Origin: Candidatus Woesearchaeota archaeon
GTDB lineage: Archaea > Nanobdellota > Nanobdellia > Woesearchaeales > GW2011-AR9
Direction: 5' to 3'
Length of the DNA stretch: 47,365 bases
Assembly (NCBI GenBank): GCA_016181265.1
Contig: JACOZP010000004.1
Coordinates: 1 to 47,365 of the forward strand
Positions 1 through 47,365 of the stretch are shown here, piece by piece. Position 1 is the first letter of the stretch, and each line of letters begins with the position of its first letter. A program made the position numbers and the translations under genes. The notes under the pieces were generated by a model. It saw nothing but the letters and a program-made list of their open reading frames with translations, did not search any database and was not told the DNA's origin.

Positions 1-10
1 TCACGTAACC

Positions 11-18
11 TTTAAAAA
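11..18 (+). promoter_or_regulatory. TATA box of leuS
   Basis: TTTAAAAA lies 22 bases before the leuS ATG, the spacing expected for an archaeal TATA element driving a leaderless or nearly leaderless transcript. No Shine-Dalgarno sequence precedes the ATG. Confidence 0.5.
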
Positions 19-40
19 CAAGCTGTGCCTCAAGCAGTAC

Positions 41-2857
41 ATGACCCTCGACTGGACGAAAATCCAAACGAAATGGCAGAAACAGTGGGCGAAAGCAGAG
101 CTAGGCAGAGCGACAGCCAAAAAAGGAAAAGAAAAATTTTTTATGATCTTTGCGTATCCGGGGATCTCTGGCTTTCTCCATGTCGGCCACATGCGCGGTT
201 TCTCCTATACTGACGCAATCTGCCGTTATGAGCGACTGAAAGGAAAAGAAGTACTTTTCCCTGTAGGAACACATGCTTCAGGAAACCAAGCGATCGCGTT
301 TGCCAATAAAGTGAAGAAAAAAGACACAGCATGGCTCGAATATCTCCGAAGAAATGGCTGTCCAGAAGAAAAGATCAAAGAGCTTGGCAACCCGCAGAAG
401 ATTATTGACTATTTCAACGAAGTCTACATTCAAGATTATTGGAAGAAATTTGGCTTCCTCTGTGATTGGGAGCGGTTTACCTGTACGACGTTTCCAGATT
501 ACGAAAAATTTATCCAATGGCAGTTCAAAAAGTTGTATCAGAAAAACCTATTAGTGCAAAAACCGTATTTTGCCACCGCTTGTGTTGTTGATGGTCCTGT
601 CGCCGTCGATCCTTCTGAAACAGATCTTTCGAAAGGAGGAAATGCTGAGAAACAGGAATTCACGTTATTAAAATTCAAGATGGGCAATACGTTTCTCGTC
701 GCTGCCACACTACGTCCGGAAACAATCTACGGACAGACTAACTTATGGATCAACCCCGCCGCACGCTATGTCCATGTGCAAGTGGAAGGCGAAGATTGGA
801 TCATGAGTGAAGTGGCAGCAGAAAAATTACCCTATCAAAAAGATGATGTCTTGCTGAAAGAAGATGTCGATCCAAAATCATTACTGGGGAAGATTGTCTT
901 CGCTCCAGGAATTGATCGAGAGATCCCGATCTTGCCAGCGACATTCTGCGACCCTGCAGTAGGGACAGGCATCGTCACGTCTGTTCCGGCTGATGCACCA
1001 AAAGATTATGTGGCGTTACGGTTCCTGCAACAACACCCAGAAGAATGTGAGAAATATGGACTTGACCCAGAAGAAGTCCGTGCGATTACGATCATTCCGA
1101 TCATCATTACAAAGGGCTACGGTAAATTACCTGCAGCAGAGATCGTGGAGAAGATGAACATCAGAGATTTGGACGATCCTGCTTTAGAAGAAGCAACAAA
1201 AGAAGTGTATAAAGCAGGTTTCCATACTGGGATCATGCGAGAGAATTGCGGACGGTTTGCCGGGATGAAAGTGGAGCAAGCAAAAGAACTGATGAAAGAA
1301 GAATTGCTAGAATTCGGAAAAGCTGATGTCTTTCATGATTTAAGCGAAGAAGTGGTCTGTCGTTGTGGAAATAAAGTTGTTGTCAAACGCATTGATGATC
1401 AATGGTTTATCCGCTATTCTGATTCAGAATTAACAGAACGTAGCAAAGAACATGCACGAAAGATGGAAGTGTATCCCGAAGAATACAAAGATAATCTGCC
1501 GTCCGTATTAGACTGGTTTGGCGACAGAGCATGTGCGCGGTTAGGGAACTGGCTGGGAAGCAAATTTCCGTTTGATAAACAATGGACGGTCGAACCGATC
1601 AGCGATTCTACATTATATCCCGCGTATTACATTGTTTCGAAATTCATCAAGAATAACGTTATCAAGACAGAAGAGTTGACAGAAGCGTTCTTTGATTATG
1701 TCTTTCTAGGAAAAGGAGAAGGAAAAGAGCAGTGGAAGCAAATCAAAGAAGAATTTGATTATTTTTACCCTCTCAATATGAATTTAGGAGGAAAAGAACA
1801 CAAGACTGTGCATTTCCCGGTATTCGTGATGAATCATGTAGCGATCCTGCCGGAAAACAAGTGGCCGCGAGGGATCTTAGTCAACTGGTGGGTGACTGGA
1901 AAAGGGTCTAAGATCTCCAAGAGCAAAGGCGGAGCGGAACCGATCCCTGATGCGATCGAGAAGTATGGTGTTGACGCGATGAGATTATATTATGCGCATA
2001 TCGGCTCGCCGCATGTTGATGTAGTATGGACGGAAGAAACCGTACTAAACTACAAAAATGCGCTAGAAAGGATCTATGGATTAGTCGAGCAGCTACGTGA
2101 ACTGAAAGGTAAAAAGACGCTCATAGACGACTGGATCGTATCCCGAATGGAAGGACATCTACGCTCAGTGAATAAAGCGATGGAAACGTACGATCTACGG
2201 GAGATGGCCTCCGTAGTTTACTTCATGATCTATGATGACCTCCGCTGGTATGTCCGCCGGGGAGGAGCTCATGCGCCGACGATAGAAAATGTCTTGTCGA
2301 GATGGGTGCGGCTCTTGAATCCAATCACACCACACATCAGTGAAGAGTTAAATCCTGGAAAAGAGTTGATTTCAGCTGCACACTGGCCGGGAGTTGAAGA
2401 AGGGAAAATAAGCCGAAAGGCGGAAGCCGGAGAAGAATTAGTGAAAGTAGCAATGGAAGGGATGCGCAACGTGATGAAATTAGCGAACGTAGAAAAGCCA
2501 AAAAAATTCACGCTCTTCGTCGCGGAAAGATGGACGTATGATTTATTCTCCCTCTTACACAAAGAGATCAATGTCACGCGAAATATGGGAGAGATTATGA
2601 AGCGCGTGTTGGAAGGAGAAGGCTTAGCAGTACGAGGAAAAGAGGTAAGTAAGATTGTTACGGCAGTGTTAAAAGACACCTCAAAATTGCCGACTATCGT
2701 AACATCACAGGAAGATGAAGTGGCAGTAATGCGTGAAGCAAGCATGTTTTTGGAGAAAGAGTTCGAGTGTAGCGTCGAAGTGATCGCTGCGGAAGAAAGC
2801 AGCAACACAAAAGCAAAAGGAGCGATGCCAGGAAGAGTAGGGATTGTGGTAGAGTAG
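41..2857 (+). CDS. leuS: Leucyl-tRNA synthetase, archaeal type
   Basis: Class I aminoacyl-tRNA synthetase that charges tRNA-Leu in the cytosol. The HIGH signature reads HVGH at about residue 49 and the KMSKS loop reads KISKS at about residue 625, so both halves of the ATP site are present. Between them sits a CP1 editing domain with the threonine-rich TLRPETIYG strand near residue 228. The length of 938 aa is normal for archaeal/eukaryotic LeuRS, and the C-terminal region (anticodon-binding domain and tail) is complete. The first ATG is used because a TATA box lies at the right distance upstream and family alignment starts within the first residues. The next gene is convergent. Confidence 0.95.
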   Translation: MTLDWTKIQTKWQKQWAKAELGRATAKKGKEKFFMIFAYPGISGFLHVGHMRGFSYTDAICRYERLKGKEVLFPVGTHASGNQAIAFANKVKKKDTAWLEYLRRNGCPEEKIKELGNPQKIIDYFNEVYIQDYWKKFGFLCDWERFTCTTFPDYEKFIQWQFKKLYQKNLLVQKPYFATACVVDGPVAVDPSETDLSKGGNAEKQEFTLLKFKMGNTFLVAATLRPETIYGQTNLWINPAARYVHVQVEGEDWIMSEVAAEKLPYQKDDVLLKEDVDPKSLLGKIVFAPGIDREIPILPATFCDPAVGTGIVTSVPADAPKDYVALRFLQQHPEECEKYGLDPEEVRAITIIPIIITKGYGKLPAAEIVEKMNIRDLDDPALEEATKEVYKAGFHTGIMRENCGRFAGMKVEQAKELMKEELLEFGKADVFHDLSEEVVCRCGNKVVVKRIDDQWFIRYSDSELTERSKEHARKMEVYPEEYKDNLPSVLDWFGDRACARLGNWLGSKFPFDKQWTVEPISDSTLYPAYYIVSKFIKNNVIKTEELTEAFFDYVFLGKGEGKEQWKQIKEEFDYFYPLNMNLGGKEHKTVHFPVFVMNHVAILPENKWPRGILVNWWVTGKGSKISKSKGGAEPIPDAIEKYGVDAMRLYYAHIGSPHVDVVWTEETVLNYKNALERIYGLVEQLRELKGKKTLIDDWIVSRMEGHLRSVNKAMETYDLREMASVVYFMIYDDLRWYVRRGGAHAPTIENVLSRWVRLLNPITPHISEELNPGKELISAAHWPGVEEGKISRKAEAGEELVKVAMEGMRNVMKLANVEKPKKFTLFVAERWTYDLFSLLHKEINVTRNMGEIMKRVLEGEGLAVRGKEVSKIVTAVLKDTSKLPTIVTSQEDEVAVMREASMFLEKEFECSVEVIAAEESSNTKAKGAMPGRVGIVVE

Positions 2858-2876
2858 GGCTTTTGAGAACATTCAT

Positions 2877-3692
2877 TCAAAACGGTAAGTCCTCAACCGG
2901 ACAATAATCCCTAACGGGTTCTTGCTTTTCCGGTTCTTTTTCAGTGATTTGGATTATAGGAAATGACTTGAGGGGGATGGAGTTGATGGTGCAGGATGGT
3001 GAGCGATAGCGTCGTACAGCATATTCTCCCAAATCGAGATCGATGTCATGAAGCACTTGTTCTGGTTCAATAGCGAGACGCGTGAACGTTGAGGAACGGA
3101 TGCATGTGCAGTTATCAAATGTCGAACGGGGGTTTTGATAGCGAGAAACGACGGAAGAGGCCGAGATACGCTGCCCTTCTGCTTGGAATTTCTTGACGAC
3201 AGAGTAGGGTAAGACAACAAGATATGCCGTCTTCATCGCTAGTTCTTGAAATAAATCTGTCGCTGTTCCTTGCCAGGAACTCTTGATACCCCGGAGAGCA
3301 TGACGATAGAAGGCAAATGCCGTCTTGTAACCAGGGAAATGTTCCTGAAGAGAAGCATAGCCGTCGAGCTGGATGTCTAAAACGAGACCATGATGGCCGG
3401 AACAGACGGCTTTTGATTCGAGAAATAATCTCTGGTCTGGATTGACGATGTCCGGTTTCGTCAGAAGGTCCAATTCGCGCACGACAGGAGAAAACGATTC
3501 CCCCGAATCTCCGCCGTACAAGAGGGTCGTTAAAGTGACGTAAAAGAGACCCATCCGTAGAGCTTTTGTTGTTGGATTAGAGAGGGCAGACTGATCTTTT
3601 TCAGAAAAAGTAACGGTAGTGGAGCTGGCAGCGGGTTGGAGTTCCGTCTGGTGGGAGGGGGAGAGAGACTCGATAAGCTGTTCCAGTTTCAT
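2877..3692 (-). CDS. Hypothetical protein, possible PD-(D/E)XK nuclease fold
   Basis: A 271-aa protein with no family I can name. The N-terminal 45 residues are polar and low in complexity (Ser/Thr/Gln). The centre contains LTKPDIV, then eleven residues after the Asp the triad ESK, then a hydrophobic strand and a Gln-x-x-x-Tyr helix (QLDGY). That order, PD...ExK followed by a Q/Y helix, is the layout of PD-(D/E)XK nucleases, so a nuclease-like fold is possible, but this rests on short motifs only. The C-terminal 35 residues are rich in Pro and Glu and look disordered. It converges on leuS with 19 bases between the stop codons and stands alone between oppositely oriented or separated neighbours. 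Confidence 0.5.
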   Translation of the reverse strand: MKLEQLIESLSPSHQTELQPAASSTTVTFSEKDQSALSNPTTKALRMGLFYVTLTTLLYGGDSGESFSPVVRELDLLTKPDIVNPDQRLFLESKAVCSGHHGLVLDIQLDGYASLQEHFPGYKTAFAFYRHALRGIKSSWQGTATDLFQELAMKTAYLVVLPYSVVKKFQAEGQRISASSVVSRYQNPRSTFDNCTCIRSSTFTRLAIEPEQVLHDIDLDLGEYAVRRYRSPSCTINSIPLKSFPIIQITEKEPEKQEPVRDYCPVEDLPF

Positions 3693-3742
3693 AGAAATAA
3701 TGGCGAGCGATTTCTATATAAGTATTTCCACAGTCATATTCT

Positions 3743-6283
3743 CTATTTCAACCCATTCGGGCGCTCAATACACGTCTTATCTGCTGGACAGGGAAAATCA
3801 TTAATAATGGGTAGGATATTTCCCCACTGTGTACGATAATAGTTTCCCTCTAATTTGTTGGTCTTAAGCCCGCTCTCATCGCGGATTGTTCCGTATTTCG
3901 TGTTTCCCCAATTTACGAAAAGGTTGCTTACAACAGTAATCTCAGAAGCAGAGGGAGTTAGACGAATTGCTCTCTTAATAATTGGATCAAGCGGGGCATA
4001 ATCATGTGTCTTGAGTCCATCAATGGTGATGCCAGATCCGCCGATGCGGAGGTTGTCTGTGCGTTCCATATTCCAATCCTCTCCAATCTTAGCAAGTCCT
4101 TGTTGTTCGAACCACGCGGTCGTATTTGTCCATCCATTCGCTTCCAGCCAGCCATCACGAATGACGACATCTTTAACTGCTGGCTCAATGACAAGTCCAT
4201 ATTCTTTATTTCTCTCGATGAGGAGATTTGTAACTTGAACTCCCTCTGAAGACGAAGTTGCATTAAGCACAATGCCTGTCCCGAAATTATCCCGCGCAGC
4301 AACCGCATCAAAGACGACGTGATGACAATTCTGACAATAGATACCATATCCTCGGCTACGCCAGGCATCTGTTCCGCGTAGTGTTACATCTTTAGCATCG
4401 ACAAGCAGAAGATCATAAGATAAAGCAGAAAGAAAAGCAACTTGTTGCAGAGAAGCATCATCCAATAATGAAGCGAGAAAAGCATTGTTGGCTAAACCAT
4501 TGGCATCAAGCATAATTCTACGAAGATGAATCTTGCTTTTTGATGATATATTGAGCACCGCTTCCATTGGTGATGCTGCACGAATGATTGCCCAGTCACC
4601 GATGATGGTAAGGCCACTCTGGGGGATAGACAATCCGGTGTTGATAAGGTAAGTACCGCGAGGAATGTAGACGATAGAATCAGGAGTAGCACCATTGAGA
4701 GCTATCTGCAGAGCAAGTGTATCATCTGTTTTTCCATCACCCTTAGCTAAGAATGGTTCTGCTTTCACATTTATCACATTCTTGGCGATAGCAAGAGAAC
4801 TCAGCTCGAGAGAAATCACGGGCTTCTCCTCAATGGAAGATACTTTCTTGTTCCCGCTTAGTATTGTCGTCGCCGCCGTTCCCGTTTCATCTTTAACAAT
4901 AGCATAGACATCAGACCCAACCAGAGAATTAGTGAGAACTTTGCTCCCCCCACTATATATTCCTTTGGGGGTACTTTTCGTCCCATCGTTAACACCAGGA
5001 ATAAGATGAATAGCATAGCCGTTACTTTTCTCAGTACCGATAATCGTGTTCTTTTCAATCAAGACGCCATTTGTCTCTATACGTATCCCATCGAGACCAT
5101 TCCCTTCGACCCAGCCATCGCGGAGAGATGAACCCTCAACATCAGCTTTGATCAAAACACCATGCTCTTGATTATTTATCGAATAGAAAGAACGAAGAAT
5201 CAGCGGGCCAGAAAATCCTTTCTCCTGACGATTGATGACGAAACCAGATTTCCCATTACCAGAAGCAGTGACATCGTCAAAAACAGCACTATTGCAATCG
5301 ACACAGTAAACTCCATTTCCTCCGTTATCCATACTAACGATATGTCGAAAGATGGAACCTTGCCCTCGATCCAAGTAGAGACCATCTTGCAAAGCATTAC
5401 GGATAAGAAGATGTTCCACAAGCGCCAATCGTAAGCTTATTTTAACTGCTTTAAATCCATAGTTTGCCTGATTGTTGGCATCGAGAACAAGATGATCAAT
5501 CGTAAAATAAGTCCAGAAATCGCCGACATTAAGAACAGCATCCATCGGTGCCATTGCTTTTATCACAGCATTATCTCCGGTGATACGCAGAGCTCGTTGA
5601 AACCCGGAATAAGACCCTGCCGGAATTTGCAAAGAACTGGTAATGTGGTATGTCCCTGAAGGGATATACAGTGCCGTCTTCTGATCAAAAGCTGCTGTAA
5701 TTCCTGCTTGAAGTGCTTGAGTATCATCAATGTTATCATCAGGAAGAGCACCAAAGGTTTTAGCGTTTAACACCTCCGGTTGATCTACAACTTCTGGAAG
5801 AAAAGAAGCGGCATTTGCCGTGGCTTGGGGCAGTACTTCACATTTTCCATCCACACAAGTATAGTCACTCCCGAGTTTCGCACAATTCTTCTGAATGTAT
5901 TGGTACTTTTTATTGACACATTGTCCTTCAAAGAGATATGTTTTTCCATTTGGGAAGGTGTAGCAAGAATCTTCTTTACCCTGAGGATAGATATTGGTCT
6001 TGACGATCCCTTTTGTAAAATAATCGGTATCATCTGAATCAGTACATGATGCCTGTTTGGGGCTAACTAATGTTGCTTGGTCGAAACACTCCAGAGAACA
6101 AGAACGGTAGCCCGGATCCTTTGCATCAAGTAAAGTTTTACAGTGACCATTCCAACAATTCCAGTAAAATTGTTTTTGCTCGAATGTAAGCTGCTGATAA
6201 CCGGCTTGCCCAACAAGAGCATCTTCCCCACAGGAGACAACAAAGAAAATAATGACAAACAGCAGAAATACTATTTTCCTCAT
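3743..6283 (-). CDS. Lipoprotein with two pectate-lyase-type beta-helix domains
   Basis: Predicted surface lipoprotein of 846 aa. The start is placed at the ATG preceding MRKIVFLLF, giving a lipoprotein signal with lipobox FVVSC (Cys18). A TATA box lies 23 bases upstream. An upstream in-frame start would add 38 residues that run through that promoter and overlap the divergent gene. Residues about 30-150 form a cysteine-rich module with the pattern CTDSD...KG...DSC...C...C...DGKCE, a type I associate with DPANN secreted proteins. Two tandem right-handed beta-helix domains of the pectate_lyase_3 type follow. Each opens with a D/G-D-x-x-D-D-T-x-A-L-Q motif and an IPxGTY strand (about residues 175 and 520). 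No catalytic lyase triad is evident, so binding, adhesion or carbohydrate cleavage are all possible. Confidence 0.75.
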   Translation of the reverse strand: MRKIVFLLFVIIFFVVSCGEDALVGQAGYQQLTFEQKQFYWNCWNGHCKTLLDAKDPGYRSCSLECFDQATLVSPKQASCTDSDDTDYFTKGIVKTNIYPQGKEDSCYTFPNGKTYLFEGQCVNKKYQYIQKNCAKLGSDYTCVDGKCEVLPQATANAASFLPEVVDQPEVLNAKTFGALPDDNIDDTQALQAGITAAFDQKTALYIPSGTYHITSSLQIPAGSYSGFQRALRITGDNAVIKAMAPMDAVLNVGDFWTYFTIDHLVLDANNQANYGFKAVKISLRLALVEHLLIRNALQDGLYLDRGQGSIFRHIVSMDNGGNGVYCVDCNSAVFDDVTASGNGKSGFVINRQEKGFSGPLILRSFYSINNQEHGVLIKADVEGSSLRDGWVEGNGLDGIRIETNGVLIEKNTIIGTEKSNGYAIHLIPGVNDGTKSTPKGIYSGGSKVLTNSLVGSDVYAIVKDETGTAATTILSGNKKVSSIEEKPVISLELSSLAIAKNVINVKAEPFLAKGDGKTDDTLALQIALNGATPDSIVYIPRGTYLINTGLSIPQSGLTIIGDWAIIRAASPMEAVLNISSKSKIHLRRIMLDANGLANNAFLASLLDDASLQQVAFLSALSYDLLLVDAKDVTLRGTDAWRSRGYGIYCQNCHHVVFDAVAARDNFGTGIVLNATSSSEGVQVTNLLIERNKEYGLVIEPAVKDVVIRDGWLEANGWTNTTAWFEQQGLAKIGEDWNMERTDNLRIGGSGITIDGLKTHDYAPLDPIIKRAIRLTPSASEITVVSNLFVNWGNTKYGTIRDESGLKTNKLEGNYYRTQWGNILPIINDFPCPADKTCIERPNGLK

Positions 6284-6305
6284 ACTTTTTAAGAGGGGAA
6301 GAAAG

Positions 6306-6314
6306 TATATAATA
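6306..6314 (-). promoter_or_regulatory. TATA box of the beta-helix lipoprotein gene
   Basis: Read on the minus strand this is TATTATATA, 22 bases before the chosen ATG. It supports the internal start of the lipoprotein gene over the longer reading frame. Confidence 0.6.
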
Positions 6315-6331
6315 CTTTTGCTGACCGAAAA

Positions 6332-6339
6332 GCTTAAAT
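6332..6339 (+). promoter_or_regulatory. TATA-like box for the membrane/PUA operon
   Basis: GCTTAAAT is 23 bases before the ATG of the membrane protein gene. With the oppositely oriented box at 6306-6314 it makes a compact divergent promoter of about 80 bases. Confidence 0.5.
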
Positions 6340-6362
6340 CCCTTCCTGCTCTATAACTATTT

Positions 6363-6887
6363 ATGAACTGGACAAAATTATTGTATGTATTAATCATCGT
6401 ATTATTGTATGTACCGATGGTCTTTGTAGGAGCAAATGTCTTCTTCCCAAAATATACAGGAAGTGAAGCATGGTATAATGAGCCTACGGACTGTTATCAA
6501 AAGTTTCCGTATCCTGAAAAAGTAAGTGACATTGAACGGGAAAAGATCAGTGTCCAGCAGCAGGAATGTTGGAAAGAACATAATGCTCGCCAACAGGCAT
6601 GGGAAAAAGAAAAGTTAGCGTATGAAGGAACAAAGTATGTCTTTATTGCTTTGTTTAATCTTGTGGTATTGTTAGCTGCTTTATTGATCCCTTTGATGCA
6701 AGAAAGCGTGACGATGGGGCTGTTCTTAGGAAGTGTAGCAGCTACATTCGGTGCGACGATCCGCTATTTCGACACGAGAAGCAAGATCGGATTTCTGGTT
6801 TTGGTGCTGACATTTGTGGCGGCGTTATTTTTCATCAACCGGAAGAAAGATGATTTTGTAAATTGGAAAGATGAAAAGAAGAGATGA
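6363..6887 (+). CDS. Membrane protein with four predicted helices
   Basis: Integral membrane protein of 174 aa, family not recognised. There is an N-terminal transmembrane helix at about residues 5-27. A charged, Glu/Lys/Gln-rich external or cytoplasmic segment follows (residues 30-88) with two Cys. Three more hydrophobic helices then cover about 90-112, 114-132 and 138-157, ending in a positively charged tail. It is the first gene of a three-gene operon: its last codons overlap the next start by the ATGA arrangement, which implies translational coupling to the PUA protein. The role is unknown. Confidence 0.8.
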   Translation: MNWTKLLYVLIIVLLYVPMVFVGANVFFPKYTGSEAWYNEPTDCYQKFPYPEKVSDIEREKISVQQQECWKEHNARQQAWEKEKLAYEGTKYVFIALFNLVVLLAALLIPLMQESVTMGLFLGSVAATFGATIRYFDTRSKIGFLVLVLTFVAALFFINRKKDDFVNWKDEKKR

Positions 6888-7333
6888 AACGCACCCAGTT
6901 ACGCAGCAAGGATGTAAGTAGAGAATTAATGCTGTATGATGTGGAATTCAGCAAGAAAGATAGTGTGGAATTATGTGAAGACGAACTGACGCTGCTCGCT
7001 GTCAATAAACTACCGGCGTTCTTCCGCTATGGCGAACGCTGGATCCCTACGTTAAAATTTCTTCAGCAACGGATGGTCTTAAAGAGAGTAGTTGTGGATA
7101 TGGGCGCGATTAAATTTCTTATCGGCGGAGCAGATGTGATGCGACCAGGAATTGTTGAGATTGATGAGATGATTATCAAAGACGAGCCGGTAGCTATTGT
7201 GGATATGAATAACAAGAAACCGATTGCTGTAGGGATTGCACTCGTCTCAGGAAGCGAAATGAAAGAGACGAAAAGTGGTAAGGTGATTCATAATATCCAT
7301 TATGTTGGCGACAAGATTTGGAACATGAGTTGA
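6884..7333 (+). CDS. PUA-domain RNA-binding protein (MCT-1/Tma20-like)
   Basis: A 149-aa cytosolic protein. Residues about 70-148 match the PUA fold: the core reads VDMGAIKFLIGGADVMRPGI, followed by VAIVDMNNKKPIAVGIAL, the usual lid-and-barrel pattern. The N-terminal 65 residues resemble the pre-PUA domain of archaeal MCT-1/Tma20-like proteins, which in eukaryotes act in recycling and reinitiation on the small subunit. Its start overlaps the stop of the preceding membrane gene by four bases, and the next gene starts four bases after its stop, so the three are co-translated. The RNA target cannot be read from sequence. Archaeosine transglycosylase is excluded by size. Confidence 0.8.
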   Translation: MKRTQLRSKDVSRELMLYDVEFSKKDSVELCEDELTLLAVNKLPAFFRYGERWIPTLKFLQQRMVLKRVVVDMGAIKFLIGGADVMRPGIVEIDEMIIKDEPVAIVDMNNKKPIAVGIALVSGSEMKETKSGKVIHNIHYVGDKIWNMS

Positions 7334-7337
7334 GAAG

Positions 7338-7556
7338 ATGATCATCAACAAGACAAAAGGAACAACGATTTCACAAAAAGAGATGATTTGTCGGACTGTT
7401 TTTTCTCAAGCAAGGGGTTTAATGTTGAAAAACTTCAAACCGTTTACGTTTTGGACTCCTCAAAAGGAAGGAAGATATGTAGTGGAATTAGCACGCTGCG
7501 GAGAGTATGAAATTGGAGATCTTATTTCTTTAAAGAATCATAAGGATGAAAAGTGA
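7338..7556 (+). CDS. Shortened DUF192-like protein
   Basis: A 72-aa protein that carries both ends of the DUF192 fold but lacks the middle. Residues 1-30 contain the N-terminal signature (VFSQARGLML). Residues 31-66 read NFKPFTFWTP...YVVELA...EIGDLISL, which is the C-terminal part. The usual intervening 45 or so residues, with the conserved H/F-rich core, are missing and the frame stays open. It may be an in-frame deletion product that still folds, or a decaying gene. It follows the PUA gene after four bases with a GAGAAG Shine-Dalgarno. Its last 35 bases overlap the convergent lipoprotein gene. Confidence 0.6.
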   Translation: MIINKTKGTTISQKEMICRTVFSQARGLMLKNFKPFTFWTPQKEGRYVVELARCGEYEIGDLISLKNHKDEK

Positions 7557-8277
7557 TAGTTAAGTAACTGTTCCTAAAGAGATGGACTGGCTTCTGGCGA
7601 GCTATCGACTGCTTAATTTGCTTTTCAATCTTTCCACTCCTGAATTTTTCTGCAACATGTCTTCCAAGCACTGCTGCATATTGAAAGAGACGATCTTCCG
7701 GTGTAAATTCACAAAATTCAAACAGTTCTGCAAGGTCTGGCTTGTATTCTGTCACACCGTACTGAGAGACTACCCGGTGATGCACTATTTTAGACTGATG
7801 ATGATCAAAGAGACAGGAGAAAGCAATCGCACTTCCAATGTCAATCCAAGAGGGGACGACGTTGTCCGCTTCGAGAAGATCTTTGATGCGCTGACCAGTA
7901 TATCCTTTTGGAGGCGACTGGATGTAGGGCTGCATGATTCGCGAGAGCGGTTTTAGAGGATGAATATGATAGAAACGTAGTGAGGAATATTGTGCGGCAA
8001 TTTTCTTGATTCTTTCTACATCAAAATCAACAGTCATTGATTGCCCTTCTGTTTCCGTCGTCTCCATGCCAATGTCATGACATTCTTTCGTTTCCGGAAC
8101 ATAGAGCCAAGCATCTTCTGCTTCTGCTTCCATTACTTGCTGACGGAGGTCTGTGATGATACTGCGTTCGTCTTTCTGGACGACAGGTGCATCGGGAGAA
8201 GAATTCACTTTGACATGTTGCGGCGAACAGCCTGCCAAGAGGAGAAGTGTACAAAGGGAAGTGATGGTTTTTCTCAT
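7522..8277 (-). CDS. Lipoprotein with JAMM-like HxHP...SxxD motif (copy 1)
   Basis: Lipoprotein of 251 aa with signal peptide and lipobox LLAGC (Cys17). The mature part has a conserved Glu in HDIGMETT (about residue 72), HIHP (His104, His106) and PSWIDIGSA (Ser143, Asp146), followed by strands ending in QYGVTEY. Glu, HxH and SxxD in this order are the metal ligands of JAB1/MPN (JAMM) metalloproteases. The gap between HxH and SxxD is 36 residues here, much longer than the usual seven, because of an insertion rich in Pro/Lys/Arg. It is a paralogue of the next gene upstream (8323-9009). Peptidase activity is inference. The 3' end overlaps the convergent DUF192-like gene by 35 bases. Confidence 0.65.
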   Translation of the reverse strand: MRKTITSLCTLLLLAGCSPQHVKVNSSPDAPVVQKDERSIITDLRQQVMEAEAEDAWLYVPETKECHDIGMETTETEGQSMTVDFDVERIKKIAAQYSSLRFYHIHPLKPLSRIMQPYIQSPPKGYTGQRIKDLLEADNVVPSWIDIGSAIAFSCLFDHHQSKIVHHRVVSQYGVTEYKPDLAELFEFCEFTPEDRLFQYAAVLGRHVAEKFRSGKIEKQIKQSIARQKPVHLFRNSYLTITFHPYDSLKK

Positions 8278-8322
8278 TGAACTTGTTTTTTGAATGTACT
8301 TTAAAAGAGTATCTCTATATTT

Positions 8323-9009
8323 CTATTGTAAACCATCCATAAATTTCGGATACGGTGTAAATATAATTTCAACAGAGCCATTATTAAAAATGGTGGTTGA
8401 TACCTTCTTCTTGGCAAGTGAACTAATCCTGGATTCATTCGTCCACAGTTCGCGGGAGTTTACGACAATTCTTCCAAGCGTCTTACCGCGTTCGAAAAAA
8501 TCTTCTTCTTTGGTGAATCTGCAGAAATCAGAAAATCTTTCCCCATTAAGGACATATTCCATGATACCGTGCGAAGAAGCAAGGAGGTAATGAAAGTCTT
8601 TCTTTCTCTGGTGTTGATACTTACAAAAGAAATAAATCGCACTGCCGATGTCATCTGCAGAAGGAACTACTCTTGCGTCCAACGGTTCGGGATGAATATG
8701 ATAAAAATGGAGAATTGAATAATCAGTAGCAAGTTGTTCTATCTTCTCGAGATCTAGGTTGAGCGATGCCGAGTGATCGGTAATTGTTGTTTCCAAACCG
8801 ATATCATGCCATTCTTCTCTTTCGGGAAGATAGACCCACGCTTCTTCAACTTTGGCTTCGCGTACAAGCTTACGAAGATCGGGAAGAGCTTCTGTTTCCG
8901 ACTTATGAACAATGGGAGCAGAGGAGGGCGGAGAAATCGTAAGATAGTTTGGAGAACAGGCTGCGAAGAGGAAAGCCGTACTTACTGATTGAATTAATCG
9001 TCTCATCAT
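8323..9009 (-). CDS. Lipoprotein with JAMM-like HxHP...SxxD motif (copy 2)
   Basis: Paralogue of the adjacent lipoprotein, 228 aa from the ATG at 9009. A longer frame begins with TTG at 9021, but the ATG pair has a GAGAG ribosome site and leaves a normal signal peptide with lipobox LFAAC (Cys18). The shared blocks are AWVYLPE, HDIGLETT, HFYHIHPEP (His104, His106), VVPSADDIGSAI (Ser117, Asp120) and SSHGIMEYV. The spacing HxH-x10-SxxD is close to the JAMM consensus HxH-x7-SxxD, and the following strand-Gly-strand pattern also fits a JAB/MPN core. Location outside the membrane would be unusual for that superfamily. Another metal-binding fold remains possible. Confidence 0.65.
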   Translation of the reverse strand: MMRRLIQSVSTAFLFAACSPNYLTISPPSSAPIVHKSETEALPDLRKLVREAKVEEAWVYLPEREEWHDIGLETTITDHSASLNLDLEKIEQLATDYSILHFYHIHPEPLDARVVPSADDIGSAIYFFCKYQHQRKKDFHYLLASSHGIMEYVLNGERFSDFCRFTKEEDFFERGKTLGRIVVNSRELWTNESRISSLAKKKVSTTIFNNGSVEIIFTPYPKFMDGLQ

Positions 9010-9083
9010 CTCTCTTTTCAATAAGTACTTTAAAAAATAGATGGGTAGAATTAATTATATTAAAAAAATTAGAACGAAAATAA

Positions 9084-9104
9084 GAAAAAAAAGAGCTTAC
9101 GCTC
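9084..9104 (-). terminator. Hairpin plus T-run at the end of the EF-2 operon
   Basis: On the minus strand GAGC-GTAA-GCTC is followed at once by eight T. The loop contains the TAA stop codon of EF-2, so the hairpin sits directly on the end of the gene. A T-rich tract is the known archaeal termination signal; the stem is an extra. Confidence 0.55.
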
Positions 9105-11295
9105 CTAATTCACCTGCGGAAAGACCTTTACGTTGGATGATCTGGCCGCGGATCTTTTCTTGCAATTCCATCGGCAGTTTCTCAAACATCTGGTCGACCA
9201 ATGAAGAGTTACCACGTCCTTCTGTTGCGGAACGGAGATCGCTACTGAAACCAATCATCTCTCCAACAGGGATTTTACCAACAACGACAACTTGGTCTTC
9301 TTCCTGGTTCATCTCGAGAAGCTGGCCGCGTTTAGAGGAGACGAGCTTGGAAAGTTCACCAGTATATTCTGTAGGCGCCTCGAGACGCATGATCTGCAAT
9401 GGCTCGAATAAGACTGGGCCTGCTTGCATGATCGCACCACGGATACCTTCACGCACGGCAGGATACATCTGTGCTGGACCACGGTGAATTGCATCTTCGT
9501 GCAAAGAACAGTCCATAAGACTAACTTTCAGGCCGACGCAGGGTTCACGAGCGAGAGGCCCTTGCTTCATAACGTCTTCAAACATATCTAAGACCAATTC
9601 CATGATCTCGTTAATGTAGACAATACCCCTGGTCTGATCCATGAACATGTTGCCTTCGAAGATCGCTTTGACCTGACCGGCAGTTTTAGCATCCCAACCA
9701 CACTGGTCGCGCATGAATGCAGTGACTTGATCTTCTTTGCGACGGAAACGGCCGACAGGAAGACTACCATCTTTGATTCCCTGCGAGATAACGGGATCGA
9801 GCGGTTCGACTTTAAAGTAAAGCTTGTTGTGTTTGTTCGGTGATTTCCCTTCTACTTCGGGCGAGGGCTTGGTGATCGTCTCACGATAGACAACAATTGG
9901 GGATGATGTTTTTACTTCTACTCCTTTTTCAGTAATGATCCTGTTCTCGATAATTTCGAGGTGCAATTCTCCCATTCCAGAGATTAAGTTCTGACCAGTC
10001 TCTTCGTTAATTTCGATTTTCACAGAAGGATCTTCCCGACTGACTTTGCGCAGGACTTCAATCAACTTCGGTAGATCAGCAGACTTCTTTGGCTCAATCG
10101 CTTTGGTGATGACTGGCTCGAAGATATGTTTTAATTCTTCGAATGGCTGTTCTGTTTCTAAAGTAATAGTTTCACCTGCTGCCCCGACGACACCAGAGAT
10201 AGCGAGAACATTTCCCGCCGGGAGAGATTCGATGATCTCTGGCTTGATACCGTTATAGATGTAGACGTTCTGGATACGTTGTTTCTGGTTGGCGTTATTG
10301 AGATAGACTTCCATACCACTCTTAATCGTTCCGCTAAAAAGGCGACCGGCGGAGATGTCTTTTCCTGAACGGGGATCAATGACAATTCTGGTGATGACAA
10401 AACCAACTTTTCCGTGGGGGTTACAAGTGACGAGATCTTTTCCAAATTCAGATTCAGGATCGCCGTGCCAGATCTTAGGGATGCGATAGATCTGAGCATT
10501 GATCGGATCAGGATGATGTTTGATGACCATATCGAGAATGACTTCGTGTAATGCGGCATTTTCCCAAACCCAATCTTTGCGTGCTGCCTCCTCCATTTCA
10601 TAGATGCGCAAGATGTCAGCGAATTTAACACCTTTCTTGTTCATGTAGGGAAATGAGAGAGCCCAATTTTCACGAGCAGAACCGAAGGCGACACTACCTT
10701 CCTGGACACTGACTTTCCATTTTTCTTTATACTGGGTTTCAGCAATCCGTTCAACCATGTTGTTGAATTGGACGACTAACGCCATGACGCGTTCAGCAAT
10801 CTTTTCCGGAGAGAGTTTTAATTCCTTGACGAGACGATCGACTTTATTGATGAAAAGAACAGGTTTTACTCTTTCTCGCAATGCCTGACGAACAACAGTT
10901 TCGGTCTGAGGCATAATCCCTTCAACAGCGCAGATGAGAACGACAGTTCCGTCAACAGCACGCATGGCGCGGGTGACGTTTCCACCGAAGTCAACGTGGC
11001 CGGGCGTGTCAATAAGATTGATCAAGAATTCTTTACCATTAAAATCATGAACCATGGAAACGTTCGCAGCGTCAACGGTCATCAACCGTTCTTGCTCATC
11101 TTTATGCTGCCAGGTAGTCATACCCCCTTCTAGTTGGCCGGCAAATCTTTCTGACATCATCCCCGCAGCTGCGAGAAGATTATCTGTGAAAGCAGTTTTT
11201 CCGTGGTGAATATGCGCGCTGGTACAAATATTACGAATAAATTGGGGATTCTGAGTAATCCTCATTACTTTATCAACCATTCTTTCTGATGCCAT
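9097..11295 (-). CDS. fusA: Translation elongation factor aEF-2
   Basis: Ribosomal translocase GTPase of 732 aa, a full archaeal EF-2 length. G1 reads AHIHHGKT, G3 DTPGHVDFGG and G4 NKVD, and the switch I region ends QERLMTVDAANVSM. The domain IV tip contains DAIHRGPAQ with the His that becomes diphthamide in archaea. Two differences from textbook EF-2 stand out. The usual Asp of AHIDHGKT is His, and the usual RGIT of switch I is RLMT with the Mg-binding Thr kept. The start has a strong GAGGAGG ribosome site about seven bases upstream. It is the last gene of the rpl7ae-rps28e-rpl24e-ndk operon, a position where other archaea often have infB. Confidence 0.97.
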   Translation of the reverse strand: MASERMVDKVMRITQNPQFIRNICTSAHIHHGKTAFTDNLLAAAGMMSERFAGQLEGGMTTWQHKDEQERLMTVDAANVSMVHDFNGKEFLINLIDTPGHVDFGGNVTRAMRAVDGTVVLICAVEGIMPQTETVVRQALRERVKPVLFINKVDRLVKELKLSPEKIAERVMALVVQFNNMVERIAETQYKEKWKVSVQEGSVAFGSARENWALSFPYMNKKGVKFADILRIYEMEEAARKDWVWENAALHEVILDMVIKHHPDPINAQIYRIPKIWHGDPESEFGKDLVTCNPHGKVGFVITRIVIDPRSGKDISAGRLFSGTIKSGMEVYLNNANQKQRIQNVYIYNGIKPEIIESLPAGNVLAISGVVGAAGETITLETEQPFEELKHIFEPVITKAIEPKKSADLPKLIEVLRKVSREDPSVKIEINEETGQNLISGMGELHLEIIENRIITEKGVEVKTSSPIVVYRETITKPSPEVEGKSPNKHNKLYFKVEPLDPVISQGIKDGSLPVGRFRRKEDQVTAFMRDQCGWDAKTAGQVKAIFEGNMFMDQTRGIVYINEIMELVLDMFEDVMKQGPLAREPCVGLKVSLMDCSLHEDAIHRGPAQMYPAVREGIRGAIMQAGPVLFEPLQIMRLEAPTEYTGELSKLVSSKRGQLLEMNQEEDQVVVVGKIPVGEMIGFSSDLRSATEGRGNSSLVDQMFEKLPMELQEKIRGQIIQRKGLSAGELGA

Positions 11296-11310
11296 TGTTA
11301 TGTTCCTCCT

Positions 11311-11805
11311 CTAAAACACATGAACTTCATGTACTGTCTTATATGAATGCAATTCTTCTGGCTTAAACCAAAGAGCAATCTCTTGTTTGGCTTCGTCAGC
11401 GTTGCCGGAAGCATGGACTATATTCTCAATTGCCTTGCCTTGTTGGTCTGCTTGTGCGTAACTGATATGAGAGAAATCTCCACGGATCGTACCGGGAGCA
11501 GCAGATTTAGGTTCCGTGCCGCCGCACATCTTTCGGACGTTTTCGACGACATTGACACCTTCAAGGCACAACGCCATGACCGGACCAGAAGCCATGAAAC
11601 GCAATAGCGCTTGGAAAACCATTTCTCCATGGCGTTGCTGGACTTTACCGATGTCGTTGTAATGTTTCTCGCCAAGATTTTTGTCTATCCAAACCATCTT
11701 GGCACCGATAACTTTCAGCCCAGCATCTTCAAAACGAGAGAGAATCTTCCCCATAAAGCCGCGTTTGACTGCATCCGGTTTTAACAAGACGAGTGTGCGT
11801 TCCAT
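11311..11805 (-). CDS. ndk: Nucleoside diphosphate kinase
   Basis: Transfers the gamma phosphate from ATP to NDPs through a phospho-His. The N-terminus reads MERTLVLLKPDAVKRG, and the active-site His lies in NIVHASGN, the archaeal form of the bacterial HGSD motif. The length of 164 aa is slightly longer than bacterial enzymes, with an archaeal C-terminal extension. ATG at 11805 is chosen because family members start at this residue. A GTG at 11811 overlaps the L24e stop as GTGA and would add only two residues. The rpl24e-ndk junction is therefore almost contiguous. Genes of this order are conserved across archaea. Confidence 0.95.
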   Translation of the reverse strand: MERTLVLLKPDAVKRGFMGKILSRFEDAGLKVIGAKMVWIDKNLGEKHYNDIGKVQQRHGEMVFQALLRFMASGPVMALCLEGVNVVENVRKMCGGTEPKSAAPGTIRGDFSHISYAQADQQGKAIENIVHASGNADEAKQEIALWFKPEELHSYKTVHEVHVF

Positions 11806-11807
11806 CT

Positions 11808-12008
11808 TCACTCAGCTTTCTTGACTCCCTTCTTGTGCTCTTTGCGGTATTCAGCCGTCCAAGGCGTCTTCAAAGGTTTACGTTTCAGCTTGTGCAGATT
11901 TTTCTCACAGCCACGGGAACAGAAATAGGCTATCTTGCCATTGGCATAGACAAACATTTTTCCGGTTCCTTTTTCAATTTCTGATCCACAAAACGTGCAT
12001 GTTGACAT
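11808..12008 (-). CDS. rpl24e: Ribosomal protein L24e
   Basis: Large-subunit zinc-ribbon protein of 66 aa found only in archaea and eukaryotes. The zinc ligands are CTFC near residue 4 and CSRGC near residue 30. The patch KMFVYANGKIAYFCS is the family core and the tail is very basic. The length matches archaeal L24e. It lies between rps28e and ndk with a 19-base gap before it. Confidence 0.95.
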   Translation of the reverse strand: MSTCTFCGSEIEKGTGKMFVYANGKIAYFCSRGCEKNLHKLKRKPLKTPWTAEYRKEHKKGVKKAE

Positions 12009-12027
12009 TTGATTTCACCTACATGAT

Positions 12028-12345
12028 TTATGATTTTGAACCGCTACTGCCACTACTACGGCGTCCGCCACCAAGGCGTTGCGCTTCAATTTCGGTCTCC
12101 AGCAGCATTAAGATGTCTCCGATCTGGACTGGTCCTTTGACATTGCGCCGGATGGCTTTATTCTTGTCGCGTCCGTCGAGAACAAGGCACATGACTTGGG
12201 TCAATTCGCCACGGCTCCCAGCGCGAGCGACAATCTCTTTGACTTCTGCCGGGATACCAGGTATGAACCGGATTTCTCCTCCTTCCACACGCTGTTCAAC
12301 GACAGGAGCTTCGGTTTTTTCAGTTGAGCTGTTTTTCTTTGCCAT
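12028..12345 (-). CDS. rps28e: Ribosomal protein S28e
   Basis: Small-subunit protein with an OB-like fold. Residues about 30-92 carry the family core: IPAEVKEIVARAGSRGELTQ, then GRDKNKAIRRNVKGPVQIGD and the end motif ETEIEAQRLG. The protein is 105 aa against about 70 for typical archaeal S28e. The excess is a polar N-terminal extension of about 27 residues (Lys/Ser/Thr/Glu) and a Gly/Ser/Arg tail. The ATG is the only good start in frame and follows rpl7ae by 13 bases. Confidence 0.95.
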   Translation of the reverse strand: MAKKNSSTEKTEAPVVEQRVEGGEIRFIPGIPAEVKEIVARAGSRGELTQVMCLVLDGRDKNKAIRRNVKGPVQIGDILMLLETEIEAQRLGGGRRSSGSSGSKS

Positions 12346-12358
12346 GTTCTCAACCTAT

Positions 12359-12673
12359 TTAACGGCTCATGCTCTCAATGATATTTTTAGCATCTCCTTC
12401 TTTGACGATAGCGACAGCAGTTGTTGCTACAGGCAGACCAGCGGCAGCACCAAGATCTTCTTTCTTAGAAACTTCAACACAAAGAATTTTCTTTTCTTTA
12501 CAGAGAAGCGGCAAATGCATGACAATCTCTTTAGGACTTACATCGCCTGCATAGACGACTAGTTTAGCATCGCCTTTCTCGATTGCTTTTGTCGTTTCGT
12601 TTGCGCCCTTTCTTATTTTTCCGGTCGTTCGAGCAAGTTCAACCGCTTCCAATACTTTTGCTTCATCAGCCAT
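12359..12673 (-). CDS. rpl7ae: Ribosomal protein L7Ae, kink-turn binding
   Basis: Binds kink-turns in 23S rRNA and, in archaea, in box C/D and H/ACA guide RNAs and RNase P. The motif [20 protein letters not shown] is the RNA-binding signature, followed by [15 protein letters not shown] and the specificity loop near [10 protein letters not shown]. At 104 aa it is shorter than the usual 120 or so, mostly by loss of the N-terminal helix. A GGAGGT ribosome site lies seven bases before the ATG and a TATA box lies upstream, so it opens the operon that runs to EF-2. Confidence 0.95.
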
Positions 12674-12700
12674 GGTGTGTACCTCCGCGTACGGGTATGG

Positions 12701-12715
12701 TTTATATTATATAAT
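12701..12715 (-). promoter_or_regulatory. TATA box of the rpl7ae-fusA operon
   Basis: On the minus strand the box reads ATTATATAATATAAA, 27 bases before the rpl7ae ATG. A strong GGAGGT ribosome site follows at 12681-12686. It is the only clear promoter for the five-gene translation operon. Confidence 0.65.
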
Positions 12716-12819
12716 TTAAACGATCTTACCGATGAATTGTCTAGAAGGTAACAGAAATAACTCAGTTACCTCGTTGATGAAGACCAACTCATTGGTATTC
12801 ACGATTGGAAAGAGGAATG

Positions 12820-12829
12820 TTTTATAAAT
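12820..12829 (+). promoter_or_regulatory. TATA box of bolA-grx
   Basis: TTTTATAAAT is 22 bases before the ATG at 12852. An upstream in-frame ATG at 12828 overlaps this box, which argues for the downstream start of bolA. Confidence 0.6.
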
Positions 12830-12851
12830 GTTTCTGAAAAATAGTAGGTGT

Positions 12852-13097
12852 ATGATTACTGAAGAAATAAAGCAGAAATTGGAACGCTTTTTCCCTGGCG
12901 CACGAGTGGAAGTAGAAGATGAGAGTGCAGACCACGCAGGTCATGCGGCTTCCGGAGCGCATCTAGCTGTGGGAATAGTCTATGCTGGTTTTGCCGGCAA
13001 GACTAAAGTAGAGCAGCATCAGATGGTTTATACGGCGTTGCGGGAAGAAATGAAAGAAAAAGTCCATGCGCTACGGATTGTGACGAAGGTGAATTAA
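12852..13097 (+). CDS. bolA: BolA-family protein
   Basis: An 81-aa protein of the BolA class, a KH-like fold that holds a [2Fe-2S] cluster together with a CGFS monothiol glutaredoxin. The core reads GAHLAVGIVYAGFAGKTKVE, then QHQMVYTALREEM and VHALRIVTKV, all family landmarks. The invariant C-terminal His is present. The ATG at 12852 is preferred over 12828 because the TATA box covers the latter. The next gene, one base after the stop, encodes the matching glutaredoxin. BolA is common in bacteria and eukaryotes and uncommon in archaea, so acquisition by transfer is likely. Confidence 0.88.
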   Translation: MITEEIKQKLERFFPGARVEVEDESADHAGHAASGAHLAVGIVYAGFAGKTKVEQHQMVYTALREEMKEKVHALRIVTKVN

Positions 13098-13098
13098 T

Positions 13099-13407
13099 AT
13101 GAACGACCAACTGAAGAAAAAGATTGAACAATTGATCAACTCCAGTAAAGTCTTTTTGTTTATGAAAGGGACGCCAGATGAACCACAGTGTGGCTTCTCG
13201 TGGAAAGTCGTGGAAACATTAAAAGGACTAGGAATAAAGTTTGATTCATTTGATATTCTCAGCGACGAAGAGATACGCCAGGCAGTAAAAGAGTATTCCA
13301 ACTGGCCAACGTATCCACAACTTTATGTGAGCGGGAAATTAATCGGCGGCTGTGATATTGTCCTAGAGATGGCAGAGAGTGGAGAACTAAAAGAGTTGGT
13401 CGCATAA
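13099..13407 (+). CDS. Monothiol glutaredoxin (CGFS type)
   Basis: Thioredoxin-fold protein of 102 aa of the Grx4/GrxD type, which binds and passes on a [2Fe-2S] cluster with glutathione or another thiol. Visible landmarks are the KGTPDEPQCGFS active site near residue 30, the cis-Pro motif WPTYPQLYV and the GGCDIV glutathione-binding loop. All are canonical. It is translated directly after bolA, with one base between stop and start. Fusions and pairs of BolA with CGFS Grx are known from bacteria and eukaryotes, so the pair should act as a cluster-trafficking complex. The archaeal thiol partner is unknown. Confidence 0.93.
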   Translation: MNDQLKKKIEQLINSSKVFLFMKGTPDEPQCGFSWKVVETLKGLGIKFDSFDILSDEEIRQAVKEYSNWPTYPQLYVSGKLIGGCDIVLEMAESGELKELVA

Positions 13408-13451
13408 GCTAACGAGAACTCTCTTTTCATTCTCTACCCAGAATTCATAAG

Positions 13452-13462
13452 CTTCTTAAATT
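13452..13462 (+). promoter_or_regulatory. TATA-like box of glmS
   Basis: CTTCTTAAATT lies 21 bases before the glmS ATG. No ribosome-binding sequence is visible, which fits leaderless translation. Confidence 0.45.
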
Positions 13463-13483
13463 CATTTTTCGTCTTTTTCACTG

Positions 13484-15208
13484 ATGTGTGGGATTATTGG
13501 ATATGTTGGACAACGAGAAGCATATCCTCTTTTGGTGTCGGGATTAGAGAAAGTAGAATATCGGGGTTATGATTCGGTCGGCATCTGCACGGCAGATGAT
13601 ACACTGCACCTACTTAAAGAAGTGGGGAGAGTGGAACAATTCAAAAACCATCTTCTTCCAGGAACGATGGGGATCGCTCACTCACGCTGGGCGACGCACG
13701 GTGGTGTCTGCCAAAAGAATGCACATCCTTTTATCGTGCGTGAGAAGTTCACACTCGTCCATAATGGGATTATCGAAAACTACTTGGAACTGAAAGAACA
13801 ATTACGTGGCAGGGGGGACGTGTTCTCTTCAGATACAGATTCGGAAGTCATTCTCCATTTAATTGCTCAAAACTTCAAGACAGACCTACTCTCCGCAGTG
13901 AGACAAACAGTACATGCCTTACGCGGAGCATATGCTTTTGCGGTGATGGCAAAAGGAAATTCGGAAATCGTAGCGGCGAGAAACGGCTGCCCGCTCGTCA
14001 TCGGCGTCGGGAATGGCGAACATTTTCTCGCGTCAGATGTTGCGGCTTTTATTGAACATACGAAGAACGTGATCTACGTCAACGATTTTGAAATTGCACG
14101 CGTGACAAAAGAAACTGTAAAGATCAGTGATTTTGAGGGTAGGGGCATCATACCGAAGCAAAGAGAGATCTTTTGGAATGTAGAACAGGCACAGAAGCAA
14201 GGGTATCCTCACTTTATGCTTAAAGAGATTATGGAACAGCCATTAACAATGGAAGAGACGCTACACGTTCCACTACCTGCATTGCCGACACCAAAGAGAA
14301 TGATCATTGTTGCCTGTGGAACAGCAAGTTATGCGGGATTGGTTGGTAAATATGTTATAGAGAAAGTAGCGAGAATTCCCGTCGTGCACGAAACAGCATC
14401 AGAATTTCGATATAAAGAGCCGTTGTTCCTTCCAGGAGATCTTGTGATCCTGATCTCACAGAGCGGTGAGACAGCAGACACGCTTGCAGCCGCTCGCCTC
14501 GCAAAAGAACACAACGTAAACACACTGGGAATAGTCAACGTCGTAGAGAGTACGATCGCACGAGAGGTTGATGATGTCATCTACACGCGAGCTGGCCCGG
14601 AAATCGGCGTGGCGTCGACGAAAGCATTTACCGCGCAGTTGATAGCACTCTATAAGCTAGCCTATCACTTCGCCGGAAAAGAATTTACAGGAAAGAAGGT
14701 AGTGTTGTTAACCGAGCAGGTCTTACAATTACGAGAGGAAATCAAAAAGATCGCTGAACGATATGTAAACAATCAACATTTCTTGTATATCGGAAGGAAT
14801 ATATTTTATCCTCTGGCTTTGGAAGGAGCATTAAAGTTGAAAGAGATTTCTTATATCCATGCAGAAGCCTATCCCGCTGGGGAATTAAAACACGGGCCGA
14901 TTGCGCTGATCTCAGAAGAAATGCCGACGATTGCTTTATGTCTAGAGAGCGAGACATACGACAAAATGTTCTCTAATATCCAAGAGATCAAGGCACGGAA
15001 AGGAAAGGTTATTGCGTTTGCCAGTGAGGGAGATGCGAAGATAAAAGAAATCTGTGATGACGTGGTGTATCTCCCAAAGGTAGACGAATTATTGTCGCCT
15101 TTGCTCGTTGCAATCCCGCTTCAACTTTTTGCGTACACCGTTGCGTTGCTCAAAGGATGTGATATTGACAAGCCAAGAAACCTCGCTAAGTCAGTGACGG
15201 TAGAATGA
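13484..15208 (+). CDS. glmS: Glutamine-fructose-6-phosphate aminotransferase (isomerizing)
   Basis: Makes glucosamine 6-phosphate, the entry to amino-sugar synthesis. The N-terminal class II glutamine amidotransferase domain starts MCGIIGYVG with the nucleophile Cys2 and continues with HSRWATHG and the HNGIIENY motif. Two SIS domains follow: GTASYAGLVGKY and SQSGETADTLAAARLAKEH in the first, then AEAYPAGELKHGPIALIS in the second. The C-terminus ends DKPRNLAKSVTVE, the conserved end with the substrate-site Lys. The length of 574 aa is somewhat shorter than bacterial GlmS but complete. It converges on the HAD gene with 15 bases between. Confidence 0.96.
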   Translation: MCGIIGYVGQREAYPLLVSGLEKVEYRGYDSVGICTADDTLHLLKEVGRVEQFKNHLLPGTMGIAHSRWATHGGVCQKNAHPFIVREKFTLVHNGIIENYLELKEQLRGRGDVFSSDTDSEVILHLIAQNFKTDLLSAVRQTVHALRGAYAFAVMAKGNSEIVAARNGCPLVIGVGNGEHFLASDVAAFIEHTKNVIYVNDFEIARVTKETVKISDFEGRGIIPKQREIFWNVEQAQKQGYPHFMLKEIMEQPLTMEETLHVPLPALPTPKRMIIVACGTASYAGLVGKYVIEKVARIPVVHETASEFRYKEPLFLPGDLVILISQSGETADTLAAARLAKEHNVNTLGIVNVVESTIAREVDDVIYTRAGPEIGVASTKAFTAQLIALYKLAYHFAGKEFTGKKVVLLTEQVLQLREEIKKIAERYVNNQHFLYIGRNIFYPLALEGALKLKEISYIHAEAYPAGELKHGPIALISEEMPTIALCLESETYDKMFSNIQEIKARKGKVIAFASEGDAKIKEICDDVVYLPKVDELLSPLLVAIPLQLFAYTVALLKGCDIDKPRNLAKSVTVE

Positions 15209-15223
15209 CCGCTTAAAAGAGCA

Positions 15224-15979
15224 TTAAATGCGATAAAAGCGTTCTGGAGGGATACCCTCTTCCAATAGATATTCTTCCTCTTGATCACCGATGTAATAGG
15301 CATGTGAGCTAAAACCACGACGGAAGAAGAGATGTTTATTTCGTTCGATAGTTTCGGCGATGTGGGCGACATACTCCTGGTGCGGTTGGAGGACGAGGAC
15401 AGCTACCTTACGTAAGTCTTGGCGAGAGATCTGCCGCGTCGTAAGCCCTCGAGCATCGATGAAAGGCTGGCTTTGGCCTTCGCGCCAGACACCGGCAGTG
15501 ATGATCGTTTGTGTTCCCACTAAAATATTTGTGTGGGCGATGATCTCGTGGATGACACAGGGGAGCGCAGCGAGTCGAGACTTGATCCGAGGAAGGTCGA
15601 CGAAACGGCGGATGAGTTCGACGACATTTCGCGAGAGAATCGTAAGGACGATCTCAACAGGGGCGTCTTTCCCCTCTTTCTTCTGAATGCTTTGGATGGC
15701 AGCGATCCATTTGGGATTTAAAGTGAGGTTTTGCACGGTGCGTTCCATTGCTTCGTCATCAAAAAAGAAGAACGCTTTGTAGAAATGCTTTGTTTTGCCG
15801 GTCATTTTGTATAAGAGAAAACGATAGATTGTCTTAGTAAGCTGACCCGAAAGAAAAAACCAGCCAAACGTTTTCTTGTAGAACAAAAGCATTTCTTTAG
15901 CGAGAATCCGGGCGGAATCCTCTGTGATCATTGTCTTATCGAAATCAGTATACACAAACACCATTCTCTTTTCTGTCAT
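15224..15979 (-). CDS. HAD-superfamily phosphatase
   Basis: A 251-aa hydrolase of the haloacid dehalogenase type. Motif I is YTDFDKTM (residues 11-18) with the nucleophile and acid Asp pair, motif II the Ser of LTILSRN, and motif IV YIGDQEEEYL. The cap region at about 30-75 is rich in aromatic residues, consistent with a phosphoserine-phosphatase-like subgroup. The substrate cannot be read. ATG at 15979 is used; an ATG five codons later would also keep motif I. The gene sits between convergent glmS and a reverse-strand secreted protein, with no operon partner. Confidence 0.78.
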   Translation of the reverse strand: MTEKRMVFVYTDFDKTMITEDSARILAKEMLLFYKKTFGWFFLSGQLTKTIYRFLLYKMTGKTKHFYKAFFFFDDEAMERTVQNLTLNPKWIAAIQSIQKKEGKDAPVEIVLTILSRNVVELIRRFVDLPRIKSRLAALPCVIHEIIAHTNILVGTQTIITAGVWREGQSQPFIDARGLTTRQISRQDLRKVAVLVLQPHQEYVAHIAETIERNKHLFFRRGFSSHAYYIGDQEEEYLLEEGIPPERFYRI

Positions 15980-16076
15980 TGCTCCTGAAAGGACGATTAG
16001 AAACTATAAAAATGTTCTGACCGAGTTGATGAGAAAAGTGGAGAGTAGACAGAGAAAAAGATTTAGAATGAGAAAA

Positions 16077-16925
16077 TTAGGTGTATGTCACTTTAAATCC
16101 ATCTGCGGAGACGAACTCCAGGTTATTATGCTTTTTACTATAACCCCATAACTCGAAAAAGTGCCATAATTTAATTTCCGTTCCATCCACGCTGATCGTG
16201 GAGGTAAATGAATTCCAATCGATAAGACAGATCTCTGTAGGGTTGGGAAGATCTAAAGAGACACAATCGTTAATCTCGTTGAAATAGAACCAGTATTCGT
16301 TAGCTGCTAAATATTCATTCGGACCTTTGATATAATTTTTAACAGTAATATTATATTCGAGGGATGCGGCGTTATTATCATCATTTTTCTCTTTAATCTC
16401 GTTAGTGTTAGTAGGAGGATCGACTTCGTAGCCGATGGTATAAACTCCTGAGTTCTGGAAAGAGAAAGTATTCAAAGCGCCGACGACGTCTTTATCTGTA
16501 AAGAGCAAAGCTTCTCCTGGTTGGAGAGTCACGGCCGGCGCAGCAGGAATGATGCCGTTGTCAAATTGGATAGATGTAGTGCCGATCTCTTGCCAATAGG
16601 TAGTGCCGTCAGCTTTCTCGATGAATGCTTTATGGAGAGGCTCTACTCCAACAGTCTTCATCTCACCGGAGTAAAGATAAAGGGGATAACCGATGCCTTC
16701 TCTCGCTCCGGATTGGAGCATTTTAATGGGGAAGCGAGAAGTGATCGGTTCGTCGCCAATATTTCTAATTTTATAGGGTAAAAATACACTCTCGCTGTAA
16801 CCGTCTTTAGGAAGTAATTCCGGTTCTCCTAGTTCTACGACGAGGTCTCCTTGTGCTGCCACAACGAGGCTCAGCATAATGGGGAGAATAATGGAAAGTA
16901 AAAGGAAATACTTCTTTGAACCCAT
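16077..16925 (-). CDS. Secreted protein with CARDB-like beta domain
   Basis: A 282-aa exported protein. It has an N-terminal signal peptide (residues 1-23, ending VVAAQ) and then an all-beta segment. The block at about residues 50-190 (PYKIRNIGDEPIT..., LQPGEALLF, YTIGYEVDPPTNTNEIKEKNDDNN) resembles CARDB/APHP adhesion-type beta domains seen in archaeal surface proteins. The C-terminal 90 residues contain two Cys (CVSLDL, EICLID) likely forming a disulfide. No catalytic motif is visible. The 5' side faces the palindromic element at 16971-17108. Confidence 0.6.
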   Translation of the reverse strand: MGSKKYFLLLSIILPIMLSLVVAAQGDLVVELGEPELLPKDGYSESVFLPYKIRNIGDEPITSRFPIKMLQSGAREGIGYPLYLYSGEMKTVGVEPLHKAFIEKADGTTYWQEIGTTSIQFDNGIIPAAPAVTLQPGEALLFTDKDVVGALNTFSFQNSGVYTIGYEVDPPTNTNEIKEKNDDNNAASLEYNITVKNYIKGPNEYLAANEYWFYFNEINDCVSLDLPNPTEICLIDWNSFTSTISVDGTEIKLWHFFELWGYSKKHNNLEFVSADGFKVTYT

Positions 16926-16961
16926 AAATAAAAGTAAATTCTAAATCTATTTAAAGATTTG

Positions 16962-16970
16962 GTTTAGGTA
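16962..16970 (+). repeat. Left 9-bp target-site duplication
   Basis: GTTTAGGTA lies directly before the palindromic element and is repeated exactly directly after it at 17109-17117. Confidence 0.75.
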
Positions 16971-17108
16971 AGCTCTGTCCGGAGACGAAGATATTTGGCT
17001 ACTGGAGCACGGCGCGATTACGGGAGATCGACGTATCAGGTCTAAAAAGTGGCTCCCATGCACTTCGAGGGTCGCCAGTAGCTAAAAAATATTATTCCGG
17101 ACAGAGCC
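16971..17108. mobile_element. MITE-like palindromic element, 138 bp
   Basis: A non-coding element with 13-bp terminal inverted repeats, AGCTCTGTCCGGA at 16971-16983 and its complement at 17096-17108, with one mismatch at the outermost base. Two further paired blocks lie inside: ATATTT at 16991 with AAATAT at 17087, and GCTACTGG at 16998 with CCAGTAGC at 17075. An inner GGGAG/CTCCC stem (17022, 17053) closes the loop. The whole can fold into one long hairpin. The exact 9-bp direct repeat on both flanks is a target-site duplication, so this is an inserted transposon derivative rather than a native RNA gene. The parent transposase family is not identified and no transposase is in the window. Confidence 0.8.
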
Positions 17109-17117
17109 GTTTAGGTA
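17109..17117 (+). repeat. Right 9-bp target-site duplication
   Basis: GTTTAGGTA, identical to 16962-16970. The empty site would read GGTTTAGGTATCTCTCC. Confidence 0.75.
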
Positions 17118-17185
17118 TCTCTCCGTTCAGATGCAGAGCTGCAACTACAACAATCAATATAAACTTCTCTCTCAATAGAGGAGGG

Positions 17186-18421
17186 ATGAAATATGCGCAT
17201 CTCGGAGACCTGCACCTCGGCGCTTGGCGTGACCAGAAAATGCGTGATCTCTCTACGAAAGCGTTTCTGACGGCAATCGATGGTTGTATCGCAGAGAAGG
17301 TCGACTTTATCCTTTTTGCAGGAGACCTGTTTAACACGTCTCTGCCCTCTTTAGATACGTTGAAAATCGTGGCTAAAAAACTCAAGGAACTGCAGGACAG
17401 AAATATTCCATTATATACTATTGCCGGATCACATGACTTTTCACCGAGCGGCAAGACGATGATCGATGTCTTAGAGAATGGTGGCTTACTGGTCAACGTG
17501 TGTAAAGGAAAAGTAAATGCAGAGACAAAAGAGCTGGAACTGAGATTTACAGTTGATAATAAGACTGGTGCGAAGATTACGGGAGTGTTGGGAAGAAGGG
17601 GATTATTGGATAAGACATATTATGAGAGTCTGCAGCGTGAGATGTTAGAGAATGAACCAGGATATAAGATCTTTATGTTTCACACGACGATCGCGGAACT
17701 ATTACCAGAACATTTGGCGATGATGGAAGCGCAGCCGATCTCTGTCTTTCCGCAAAGATTCAATTATTATGCAGGGGGACATATTCATCACCCAACAAAA
17801 AAAGTGATCGATGGTTATGGTACAGTAACGTATAGCGGTGCCTTGTTTCCCAACAACTTTCAGGAAGTAGAAAAGTATAGTTATGGGGGGTATTATGTAA
17901 TAACCGTCGATCACGGCGCGCCGGGAGCGGTGACGCAAATAGTAGAATGGGTGCCAGTGAAAGTAATGGATCATGTTTCTTTGGTGTTAGATTGCAGTGA
18001 AAAAGCGCCGGATGTCATCGGGTTCGAAGTCTTAGAAGAGCTAGAGAAAAGAGAAGTAAAAGATTGTTTGGTGACAATTCGGTTGAAGGGTACGATCAAA
18101 GGTGGAAAAGTTGGTGATATCCATTTCAAAGATATTTTTGAGCGCCTCTTCGCAAGAGGAGCGTATTGTGTGCTGCGGAATACAGCGAAATTGCAGTCGC
18201 AGGAGTTTGAAGAGATCGTCGTCAATGAAAATACAGAAAATATGGAAGAAATGCTGATTGCTGAACATCTCCAGCAGATTTCGTTATTTGATCTGGAGAA
18301 AGAAAAAGAATTGACTAAAAACTTGCTGCAGGTGTTGAATACGACAAAGAAAGAAGGGGAAAATGCGGGTGATTTTCAGAATAGGATCGAAGGAGAGATG
18401 AATAGGATGTTTGGGATCTGA
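17186..18421 (+). CDS. mre11: Mre11/SbcD-family nuclease
   Basis: Metallophosphoesterase of 411 aa of the Mre11 type, which trims DNA ends in double-strand break repair, normally with Rad50. The metal ligands are seen in LGDLHLG (residues 6-12), FAGDLFN, GSHDFSP, MFHTTI and GGHIHHP, in the right order. The third motif reads GSHD where most members have GNHD. A capping region (TYSGALFPNNFQEVE) and a charged helical tail, probably the Rad50-binding part, follow. There is no rad50, herA or nurA nearby. A GAGGAGG sequence abuts the ATG with only about one base of spacing. The MITE-like element ends 68 bases upstream, so the original promoter may be altered. Confidence 0.85.
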   Translation: MKYAHLGDLHLGAWRDQKMRDLSTKAFLTAIDGCIAEKVDFILFAGDLFNTSLPSLDTLKIVAKKLKELQDRNIPLYTIAGSHDFSPSGKTMIDVLENGGLLVNVCKGKVNAETKELELRFTVDNKTGAKITGVLGRRGLLDKTYYESLQREMLENEPGYKIFMFHTTIAELLPEHLAMMEAQPISVFPQRFNYYAGGHIHHPTKKVIDGYGTVTYSGALFPNNFQEVEKYSYGGYYVITVDHGAPGAVTQIVEWVPVKVMDHVSLVLDCSEKAPDVIGFEVLEELEKREVKDCLVTIRLKGTIKGGKVGDIHFKDIFERLFARGAYCVLRNTAKLQSQEFEEIVVNENTENMEEMLIAEHLQQISLFDLEKEKELTKNLLQVLNTTKKEGENAGDFQNRIEGEMNRMFGI

Positions 18422-18460
18422 TCACTGAGCATCAGAAATTCTCTGTTCGAAAAAACCACA

Positions 18461-18468
18461 TTTATATA
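18461..18468 (+). promoter_or_regulatory. TATA box of pgk
   Basis: TTTATATA lies 22 bases before the ATG of phosphoglycerate kinase and fits a leaderless transcript. Confidence 0.65.
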
Positions 18469-18490
18469 CCACATTTGTCTTCCTTCTCCT

Positions 18491-19738
18491 ATGAGACGAT
18501 TCTTGCTGACAGAACTTCCTCTCCAAGGAAAGAAGGTCTTTCTGCGCGTTGATTTTAATGTGCCCATCAAAGAAGGAACAGTGACAGATGACCGCAAGAT
18601 ACGCGCAGTATTGCCAACGCTGAGTTATTTATTAGAGAAAGGCTGTACGATCATTCTAGCGACCCATCTTGGTCGCCCAGAAGGAAAAATGGTAGAGAAC
18701 CTACGTACGGCACCATTAGCAAACGTATTACAAGAATTGCTACCTAAAGAAACAGTTACACCTCTTTACGACTGCATTGGTAAAGAGGTACGCGAGAGGG
18801 TTACTACAGGAAGAGCAAAGACCGTTTTTGTTCTAGAAAATGTTCGCTTTTACAAAGAAGAAGAAGAGAATGATCTGACATTTGCCCATGCGCTGGCTGA
18901 TCTTGCCGAATTCTATGTGAATGACGCTTTTGGAGAGCATGGAAGACATGCTTCGGTGGATGCGATCACACAATTCCTGCCAAGTGCAGCGGGTTTTTTG
19001 GTGGAAAGAGAAATCTTGCAGCTGAGCAAAGCCTTGCAACCAGAAAGACCGGCAGTCTGGCTGATGGGCGGTGCAAAACTAGACAAAGTCGATCTCATCA
19101 AACAGGCGTTGAAGAAAGCGGATTACATTCTCATAGGAGGGGCGCTAGCGTTTTCCTTTTTGAGAGCGAAAGGATACGCGGTAGGACATTCCAAGACAGA
19201 TCAAGAATCAATAGCAACGGCCAAAAAAATATTGAAGAACCGTGGCGCAGACAAAATTATTTTGCCTCTTGATTTTGTGGCAGCGGATGCTTTTTCTCAG
19301 AATGCGAAGACCGAGATCGTTCCCTATGGAGAGATACCCGCAGAGAAGATCTGTCTTGACCTCGGACCGAGAACGATAGAAGAATTCAAAAAATATTTGC
19401 GTCAAGCACGGACGATTGTCTGGAATGGTCCGTTGGGGTATTTTGAATGGGTGAAGTTCGCCACAGCGACACGGGAGATTGCGCGGTTCATCAGCGCACT
19501 TACGGCGACGCGCATCTGTGGCGGAGGCGAGACAGCGGAAGCGATCCAACGCTATCATTTAGAAGATAAGATGACACACGTTTCTACTGGGGGAGGAGCA
19601 GCGCTATTATATCTCTCTGGGAAGAAGATACCGGCAATCACAGCGTTGGAGAAAAATTATCTGAAGTTCCGGAAGAAAGTGAAGCCTGTTAAATTCTCTG
19701 GATTCTCTTTAGATGACGATCACAACTCTCCTCTGTAA
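18491..19738 (+). CDS. pgk: Phosphoglycerate kinase
   Basis: Glycolytic and gluconeogenic enzyme that exchanges phosphate between 1,3-bisphosphoglycerate and ATP. Substrate-site motifs are RVDFNVP (residues 17-23), THLGRPEGK, FVLENVRF and NDAFGEHGRHASV; nucleotide-site motifs are GGAKLDKV, GPLGYFE, GGGETAE and STGGGAALL. The length of 415 aa is normal. The last 30 bases overlap the convergent coiled-coil gene. No other glycolytic gene is nearby. Confidence 0.96.
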   Translation: MRRFLLTELPLQGKKVFLRVDFNVPIKEGTVTDDRKIRAVLPTLSYLLEKGCTIILATHLGRPEGKMVENLRTAPLANVLQELLPKETVTPLYDCIGKEVRERVTTGRAKTVFVLENVRFYKEEEENDLTFAHALADLAEFYVNDAFGEHGRHASVDAITQFLPSAAGFLVEREILQLSKALQPERPAVWLMGGAKLDKVDLIKQALKKADYILIGGALAFSFLRAKGYAVGHSKTDQESIATAKKILKNRGADKIILPLDFVAADAFSQNAKTEIVPYGEIPAEKICLDLGPRTIEEFKKYLRQARTIVWNGPLGYFEWVKFATATREIARFISALTATRICGGGETAEAIQRYHLEDKMTHVSTGGGAALLYLSGKKIPAITALEKNYLKFRKKVKPVKFSGFSLDDDHNSPL

Positions 19739-20587
19739 GGCATTGCTCGTCAAGATCTCCAGCTGCTGAACATATTCTTTATATCGCCCTTCGACTTCGA
19801 TGATCTCTTTCTCTAACACAGCGATATCGTTCTCCAACTTAAGTGCTTGCTGCTGATGATGCTTGAGCCAATAATCGACATCATCAATTTTCTGAAGGAG
19901 ATTTCTGCGATTTAATTCTTGTGAGAGAGATGATAATTCCTGCTGCAGACCAAGACATTCTTGTTGGATGGCAGTGATGGATGCTGGTTCGAGCGTCTGA
20001 AGAGCAGTATAGACGGCTTCCATATCACGCAGAGGAACAGTTAATTGATGGGAATCTAACGCTGCCTGCAAAGCTTTGACTTGAAGTACAATCTTGAGCT
20101 CCGTATCGGCGAGGAGAGTCTTTATCGCGTCAAAGAAATACTGAGAAAAAAGAGAGTTATTAAAAACTGCGTTTTCTGGGCGTTCTAACGTCTGACGCAG
20201 AATTAGAAAAGCATTATCAAGGGTATCACGATGTTGATATACTTTCTCTTGCACAACATCACGACGTTGTTTGTACGTCAATAATTGTTGGGCTTCGGGA
20301 TGGAATTGGAATTGAGAATATTCTAATTCTTTAGCTTGGATGACTTCTTTAGCACGCAGGAGACGCTGTTGGTGGTCAGCGATCCGCTCCTGAAGGGCAT
20401 GGATATTTTTGTTTGTACGAAGTGCTTGTTGGTAGATAGCGGTAATCCCAGAAGCGGTATCAGGGGGAAGAGGTTCTTGGTCGAACCATGTCTGAAAAGA
20501 AGAGAATGGCAAGCGGAGAGGATCTTTCTCAGGAAATGATTGTTGTACCGGCATTTCTGGCCGGAGCATCCCTTTTAGCCACCCCAT
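19709..20587 (-). CDS. Coiled-coil protein of unknown function
   Basis: A 292-aa protein, family not recognised. After a Pro-rich N-terminal 40 residues it is almost entirely helical, with long heptad stretches rich in Gln, Leu and Glu at about residues 50-105, 155-200 and 205-275 (for example LQQELSSLSQELNRRN). No signal peptide, membrane segment or catalytic motif is seen. It may be a structural or scaffold protein. The C-terminus overlaps the end of pgk by 30 bases on the opposite strand. Confidence 0.6.
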   Translation of the reverse strand: MGWLKGMLRPEMPVQQSFPEKDPLRLPFSSFQTWFDQEPLPPDTASGITAIYQQALRTNKNIHALQERIADHQQRLLRAKEVIQAKELEYSQFQFHPEAQQLLTYKQRRDVVQEKVYQHRDTLDNAFLILRQTLERPENAVFNNSLFSQYFFDAIKTLLADTELKIVLQVKALQAALDSHQLTVPLRDMEAVYTALQTLEPASITAIQQECLGLQQELSSLSQELNRRNLLQKIDDVDYWLKHHQQQALKLENDIAVLEKEIIEVEGRYKEYVQQLEILTSNALQRRVVIVI

Positions 20588-20712
20588 GTTAAGAAAGCGG
20601 GGAGAAGGAGGTATTTAATGATTTTGGTGGTGAGGAAGGGATACGTAGAAATTATATTTTTAGAGCCATGATCAGGTAACATTTATAACAGTATCAACGC
20701 TGATTTATCAAT

Positions 20713-21303
20713 ATGGCCGAACCAGTGACGTATCAAATTTGTTTAGAATGCAGCAAGAAGCAAAGAAATTGCTGTCAGGACAACAGAGTGCCTTTAACTC
20801 TGGAAGATATTGATACCATCACTTCATTAGGTTTTAACTTTTTTGACTTTGCCATCGCTGGTGAATACGATGTTGAGGATTTCATAAATGAAGAGACCTG
20901 GTGGAAAAACAGCATTATAACAATCGATAACAAACACTATAAGATCAATACCAGAAATGATGAAAAAGGTAATTGTATCTTTCTCAAAGATGGTCTTGGC
21001 TGCATTTTAGGTAAAAATCGTCCCGCTGTCTGTAAGATATATCCTTTTTGGGTCAATGATAAGGAAGAAATAGTTTACGAACAAGGAGAAGAAGAGTTGT
21101 GTTATCTCGGAAGGGGGAAAAGGACTGTTTTAGAAAGCGCAAAATTAGTGGGGGAAGATGAGAAGAGCCTCAAGTCCTACTTCGAAAAAATAAAAAAAGA
21201 CTGTATCGAGAATAAAGATGCGCATCGGGAACTTCTCTTAAAGATCCTGAAAAGAGAGGAGGCTAGCGGGGTGGATGAGAATAATGGGGATAATACCCCA
21301 TAA
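20713..21303 (+). CDS. YkgJ-family cysteine-cluster protein
   Basis: A 196-aa protein with the YkgJ/UPF0153 cysteine pattern. CLECSKKQRNCC is at residues 9-20, then NCIFL, GCILGKNRPAVC and KIYPFWV around residues 93-116, and a later Cys. The cluster probably binds zinc or an iron-sulfur centre. YkgJ proteins are widespread but biochemically poorly known. The extra 75 residues after the cluster are Lys/Glu-rich. The gene converges on the YchF-like gene with one base between stop codons. Confidence 0.8.
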   Translation: MAEPVTYQICLECSKKQRNCCQDNRVPLTLEDIDTITSLGFNFFDFAIAGEYDVEDFINEETWWKNSIITIDNKHYKINTRNDEKGNCIFLKDGLGCILGKNRPAVCKIYPFWVNDKEEIVYEQGEEELCYLGRGKRTVLESAKLVGEDEKSLKSYFEKIKKDCIENKDAHRELLLKILKREEASGVDENNGDNTP

Positions 21304-21304
21304 T

Positions 21305-22504
21305 TTACCTTCCTGCTACAATCTCCATCACATCACGATGCTTCAAAGGATATTCTTTACCAACAGTCTTCTTTGTCTTGACATCAATCGCGCGGATGAA
21401 ATTCTTTCCCAAGTCAGTATGTAATTTAAACGCAAAATCTAATGCCGTGCTTTGCGGAGGAAGCAAGAAACAGTCCGGCAGAACATTGCCATCTTTATCT
21501 TCCAATTTATTCGCGCCGCCGGGGAAGATGGCCATGTACCCCAACAAAGAAAAGACAGCAAAATCTAAAACTTGCTGGACACCGGTTGTGCTGTGAGCAT
21601 CAAGGATATTTTTTTGGATAAAAGCGAGAGCGTTTTTCTGCCGGTCATTTAATTTTTCTGGGTGGAGGATGGTGAATGTTTTCTCTCCCGCAACATAATC
21701 GATCAACCCAGCTTTGGCGGCTTCACGCAATGCTAATTCTGACTCTGCTGAACAACCAATAAACGGATACGTAGGAAATTGTTTCTTTAATCGGTCAAGA
21801 TGGGCAGCTGCACCCGGTACATCAATCTTATTGCAAGCAATGATCATCGGTTTGGTTTTCTGACGGAGAAGCGTGGCAATCTGTCTTAGATCATCATCCG
21901 TCCAAGCGCTAGGTTTGTCTTTGTTAAGATCTAGGGTGGTAATCGTTTCCAAGACAATATCTTCAGTGACATGCAGGCCGGATAATTGTTTGGCAAGAGC
22001 AATCTCAATTTTGGTTTTCTCTTGTGTAACCGTACGCGCGAATTTCTCCCAACCTTTCTTGAGGATGCCTAAGTACCACATATCTAATTCAACTTCTAAA
22101 AAGCGAACATCATTTACGGGGTCGTAACTGCCGGCAGGAACGAGTTCTCCTTTTTCATTGGTTGAACCAGAAACATCAATGACGTGAATTAATGCATCGG
22201 CTTGGCGTAGGTCATCGAGGAACTGGTTGCCCATGCCCTTACCCTCATGTGCTCCAGGAACAAGGCCGGCCACGTCAATCATCTGCACGGGGACGAAGCG
22301 GAAATGGTGTAGACAATAGCCGGTACGAGGATTGCATTGTGTCTTGAATTCTTGATCAACGCAGGATACTTTAACGAAACCAACCCCCGTATTGGGCTTG
22401 ATTGTCGTGAACGGGTAACTGGCAATTTCAGCTTCCGCTAACGTTGCTGCACGGAAGAACGTGCTTTTTCCTACGGATGGTTTTCCAACAATTCCAACTT
22501 GCAT
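21305..22504 (-). CDS. YchF/OLA1-related translation-factor GTPase, archaeal type
   Basis: P-loop NTPase of the Obg/YchF group, 399 aa. G1 is GKPSVGKST at residues 6-14, G3 [20 protein letters not shown], and G4 NKID. The C-terminal TGS domain ends DVMEIVAGR. The insertion between G1 and G3 (about 40 residues with two Cys) and the NKxD motif, rather than NxxE, place it with the archaeal relatives of Obg/DRG/YchF. Such proteins bind the ribosome. The start codon is the only one that keeps the P-loop, with family members beginning [14 protein letters not shown]. Confidence 0.88.
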
Positions 22505-22525
22505 AGTACGCTAGGAAAGCTTGGG

Positions 22526-23335
22526 TTATTTAATCTTTTCCGTACCATATTCGCGCAGGAGATCTTGGGCATGTTCGTTCAATCTTGCATGGGCAGCAAC
22601 GATGATGATCTGCTCTTCTAAATTGCGTTGCCCATGATAACGTACAGAAGAACCGTCTGCATACGTAACACAGCCACCGGCACCTTCGACAATGGCTTGC
22701 GGAGCACAGATGTCCCACGTTCCGCCGGAGCGTGCACGATACTTCAAGTGGAGAGTGCCTGTTCCTTCCGCGATCTGCATCATGCGCAGACCTTGCCCAC
22801 CGGATGTTCTGATTTTAGATGGCGCTATCTTCCTCAGGAGATCTGACTGTTCTCTGAGCAATGTATCATTAGCAACAAGGATTAGTTCTTCTTGGGGAGA
22901 CGTCGTCAATTTTTTCTTACTGCCGTCAGGATTGACACGATATGCTCCAATCGCTTTTCCGCCGTAATAATATTCTCCGGTTGTTGGCTTATAGACTAGT
23001 CCAAACAAAGCGTCGATATCAGCAAGGCCGATATGGATCGCAAAATGGTCGTCATGGCTCAGGAATCCATTTGTTCCATCGATCGGATCAACATACCATG
23101 TTCTTCTTCCAGAAAGAGTGGCCATCTCTTCACTGACGATACCATCCGCAGGGAATGAAGCGGTTATTCTTTCCACAATGAGGCGATTAGCCAGCTTATC
23201 CGCAATAGTGACAGGTGTTCCGTCGTCTTTCAGTTCTCGATCTACTCCCCCATAATAATAAGGGAGTATATTCGCAGTGGCCGTTCTCGCAGCGTCTAAC
23301 GCAACTTCTAATTCCAACGTAAAGTTTTGTGTCAT
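22526..23335 (-). CDS. Inositol monophosphatase/CysQ-family phosphatase
   Basis: Mg-dependent, Li-sensitive phosphatase family, 269 aa. The metal-binding motifs are DGIVSEE (about residue 65), DPIDGTNGF (about residue 83) and GGTWDICAPQAIVEGAGG near residue 207. The substrate may be inositol phosphate, fructose 1,6-bisphosphate or 3'-phosphoadenosine phosphates; these cannot be separated by motif. It is transcribed divergently from a TrmB-type regulator with 55 bases between starts, which hints that the regulator controls it. Confidence 0.9.
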   Translation of the reverse strand: MTQNFTLELEVALDAARTATANILPYYYGGVDRELKDDGTPVTIADKLANRLIVERITASFPADGIVSEEMATLSGRRTWYVDPIDGTNGFLSHDDHFAIHIGLADIDALFGLVYKPTTGEYYYGGKAIGAYRVNPDGSKKKLTTSPQEELILVANDTLLREQSDLLRKIAPSKIRTSGGQGLRMMQIAEGTGTLHLKYRARSGGTWDICAPQAIVEGAGGCVTYADGSSVRYHGQRNLEEQIIIVAAHARLNEHAQDLLREYGTEKIK

Positions 23336-23360
23336 ACATCCCTAAGAGAGACCATAACTA

Positions 23361-23368
23361 TTTTATAC
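23361..23368 (+). promoter_or_regulatory. TATA box of the TrmB-family gene
   Basis: TTTTATAC is 22 bases before the ATG. The adjacent palindromic AT stretch at 23371-23390 (ATTAATTCTTAATTATTA) could be an operator shared with the divergent phosphatase gene, but this is a guess. Confidence 0.5.
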
Positions 23369-23390
23369 TACTATTAATTCTTAATTATTA

Positions 23391-24152
23391 ATGGAACGAG
23401 AATTGCGCTGCTTAGGACTGACCCAATATGAGACAAGCATTTATTGTACATTGATCGCAAGAGGCAAACTCTCCGCGCAAGAAATTGCGGGATTTTCAAA
23501 AGTTCCGCCAACAGCGGTATATCCTAATATCAAATCTCTGCTGGACAAGAAGCTGATTCAACAATTCGCAGGAAAAGTCCGCGCTTTCGAAGCGTTAAAT
23601 CCAGAGATGGCCATTCCCGCGCTCATCGAAGAAAAGAGAAAGAACTTATTGTTATTGCAACACGAAGTAGTACAGCGAGCGAAGATAGCGCGAAATTCAC
23701 AACATGTCGCGCCGACAAAAGAAGTAATTCAGCTAGCACAAGGCCGTGAGATCTCAGAGGCGATCTATCACTCTTTTGAAGAGAGAGCGCAAAAATCATT
23801 GTATATCATGGGTTGGTTCATGTATAAAGTCAAAGATAAGTATACTCATCTAAGACGGTTACAGAAACTTGTGAAGAAGCATGTTGATGTCCGGCTTCTC
23901 GTAATCGGAAGAAGAGAGAAGCAATGGTCGGTGATTGAAGCATATCAAAAAGCAGGAATTCCGGTACGCTATGTTCCGTTAGAAAATTTCTCGTTGGCGG
24001 TCTGCGATGGTACGGAATGCAAGATTACCTTAAAGAGTAAAGAATTGGCGGAAAAGATGCATGTTCTGGTCAATGATAAAGATCTTGCGGCAGCGATGCA
24101 AAGTTATTTCTTGATGACGTGGGAAAAAGCGGAAGAGATTGGAAGAGGGTAG
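23391..24152 (+). CDS. TrmB-family transcriptional regulator
   Basis: A 253-aa regulator. The N-terminal winged helix (residues 5-75: LGLTQYETSIYCTLIARGKL, then VYPNIKSLLDKKLI) matches the TrmB DNA-binding domain. A coiled linker and a phospholipase-D-like C-terminal domain (YIMGWFMYK..., VRLLVIG) follow, as in TrmB proteins that sense sugars in other archaea. The effector is unknown here. The likely target is the divergent IMPase-family gene. Confidence 0.85.
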   Translation: MERELRCLGLTQYETSIYCTLIARGKLSAQEIAGFSKVPPTAVYPNIKSLLDKKLIQQFAGKVRAFEALNPEMAIPALIEEKRKNLLLLQHEVVQRAKIARNSQHVAPTKEVIQLAQGREISEAIYHSFEERAQKSLYIMGWFMYKVKDKYTHLRRLQKLVKKHVDVRLLVIGRREKQWSVIEAYQKAGIPVRYVPLENFSLAVCDGTECKITLKSKELAEKMHVLVNDKDLAAAMQSYFLMTWEKAEEIGRG

Positions 24153-24208
24153 TGGTGCGACTTATTGGTTCCAGATTATGCACCTTCGTATCACCTCTCT
24201 CATCCCAC

Positions 24209-24679
24209 TTAGATCAAAAAGAAGATTACTAAGATTATAACAAGAAGAATATCGAGAATAATCTCCAAATGTGATTCTTTCATATAGAGACTTCCTAATC
24301 TCCAACAGAATTCTTTTTCATGCTTCAGACGGGCATAGTCTAAAAGAAGATGAGAATAATATCCTAATGCTAAAGCGAGAGCGACCTGCCATGTTAAGAA
24401 CGCAAGAATACAGAGCACGATGGTAATAAGTATTGCCCCAATACCATCATGAATAAAACTTCGTTGATTAAAACGATGAAAACGGACAGCATTATTCCAT
24501 GTTGCTTTTAATGAGAAACGATTGGTCTTTGCATGAGCGATCTGTTCCGCATAATGATCCAGATCAATTATGACACCAATAATCCCTGCAAGCAACGCTA
24601 ATTGCCAAGAAAAGAGATGTAATTTGATTAGAAGGACGGAAAGAGTAAAAGGAAATAAGAAGTGAGTTTGTGGATCCAT
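24209..24679 (-). CDS. YdjM-type membrane-bound metal-dependent hydrolase
   Basis: A 156-aa membrane protein with four to five hydrophobic segments. The ligand pattern fits the YdjM/DUF457 family: DPQTHFLFP at the N-terminus, IDLDHYAEQ near residue 40, RFHRFNQRSFIHD near 67, and GYYSHLLLDY near 107. These His/Asp residues line the metal site. The physiological substrate is not known. The gene is alone, convergent with the TrmB gene and divergent from the PHP gene. Confidence 0.75.
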   Translation of the reverse strand: MDPQTHFLFPFTLSVLLIKLHLFSWQLALLAGIIGVIIDLDHYAEQIAHAKTNRFSLKATWNNAVRFHRFNQRSFIHDGIGAILITIVLCILAFLTWQVALALALGYYSHLLLDYARLKHEKEFCWRLGSLYMKESHLEIILDILLVIILVIFFLI

Positions 24680-24732
24680 AAGGAAAGAAGGTGACGGAGT
24701 TTATTTAATCTTTCTGGTCTTCTTTTTTCCAC

Positions 24733-24745
24733 AAATTAAATAAAA
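24733..24745 (+). promoter_or_regulatory. TATA box of the PHP gene
   Basis: AAATTAAATAAAA, 20 bases before the ATG. Confidence 0.45.
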
Positions 24746-24765
24746 TCTGTTTCTCTCGGAACAAT

Positions 24766-25464
24766 ATGCTCAAAGCAGAACTCCACACCCACACCAATGA
24801 TGATCCAAAAGACAAAAAATGGATCACGTATTCTACAAAAGAATTAGTAGAGGAAGCTATCAAACAGAAATTTGATGTTCTGGCGATCACCTGCCATAAT
24901 TATCTGTATGAAGATGAGAAACTGAAGGCAGCTGCGAAAGAGAGCGGCCTAATTCTTGTCTGGGGTATTGAAAAGGATATTGAGCATAAACATGTTTTGT
25001 TATATAACGTGACGCAAGATGAGGCGATGCGCATAAAGACATTTGATGATCTGCGCTTCGCACGCAAGAAAAACAAAAAGCTTTTTGCGATCGCTGCTCA
25101 CCCGCCGTATCTGGGGTCGAGTTGTCTGCGTAATAAAATTTACCACTACCTCGATCTTTTTGATGCTTGGGAACACTCCTTCTTGCATACGAAATTATTA
25201 AATCCGAATACAAAGATGATGAAGAGAGCACAGGAACTGCAGAAGCCCATCGTGGGAAATTCGGATGTTCATCTTCTCAAAGATCTAGGAAGAACGTATA
25301 CATTAATTGATGCTGACAAGAATGAAGATGCTGTCTTTAAAGCGATCCGTGAGAATAAAGTAACTGTAGTGACAACACCTCTGCCTTTGTTTGAATTTGT
25401 GCGGATCACGTTACGGGCATTCTGGTCAGGGATGAGGCATCAGCTGAAGAGTCTAAAGCCATAA
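24766..25464 (+). CDS. PHP-domain phosphoesterase
   Basis: A 232-aa metal-dependent phosphoesterase of the polymerase/histidinol-phosphatase superfamily. Metal ligands are ELHTHT (residues 5-10), ITCHN, WGIEKDIE, AAHPPY and VGNSDVH, so all standard motifs are present. The C-terminal 25 residues are basic with a hydrophobic stretch (LFEFVRITLRAFWSGM) that could touch the membrane. Standalone PHP proteins act on nucleotides or sugar phosphates; the substrate here is unknown. Confidence 0.87.
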   Translation: MLKAELHTHTNDDPKDKKWITYSTKELVEEAIKQKFDVLAITCHNYLYEDEKLKAAAKESGLILVWGIEKDIEHKHVLLYNVTQDEAMRIKTFDDLRFARKKNKKLFAIAAHPPYLGSSCLRNKIYHYLDLFDAWEHSFLHTKLLNPNTKMMKRAQELQKPIVGNSDVHLLKDLGRTYTLIDADKNEDAVFKAIRENKVTVVTTPLPLFEFVRITLRAFWSGMRHQLKSLKP

Positions 25465-25467
25465 ACA

Positions 25468-25477
25468 TTTATATATC
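25468..25477 (+). promoter_or_regulatory. TATA box of the 25498 gene
   Basis: TTTATATATC, 20 bases before the ATG. Confidence 0.55.
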
Positions 25478-25497
25478 ATTTTCTCTTCTCTCAGGAC

Positions 25498-26130
25498 ATG
25501 GGACAAAAAGAGCCGAGCGAGAGGAGTGGCTTTCAGAAAGTAATCGGAATGAAAGTGAAGTATAAAGATATCTTCGATATGTCACAATTCTATGAGGCTC
25601 TCAAAGAGTGGATGGGAGAGCACGATTATAAGTCATTTGATGACAAAGTGGAAGAATGGGAAACATTCTATTCAGAGAAGGTCGGGCAAGGGGGAGGAAA
25701 AGAGATCTGGATTTGGTGGCGGCTAGCGAAGAAAGCTCCAGAATCAGAAGCATTCAAGTATCACCTGAACCTTAATTTTCACACGATTGGACTCTCATCT
25801 ACAGAAGTGATTAAAGGAGGACAGAAAATCAGCGCCCACAAAGGAGAAGTAGAATTGGAAGTCGAAGCGTACATCGAGGAAGTGTATAGAAAGATGCTGG
25901 AGGCAGAGAAAGGATTCTTCGGTTTCGTAACGAAACAGGCAAAGACCATTTTCCAAAAGAGAATATATGCCCAAACGATCGACCAACGAAAGAAAGAATT
26001 GTACCAAGAAGTATATGTACTTAATAATTTTATCAAGCAGTGGTTTAAGATGAAACGGTACTTACCATACGAAGAATCAAAGAACTTTTTCCCATCTTAT
26101 GCTTGGCCAAGCCATCATAAAGAAGAGTAG
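25498..26130 (+). CDS. Conserved-looking hypothetical protein
   Basis: A 210-aa cytosolic protein that I do not recognise. The composition is rich in Lys, Glu and aromatic residues, with a Trp-rich central block (EIWIWWRLAKKAPES) followed by strands (YHLNLNFHTIGLS) and then a long amphipathic helical region (residues 115-185). It has the look of a compact alpha/beta domain with a helical tail. It has its own TATA box and is followed by tRNA-Thr on the same strand. Confidence 0.55.
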   Translation: MGQKEPSERSGFQKVIGMKVKYKDIFDMSQFYEALKEWMGEHDYKSFDDKVEEWETFYSEKVGQGGGKEIWIWWRLAKKAPESEAFKYHLNLNFHTIGLSSTEVIKGGQKISAHKGEVELEVEAYIEEVYRKMLEAEKGFFGFVTKQAKTIFQKRIYAQTIDQRKKELYQEVYVLNNFIKQWFKMKRYLPYEESKNFFPSYAWPSHHKEE

Positions 26131-26170
26131 GTACTCCAAACTAAGATTTCCCTATGAATCCATGGAAAAA

Positions 26171-26185
26171 CTTAATAAATAAACC
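26171..26185 (+). promoter_or_regulatory. TATA box of tRNA-Thr
   Basis: CTTAATAAATAAACC lies 19 bases before the first tRNA base, allowing transcription to start just upstream of the acceptor stem. Confidence 0.55.
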
Positions 26186-26240
26186 AACAAAACATCCTTC
26201 TCAAGCCCCAGTAGCACAGTGGTAGTGCACCTGACTTGTA

Positions 26241-26291
26241 AAAGTCAGCTCTGGCTGATATGTTTCCAAAGAGAAAAAAGCATATCAAGTC
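26241..26291 (+). other. tRNA-Thr intron 1 (37/38)
   Basis: A 51-nt intron. Anticodon-loop CTTG pairs with CAAG near the intron 3' end. The three bases after it (TCA) are the 3' bulge, cut between C and A, as expected for an archaeal splicing endonuclease site. Internal hairpins TCAGC/GCTGA and ATATG/CATAT are visible; the 5' bulge is larger than three bases. Confidence 0.82.
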
Positions 26292-26307
26292 ATCAGGAGG
26301 TCGGGAG

Positions 26308-26326
26308 AGGTTGAAAAACCCCCGAA
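26308..26326 (+). other. tRNA-Thr intron 2 in the T arm (53/54)
   Basis: A 19-nt intron with a full bulge-helix-bulge. Exon CGGG pairs with intron CCCG (four base pairs), the 5' bulge is AGA cut after AG, and the 3' bulge is AAT cut after AA. The intron-internal helix is GGTT-GAAA-AACC with a GNRA tetraloop. Confidence 0.85.
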
Positions 26327-26345
26327 TTCAAATCTCCCCTGGGGC

Positions 26346-26972
26346 TTATTTCTTCATCATTTCTTGCGCTTTCTTCCTCGCCAACTTATGCGCGAGATGC
26401 AATGGTTCGGGCAGTTTATGGGGATATTTGATGCATTTCTGAACAATATCGAGAACCGAGCCAAACGTAATTAGATTTCCAGGAGAGATGTATAGCGGAT
26501 TGGCATGTTCACGCGTTACGACTTCAAAACCAAGCATTTCACCATTCATCATTATTTTTCCTTGTTCTATACTTCCAAAAGATAGCTTTTCAACGACACC
26601 AATCGTCGGTTTCTGTAAAGCGAGACCAATGTGGGATGCGATGCCGAAGTGACGGGGATGATTAATGCCGTGACCATAGACAAAGAGAATATCTGGCTCT
26701 TCTTCTAATTGGTTGAACGCTTCGATGATCGCCGGCATTTCACGATAGGCAGAGTACCCTAAAACAGGGGATAAAGGATTGGGAAGAAGGAACGTCTTTT
26801 TCTCTTTTATTTGAAATGAGGGGAATTCGCAGACGACAACACAGGCAAGGAGGTCTTTTCCGAAGGAAACACAAGCAGAAGCACCAATCGTTTTTATTCT
26901 AGAAAAAGCATCGCGCAAGATAATTTTTGAAGCAAGCCGTATCTGTTCTTGTTTAAATTCAATGAGATCCAT
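26346..26972 (-). CDS. Endonuclease V homologue lacking catalytic residues
   Basis: A 208-aa protein that aligns along its whole length with endonuclease V, the deaminated-base (inosine) nuclease. Recognisable blocks are EFPSFQI, YSAYREMP, GHGINHPRHFGIASHIGL and KPTIGV. Compared with the Thermotoga maritima enzyme, from memory of that sequence, the metal-ligand Asp43 is Cys34, Asp110 is Tyr99 and Lys139 is Glu128, whereas Glu89 (Glu78) and His116 (His105) remain. Loss of two of three acidic ligands should abolish normal cleavage, so the protein may only bind inosine or have a changed role. The frame is intact and the conserved surface is kept, which speaks against simple decay. Confidence 0.85.
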   Translation of the reverse strand: MDLIEFKQEQIRLASKIILRDAFSRIKTIGASACVSFGKDLLACVVVCEFPSFQIKEKKTFLLPNPLSPVLGYSAYREMPAIIEAFNQLEEEPDILFVYGHGINHPRHFGIASHIGLALQKPTIGVVEKLSFGSIEQGKIMMNGEMLGFEVVTREHANPLYISPGNLITFGSVLDIVQKCIKYPHKLPEPLHLAHKLARKKAQEMMKK

Positions 26973-27040
26973 TACGTCACCAGTTTTATGATAGAAGGAC
27001 TTTGCGATTTAAGCTTTAACTCATCTCAAAGTAGTCACTT

Positions 27041-27053
27041 ATATTTTAAATAA
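27041..27053 (+). promoter_or_regulatory. TATA box of the first pilin-like gene
   Basis: ATATTTTAAATAA, 19 bases before the ATG. Confidence 0.5.
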
Positions 27054-27072
27054 AGTTCTCTCCACTATCACC

Positions 27073-27549
27073 ATGATGAACAAAAGAGGGATCACGACGA
27101 TCATGGCGTTGTCGCTAGTAGTCGTCTTTCTGTTTGTCGCCGGAATCTATGTTTATGCAGCCTATTTCAAACCACCGGTTGAGGAAGCTGAATGCGGTGA
27201 GACAATTGGTTGGAAAATCATGACTATTGATAATAAGGAAGATATCTGTTTTGATCAGAAGACAAAAATAATTAGATTTACAGTCGAGAATGGATTATTA
27301 TATTCGCTCGAAGGGGTCTATGCTAAAGTCCAAGGACAGAAGAAAGAGGTAATTACCTATCTCAGCGAAGCGAAGACGGGAAAGGCGGGAGCGGTTGTGG
27401 GGGAAATCTCATTTGATCAAGATACGGCAGGAGCATTGATGAATGTGCAATTACTTCCGATTGTCGTGGTGGATGATGTCGAGGTAGCGTGTACAGATGC
27501 GGCATTAGAGAAACAACAGTTAGAGCCTTGTAAGTTTTATTTTTATTGA
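27073..27549 (+). CDS. Type IV pilin-like exported protein (copy 1)
   Basis: A 158-aa protein beginning MMNKRGITTIMALSLVVVFL. A short basic leader, Gly, and then a long hydrophobic helix is the class III signal of archaeal pilins, cleaved after KRG by the prepilin peptidase. The remainder is a small beta domain with three or four Cys. Blocks DICFDQKTKIIRFTVENGL and the final EPC-type end are shared with the next gene, so the two are paralogues. It could be a minor pilin or a membrane-anchored surface protein. ATG at 27076 is an equal start. Confidence 0.6.
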   Translation: MMNKRGITTIMALSLVVVFLFVAGIYVYAAYFKPPVEEAECGETIGWKIMTIDNKEDICFDQKTKIIRFTVENGLLYSLEGVYAKVQGQKKEVITYLSEAKTGKAGAVVGEISFDQDTAGALMNVQLLPIVVVDDVEVACTDAALEKQQLEPCKFYFY

Positions 27550-27632
27550 ATTAGTTAATGATATCATCAGATGATGGTTCTGATGTCGTTTACTAAATGA
27601 TAGGTTCATGTCATCCACTAAATCGTAGAAAA

Positions 27633-27640
27633 TTATATAT
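27633..27640 (+). promoter_or_regulatory. TATA box of the second pilin-like gene
   Basis: TTATATAT, 23 bases before the ATG; the paralogues are therefore transcribed separately. Confidence 0.55.
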
Positions 27641-27663
27641 CCTTACTCCTCTTTGAGATTACG

Positions 27664-28146
27664 ATGGTCAAAAAGAGGCAAGATTGGAAAAAGAAAGCGA
27701 TCACGGCGTTGATGTCAGTGTTCATTCTCGCTTCTTTTGCCGCAGCAGTATCTTCAGTTGTCACCAATCTCGCAAGTGCACAGGCTGAAGAGAGTGCACA
27801 GTGCCCATTAGATCTAGAGATGCATTTCGCCAAGATGACTGTTCCCGTCTGCTTTGATACGACAACACGACAGGTGGTCTTTACGATCGAAAATGGGATT
27901 ACGATCGATGTAGAAGGCGCGATCGTAAATATTATCGGCTTGAGCAAAGCAGTGAGTATAGAAAATAATGATATTATCATCCCAAAAACAGGAACGTACA
28001 CGGGCAGATTAGATTATGACTCACATGATGCGGGAGTCATTCGTCTGATGAAAATAACACCAAAAATTAAAATCAATGAAAATGAAGTAATCTGTTTAGA
28101 ACAGGCAGTGACCATCGGAAATGTTCCGCCATGTGTTGGAGCTTAA
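27664..28146 (+). CDS. Type IV pilin-like exported protein (copy 2)
   Basis: Paralogue of the preceding gene, 160 aa. The basic N-terminus (MVKKRQDWKKK) is followed by a hydrophobic helix at about residues 12-38 and the same beta domain: PVCFDTTTRQVVFTIENGIT, VEGAIVNIIG, a Gly/Thr turn, and a C-terminus ending PPCVGA. The leader lacks the clear KRG-hydrophobic boundary of copy 1, so processing may differ (ordinary signal peptidase at SAQA is possible). Two pairs of Cys could form disulfides outside the membrane. Confidence 0.55.
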   Translation: MVKKRQDWKKKAITALMSVFILASFAAAVSSVVTNLASAQAEESAQCPLDLEMHFAKMTVPVCFDTTTRQVVFTIENGITIDVEGAIVNIIGLSKAVSIENNDIIIPKTGTYTGRLDYDSHDAGVIRLMKITPKIKINENEVICLEQAVTIGNVPPCVGA

Positions 28147-28157
28147 ATAGACAAAAC

Positions 28158-28168
28158 CTTTTTAAAAC
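28158..28168 (+). promoter_or_regulatory. TATA-like box of the AdoMetDC-family gene
   Basis: CTTTTTAAAAC, 23 bases before the ATG. Confidence 0.45.
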
Positions 28169-28191
28169 TAGACGACTTCCTTCTTTCTTCA

Positions 28192-28554
28192 ATGAGAGAT
28201 AAAAATTGGTGGTGGGGAAGGTCAACCAGTGTCGATCTGCACGATTGCGATCACGATTTAATCAAAGACCCGAAAGTGATTTCTAAATTCGTCCGCGAAT
28301 TAATTAAAAAACTAAAGATGAAGAAAGTCGGCCCGACTCAAATTAAGCGTTTTGGCCACGGGAAGTTGCGGGGCTATTCAATGATCCAATTTATTGAGAC
28401 AAGTACGATCGTTGCTCACTTTGACGAGTTCGGTAATCGTGCTTTTATAGATGTATTCAGCTGCAAAGAATATAATCCCAAGTTGGTCACGGCATTTTGC
28501 AAGAAGTTCTTCAAAGCAGGTAGAACTGTTTCCTATGTCGAAGAACGAAAATAA
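28192..28554 (+). CDS. S-adenosylmethionine decarboxylase-family proenzyme
   Basis: A 120-aa protein of the class 1B AdoMetDC fold, which self-cleaves to make a pyruvoyl group for a decarboxylase used in polyamine synthesis. Start block VDLHDCDHDLI and end block FIDVFSCKEY are typical. Aligned to the Thermotoga maritima enzyme from memory, Ser63, His68, Cys83 and Ser55 correspond at exact spacing to Ser71, His76, Cys91 and Ser63. The processing site reads ETS, so the residue before the pyruvoyl Ser is Thr rather than Glu. The substrate could be AdoMet or, as for some SpeD homologues, an amino acid. No spermidine synthase is in the window. Confidence 0.78.
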   Translation: MRDKNWWWGRSTSVDLHDCDHDLIKDPKVISKFVRELIKKLKMKKVGPTQIKRFGHGKLRGYSMIQFIETSTIVAHFDEFGNRAFIDVFSCKEYNPKLVTAFCKKFFKAGRTVSYVEERK

Positions 28555-28601
28555 ATCGAGAATATGTACTATAACACAAATCGTTAGTAAGAGGTTAATG
28601 G

Positions 28602-29042
28602 ATGGTATTACGCGAGCAAGATAAGCACTTTCTTTCTTCACTCTATTCGGCAGCAGCGATCATCTTCGTCTGGAAAGGATTGTGGGAAGGATTGTACGAA
28701 ATTCCTTACATTGGGGATGCGTTTGTCGCGCTGTTTGTCGGTTTTACGATGTTAGTGTTCTCAGGGCTGATTTTTAAAAACTTTGACCCGTTAGGGAGTA
28801 TTGAACAGGCAGTGACAAAGAAATTAGAATCAGTCATTAACGATCCAGATAAAAAAAATTTTGAAGTGAAATATCAAGATAAGATGCTCAATAAAGAGTT
28901 GACTGTCCCTGCAAAATATGTTCATAAAATTGAAGAAGCAGGAATGATCGTGATGGATCCCGTCAAAAAAGCAGAGATGTTTATTCCTCTACATCGTGTG
29001 ACCGAGATATTGTACAATGGCAAACGCTATTGGAGGCTCTAA
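28602..29042 (+). CDS. Membrane protein with DUF504-like domain (copy 1)
   Basis: A 146-aa protein. Two hydrophobic helices at about residues 12-30 and 38-60 (with short WxGLWEGLYEIPYIGD linker) anchor a cytoplasmic domain whose pattern FEVKYQDKM...KYVHKI...FIPLHRVTEILYNGKRYWRL resembles the MJ1316/DUF504 domain (RNA cyclic end recognition): a D/K-rich strand, then IPxHR and a final G-x-x-x-W-R. This resemblance is by motif only. The next gene, two bases downstream, is a paralogue. Confidence 0.6.
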   Translation: MVLREQDKHFLSSLYSAAAIIFVWKGLWEGLYEIPYIGDAFVALFVGFTMLVFSGLIFKNFDPLGSIEQAVTKKLESVINDPDKKNFEVKYQDKMLNKELTVPAKYVHKIEEAGMIVMDPVKKAEMFIPLHRVTEILYNGKRYWRL

Positions 29043-29044
29043 AG

Positions 29045-29524
29045 ATGGCAACAGTTTTCTGGGAAGAGGCAAGACAGTATTTCTGGCAGTTATTTGGAGT
29101 GCTTGGCGTCGTTATGTTTTGGGCGGGTCTCTGGGATGGTTTAGGAAGTCTACCCTATATCAGCAATCCGGTGATTAGCCTGATCTTTGGAGTAATCCTT
29201 TTTACGTTATCGGGAGTGCTTTTTAAAGATACAAGCCCTTTATGGAGTCCACCCACAGGTGTGCATAAAATTTTGAAAGATGTTGGCGGGCATCCGTTCA
29301 AGCATGAATTCCATATCAAGTATGAAGATAAGCTAAAAGGCAAAGATTTTCTCGTTGGAGCGCAGTGGTTCAAGCGGGTAGAAAAAGGATTTTTGATCTT
29401 TCATGATCCACAGAATAAAGAGGTGTTCATCCCTACCAATAGAGTAAAAGAAGTTCTACGCGGGGAGAAAACACATTGGCGGAAAGGGATGGCTATGCAC
29501 GAGACGGAACCTAAAAGAACCTAA
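29045..29524 (+). CDS. Membrane protein with DUF504-like domain (copy 2)
   Basis: Tandem paralogue of the preceding gene, 159 aa. The longer reading frame begins at TTG 29030 inside the upstream gene; the ATG at 29045, two bases after the upstream stop, is more likely. The same layout is seen: helices WxGLWDGLGSLPYIS... and ISLIFGVILFTLSGVLF, then HEFHIKYEDKL, VFIPTNRVKEVL and a terminal THWRK. The IPLHR motif of copy 1 is IPTNR here, so the His is lost. The last 14 residues are extra. The pair probably forms a heteromer. Confidence 0.6.
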   Translation: MATVFWEEARQYFWQLFGVLGVVMFWAGLWDGLGSLPYISNPVISLIFGVILFTLSGVLFKDTSPLWSPPTGVHKILKDVGGHPFKHEFHIKYEDKLKGKDFLVGAQWFKRVEKGFLIFHDPQNKEVFIPTNRVKEVLRGEKTHWRKGMAMHETEPKRT

Positions 29525-29533
29525 AGCAGATAA

Positions 29534-29848
29534 TTAGATCAATCCTGCTTCTTCTGCCTCTTGTTGAATAATGTTTTTGATTTCTTCTACCGAAGTGAGT
29601 CCTTTGATAAACTTTCCTTGTGGCCAGATACACATCACGCCACCTTCAGGATTGCAGAAGCCGAGGCAGGATGCTTTGGTACAATAAATTTCATTGGTCA
29701 ATCCCTGAGAACGGATCCAGAGCTTGATCTCTTTGACCATTTCAGGAGTAATTGTTGGACCGCAACTGGGGCGATGATCGGCAGTCTGAGTACGATCGTT
29801 GGTACAGATAAATACGTGCATGGCGGGTTTGAATGGTAGGATTTGCAT
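29534..29848 (-). CDS. Thioredoxin-like [2Fe-2S] ferredoxin
   Basis: A 104-aa protein of the thioredoxin-like ferredoxin type. The cluster ligands are Cys15 (HVFICTND), Cys29 (RPSCG), then CLGFC near residues 60-64 (with another Cys at 56), and the end motif GGVMCIWPQGKF gives strand 5. The spacing fits the Shethna-type/NuoE-like fold. It starts one base after the metF stop codon on the same strand, so the two are co-translated and the ferredoxin is a plausible electron carrier for, or from, the reductase. An ATG nine codons in would also serve, but the first gives better coupling. Confidence 0.85.
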   Translation of the reverse strand: MQILPFKPAMHVFICTNDRTQTADHRPSCGPTITPEMVKEIKLWIRSQGLTNEIYCTKASCLGFCNPEGGVMCIWPQGKFIKGLTSVEEIKNIIQQEAEEAGLI

Positions 29849-29849
29849 A

Positions 29850-30755
29850 TTATAGTTTTTTCATCACTTCGTGAACGGGCCGGGGATCAAGCATAACATA
29901 CAGATGAACTCCAGGGACACCCGATTGATATAGGTTTTTTATCTGCTGAACTGTCCACTCGACGCCGATACGAGAAACGTCTTGCGGAGAAGAATTTCTG
30001 GCGGCGTTTAATAAATCTTGCGGAAGCGAAAGAGCAAATTTCTCCGGTAACGATTCGAGTTGTTTACGGCTTGTGATCACTTTTAATCCAGGGATTATGG
30101 GAACGTTGATTCCAGCAGCGCGGCATTTCGCAACATACGAGAAATAGTGTTGATTATCAAAGAACATCTGTGTGACAATGTACGTTGCACCGGCATCGAC
30201 TTTTGCTTTGAGATAGGAGATATCTGTATCAAGATCCGGCGCGAGATGGTGTTTCTCGGGATAGCCCGCGACACCGATGGAGAAGTTTGTCGGTGTACTT
30301 TGCTGTTGTCCTGAAAGAAAGATACTTTTGTTCAGATGTACGATCTGTTGAACTAAGTCCACAGCGTAGGTATTACTACTTCTTCCAGGAGGAATTACTT
30401 TCCGCTCCGGGCCATCTCCTTGCAACGCAAGGACGGTGTCTATTCCCAGATAATGTAATTCTAACAAGAAATCTTCAGTCTCTTCTCGAGTAAAACCACG
30501 GCAGAGGACATGCGGGACGGCCATAGTATTGTATTTATGTTGAAGAAGCGCACAGATGCCTAACGTTCCGGGACGCCTACGTGGAGAGTTATCGGTAGCA
30601 GCATGGCTGGTCACATCAATGAACGGAGGTTTGTATTGGGTCAATTCTTCAATGGTCCTTAAGACGGGCTTGATATCATCACCGCGCAGAGGGGGGATGA
30701 TCTCGAAACTGAGGAAAAGTCCTGATGACGAGGAGAGAAAATCATAGAGAGACAT
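29850..30755 (-). CDS. metF: Methylenetetrahydrofolate reductase
   Basis: A 301-aa flavoprotein, (beta/alpha)8 barrel, that reduces 5,10-methylene-THF (or archaeal analogue) to methyl-THF for methionine and one-carbon metabolism. Landmarks are SFEIIPPLRG (catalytic Glu), PFIDVTSHAA, HVLCRGFTREE, VLALQGDGP and YIVTQMFFDNQ, followed by PGLKVITS. The length is standard for the bacterial/archaeal short form, without a C-terminal regulatory domain. The flavin-binding and Glu residues are present. Its operon partner is a [2Fe-2S] ferredoxin, so reduction by ferredoxin rather than NAD(P)H is possible. A TATA box lies upstream of the start. Confidence 0.95.
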   Translation of the reverse strand: MSLYDFLSSSSGLFLSFEIIPPLRGDDIKPVLRTIEELTQYKPPFIDVTSHAATDNSPRRRPGTLGICALLQHKYNTMAVPHVLCRGFTREETEDFLLELHYLGIDTVLALQGDGPERKVIPPGRSSNTYAVDLVQQIVHLNKSIFLSGQQQSTPTNFSIGVAGYPEKHHLAPDLDTDISYLKAKVDAGATYIVTQMFFDNQHYFSYVAKCRAAGINVPIIPGLKVITSRKQLESLPEKFALSLPQDLLNAARNSSPQDVSRIGVEWTVQQIKNLYQSGVPGVHLYVMLDPRPVHEVMKKL

Positions 30756-30777
30756 AAGCTCAATGATTAAAATAGGA

Positions 30778-30785
30778 TTTTATAC
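30778..30785 (-). promoter_or_regulatory. TATA box of metF-ferredoxin
   Basis: GTATAAAA on the minus strand, 22 bases before the metF ATG. Confidence 0.6.
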
Positions 30786-30866
30786 TTTTTTGCCAAAATT
30801 ATTCGGATGAGAATACGGTGTTTACACCCAGAAACATTATTAAGCTTTTGTTGATTTCTGATATTT

Positions 30867-31646
30867 ATGGATATCGAAATTGATCTTAATAAGTCTGTGG
30901 ACGAGAATGCGGGGATCTATTTTGATCTCTCTAAGAAAAATAAGAAGAAGCTGGAAGGAGCGAGAGCAGCGTTGAAAGAGACACAGAAAAAGCTAGAGCA
31001 AATCCAGAAACAAGAACACACATTCTGGGAAGAGGAAGAAAAGAAGCGGGAGAAGACAAAACGCAAGCAGGAATGGTATGAAAAATTCCATTGGTTTATC
31101 TCTTCGGAAGGATTTTTATGTATCGGCGGGAAGGATGCGACCTCAAACGAGATCATCATCAAAAAATATTTGGAGAAAGAGGATTTGGTTTTTCACACAG
31201 ATATGGCGGGTTCGCCGTTTTTTTTGATCAAGAACGGCCAGCAAGCAGGTGAGAAAACGATTGAAGAAACGGCGCAAGCGGTAGCTGCCTATTCCCGCGC
31301 TTGGAAGTTAGGACATGGAACGATTGATGTGTTCTATGTCAAGCCCGAGCAGGTGAGCAAGGAAGCAAAGGCAGGGGAATCGTTGGCGAAAGGTAGTTTC
31401 ATGGTCTATGGAAAAACGCTGTATGTCCATCCAAAAGTGGAATATGCGATCGGCTTGTTAAATGAGGAGATTATTGGCGGGCCGCTTACCGCCGTGGAAA
31501 GCAGGACGAAGAATTATATTGTTGTCGTTCCTGGACGGGAGAAGAAGAGTGCACTAGCGAAAAAAATAAAAATGAAATTGAAAGGAGGAGAGTTAGATGA
31601 TATTATCAAGTTTTTGCCAGCAGGCGGGGCGGATGTGAAACGATGA
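30867..31646 (+). CDS. Standalone NFACT-R protein (Rqc2/RqcH C-terminal half)
   Basis: A 259-aa protein that matches only the second half of the ribosome-rescue factor NFACT (Rqc2/NEMF/RqcH). Residues 1-75 carry the end of the coiled coil (IDLNKSVDENAGIYFDLSKK, a phrase normally found mid-protein). Residues 78-185 form the NFACT-R domain with FLCIGGKDATSNEIIIKKYL and VFHTDMAGSPFFLIK. The N-terminal FbpA-like domain that binds tRNA in full-length proteins is missing and is not found elsewhere in the window. The stop overlaps the start of the next gene by ATGA. It could work with a separately encoded NFACT-N. Confidence 0.82.
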   Translation: MDIEIDLNKSVDENAGIYFDLSKKNKKKLEGARAALKETQKKLEQIQKQEHTFWEEEEKKREKTKRKQEWYEKFHWFISSEGFLCIGGKDATSNEIIIKKYLEKEDLVFHTDMAGSPFFLIKNGQQAGEKTIEETAQAVAAYSRAWKLGHGTIDVFYVKPEQVSKEAKAGESLAKGSFMVYGKTLYVHPKVEYAIGLLNEEIIGGPLTAVESRTKNYIVVVPGREKKSALAKKIKMKLKGGELDDIIKFLPAGGADVKR

Positions 31647-32137
31647 TAAAACAATGGGGAGATAAAGAAAAGCAGAAGTTCATTGATAGTGTGTCAAAAT
31701 TAGTGCATGACCTGAAGAACCCATTCACCCGCTTTACGCTGTTCCCTTCGTACTTGCCGCAAGGAGAAGTCATACCCTCAAAGTTGAAAGAGGAAACATT
31801 AGGATCTATTCAAAAGGTACAAGAATTACAACTGCAGCTAGAACAGTTGCTTACACTTTATCTAGACCAAATAACAGATCCAAAAGCTTTTGCGATGCAT
31901 CGGGAGTTAAAACAGCTCTTCCTACGGTTCTATGCAGCCGCAACTGATTTCATGAATGAAGAGCAGCCGCAGAAAGAGGCAGGAGAAGTCGGAGGTCAGA
32001 TTATCATCGCAGCAGTGGATCTAGAGGAACACCTAGAGAAGAAGATCGGACATAAAACGACATATAGCGCTGACACGGTTAAAGAAATGGCAAAGCTAAC
32101 TGCAGAATTAGCAGACCGAGCGAAAAAGAGGAGGTAA
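31643..32137 (+). CDS. Helical protein coupled to NFACT-R
   Basis: A 164-aa protein, family not recognised. It is nearly all alpha-helical, with Leu/Gln-rich helices around residues 50-75 (VQELQLQLEQLLTLY) and 85-105, and a basic C-terminus (AELADRAKKRR). No catalytic motif, signal or membrane segment is seen. The start codon overlaps the NFACT-R stop (ATGA), so the products are made together and may form a complex. Its helical shape could replace part of the coiled-coil arm missing from the neighbour; that is speculation. Confidence 0.6.
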   Translation: MIKQWGDKEKQKFIDSVSKLVHDLKNPFTRFTLFPSYLPQGEVIPSKLKEETLGSIQKVQELQLQLEQLLTLYLDQITDPKAFAMHRELKQLFLRFYAAATDFMNEEQPQKEAGEVGGQIIIAAVDLEEHLEKKIGHKTTYSADTVKEMAKLTAELADRAKKRR

Positions 32138-32150
32138 AGATTTTTAAATG
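32138..32150 (+). promoter_or_regulatory. TATA box of tRNA-Arg
   Basis: GATTTTTAAATGG, 23 bases before the first tRNA base. Confidence 0.5.
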
Positions 32151-32173
32151 GGCTGTCTCTTTGACCTCGTATT

Positions 32174-32262
32174 GCCCTCGTAGTCTAGCCTGGATAGGAC
32201 ACGAGCTTGCGGTCAATCATGGCGAAGAGCTTGGAACCGGAGTTCGAATCTCCGCGAGGGCA
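32174..32262 (+). tRNA. tRNA-Arg(GCG) with a 15-nt intron
   Basis: Exons are 32174-32212 and 32228-32262. The acceptor stem is GCCCTCG/CGAGGGC with discriminator A, D-stem GTCT/GGAC, anticodon stem CGAGC/GCTTG with anticodon GCG after T33, and T-stem CGGAG/CTCCG around the loop TTCGAAT. No CCA is encoded. The unspliced loop would be 22 bases. The intron is removed at the canonical 37/38 position. Confidence 0.93.
32213..32227 (+). other. tRNA-Arg intron (37/38), 15 nt
   Basis: Bulge-helix-bulge: TTGC of the anticodon loop pairs with GCGA near the intron end (one G-T pair). The 5' bulge is GGT cut after GG and the 3' bulge AGA cut after AG. The remaining CA-ATCA-TG is the minimal intron hairpin. 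Confidence 0.83.
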
Positions 32263-32316
32263 TGCTTACTATTTTAGTCCTAATAAGTAGAGTTTTGATG
32301 ATGTGTTCTCACAACG

Positions 32317-33243
32317 ATGATTAGCCCAAAATATGTTAACACGATTACTGATGAAAAGCTGGAGGAGAAACTCTTCCAGCGAGAGAATGTTAGTGCTCTT
32401 GAAGATTTATTGAATTCTACACGCAAGGAATATCAGGTGCTGCGAGAAGCTCAAAGAAGAAGGAAACGTGTTTCTAGCAGAAAAGTAACCCGTCAAGATG
32501 AGCTCGAAAGCGTCTTTAATGAAGTCAAAGAATGCGTCGATGAGTATCTTGGCTTTCATTTTAAAGACAGACCCATATGTTCTTTTTCTAAACTGAGAGA
32601 TTATCCAGATCCGGTTGCACGAAAAACGACGAGATCATTTTACGCTACCGGAACGAGTGGACTTCTTGTTAGTGGGATTGATTTCACAATCAACCCGCTC
32701 GTCTTCTCAGCTTCAATAGTAGTATTAGGAATCGCGGCTTATAATCATCTTGCAATCCGTAGGTCAAGACGATATTATTGTGATCTTGATAAGATCATTG
32801 TCCGCAAAGATGAGTATCAAACCATGCTACCAGTGCTAGCACATGAATATGCACATGCTGTCCAAAGGCGTTTTCCTCCACTGCGTTCCCTCTGGAATTT
32901 CTGTCAAAATTTTATCGAAGGCCACGCCCGCGGTGTGCAACGTCACGTTGCCAAATCGTATTGGGAACGAGAAGATAATCCCGGATTTATGGATTTCACG
33001 GTCCGAGAAGATACTCGTGAATTGCATCTAGCGTATCGCTTATTGTGCGATAGATTTTCACAACAGCCACATAAGACTTTAGTCAAAGGTCTACCAAAAG
33101 AGACTCTTGGACAAAGATTATACAGAAGAACAAAAGGAAAGGTTGATCCGCACATTCTCGGCAATGCCATCATGCTTCTTCACGAAGCGCAACATGGGGC
33201 AGGAATCTATCGAGACATGCTCCATGGCCATTACGCTTTTTAA
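32317..33243 (+). CDS. Membrane-linked HExxH zinc metalloprotease
   Basis: A 308-aa protein with gluzincin-like signature: HEYAHAVQ at about residue 176 gives two zinc His and the catalytic Glu, and FIEGHARGVQRH about 26 residues later supplies the third ligand Glu. A hydrophobic pair of segments at about residues 112-146 (LLVSGIDFTINPLVFSASIV) is likely one hairpin or a single membrane helix. The N-terminal 70 residues are charged and helical. The C-terminus contains several more His. The exact MEROPS family is unclear. No inhibitor or partner gene is adjacent; it follows tRNA-Arg by 54 bases. Confidence 0.72.
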   Translation: MISPKYVNTITDEKLEEKLFQRENVSALEDLLNSTRKEYQVLREAQRRRKRVSSRKVTRQDELESVFNEVKECVDEYLGFHFKDRPICSFSKLRDYPDPVARKTTRSFYATGTSGLLVSGIDFTINPLVFSASIVVLGIAAYNHLAIRRSRRYYCDLDKIIVRKDEYQTMLPVLAHEYAHAVQRRFPPLRSLWNFCQNFIEGHARGVQRHVAKSYWEREDNPGFMDFTVREDTRELHLAYRLLCDRFSQQPHKTLVKGLPKETLGQRLYRRTKGKVDPHILGNAIMLLHEAQHGAGIYRDMLHGHYAF

Positions 33244-33249
33244 AAAACT

Positions 33250-33651
33250 TTACAAAGAACTAAAACTCTTTAACCGCGGAACTTCTGCATTACAATACGG
33301 ACAAGCCTGAGGTAGCTTTCTTACCGGATCATATTTGAACGAATATTTACAGTTAAAGCAAAGACATTTGACCTGCTCTGTTCCCGGAATCTTAGAAAAC
33401 TGAATCTGTTGTTCTTCCTGTTTCTGCTTCGAGGCACGAGAAAGATAATCGTCTACTTCATCCCAGCCGGGTGGACGTGCGGCTTCTTCTTTTTTCTTCT
33501 TGAGCTCTTCTTTCTGCTTTTCTTGCTCTGTCCTCCCGCTGTAACATTTGGCACATACTGCCTGTTTGTATTTGTAGTGGAGCTTGAACTCGTCTGCGGG
33601 AGCGAGCTGCCCACACACCCTACATTGCGCTTTCACACCCAAGCTGACCAT
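33250..33651 (-). CDS. Double zinc-ribbon protein
   Basis: A 133-aa protein with two zinc-binding modules. The first is CRVCG near residue 10 with CAKC near residue 33; the second is CFNCKYSF near residue 97 with CPYCNAE near 116. Between them is a 55-residue charged helix (EQEKQKEELKKKKEEAAR). The second ribbon resembles hydrogenase-maturation-like and general nucleic-acid-binding ribbons. Probably an RNA- or protein-binding adaptor. The gene converges on the metalloprotease gene with six bases between stops. Confidence 0.7.
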   Translation of the reverse strand: MVSLGVKAQCRVCGQLAPADEFKLHYKYKQAVCAKCYSGRTEQEKQKEELKKKKEEAARPPGWDEVDDYLSRASKQKQEEQQIQFSKIPGTEQVKCLCFNCKYSFKYDPVRKLPQACPYCNAEVPRLKSFSSL

Positions 33652-33708
33652 AGCCCAAACAAGAAAGAATGAGTATTTATACTTTTGGATTTTGCACTGT
33701 TTATGTTC

Positions 33709-34962
33709 TTACACAAAAGTGGTCTTTTCAAGAGATTTAATTTTATCAGCAAGGTATTCTTTTTTTAGAATTGATCGGAGATTATCTTCTAAAGATGTTT
33801 GGGAAATCTTTACTTTTGCCATGATGCGGCCTTTTTCTACATAGGTGTTCTTATTTTTCTTCTGGAAATCAGCAACATACTCTTTCATGCTAAGAGGCGG
33901 GCCGGGTTTAATCTCTTCTACAGCACGGGTTGCTCTTTCTAATTCAATAAAGAGCGAAGCACGCTGTTTCTTATCCCAAGCCCAACGCGCATCGACGACA
34001 ACAAAAGGAGATAACTCTTTGCGGATGAATTCCATTGCTTTTACTATCTTGACACCGATAACGTCTTCTTTGCCTTCGGCCAGATTCAGATCGATCCAGA
34101 CGCCGTGATGAGAATGGGACCGCACAGCTTCTTTCCAACTGTCTCGGTCGATTTTTTTCTTTTCAAAAAAAGAGGGAGATGGTTTCTTTAGATACTCCGC
34201 AGCTTTTCTGCGGAAGAGGAGCCATTTTTCTTCAGTGAGCGCGGCAGCAGCGTTGCGATTTTTGTCAACGGGATCGATGACGATGAGCGGCGAGCGGATC
34301 TTCGACTGGTTCAAATGAAAAAGCGCATTCTTTTTGGGATACGCTTTCTCCACGTCGATGACTTCACCATTTTTCCATTTTAGTGAAGCACGGAGCATCT
34401 TCTCAAATGAGCCATAATAGCTGACGATGATCTCCAAGACATACCCGCTAAAACCACCGATGTATGACTCTGCACCGTAAAATTCATTTGCTTTACAGAA
34501 CTGTTTGGCAAGCATGATCTCATCTTTGACTTTCACCGGTTGTTTCTGTACCCAGCGAGTATGCAGTGGTGAGATATCGGTGATATTGACCGCTTGATCC
34601 GCTCGGGAGATCTTAAGGATGGGAACGATTTCGATATTGAATTTCTCATAGACTACTTGAAAATAATCACGGCTGCCATGGATCCGTTGGAACTCAAGTT
34701 TGGGGAAGGCTTGCTTTAATGATTTCTCTAACAATTGAGATAATTCCGCGGACCGGGAAGAATATTCTTTCAACGGAAAGAGGACGAAGATATCAAGATC
34801 GTGATTCCCGCTAAGCCAGGTGCCTTTGGCTCCGCTGCCACCCAAAATGGCCTCCGCAACGGAGAGCTTACTATTTAATCTCTTGATGAAGAGCTGAGTG
34901 ACGGCAGCAACTTTCTGCTGTTCTTCCGGGATTGGTTTGATCGTTGTCAAGATCGGATTCAT
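33709..34962 (-). CDS. cca: CCA-adding tRNA nucleotidyltransferase, archaeal class I
   Basis: Adds CCA to tRNA 3' ends without a template. This is essential here because none of the three tRNA genes encodes CCA. The catalytic motif is GGSGAKGTWLSGNHDLDIF (residues 41-59) with the metal-binding Asp pair. The central domain contains IGGFSGYVLEIIVSYYGSFE, a class I landmark, and residues about 180-400 carry the body and tail. The length of 417 aa is a little shorter than the usual 440-450. The gene stands alone on the minus strand. Confidence 0.94.
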   Translation of the reverse strand: MNPILTTIKPIPEEQQKVAAVTQLFIKRLNSKLSVAEAILGGSGAKGTWLSGNHDLDIFVLFPLKEYSSRSAELSQLLEKSLKQAFPKLEFQRIHGSRDYFQVVYEKFNIEIVPILKISRADQAVNITDISPLHTRWVQKQPVKVKDEIMLAKQFCKANEFYGAESYIGGFSGYVLEIIVSYYGSFEKMLRASLKWKNGEVIDVEKAYPKKNALFHLNQSKIRSPLIVIDPVDKNRNAAAALTEEKWLLFRRKAAEYLKKPSPSFFEKKKIDRDSWKEAVRSHSHHGVWIDLNLAEGKEDVIGVKIVKAMEFIRKELSPFVVVDARWAWDKKQRASLFIELERATRAVEEIKPGPPLSMKEYVADFQKKNKNTYVEKGRIMAKVKISQTSLEDNLRSILKKEYLADKIKSLEKTTFV

Positions 34963-35015
34963 ACGAGGGTTAAATTAAAGAGAATATATTAAAGTTGTGG
35001 CAGAAAAAAGTATCT

Positions 35016-35348
35016 TTAGGTTAACAGATATTTCCGAAGATGTTCACCGTTCTTACTAAATCTCCAAACTGCCCTATTATGAAGAAGATATTTTTCCAAC
35101 AGACCTGCTTTCTCTAAAGATAAAAAATATTTTCGTACAGTAAGATAACTCCCCCCACCGCGGGGAAGTTCTGATTTTCGAAGTAAATTTCCAATGCTTA
35201 TCGGTTCATATAGTGCTAGACCTTTGATGATCTTACATCTACTTTGAGTCGTATTGTTTTGACTTAAGATTTTAAATGGTTCTTCTAATTGATGATCATC
35301 AATTCCGGTAATTCTCTTTAATAACTCAGAATAGGCAAGTACACTCAT
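35016..35348 (-). CDS. Winged-helix DNA-binding protein
   Basis: A 110-aa protein. Residues about 35-105 form a winged helix: CKIIKGLALYEPISIGNLLR, a recognition helix near YLTVRKYFLSLEKAGLLEK and a wing ending AVWRFSKNG. No ligand domain is seen. The start overlaps the end of the nucleotide-hydrolase-like gene by four bases (ATGA), so the two are translated together and the regulator may control its own operon or nucleotide metabolism genes. Confidence 0.7.
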   Translation of the reverse strand: MSVLAYSELLKRITGIDDHQLEEPFKILSQNNTTQSRCKIIKGLALYEPISIGNLLRKSELPRGGGSYLTVRKYFLSLEKAGLLEKYLLHNRAVWRFSKNGEHLRKYLLT

Positions 35349-35785
35349 AGGATTTTTCCTCCCATATATCTTGTTTGCACGGGAATCGCTTTCCCTTTTA
35401 ATTCTAGGAACGCAGTATGCAGTAGTTCCATACCATAAAATAATTTTATTTTATTTTGAGAGACGTTGTGAATGCCAAAAATAGCATTCCCTCTATAGCC
35501 CGGATCATTAATTCCGCCGCTGAGAATATTTAATCCGATCCGAATGGAAAGACTGCTGGCAGCATAGATTGACATGAGATCAAGGGGTGTGTCAAGTTCT
35601 TCGATTGTTCTGCCGATAACAAATTCACCGGGCTGCAAGACGTAGGGTAAAGAAATCTCTGTTAGCTGAGGAAAGCGTTCTTGACTGACATCGACGAGAT
35701 CGACAGACGTGTGCCGGAAAATTTCTCCAAGACGGAAAGTATATTTGCAGGAGCGAATATTCTCGGTCTTGTAATTGGTGATCAT
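35345..35785 (-). CDS. dCTP deaminase/dUTPase-fold protein
   Basis: A 146-aa protein of the trimeric dUTPase/dCTP deaminase superfamily. Landmarks are TFRLGEIF, LQPGEFVIGRTIEE, YAASSLSIRIGL (the SS and R of the dCTP deaminase phosphate site), and INDPGYRGNAIFGIHNVSQNKI. In dCTP deaminase the strand after GYRG normally holds the catalytic Glu; here that position appears to be Gly in FGIHN. Deamination is therefore doubtful, and dUTPase or nucleotide-sensing activity is more likely. ATG at 35785 is chosen because the longer frame begins with TTG and crosses the promoter. It overlaps the winged-helix gene downstream. Confidence 0.7.
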   Translation of the reverse strand: MITNYKTENIRSCKYTFRLGEIFRHTSVDLVDVSQERFPQLTEISLPYVLQPGEFVIGRTIEELDTPLDLMSIYAASSLSIRIGLNILSGGINDPGYRGNAIFGIHNVSQNKIKLFYGMELLHTAFLELKGKAIPVQTRYMGGKIL

Positions 35786-35836
35786 GTCACATTCTTCCCA
35801 TTGATTATTCTGATAATTACAAAGATGTAACACTTG

Positions 35837-35846
35837 TTTATATAGG
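35837..35846. promoter_or_regulatory. TATA element in the divergent dUTPase-fold/CYTH promoter
   Basis: TTTATATAGG on the plus strand (CCTATATAAA on the minus). It sits 52 bases before the minus-strand ATG at 35785, which implies a short leader. A second box (AATAAATA, about 35861-35868) may serve the plus-strand gene. Confidence 0.4.
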
Positions 35847-35904
35847 TATATTGTTTGTGGAATAAATAGTAACAATAAAAATAGCAATGAAAAGAGGTGT
35901 GACC

Positions 35905-36423
35905 ATGCATCTAAACGTAGAAATTAAAGCGAGATGCCCTAACCCACAAGGGGTAAGAGATTTATTGAAATCGCTAGGGGCAGAATATCGGGGACTCGAT
36001 CATCAGATCGATACATATTTTCGAGTACCACAAGGGCGGCTAAAATTAAGAGAGGGAGACATCGAAAATGCCCTCGTGTTTTACGAACGTAATGATCAAG
36101 AAGGGCCAAAAGATTCAAGAGTTATTCTCTATGCCAGCCGGCCGGGGTCTACGCTCAAACAAGCTCTCCTCGCAGCTTGCGGAGTACTGGTCGTTGTTGA
36201 TAAACAAAGACAAATCTATTTTAAGGAAAATGTAAAATTTCATGTTGATGAAGTTAACGATTTGGGTAGTTTCTGTGAGATTGAGGCAATTGATCAGACG
36301 GGTGAGATTGGAAGAGAGAGACTGCTACAACAGTGTGAAGAGTACATGGGAATTTTGGGAATTGAAAGAGAGGATTTGATATCTTGCTCTTATAGTGATC
36401 TCTTGCTAGGAATGAGAAAATAG
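35905..36423 (+). CDS. CYTH-domain protein (class IV adenylate cyclase-like)
   Basis: A 172-aa triphosphate-tunnel enzyme. The CYTH signature is NVEIKAR (residues 4-10), then QIDTYF, RLKLREG, and VDEVNDLGSFCEIEA near residue 120, which supply the acidic and basic residues of the tunnel. Relatives act as class IV adenylate cyclase, thiamine triphosphatase or tripolyphosphatase; motifs do not separate these. Start: ATG at 35905 is preceded by a GAGGTG ribosome site; an ATG at 35887 would add six residues. It is divergent from the dUTPase-fold gene. Confidence 0.85.
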   Translation: MHLNVEIKARCPNPQGVRDLLKSLGAEYRGLDHQIDTYFRVPQGRLKLREGDIENALVFYERNDQEGPKDSRVILYASRPGSTLKQALLAACGVLVVVDKQRQIYFKENVKFHVDEVNDLGSFCEIEAIDQTGEIGRERLLQQCEEYMGILGIEREDLISCSYSDLLLGMRK

Positions 36424-36519
36424 AAAGTTAAGGGAGGCGAGTCGTAAAGCAATTACTCTCTGAAAACCATCCAGCAGAGTACAGACATTTTTTTATAGGA
36501 GAACTGCTTTTTAAGCGGC

Positions 36520-36807
36520 ATGGCAATCGTCCGCGCAAGAATTAGTTGTTTCCGCTGTCAGAAGTCAGTAGATAAGACAGACACCCGGTTTTTTGATACG
36601 GTTGCGGGGACGAGACGGTATGAGTGTTTTCCTTGTTATCAGAAGTCACGCAATGGCTATCTACCACATACAGAAAGTAAGGACAAACGGGAATTGTATT
36701 GTGAGCGTTGCAAGTATAAGTTTATGAGCCGTGTGCCGGTCTGTCCTTATTGTAGTAAAGATGATTCGGTGATTAAAGCACAGGTCACAGCATATGATCT
36801 AGTGTAA
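36520..36807 (+). CDS. Small double zinc-ribbon protein
   Basis: A 95-aa protein with two zinc sites: CFRCQKS at residues 10-16 paired with CFPCYQKS near residue 36, and CERCKYKF near residue 61 paired with CPYCSKDD near residue 75. Such short ribbon proteins in archaea usually bind RNA or join transcription complexes. No further domain is present. It resembles the zinc-ribbon gene at 33250 in layout but is shorter, without the charged linker. Confidence 0.7.
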   Translation: MAIVRARISCFRCQKSVDKTDTRFFDTVAGTRRYECFPCYQKSRNGYLPHTESKDKRELYCERCKYKFMSRVPVCPYCSKDDSVIKAQVTAYDLV

Positions 36808-36868
36808 GATTCTTTCGCGGTAAAAAAACTGGCGATGTTTTAAAAATAAACAGTGATAATCCACTGCT

Positions 36869-37975
36869 ATGTACAAGGAATTACGAGAACGGTTCAGGGA
36901 AGGATTAAGGGCAGGAACCTATCGCTTCTGGTCTCAAGAAGAAATTGCCGATGTTGTAGAGAGAGAAATGTTTTTTTTTGAGCCGCTTCAAGAATTAGAA
37001 GAAGAGGATAGGACGATTATTTTTGGAGAGATTTGTAAGCATGTTTCTTCAGAATCGTTTAACAGCCCGCATTACGCAGAATTAGCTAGTGAAGGAGTCT
37101 ATGTTTTTGGAGCCCATGAAACAACGTTACGAGAATGTGGATTAGATCCACCAAAATTGGGAAACCGTTATGAAATTCTTGTCCCTGCTGGGCGAGAGTA
37201 TTTTCTTCGTGAAGACTATTATCTTCAAAGTAGAAGAGGATATCAACAGTTAGAAGAGGCTCTTCAACAGTGCGGGAGGAGACCACTCTCTGTTGAAGAA
37301 AAAGAAAAGTTATTTTTTGATCCAAAATTTATGGATTCAGCAAGACTGGTCGGAACATGGGGTTCTACAGGCACGCATGGTTTTGGCATGCGAACACTTA
37401 AAGAATATGGATTTACAGATGAACAATTCTTAGAAATGGTTGGACGGATACAACGATCTATGGGGAAAAAAATAATCAATGTGCTTGATGTGGGTGGCGC
37501 GAATGGGGTTGCCCTTCGTGATATGAGAACATTAAGCGACGCAATCGTAACCCATAATCTCACTCCTACTGTAGAGCCGGCTATGTATCCGGTCGATTTT
37601 TTGCATACTTGTACGGCAGAACGGATGCCAGCTTCGCTAAGAGAATCAATGGATTTAGTTTTCTCAAATTATGCGTTTTGCTATTTTCCGGGTCAGAACT
37701 TAGCATTGGAGAATATTCTTCAAGTATTATCTGTTGGCGGGGAAGCTGATCTTAATCTCAACTGGGGCAAACAAGATGTATTCGTTCCCAATTTTTCACA
37801 GAGAATGGCGGATCAATATCGTCGGCTAAAGAAACTTCATGATCAGCGATATATTGAGTTGGAAGTGAAGGGAAATGAGCGCTTTCCTCATCCGTTATCA
37901 TTCCCGGTTGATAAGGGAGGAAGATTTTACCCACCCGCCCACTTAAAGATGCGAAAGCTGAAGTCATTAAATTAA
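36869..37975 (+). CDS. Methyltransferase-like protein
   Basis: A 368-aa protein. The C-terminal half contains a Rossmann-type AdoMet motif I, NVLDVGGANGVALRDM near residue 207, then MDLVFSNYAFCYFPG (motif IV/V position) and a strand pair near LSVGGEADLNLNWG, consistent with a class I methyltransferase. The N-terminal 190 residues are charged, contain many Glu/Arg and are not recognised. The substrate is unknown. It has no obvious partner; downstream is a GC-rich palindromic region. Confidence 0.65.
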   Translation: MYKELRERFREGLRAGTYRFWSQEEIADVVEREMFFFEPLQELEEEDRTIIFGEICKHVSSESFNSPHYAELASEGVYVFGAHETTLRECGLDPPKLGNRYEILVPAGREYFLREDYYLQSRRGYQQLEEALQQCGRRPLSVEEKEKLFFDPKFMDSARLVGTWGSTGTHGFGMRTLKEYGFTDEQFLEMVGRIQRSMGKKIINVLDVGGANGVALRDMRTLSDAIVTHNLTPTVEPAMYPVDFLHTCTAERMPASLRESMDLVFSNYAFCYFPGQNLALENILQVLSVGGEADLNLNWGKQDVFVPNFSQRMADQYRRLKKLHDQRYIELEVKGNERFPHPLSFPVDKGGRFYPPAHLKMRKLKSLN

Positions 37976-38014
37976 GAGCATTCTATTATCCCTAAACTGA
38001 TTTACATCTTTATG

Positions 38015-38123
38015 TTGACCTCACAACAATAATGACCGCAGACGGCCAAAGCGACGCTTTGTCCTACGCGACAGCCCGGATGGCGCGTCCCCAGTCGCGT
38101 CTGCGTCGTTGTTGTAAAGTCAA
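38015..38123. repeat. GC-rich three-way palindrome A
   Basis: A 109-base segment that can fold as a cloverleaf. The outer stem joins TTGAC...ACAACAA...GCAGACG (38015-38044) with its complement ending GTCAA (38098-38123). Inside are CAAAGC-GAC-GCTTTG (38047-38061) and GCGAC/GTCGC (38068-38072, 38094-38098). No open reading frame or tRNA/rRNA signature. Palindrome B follows directly. Together with flanks this fills the 340-base gap 37976-38315 between genes. Confidence 0.65.
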
Positions 38124-38225
38124 AAACCAGTCCTGGCGGAGGCGGGCCGGGGGACGCCCCATCTGGGGTGGTACGCAAGAACTTGCGAAGCAAGTTCGTC
38201 TCCCGCCGCAGTCGACTGGTTTTTG
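38121..38225. repeat. GC-rich three-way palindrome B
   Basis: The outer stem is 12 perfect base pairs: CAAAAACCAGTC at 38121-38132 with GACTGGTTTTTG at 38214-38225. A second stem GGCGGG/CCCGCC (38141, 38202) encloses two hairpins: CCCC-ATCT-GGGG (38157-38168) and GAACTTGC-GAA-GCAAGTTC (38179-38197). It is far richer in G+C than its surroundings. It could be a transposed palindromic element or a structured RNA; either strand could be transcribed. No target duplication is clear. Confidence 0.7.
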
Positions 38226-38315
38226 TTCATTTACGGATGCAAACTAAAACCGGGATAGTACATTAAATTAAGTCCATAGAAACCTTTATCTAGTTAGAAA
38301 TGATAGTAGAGAGTG

Positions 38316-38645
38316 ATGCTAAAGTATCGCTTCTCGTTGAAGTTCTATTTAGGAATCGTGTTGATTATTGTCAGTCTATTGATTGGAAAGATCACGCAAA
38401 TTGTGTTTCTGTATTATTTCTATGATCCTCCAATTCGCTGGACAGCGGTCGTGATCTATGTTCTCAGCTGGATTCCTTTTGGGATCGGTATCTGGTGGGT
38501 AGGTAGAGAATACTCTCAAGCGATCCGAAAATACTTTTCTTATAAGTATTATCACGAAGCAGTCAAGGTTCATGCGGGAAAGGCGATTTCTAAAAGTAGA
38601 GCGTTTCGAAGCCGTGTCCGAAAAAGAATGAGACAACGAGTTTAA
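38316..38645 (+). CDS. Small two-helix membrane protein
   Basis: A 109-aa protein, not recognised. Two transmembrane helices cover about residues 10-33 and 40-62, joined by a short aromatic turn (FYDPPIRW). The C-terminal 40 residues are strongly basic (KAISKSRAFRSRVRKRMRQRV), placing them in the cytoplasm and possibly on RNA or lipid. ATG at 38316 is preferred to the GTG one codon earlier. It converges on the next gene with 12 bases between. Confidence 0.6.
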   Translation: MLKYRFSLKFYLGIVLIIVSLLIGKITQIVFLYYFYDPPIRWTAVVIYVLSWIPFGIGIWWVGREYSQAIRKYFSYKYYHEAVKVHAGKAISKSRAFRSRVRKRMRQRV

Positions 38646-38657
38646 AGAAGCACGTTC

Positions 38658-39338
38658 TCAAGAAGAGAGAGAATCGACAAAGCGCTTCATCGCTTCTTTA
38701 TCAGCGACCACGGTCAAAGCAGAGAGATAGAATTGATATGTATCTACTTGATGAAGAGGGAGATCAGGAGTAGCATGAAGGCTCGAGAGAATTTCCTGAC
38801 ATTGCTGAGCGCGACGGTACCCGTCTTTTGCTAAAGAGAGATATGATTTCAACGCACGATCTTGTTGATCGAATCTGCGGCTATCTGCCGACCAGCGCCA
38901 GCCAGGTTCTCTGAACGAGCCATCATATTTGCAAATTCTTTGTAACAAGCCATCAGCAACAGAAAATTCATAGACAAATGTCCGAGGTGGTTCTTTTTGA
39001 TCAAGAGCAAACTTCTGCAGTTCATCAACGAGCTGCTTGGCTTGTTTTTCTTTTTCTTCGCGAGTAAACGAGGGCATCTGGCAGATCTGTTCTAACCGAG
39101 AAAGACTCCCGGTAAGAGGTTGATGAATAAAATGAAGAGAGAGGACTTTTCTTTTTCCAATTCCACTAACTTCGAGTTGAGCTGGAGTAGAGTAGAATCC
39201 GGAAGTGTTTTCTTTACCTTCAGGATCATCAACGATAAGGGGTTCTTCTCCCATGAGTTCATAAATCAAAGATCGAACATATTGAAACGATTTTTCTACC
39301 GGGTGGGGTAGCATCAAATCAAGTAAATCATAACCCAT
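38658..39338 (-). CDS. Hypothetical protein
   Basis: A 226-aa cytosolic protein, family not recognised. The predicted secondary structure is mixed: helices at the N-terminus, a beta region near residues 45-72 (RKVLSLHFIHQPLTG), charged helices at 85-115, a strand with aromatic residues (RTFVYEFSVADGLLQRI), a Trp pair (GWRWSADSRR) and a helical C-terminus. No catalytic motif stands out. It is a single gene between a convergent membrane protein and the tRNA-Ser gene. Confidence 0.5.
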   Translation of the reverse strand: MGYDLLDLMLPHPVEKSFQYVRSLIYELMGEEPLIVDDPEGKENTSGFYSTPAQLEVSGIGKRKVLSLHFIHQPLTGSLSRLEQICQMPSFTREEKEKQAKQLVDELQKFALDQKEPPRTFVYEFSVADGLLQRICKYDGSFREPGWRWSADSRRFDQQDRALKSYLSLAKDGYRRAQQCQEILSSLHATPDLPLHQVDTYQFYLSALTVVADKEAMKRFVDSLSS

Positions 39339-39411
39339 ATTCTCCTAAAAAGAAGAGATTTTTAAAAAAGCTTGTGGAAGAAAGAGAAAGAATGAAGCGC
39401 CACCGCCCGGA

Positions 39412-39466
39412 CATTCGGGCTTGAACCGGGTCGAGTCATTTCATTCGTGACCCGTTTCTCACTTCG
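39412..39466 (-). other. tRNA-Ser intron 2 in the T-loop (59/60)
   Basis: A 55-nt intron. T-loop TTCG pairs with CGAA at the intron end (four base pairs). The 5' bulge is AAC cut after AA and the 3' bulge TGT cut after TG. The intron has an internal GGGTCA/TGAC...ACCC hairpin. The inner helix next to the bulge is weak, so this is a relaxed bulge-helix type. Confidence 0.82.
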
Positions 39467-39496
39467 TTCGAACCGGGAATCCCAGAGGGACAGGTT

Positions 39497-39527
39497 GATG
39501 TGCAGCACTCCTAAATCAGAATGCTGA
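39497..39527 (-). other. tRNA-Ser anticodon-loop insertion (after A37)
   Basis: A 31-nt insertion between A37 and A38. Its first part pairs with the anticodon itself in a 10-11 bp hairpin (CTTGAATCAG with CTGATTTAGG, two G-T pairs). A standard four-base-pair bulge-helix-bulge is not evident, so the exact splice points are uncertain. Confidence 0.65.
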
Positions 39528-39588
39528 TTCAAGACCTGCGCAATACCGGGTTATGCGACGGTGGCACAGGAAAAGGATTCTTCGACGG

Positions 39589-39603
39589 TTTTATAAATAT
39601 TTA
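39589..39603 (-). promoter_or_regulatory. TATA box of tRNA-Ser
   Basis: On the minus strand the box reads TAAATATTTATAAAA, 23 bases before the first tRNA base. Confidence 0.55.
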
Positions 39604-39624
39604 GATTAGAAATGATAAATATGG

Positions 39625-40143
39625 TTACTCTTGAAACAGCTCTATCGTCTTCGCCACTTCTTCAGGAATACCAGCGATACAATCATACTTCTTCGCTTCT
39701 TCCGCATTCACCCAAGCATGGTCGGTAAAACTTCCTTCTTCAAGGACAACGTTGCCGGATTTATAGGCAGCGGCAAATTTAACTAATACCACAGGGATAC
39801 CATCCGGACGGATGAACGCAACACTATTGATATATTTCAAGCCCTGAGACAGGTCGATCTGAATCCCTGCTTCTTCTTGTGTCTCGCGGGCGAGCAATTC
39901 TTCAACGGCATCTTCATAATCCAGAACATCACCATTAAAGCGGGTAGGCTTGTCGATGGGTAAATCGTTCCACTCTAGCTTTCCACCGGGAACGGCGTAT
40001 TTCCCAGGATGGACTTTTTCTCGTTCGTGACGTTTGAGAATCAAGCAACGGTGATCAGTAGGACGATAGACGACGACATTGGCAACCAAATAGAAGAGCT
40101 TATCGTTCTTGGCATTGTCCAAACTGATCTGTTTTGCGGGCAT
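39625..40143 (-). CDS. Nudix hydrolase
   Basis: A 172-aa protein with the Nudix fold. The catalytic helix reads EELLARETQEEAGIQI near residue 81, with the REx2EE metal ligands intact. The loop before it (GGKLEWNDLPIDKPTRFNGD) is about 20 residues longer than the GX5E spacing of the standard box, so the Gly-Glu spacing is altered. Upstream strands VANVVVYRPTDHRCLILKRH and PGKYAVPGGKLEW are normal. The substrate, a nucleoside diphosphate derivative or a damaged nucleotide, is not predictable. It follows the CutA-like gene on the same strand by 22 bases. Confidence 0.88.
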   Translation of the reverse strand: MPAKQISLDNAKNDKLFYLVANVVVYRPTDHRCLILKRHEREKVHPGKYAVPGGKLEWNDLPIDKPTRFNGDVLDYEDAVEELLARETQEEAGIQIDLSQGLKYINSVAFIRPDGIPVVLVKFAAAYKSGNVVLEEGSFTDHAWVNAEEAKKYDCIAGIPEEVAKTIELFQE

Positions 40144-40165
40144 GGAAAGAGGAAGTTCTACTTTT

Positions 40166-40600
40166 TTAAGAGTTTATCGGTTTTGAATAAGGCGGTTCTA
40201 AAGCAGGTCTCTCCGGAGATTGACGATCGTTTTCCAGCTCGAGATATTGTCTAAATTCTGAGTTCACCAGACAGGGGGTTATTTGTATAAAGGGTACTTC
40301 CCATTTCTCGCGAATACGCGCATAGAGATACGTAGCGGTCGATGTTAGTTCACTCTCTGGTACGAGCAGGGAAGCACAATAATTCTTTTTTCGTTCTACT
40401 TGCCCTCGCCACAAATAACACGTTTCTTGCTCGGTGAGACTATAACCCGTGCTGAGTACGCCTACGGCATCGGTGCATATTTCACGTAAATACTCCTCAT
40501 CGTCAAAAACTACTTTTATCTCCCACGCCCGCTCTGTGTCCAGATTCAACAACCGTTCGAGACCGGAACGTTCTGTTTTCACTTCGCTCGCTAAGATCAT
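40166..40600 (-). CDS. CutA1-like protein
   Basis: A 144-aa protein whose central part matches the trimeric CutA1 fold: CYLWRGQVERKKNYCASLLVP (the SxYxWxGxI strand), then a helix with YARIREKWEVPFIQI, corresponding to the HPYEVPEI motif, and NSEFRQYLE, matching NxxYxxWL. The N-terminal 30 residues and a C-terminal Pro-rich tail are extra. CutA1 proteins bind divalent metals or act as PII-like sensors; the role here is unknown. The divergent neighbour is an AbrB-PhoU regulator with a 66-base shared promoter region. Confidence 0.65.
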   Translation of the reverse strand: MILASEVKTERSGLERLLNLDTERAWEIKVVFDDEEYLREICTDAVGVLSTGYSLTEQETCYLWRGQVERKKNYCASLLVPESELTSTATYLYARIREKWEVPFIQITPCLVNSEFRQYLELENDRQSPERPALEPPYSKPINS

Positions 40601-40635
40601 ACTTTCTATTCCATCAACGACGATTTAAACATAAT

Positions 40636-40649
40636 CTTTAAATATTTAA
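40636..40649 (+). promoter_or_regulatory. TATA box of the AbrB-PhoU gene
   Basis: CTTTAAATATTTAA, 17 bases before the ATG; near-palindromic, so it could also hold an operator. Confidence 0.45.
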
Positions 40650-40666
40650 TTAAGTTTAAACAGAGA

Positions 40667-41542
40667 ATGGAAACGGCTTTGGAGAAGAGAAAATTACAGC
40701 GTCTGGGAGGATCACTTTTTCTTTCATTACCGAGAAATTGGTTAGATCAATTTTCACTTAAAAAAGGAGCGGAGATCTTTGTTTCTACAGATACGGAAGG
40801 CCGCTTGATCCTTGCACCTCTACAAACACAACAGAGAGAAGAACTAGACATTACACTGATCTTTGGACCTTACCTATATCGTCAGTTGCTCACGGCATAT
40901 TTGAGAGGAATAACTACCATCGGCATTCTAAAGAAGGACGGTTTCTCGAAGGCTGAACGAGAAGCAGTGCTCAACCATACGCAAGGATTAATGAATACGG
41001 AAATCATCGAAGAGACAAGCACGAAGATAACTCTGCAGCAATTCTCTGCAGAGGAAGTTTCATTAAAGATGTTGGTACAGAGAATGTTCTTTCTCACCCA
41101 TTCCATGCTTCTTGACCTGGCTATAGCGAAAACGAAGACAGATTTTGAAAATATTAAAGAGAGGGATAAAACAGTGGGAAGATTTTACATGAATATTATC
41201 ATGCACCTTCGAGCAGCACTTACGGGCAGACTTCTGGTGAAAGAATACACCCTGCCAGAAGTGCTCGATTTACGGTTATTGATTCTTCATCTAGAGCAGA
41301 TTGGTGACCAGGTTAAAGGATTGGCGTACGATGCTCTTGAAGGAAGAAAATGCAAAATTGAGGATCTACATTTCTTGGCAGAGAGATATCAAAGAGCGTT
41401 CACCTCTTTTGTAGAACATGATGTTCAAACAGCAGAAAGATTTTGGGATACAGAGAAACAAGACAGAAGAAAACTAGCTTATCATGAGAAGCTCCTGCGG
41501 ATGTATGACCACATCAAAGATATCACTGATCTGGTCATTTAG
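40667..41542 (+). CDS. AbrB-PhoU regulator
   Basis: A 291-aa protein. Residues 5-50 form a SpoVT/AbrB swapped-hairpin DNA-binding domain (KRKLQRLGGSLFLSLPRNWL). Residues about 110-290 contain a PhoU-type helical bundle with repeated acidic/His helices (LRLLILHLEQIGDQVKGLA and YHEKLLRMYDHIKDITD), which bind metal in PhoU. Archaeal proteins of this layout are thought to regulate phosphate uptake. No pst genes are in the window. It is divergent from the CutA-like gene. Confidence 0.88.
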   Translation: METALEKRKLQRLGGSLFLSLPRNWLDQFSLKKGAEIFVSTDTEGRLILAPLQTQQREELDITLIFGPYLYRQLLTAYLRGITTIGILKKDGFSKAEREAVLNHTQGLMNTEIIEETSTKITLQQFSAEEVSLKMLVQRMFFLTHSMLLDLAIAKTKTDFENIKERDKTVGRFYMNIIMHLRAALTGRLLVKEYTLPEVLDLRLLILHLEQIGDQVKGLAYDALEGRKCKIEDLHFLAERYQRAFTSFVEHDVQTAERFWDTEKQDRRKLAYHEKLLRMYDHIKDITDLVI

Positions 41543-41573
41543 AGAAAACAGAAAATTTGAAAGAAAAAATCAT

Positions 41574-43463
41574 CTACCGTATCCTGATCACTTCCAAATT
41601 CTTCGGCGCTTCCGTCTCGATCTTATAGGTCTTATGGATCGATGACGCCAGATCAAGACAGCGAGAACTCTCTCCGTGCACGACGATGACTTTCTTCGGC
41701 TGGGGATTACAACGCTTGATGTAGTTCATTAATTGACGTCGGTCAGAGTGATTGGTAATTTCTACTTTATGGACGGCCATATTAATTTTGTATAATGTGG
41801 ACTTACCATTTTCTTTTAACATAATTTCTTTCTCACCAGAGCGGATACGGTGACCTAAGCTACCGGGTGGTTGGTAGCAACTGAAGACGATGCCATGTTT
41901 GCTGCCTTCACACAGGCCTTTGAGGTATTCAACCGAAGGACCGCCAGTCAGCATTCCTGACGTAGCAAGGATGAGGCATGCTCCTTCTTCCAAAATGACT
42001 TGTTCACGCTCCTTCCGAGAACCAATTTTTTTGAAAACTGGCGAGAGGAAAGGATTGTCTTCTCCCTGGAAGATCTGCTGACGAAGGTTACGATTTAGAA
42101 ATTCGGGATAAGCGGTATGGATAGCACTGATATCCCACAGCATACCATCGATATAGATCGGAGCATCAGGAATCCGCTTCTCACGCATGAGGCGTTCGAC
42201 GATGACCATGACTTCCTGCGCACGGCCGGAACCGAGAACAGGCATCAATATCTTGCCGCCTGCTTTGAATGTCTCTTCAATGACTTTGACCATATATTCA
42301 TCGGCTTCTTGTTCAGCCATGACGTTGTCTTTTCCACCGTAGGTGGATTCAATCATGAGAGTTTCAATCCGGGGGAATTGTGTATTCCCCGGCTCGAGGA
42401 CATTTGTCCGACCATATTTCAAGTCTCCAGTATACGCAAAATTGTGAAGACCATTACCGATATTGAAATGAACGATAGAGCTACCTAAGATGTGGCCAGC
42501 ATTGTAGAGAGTCAAACGAATGTCAGGAGTAATGTCGGTGACTTCACCATAATCTAAACCGATAGTGTGAAGAACCATCTGGCGGATCTCTTCCGTCCCA
42601 TATAACGGTTCTTTTCCTTCGGAACGCTGGATCTTAACCATATCCAATTGAAGCAACGCCATGACATCACGCGTGGGAAGTGTGCAGTAGACAGGACCAC
42701 GGTAACCGAACTTAAATAAATAAGGAATCAGTCCTGAGTGGTCTAGGTGAGAGTGAGTGACGACAACGGCATCGATCTCATTAATGTTAAATTCCGGAGC
42801 GTCGAGGTAGGGATACGCTTCCGAACCTTCTTCCGCCGGATCGATACCACAGTCGATGATAATGCGCGATTCTGGAGTTTGTAACAGGAAACAAGTACGA
42901 CCTACTTGACGTGAAGCGCCAAGACAGGAGAGGCGAACCCACTCGTGTTTTTTTTCACGTAACCATCCATCATAGATGCGATGACCGGTCTTGTCCAAAA
43001 ATTTCTTGCGATATTCAGAGTTTTCGTAAAGGATAGCACGGATACTTTCGATTAATTTTGAACGAATCGGCGGCATGCGCTTGATGAATGGTACCCAAAA
43101 AGTCTTATGAGCAATTTCACGTAAGACTTCGCCCTGCTTACCAATGACCATTCCTGGCTTGTCAGCATGGATGATGACCTGAGAACGATGGGAATCAAAG
43201 ATACATTCTTGGACGCCGGCATCTTCAGGCAGAATTTGACGGATCATCTTTTCTGCTTTTTCCTGTTCCATACACAACGAGGGGTCAGGACGAAGCTCCA
43301 CCCGCTTCTTAATTACTTTGACGGCATTCATGATCGTACCACGATTGTCAAAGAAATATTCTTTATCTTTCGTGTACAACACGATATTTGCTGCTTCAAA
43401 CCCGGCGTCAGAGATCTTGCCTTCCGGCATCATTTTTACGACTTCTTTTAATATATCTACCAT
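41574..43463 (-). CDS. fttA: aCPSF1/FttA, KH beta-CASP transcription-termination nuclease
   Basis: A 629-aa ribonuclease that cleaves nascent RNA and terminates transcription in archaea. N-terminal KH domains span about residues 1-145 (VIIHADKPGMVIGKQGEVLR with GxxG loop). The metallo-beta-lactamase core has VVVTHSHLDHSG near residue 246, then NAGHILGSS and AYTGDLKYG. The beta-CASP domain has GGKILMPVLGSGRAQE and ILATSGMLTGGPSVEYL, and the C-terminal part VEITNHSDRRQLMNYI and VVHGESSRC. All motifs and the length agree with the family. The gene is followed on the minus strand by the convergent AbrB-PhoU gene. Confidence 0.96.
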   Translation of the reverse strand: MVDILKEVVKMMPEGKISDAGFEAANIVLYTKDKEYFFDNRGTIMNAVKVIKKRVELRPDPSLCMEQEKAEKMIRQILPEDAGVQECIFDSHRSQVIIHADKPGMVIGKQGEVLREIAHKTFWVPFIKRMPPIRSKLIESIRAILYENSEYRKKFLDKTGHRIYDGWLREKKHEWVRLSCLGASRQVGRTCFLLQTPESRIIIDCGIDPAEEGSEAYPYLDAPEFNINEIDAVVVTHSHLDHSGLIPYLFKFGYRGPVYCTLPTRDVMALLQLDMVKIQRSEGKEPLYGTEEIRQMVLHTIGLDYGEVTDITPDIRLTLYNAGHILGSSIVHFNIGNGLHNFAYTGDLKYGRTNVLEPGNTQFPRIETLMIESTYGGKDNVMAEQEADEYMVKVIEETFKAGGKILMPVLGSGRAQEVMVIVERLMREKRIPDAPIYIDGMLWDISAIHTAYPEFLNRNLRQQIFQGEDNPFLSPVFKKIGSRKEREQVILEEGACLILATSGMLTGGPSVEYLKGLCEGSKHGIVFSCYQPPGSLGHRIRSGEKEIMLKENGKSTLYKINMAVHKVEITNHSDRRQLMNYIKRCNPQPKKVIVVHGESSRCLDLASSIHKTYKIETEAPKNLEVIRIR

Positions 43464-43593
43464 AGTTCTACCTTAATTTATTTTAATATTATTTTAATGA
43501 AAGAGAACCGCCTACGTTTACAGACGACTACTCTCAAAAATGAGATACTTTTACGGACAAGCAGATTTCAGTGAAATCAGCGGATCAAAAACT

Positions 43594-44223
43594 TTACAGA
43601 ATCATAGATGCTTCTTTCTGTAACACTTTCTTGATTCCTTGCTCTGTAACGACAACAACATTGATGCCGTTGCCCGAAGCACTATCACGCTGCAAAGCTG
43701 TATTCACACACTTTACAGCAAGCTTTATTCCTTCATCCAAAGTCATCCCGTCTTTATACTGGGTCTCCAAGACACCATAAGCGAAGACCGAACCTGAACC
43801 AGAGGAAACATAATCTTTAACTTTTGTGACACTCCCATCAGGGAAGAGATCATAGAGATAAACTCCTGACAAATCTTTTCCACCTAACAGGAAGTGAGCA
43901 ATGCTCATAAACATACTCATGCGATGTAAACTGCTATATAACAAGCCGCCTAATAAGTTAGCTGCTTCTTTTGCTGAAGCGCTCTTATTCGTGCGGACTT
44001 CTTTAAGCTTAAGTTCCGCTTTGATCAATTTGATTAATAATTGTGCTTCCGAAACACTGCCCGCAATTGTACACGCAAAATCATCAGAAAGGATATGAAC
44101 CTTTTCTGCTTGTTTATCTACAATCATCGTGCCCGCAGTTGCGCGGGTATCAGCAGCTAACACCACACCATCTTTACAGACAATACCAACCGTTGTTGTT
44201 CCCGTCTTTAACATTTCTTCCAT
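43594..44223 (-). CDS. psmB: Proteasome beta subunit
   Basis: Catalytic subunit of the 20S proteasome, 209 aa. A propeptide of eight residues (MEEMLKTG) is cut before TTTVGIV so that Thr is the nucleophile. The catalytic Asp17 is in LAADTRAT and Lys33 in DKQAEKVH. Core blocks SGSGSVFAYGVLE and DGMTLDEGI are present. ATG at 44223 is used; the longer reading begins with TTG one codon earlier. A ribosome site AAAGGTGTG lies upstream. It is encoded on the same strand as FttA, 130 bases apart; that gap contains a GATTTCA/TGAAATC hairpin. Confidence 0.95.
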   Translation of the reverse strand: MEEMLKTGTTTVGIVCKDGVVLAADTRATAGTMIVDKQAEKVHILSDDFACTIAGSVSEAQLLIKLIKAELKLKEVRTNKSASAKEAANLLGGLLYSSLHRMSMFMSIAHFLLGGKDLSGVYLYDLFPDGSVTKVKDYVSSGSGSVFAYGVLETQYKDGMTLDEGIKLAVKCVNTALQRDSASGNGINVVVVTEQGIKKVLQKEASMIL

Positions 44224-44295
44224 CAAAACACACCTTTTAGAATCTTGTTATGAGATGACGAAAAGGGTTATTCTTTTTAAATGTTTCGGGAGCGT

Positions 44296-46107
44296 TCACC
44301 CTTTCCTCTTAAACTTCTTTTCCAACTCATCTGCCGTGGTCTTCAAAAGAGTCGGCCGACCATGTGGACAGGTGTATGGTAACTGCGTCTCACGTAATTG
44401 GGCAAGGATCTTTTCCATACGAGCCGAGGTCAATTCCTCTCCCGCCATGACTGCCGCACGGCAGGCCATACGTGTAATGATCAGCTCTCGTAATTCATGA
44501 ACTTTATTTTTATTATCTTCAATGGCATGGAGGATTTCCATGAACATGCTTCTTACTTGTTGGCGTCCAAAAACAGCAGGAGAGGTCTTTAGAATAAATG
44601 ACTGTCCTCCGAAATTCTCAACCCGAAAACCCATCTCTTCAAATTGTGTTTGGAAATCCCGGCAGAGAACTGCTTCTACCGGAGTTAGATCTAAAATTTC
44701 CCCTTTCAGTAGCTCTTGAGTCTCAATATTTCCCTGATTTAATTGCGCCATCAGCTGTTCGTACATCACACGTTCATGAGCGGCATGCTGATCGATGAAG
44801 AAAACGCCGCCGTGTGTTTCGGCGACAAAGAATGTCTTGTGAATCTGCCCGAGAAGACGCAGTTCGGGGAAAGTGGAGGGGGAGGGAGCGGGATAAGAAA
44901 ATGATGACGAAGTGGAAGAGAACGAGGGAGAAGAGGAAGGAGGAAGAGAGAATTGTGGAACGGGAGTTTCAGGAGTCATGTCTGACAGGTATGATGCAGC
45001 CGCAGCTTCTTTTACGTGGAGTACCGTCTGAGTTGAAGGTTCAAAACGGTAAGTGCTTCTTTTTGAGGAAACAGAAGAGGATGTCTGCTGTTCCATCTGG
45101 AGGTTAACTGATGGTAATAATTGGTGCTGCTGTAAACAATCGTGAACCGTTTTACGGATGAATTCACAGATGCGTTCTTTCTGTTCGATGCGGATCTCCG
45201 ATTTATGGGGATGTACATTGACATCAATCTTTGTCGGATCAAGTTGAAGATGAAGAACGAAAAGAGGATGACGATTGACGAAGAGCAAGGAGTGGTATCC
45301 ATCATAAACTGCTTTGACGAGATCGTGATTTTTGATCCAGCGAGTGTTCACGAAAAAAGCCTGCTGATGTTTATCGTTACGCGCATGATATGGCTTGCAG
45401 ATGAATCCTTGGAGAGAGATGCCTTCTTCGGTAGCTTGAATTTCTAACAATTCCCTCGCGAGGTCTATACCGTAAAGAGAAGCAATATTGCTACGCCATT
45501 CTGAAGTTGAGGGAGACTTTAGTAATTCATGACTGTTGTGCAACAAACGAAAAGAGATGTGGGGATTAATCAACGCATAGTGCGTGACGACATCAATAAT
45601 ATGGCGCAGTTCGACGGCATCAGTCTTAAGGAATTTCTTGCGGGCAGGAGTATTATAAAAGATGTCGCGGACTTCAATGACGGTCCCTTGTTCCGCCGCA
45701 GCAATGCCGGAGCTGATGATGGCACCTCCTTCTATAATGAGATTAAAGCCAGCAAGAGACGCAGCCGGCTTCGTCAGGAGAGAAAAATGAGAGACGGCAG
45801 CAATACTAGCTAGAGCTTCGCCACGAAAGCCAAGGGTATTGATGGAAAAAAGATCGTCGGCAGATGTGATCTTACTGGTAGCATGACGAAGAATGGATTT
45901 ACGGGCATCTTGTTCCGACATCCCTTCTCCATTGTCTGTGATACAAATACGTTCCTTTCCTGAACTTTCGATTTCAACAAGAATCCGGGTGGCGTTCGCA
46001 TCGATGGAATTCTCAATTAATTCTTTGACTACAGATGCCGGTCGTTCGATCACTTCGCCAGCGGCGATCTTGTTGATGACGTCTTCTGTAAGAAGATGGA
46101 TGGGCAT
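44296..46107 (-). CDS. mutL: DNA mismatch repair protein MutL
   Basis: A 603-aa GHKL ATPase with endonuclease domain. The N-terminal ATPase has KIAAGEVIERPASVVKELIE, NSIDANAT, DNGEGM, and RHATSKI...TLGFRGEALASI. A Ser/Pro-rich linker at about 365-425 follows. The C-terminal domain has the nuclease motif DQHAAHERVMYE near residue 445, ACRAAVMAGEE and CPHGRPT. The endonuclease form therefore appears intact. ATG at 46107 (MPIHLLTEDV) is chosen since a TATA box lies 21 bases upstream; the longer frame runs over it. MutS is not in the window. Such MutL is bacterial-type and patchy in archaea. Confidence 0.95.
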   Translation of the reverse strand: MPIHLLTEDVINKIAAGEVIERPASVVKELIENSIDANATRILVEIESSGKERICITDNGEGMSEQDARKSILRHATSKITSADDLFSINTLGFRGEALASIAAVSHFSLLTKPAASLAGFNLIIEGGAIISSGIAAAEQGTVIEVRDIFYNTPARKKFLKTDAVELRHIIDVVTHYALINPHISFRLLHNSHELLKSPSTSEWRSNIASLYGIDLARELLEIQATEEGISLQGFICKPYHARNDKHQQAFFVNTRWIKNHDLVKAVYDGYHSLLFVNRHPLFVLHLQLDPTKIDVNVHPHKSEIRIEQKERICEFIRKTVHDCLQQHQLLPSVNLQMEQQTSSSVSSKRSTYRFEPSTQTVLHVKEAAAASYLSDMTPETPVPQFSLPPSSSPSFSSTSSSFSYPAPSPSTFPELRLLGQIHKTFFVAETHGGVFFIDQHAAHERVMYEQLMAQLNQGNIETQELLKGEILDLTPVEAVLCRDFQTQFEEMGFRVENFGGQSFILKTSPAVFGRQQVRSMFMEILHAIEDNKNKVHELRELIITRMACRAAVMAGEELTSARMEKILAQLRETQLPYTCPHGRPTLLKTTADELEKKFKRKG

Positions 46108-46128
46108 GGGTTGTTGGAAGAGAAAATG

Positions 46129-46140
46129 GTATATAAATAA
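46129..46140 (-). promoter_or_regulatory. TATA box of mutL
   Basis: TTATTTATATAC on the minus strand, 21 bases before the chosen mutL ATG; decides the start. Confidence 0.6.
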
Positions 46141-46171
46141 TGTGGTGGAAGAGATGATATTTTGAATACTA

Positions 46172-47092
46172 TCACCTTCGCGCCGCATTGATGAACTCGC
46201 GGGCGTGTCTTTCGAGCGCCGGGTTTATTCGTTCTTCTCGATGTTCCTGCTCGTATTCGAGAAATTCTTTATAGCAAACAAGAGCACGGCCTTTCCAAGC
46301 TCGATCGTTATTGAACCTAGCAATCTCTTCCGCAGCACGGGCATGGTCATAGAGACGAAACACGAACTGATGAGATTGACAAGGCAAATTAGGATCGGAA
46401 GTTTCATACGAGCGCATCGCCCAACGGTAGAGATCAGTTGAATTCTTCCGGCCACCCGTCACGAGCCGATTAAGAACTTTTGCGACGTGTAGACTTCGCT
46501 TCTGGAAGATGATCGCTTCCGTCTCGGAGGTTTCAGCTCCGGGGATACATAATTCTTCAAATTTTTGATACCCCCTTTCAGCATAGGATAATTCTCCGGT
46601 TTCAAAATATAAAGAAAATGCTAGTTCAGCGCCTCTTCCTTTTGTGACACGAGCAATGCTTGGTTCTCCTTCAACAGCAACTAAGTCAGCTAGGTTTAAT
46701 CCCTCTTGCAACCATTTTTGTTTACTATTAGGAGGGATTCGACGATTCCTAAAGTTCGCTTGATCAATCAACTCAACGGCATGATGGGCAAGGTGAATGT
46801 ACAGCCGATGAGTTCTTTCATCTTTCGTCCTTTCAAAAATCACTCTTCCGAGCTCGATGCCTTCTAGATGATACCCGAGAAGACGCTCTACGAGATGCCA
46901 GTCGAAGTCGGTCTGATTTTCGAGATAAGCAGATTTAGCGACTTTTGTGAATAATTTGACGTGTTCGACATCTTGGTCGGCAACAGAAGATCTCTGCCTA
47001 AGGTGACGCAGTACTTTGTCTCGGCACTGTGGGTCGATCTGCTTTCGGTCATAATTCCGACGCAGCATCTGTTCTAAGTCGCTCAATCTCAT
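46172..47092 (-). CDS. Helical-repeat (TPR-like) protein
   Basis: A 306-aa all-helical protein with no recognised domain name. It has helix pairs every 35-45 residues with aromatic and Ala/Leu/Gly spacing typical of TPR or related repeats, for example RLYIHLAHHAVELIDQANF, AELAFSLYFETGELSYAERG, and ARAAEEIARFNNDRAWKGRA. The N-terminus is basic. No signal peptide or membrane helix. Such proteins serve as scaffolds. The stop is 32 bases upstream of the TATA box of mutL; transcription may read through. Confidence 0.6.
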   Translation of the reverse strand: MRLSDLEQMLRRNYDRKQIDPQCRDKVLRHLRQRSSVADQDVEHVKLFTKVAKSAYLENQTDFDWHLVERLLGYHLEGIELGRVIFERTKDERTHRLYIHLAHHAVELIDQANFRNRRIPPNSKQKWLQEGLNLADLVAVEGEPSIARVTKGRGAELAFSLYFETGELSYAERGYQKFEELCIPGAETSETEAIIFQKRSLHVAKVLNRLVTGGRKNSTDLYRWAMRSYETSDPNLPCQSHQFVFRLYDHARAAEEIARFNNDRAWKGRALVCYKEFLEYEQEHREERINPALERHAREFINAARR

Positions 47093-47154
47093 TGTACTTC
47101 AAAACCACGCGTCTTTTTAAAAGATTCCCTCTCAAAGATTGCAAGTCAAAGAAA

Positions 47155-47327
47155 ACCGACCACCATCGGTCAATAGACCAAGGGCATGCTCGCTCAAGAA
47201 AAGAAACAGCGATCTCTTTTCTGAGCTGAAATAAAGTCTGCTTCTTTATTTCATGCTTTGCTCGGATCGGTTATCCGAAAACTGAAAACTATCAGTTTTC
47301 TGGAACAGCGACCAAGTCGCTTGTTTC
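47155..47327. repeat. Hairpin-rich intergenic tail
   Basis: The last 273 bases (47093-47365) hold no gene that I can support, but contain consecutive unrelated hairpins. These are ACCGA/TCGGT (47155, 47166), GGTC/GACC (47168, 47176), GCTCAAGAAAAGA/TCTTTTCTGAGC (47192, 47214), GAAATAAAG/CTTTATTTC (47228, 47244), TCGGA/TCCGA (47262, 47274), GAAAACTGA/TCAGTTTTC (47277, 47292) and GCGAC/GTCGC (47308, 47316). An outer GCATG/CATGC pair (47184, 47252) encloses two of them. A structured RNA running past the window edge or a palindromic repeat is possible. Confidence 0.5.
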
Positions 47328-47365
47328 TGACGCTGAGCTTTCCAGTAGATATTTAATACAATACT

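Follow-up and report, generated by a model that had tools for sequence, protein, structure and literature searches.

Introns in the T loop of Woesearchaeales tRNA genes, with a predicted two-intron tRNA-Ser(UGA) gene as the case in point

The tRNA-Ser(UGA) gene and known T-loop introns

Position 59/60, in the T loop, where introns are seldom encountered, is on the list of noncanonical intron sites in archaeal tRNA genes, where it is found mainly in Crenarchaeota and especially in Thermoproteales (PMC4090602, PMC8450103). For Thermoproteales, large-scale transposition of tRNA introns has been reported (Fujishima 2010, as cited in PMC4090602 and PMC4390854), and in Haloferax a box C/D sRNA lies inside the tRNA-Trp intron (PMC7714728). 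Our search of the open-access literature for tRNA introns in Woesearchaeota or DPANN returned only a paper on group I introns. T-loop introns at 59/60 are known as a kind, while their abundance throughout the order Woesearchaeales seems not to have been described.

We analyzed a contig of 47,365 nucleotides from a Candidatus Woesearchaeota archaeon (the window), in which a tRNA-Ser(UGA) gene is interrupted at 59/60. Its T-loop intron resembles the noncanonical crenarchaeal introns in position, in a central helix formed between exon and intron, in a 3-nt 3' bulge, and in co-occurrence with an intron at 37/38. It differs in its host, a member of the Woesearchaeota (DPANN), in that 59/60 introns are very common here, in that the exon segment T54-R57 itself supplies one strand of the central helix, and in that the inner helix of the window copy is remote.

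The gene occupies positions 39398 to 39565 on the minus strand, with a precursor of 168 nt and a mature tRNA of 82 nt, and reads GCCACCG TC GCAT...TGC G CAGGT CTTGAA[31 nt]A ACCTG TCCCTCTGGGATT CCCGG TTCGAA[55 nt]T CCGGG CGGTGGC G. Exon 1 (nt 1 to 37, with the anticodon TGA and A37; 39528 to 39565) is followed by a 31-nt intron, TCAGCATTCTGATTTAGGAGTGCTGCACATC, at the canonical position 37/38 (39497 to 39527; ARAGORN i(39,31)), which is also present as an intron in the congener locus L016 and which, paired by hand, forms only 2 of 4 central-helix pairs with the exon, a relaxed motif. Exon 2 runs from A38 to A59 and covers the variable arm as well as the T arm's 5' half (39467 to 39496). Then come the 55-nt block, CGAAGTGAGAAACGGGTCACGAATGAAATGACTCGACCCGGTTCAAGCCCGAATG (39412 to 39466), and exon 3, consisting of T60, the 3' T-stem strand CCGGG, the acceptor strand CGGTGGC, and G73 (39398 to 39411). 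The T loop is split as TTCGAA, 55 nt, and T, and the junction is unambiguous because the intron starts with C, unlike T60, and ends with G, unlike A59. On the minus strand the acceptor stem GCCACCG/CGGTGGC with G73 and the anticodon TGA can be read, as can a TATA-box-like TTTATAAA at 39590 to 39597, 25 nt upstream of G1, which may be the promoter of the gene.

Recovery of a tRNA by in silico excision is apparent, with ARAGORN reporting no gene in the window or in the 168-nt precursor, a tRNA-Ser with a 31-nt anticodon-loop intron once the 55-nt block alone is removed, and tRNA-Ser(tga) at [1,82], covering all 82 nt, once both introns are cut. Removal thus restores a canonical tRNA, as expected of archaeal bulge-helix-bulge (BHB) tRNA introns. 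Of 3185 other ways to excise a segment from the gene's 3' part, 61 yield a tRNA call, 57 of them removing 52 to 57 nt around the 59/60 site, and among the tRNA-yielding excisions only the cut at 39412 to 39466 gives the loop TTCGAAT between CCCGG and CCGGG. The preliminary description had placed the intron at these coordinates, which sequence and ARAGORN rescue bear out to the base, together with the restored loop that it had predicted and that we read directly. Serine identity, which it had argued from G73 and a long variable arm, is borne out by the ARAGORN call after both cuts and by reading G73 and the variable arm, TCCCTCTGGGA. Its 82-nt product is right in size, but the 31-nt intron at 37/38, which must also be removed, went unmentioned.

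The Rfam tRNA model scores the gene below its cutoff, as expected because of the two introns, and the window's only Rfam match is a tRNA-Thr. Group I introns, self-splicing ribozymes, are present in archaea including Woesearchaeota, but in rRNA (PMC6125680); as an account of the T-loop intron such a ribozyme is scarcely conceivable, given that 55 nt is too short and that no Rfam intron family matches the window. Two other candidate origins were rejected. A mobile element was considered, but the genome search gave no further copy of the intron and the motif CGAACGAAGTGAG was not enriched in the window; for a viral origin, scanning viral contigs for the intron start gave one chance-like match (L047) with no tRNA around it.

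Pairing of the T loop with the intron end

A strict BHB (hBHBh') has its inner and outer helices immediately next to the bulges. In the window intron, the outer helix h is the T stem, CCCGG (39473 to 39477) pairing with CCGGG (39406 to 39410), and the 4-bp central helix joins exon TTCG (T54-G57; 39469 to 39472) to CGAA within the intron (39414 to 39417). The 3-nt bulges, AA/C (39466 to 39468) and TG/T (39411 to 39413), hold the predicted 5' and 3' splice sites at the slash, all on the minus strand. The central helix and the bulges AAC and TGT are as first claimed. The accompanying statement that the motif is exactly what archaeal endonucleases require holds for the outer helix, the 4-bp central helix, and the 3-nt 3' bulge, which are canonical, and fails at the inner helix, which does not adjoin the 5' bulge: the conserved helix of the GAAACGGGUC/GACCCGGUUC type lies 10 nt away on the 5' side and 5 nt away on the 3' side. 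The window intron is of the relaxed hBH form, which is also included in the archaeal BHB tRNA intron family.

Folding gives a graded picture. In the isolated arm the BHB form has -21.6 kcal/mol versus -22.2 kcal/mol for the minimum free energy (MFE) structure, a difference of 0.6 kcal/mol, and the MFE of the whole precursor favors other pairings and lacks the BHB form. The remote inner helix, these MFE structures, and the 2 of 4 pairs at 37/38 together make the phrase "exactly as archaeal endonucleases require" too strong. In the same genome, the 59/60 intron of the tRNA-Ser with anticodon GGA (L116) has a textbook strict BHB as its MFE. The idea that every 59/60 intron has a strict inner helix was considered and dropped: pairs at the canonical register only modestly exceed shuffled ones, with a better result for a 2-nt 5' bulge, and this weak excess indicates that the strict BHB is not universal among these introns.

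To survey the lineage, we derived the signature GGTTCRAA-N(6-66)-YGAADGTCY from the first few introns, leaving R57 and its proposed intron partner free (as R and Y), with the reversed pattern as control. The signature has 157 matches, spread over 46 of the 49 family genomes, and the control 10. In 84 additional genomes from the order the counts are 202 and 32, and in 44 genomes from other orders of the class they are 23 and 12. In the same 49 family genomes the uninterrupted loop, GGTTCRAATCY, has 568 matches and its control 86, so that an intron of signature form sits in roughly a quarter of such loops; the share is approximate, the two patterns being unequally strict. This abundance of 59/60 introns in the order is apparently newly described.

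A dead tRNA gene, in which a small repeat or REP-like insertion stays in the transcript while another tRNA-Ser serves the UCN codons, might explain why the block holds CGAACGAAGTGAG and a partial T-arm copy, CCCGGTTCAAG, as an insertion with target duplication could. We regard a dead gene as improbable, since both T-stem strands, the loop, and the acceptor are intact, a genome search at E<=1e-3 gave no further copy of the block, CGAACGAAGTGAG lacks enrichment in the window, and about a quarter of the family's T loops are interrupted at this very position with covarying splice signals. A chance resemblance to an intron is excluded by the excess over the reversed control within the family and by the intronless loop of a congener.

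The covariation is found at R57. Against its intron partner, R57 forms G-C in 44, A-T in 88, G-T in 9, and A-C in 3 of 144 introns within the family (p about 2e-24), and G-C in 16, A-T in 51, G-T in 5, and A-C in 4 of 76 outside it (p 6.5e-9), both p values being indicative only because the sequences are related. The G-T class is still a wobble pair, and the introns are otherwise diverse, at 13 to 69 nt. That R57 covaries with its partner argues that T54-R57 truly pairs with the intron, and this is the strongest evidence for pairing between the T loop and the end of the intron. When the introns are folded with a generic T stem, 61% form the central helix at a probability above 0.5, and none do so once shuffled; the contrast is inflated, since the end of the intron is fixed by the pattern.

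We consider it highly probable that this tRNA-Ser(UGA) gene is functional, with two introns in its transcript, one of them at a BHB-like site in the T loop, EndA and RtcB being the proposed splicing enzymes. Removal of the 59/60 intron by way of a bulge-helix-bulge, as originally proposed, is supported by an intronless congener, the R57 covariation, the ARAGORN rescue, and the presence of EndA and RtcB genes. The intron's CGAA would pair with exon T54-G57, with the T stem outside, to give the BHB-like site; a single alpha-type EndA would cut after A59 and after the last intron G; and RtcB would join A59 to T60 and probably circularize the intron. The 31-nt intron at 37/38 would be removed likewise to yield the 82-nt tRNA. 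Cleavage, ligation, and their order are put forward here as predictions from the anatomy.

Introns in related tRNA genes and free-standing loci

We compared the gene with 59 related genomes. The best match is in a genome of the same genus, G002 (L016/L126), with 92% identity to the precursor over nt 1 to 99; the match ends exactly at the 5' splice site and continues with T CCGGG. There the tRNA-Ser is uninterrupted, CCCGGTTCGAATCCGGG, with the TTCGAAT loop intact, the 37/38 intron kept, and the T-loop intron absent, so that comparison establishes the insertion site and supplies the intronless tRNA-Ser named beforehand as a check. Another congener, G001, has a different 34-nt insert at 59/60 of its tRNA-Ser(UGA), TGAGAATCG...CTGAATG (L109). 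Within one genus, therefore, site 59/60 is empty, holds one intron, or holds another. In L109 (positions 1 to 200, G001:C84), three introns are apparent, in the D loop after G19, at 37/38, and at 59/60. A NUDIX-like gene (39625 to 40143, minus strand, in the window) adjoins the tRNA-Ser(UGA) in this genome and also in G001; the orientation of the tRNA gene relative to it is opposite between the two, which implies that the tRNA gene was flipped or moved locally.

Homologues of the window intron lie at 59/60 in L017, L018 (two), and L019. They occur in two neighboring tRNA-Ser genes of G032, with anticodons TGA and CGA, and in the tRNA-Val(UAC) of G014 and of G001; G032 and G014 belong to the same GTDB family as the window genome. 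An inner helix of 9 to 10 pairs, drawn by hand, is common to four of the five introns (GAAACGGGUC/GACCCGGUUC in the window, GAACUGGGUC/GACCCGGUUC in G014). Near-identical introns in phylogenetically distinct tRNAs, Ser(UGA), Ser(CGA), and Val(UAC), are the mark of transposing introns, and their presence in different isotypes and adjacent genes points to spread, probably by either transposition or gene conversion. This is like the Thermoproteales case as those accounts present it, with near-identical introns in Ser and Val isotypes and in neighboring Ser genes of one genome; here such introns are seen between and within Woesearchaeal genomes, and the copies examined are always at 59/60. The window intron may be a recent arrival that spread from one tRNA gene to another with a similar T arm.

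All five homologues carry a degenerate T-arm copy close to the 3' end, a feature that would suit a nested exit in two steps, in which an inner block leaves first and a small remaining intron follows, using the intron's own CCCGGTTCRA copy beside CCCGAATG. Introns that form only once another is removed are described for tRNAscan-SE 2.0 (PMC8450103), and in G014 such an exit would leave CCCGGTTCGAA-ACCGAAAG-TCCGGG, a possible 8-nt intron. The window copy, however, reads TTCAAG, which would not pair correctly with CGAA, the inner block yielded no BHB, and the one-step BHB form is within 0.6 kcal/mol of the MFE. Two-step exit is unlikely, and we favor removal of the T-loop intron in a single step.

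Two further kinds of locus were noted beside these genes. In L113 and L119 (G001:C90 and G014:C38), tRNA-Val(UAC) has apparent D-arm, anticodon-loop, and T-loop introns together. In L034, L041, L111, and L126, partial extra tRNA-Ser ends (GCCAGCGTCGCATA... and TATGCGATGCTGGC) adjoin tRNA-Ser genes and look like remnants or small hairpin derivatives of tRNA.

The T arm is also interrupted in the window's tRNA-Thr(UGU) (26205 to 26346, plus strand), which has a 51-nt anticodon-loop intron and a 19-nt intron, AGGTTGAAAAACCCCCGAA, with a central helix CGGG/CCCG and an inner hairpin GGTT/AACC. ARAGORN calls this tRNA only once the T-arm intron is cut. The preliminary description had cited it as a parallel; the intron is real, but it sits at 53/54 (26308 to 26326), not 59/60.

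A different RNA occupies the T loop of tRNA-Gly(GCC) in the window genome (G000 C1:48874-48953; L062 1501-1580), as a 69-nt intron at 59/60 homologous to RNAs in 30 of the 49 family genomes. It is a T-loop intron in several genomes and elsewhere free-standing, in a hairpin with the same bulge-helix-bulge layout (loci L062, L191 [G000:C15:30399-30477], L071, L072, L136-L143, L145, L148, L154, L178-L183, L189, and L190). The core, GGTTTAGCTTAGAAAATCCAGCTGGTTA-hairpin-GTAAAACCTGTCT, is found in one or two copies in almost every sampled genome of the family. In a set of 16 sequences, pairing is kept in 96.7% of pair cells. Two-sided changes are seen at 12 of 21 pairs, compared with 6.0 for shuffled data, none of 500 shuffles reaching 12, and the signal is destroyed by sliding the partners. 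Of 193 genomes from the phylum, a covariance model detects the RNA in 24, including 21 of this family; in G048, of another family, copies lie in a tRNA-Gly and in an apparent tRNA-Lys T loop. No Rfam family matches it, and nothing like it was found for the window's tRNA-Ser intron. We infer that the small RNA is released by EndA and probably circular; by its example, a T-loop intron in this lineage can be an RNA with an independent existence. As with the Haloferax tRNA-Trp intron, the excised intron is plausibly a functional RNA, but it is a different RNA, in the T loop rather than the anticodon loop, and also free-standing with its own BHB.

Splicing endonuclease and implications

Efficient cutting of relaxed motifs has been reported only for (alpha-beta)2 and epsilon2 endonucleases, with specificity loops accompanying diverse intron positions (PMC6379350, PMC12397907), and alpha4 enzymes are reported to be of narrow specificity (PMC6379350). 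A heteromeric or insertion-bearing enzyme had been expected in this genome, an expectation that the search did not bear out. The EndA homologue (G000:C14, 231 aa; E 6.2e-29) contains PF02778 and PF01974 and scores 117 bits with TIGR00324 against a cutoff of 59.6; RtcB is encoded by one gene (6.2e-173). The closest structures are M. jannaschii EndA (1A79, 9.7e-36) and the N. equitans catalytic subunit (3IEY, 2.5e-35), and the N- and C-terminal EndA domains on a single polypeptide suggest an alpha4-type enzyme. In the window genome this 231-aa gene is the only one found, with no second structural subunit or fused three-unit protein of ~390 aa identified, and profile searches at E<=10 found no second homologue, each of seven genomes having a single one. 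Among the seven is G045, one contig listed at 100% completeness, with eight signature matches and one EndA homologue. The enzyme lacks a Crenarchaea- or ARMAN-specific loop, showing no insertion relative to M. jannaschii EndA at the point where the S. tokodaii enzyme carries one, and this loopless form is uniform across 31 family sequences.

There are three possibilities: the lineage is an exception to the endonuclease rule, a diverged partner subunit went undetected, or many of the sites are strict enough for an alpha4 enzyme. A broader proposal, which we offer tentatively and hold at somewhat less than even chances, is that in Woesearchaeales the T loop at 59/60 may be a general docking site for BHB-bounded RNAs moving between tRNAs and free-standing loci. 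One of these would be the conserved small RNA, freed by EndA from its own hairpin or from the tRNA-Gly T loop, and all would be served by the single alpha-type, loopless EndA, contrary to the published rule. The lineage is a possible exception to the rule that links varied or relaxed intron sites to endonucleases with two subunits or a specificity loop.

The intron models of tRNAscan-SE were trained on Crenarchaeota, Euryarchaeota, and Thaumarchaeota (PMC8450103). T-loop introns hide many tRNA genes from standard finders in a large order of uncultured archaea, with ARAGORN missing both tRNAs of the window, and "missing tRNAs" reported in such genomes may therefore be artifacts. The very recent gains and losses of introns within one genus provide material for understanding how tRNA introns move.
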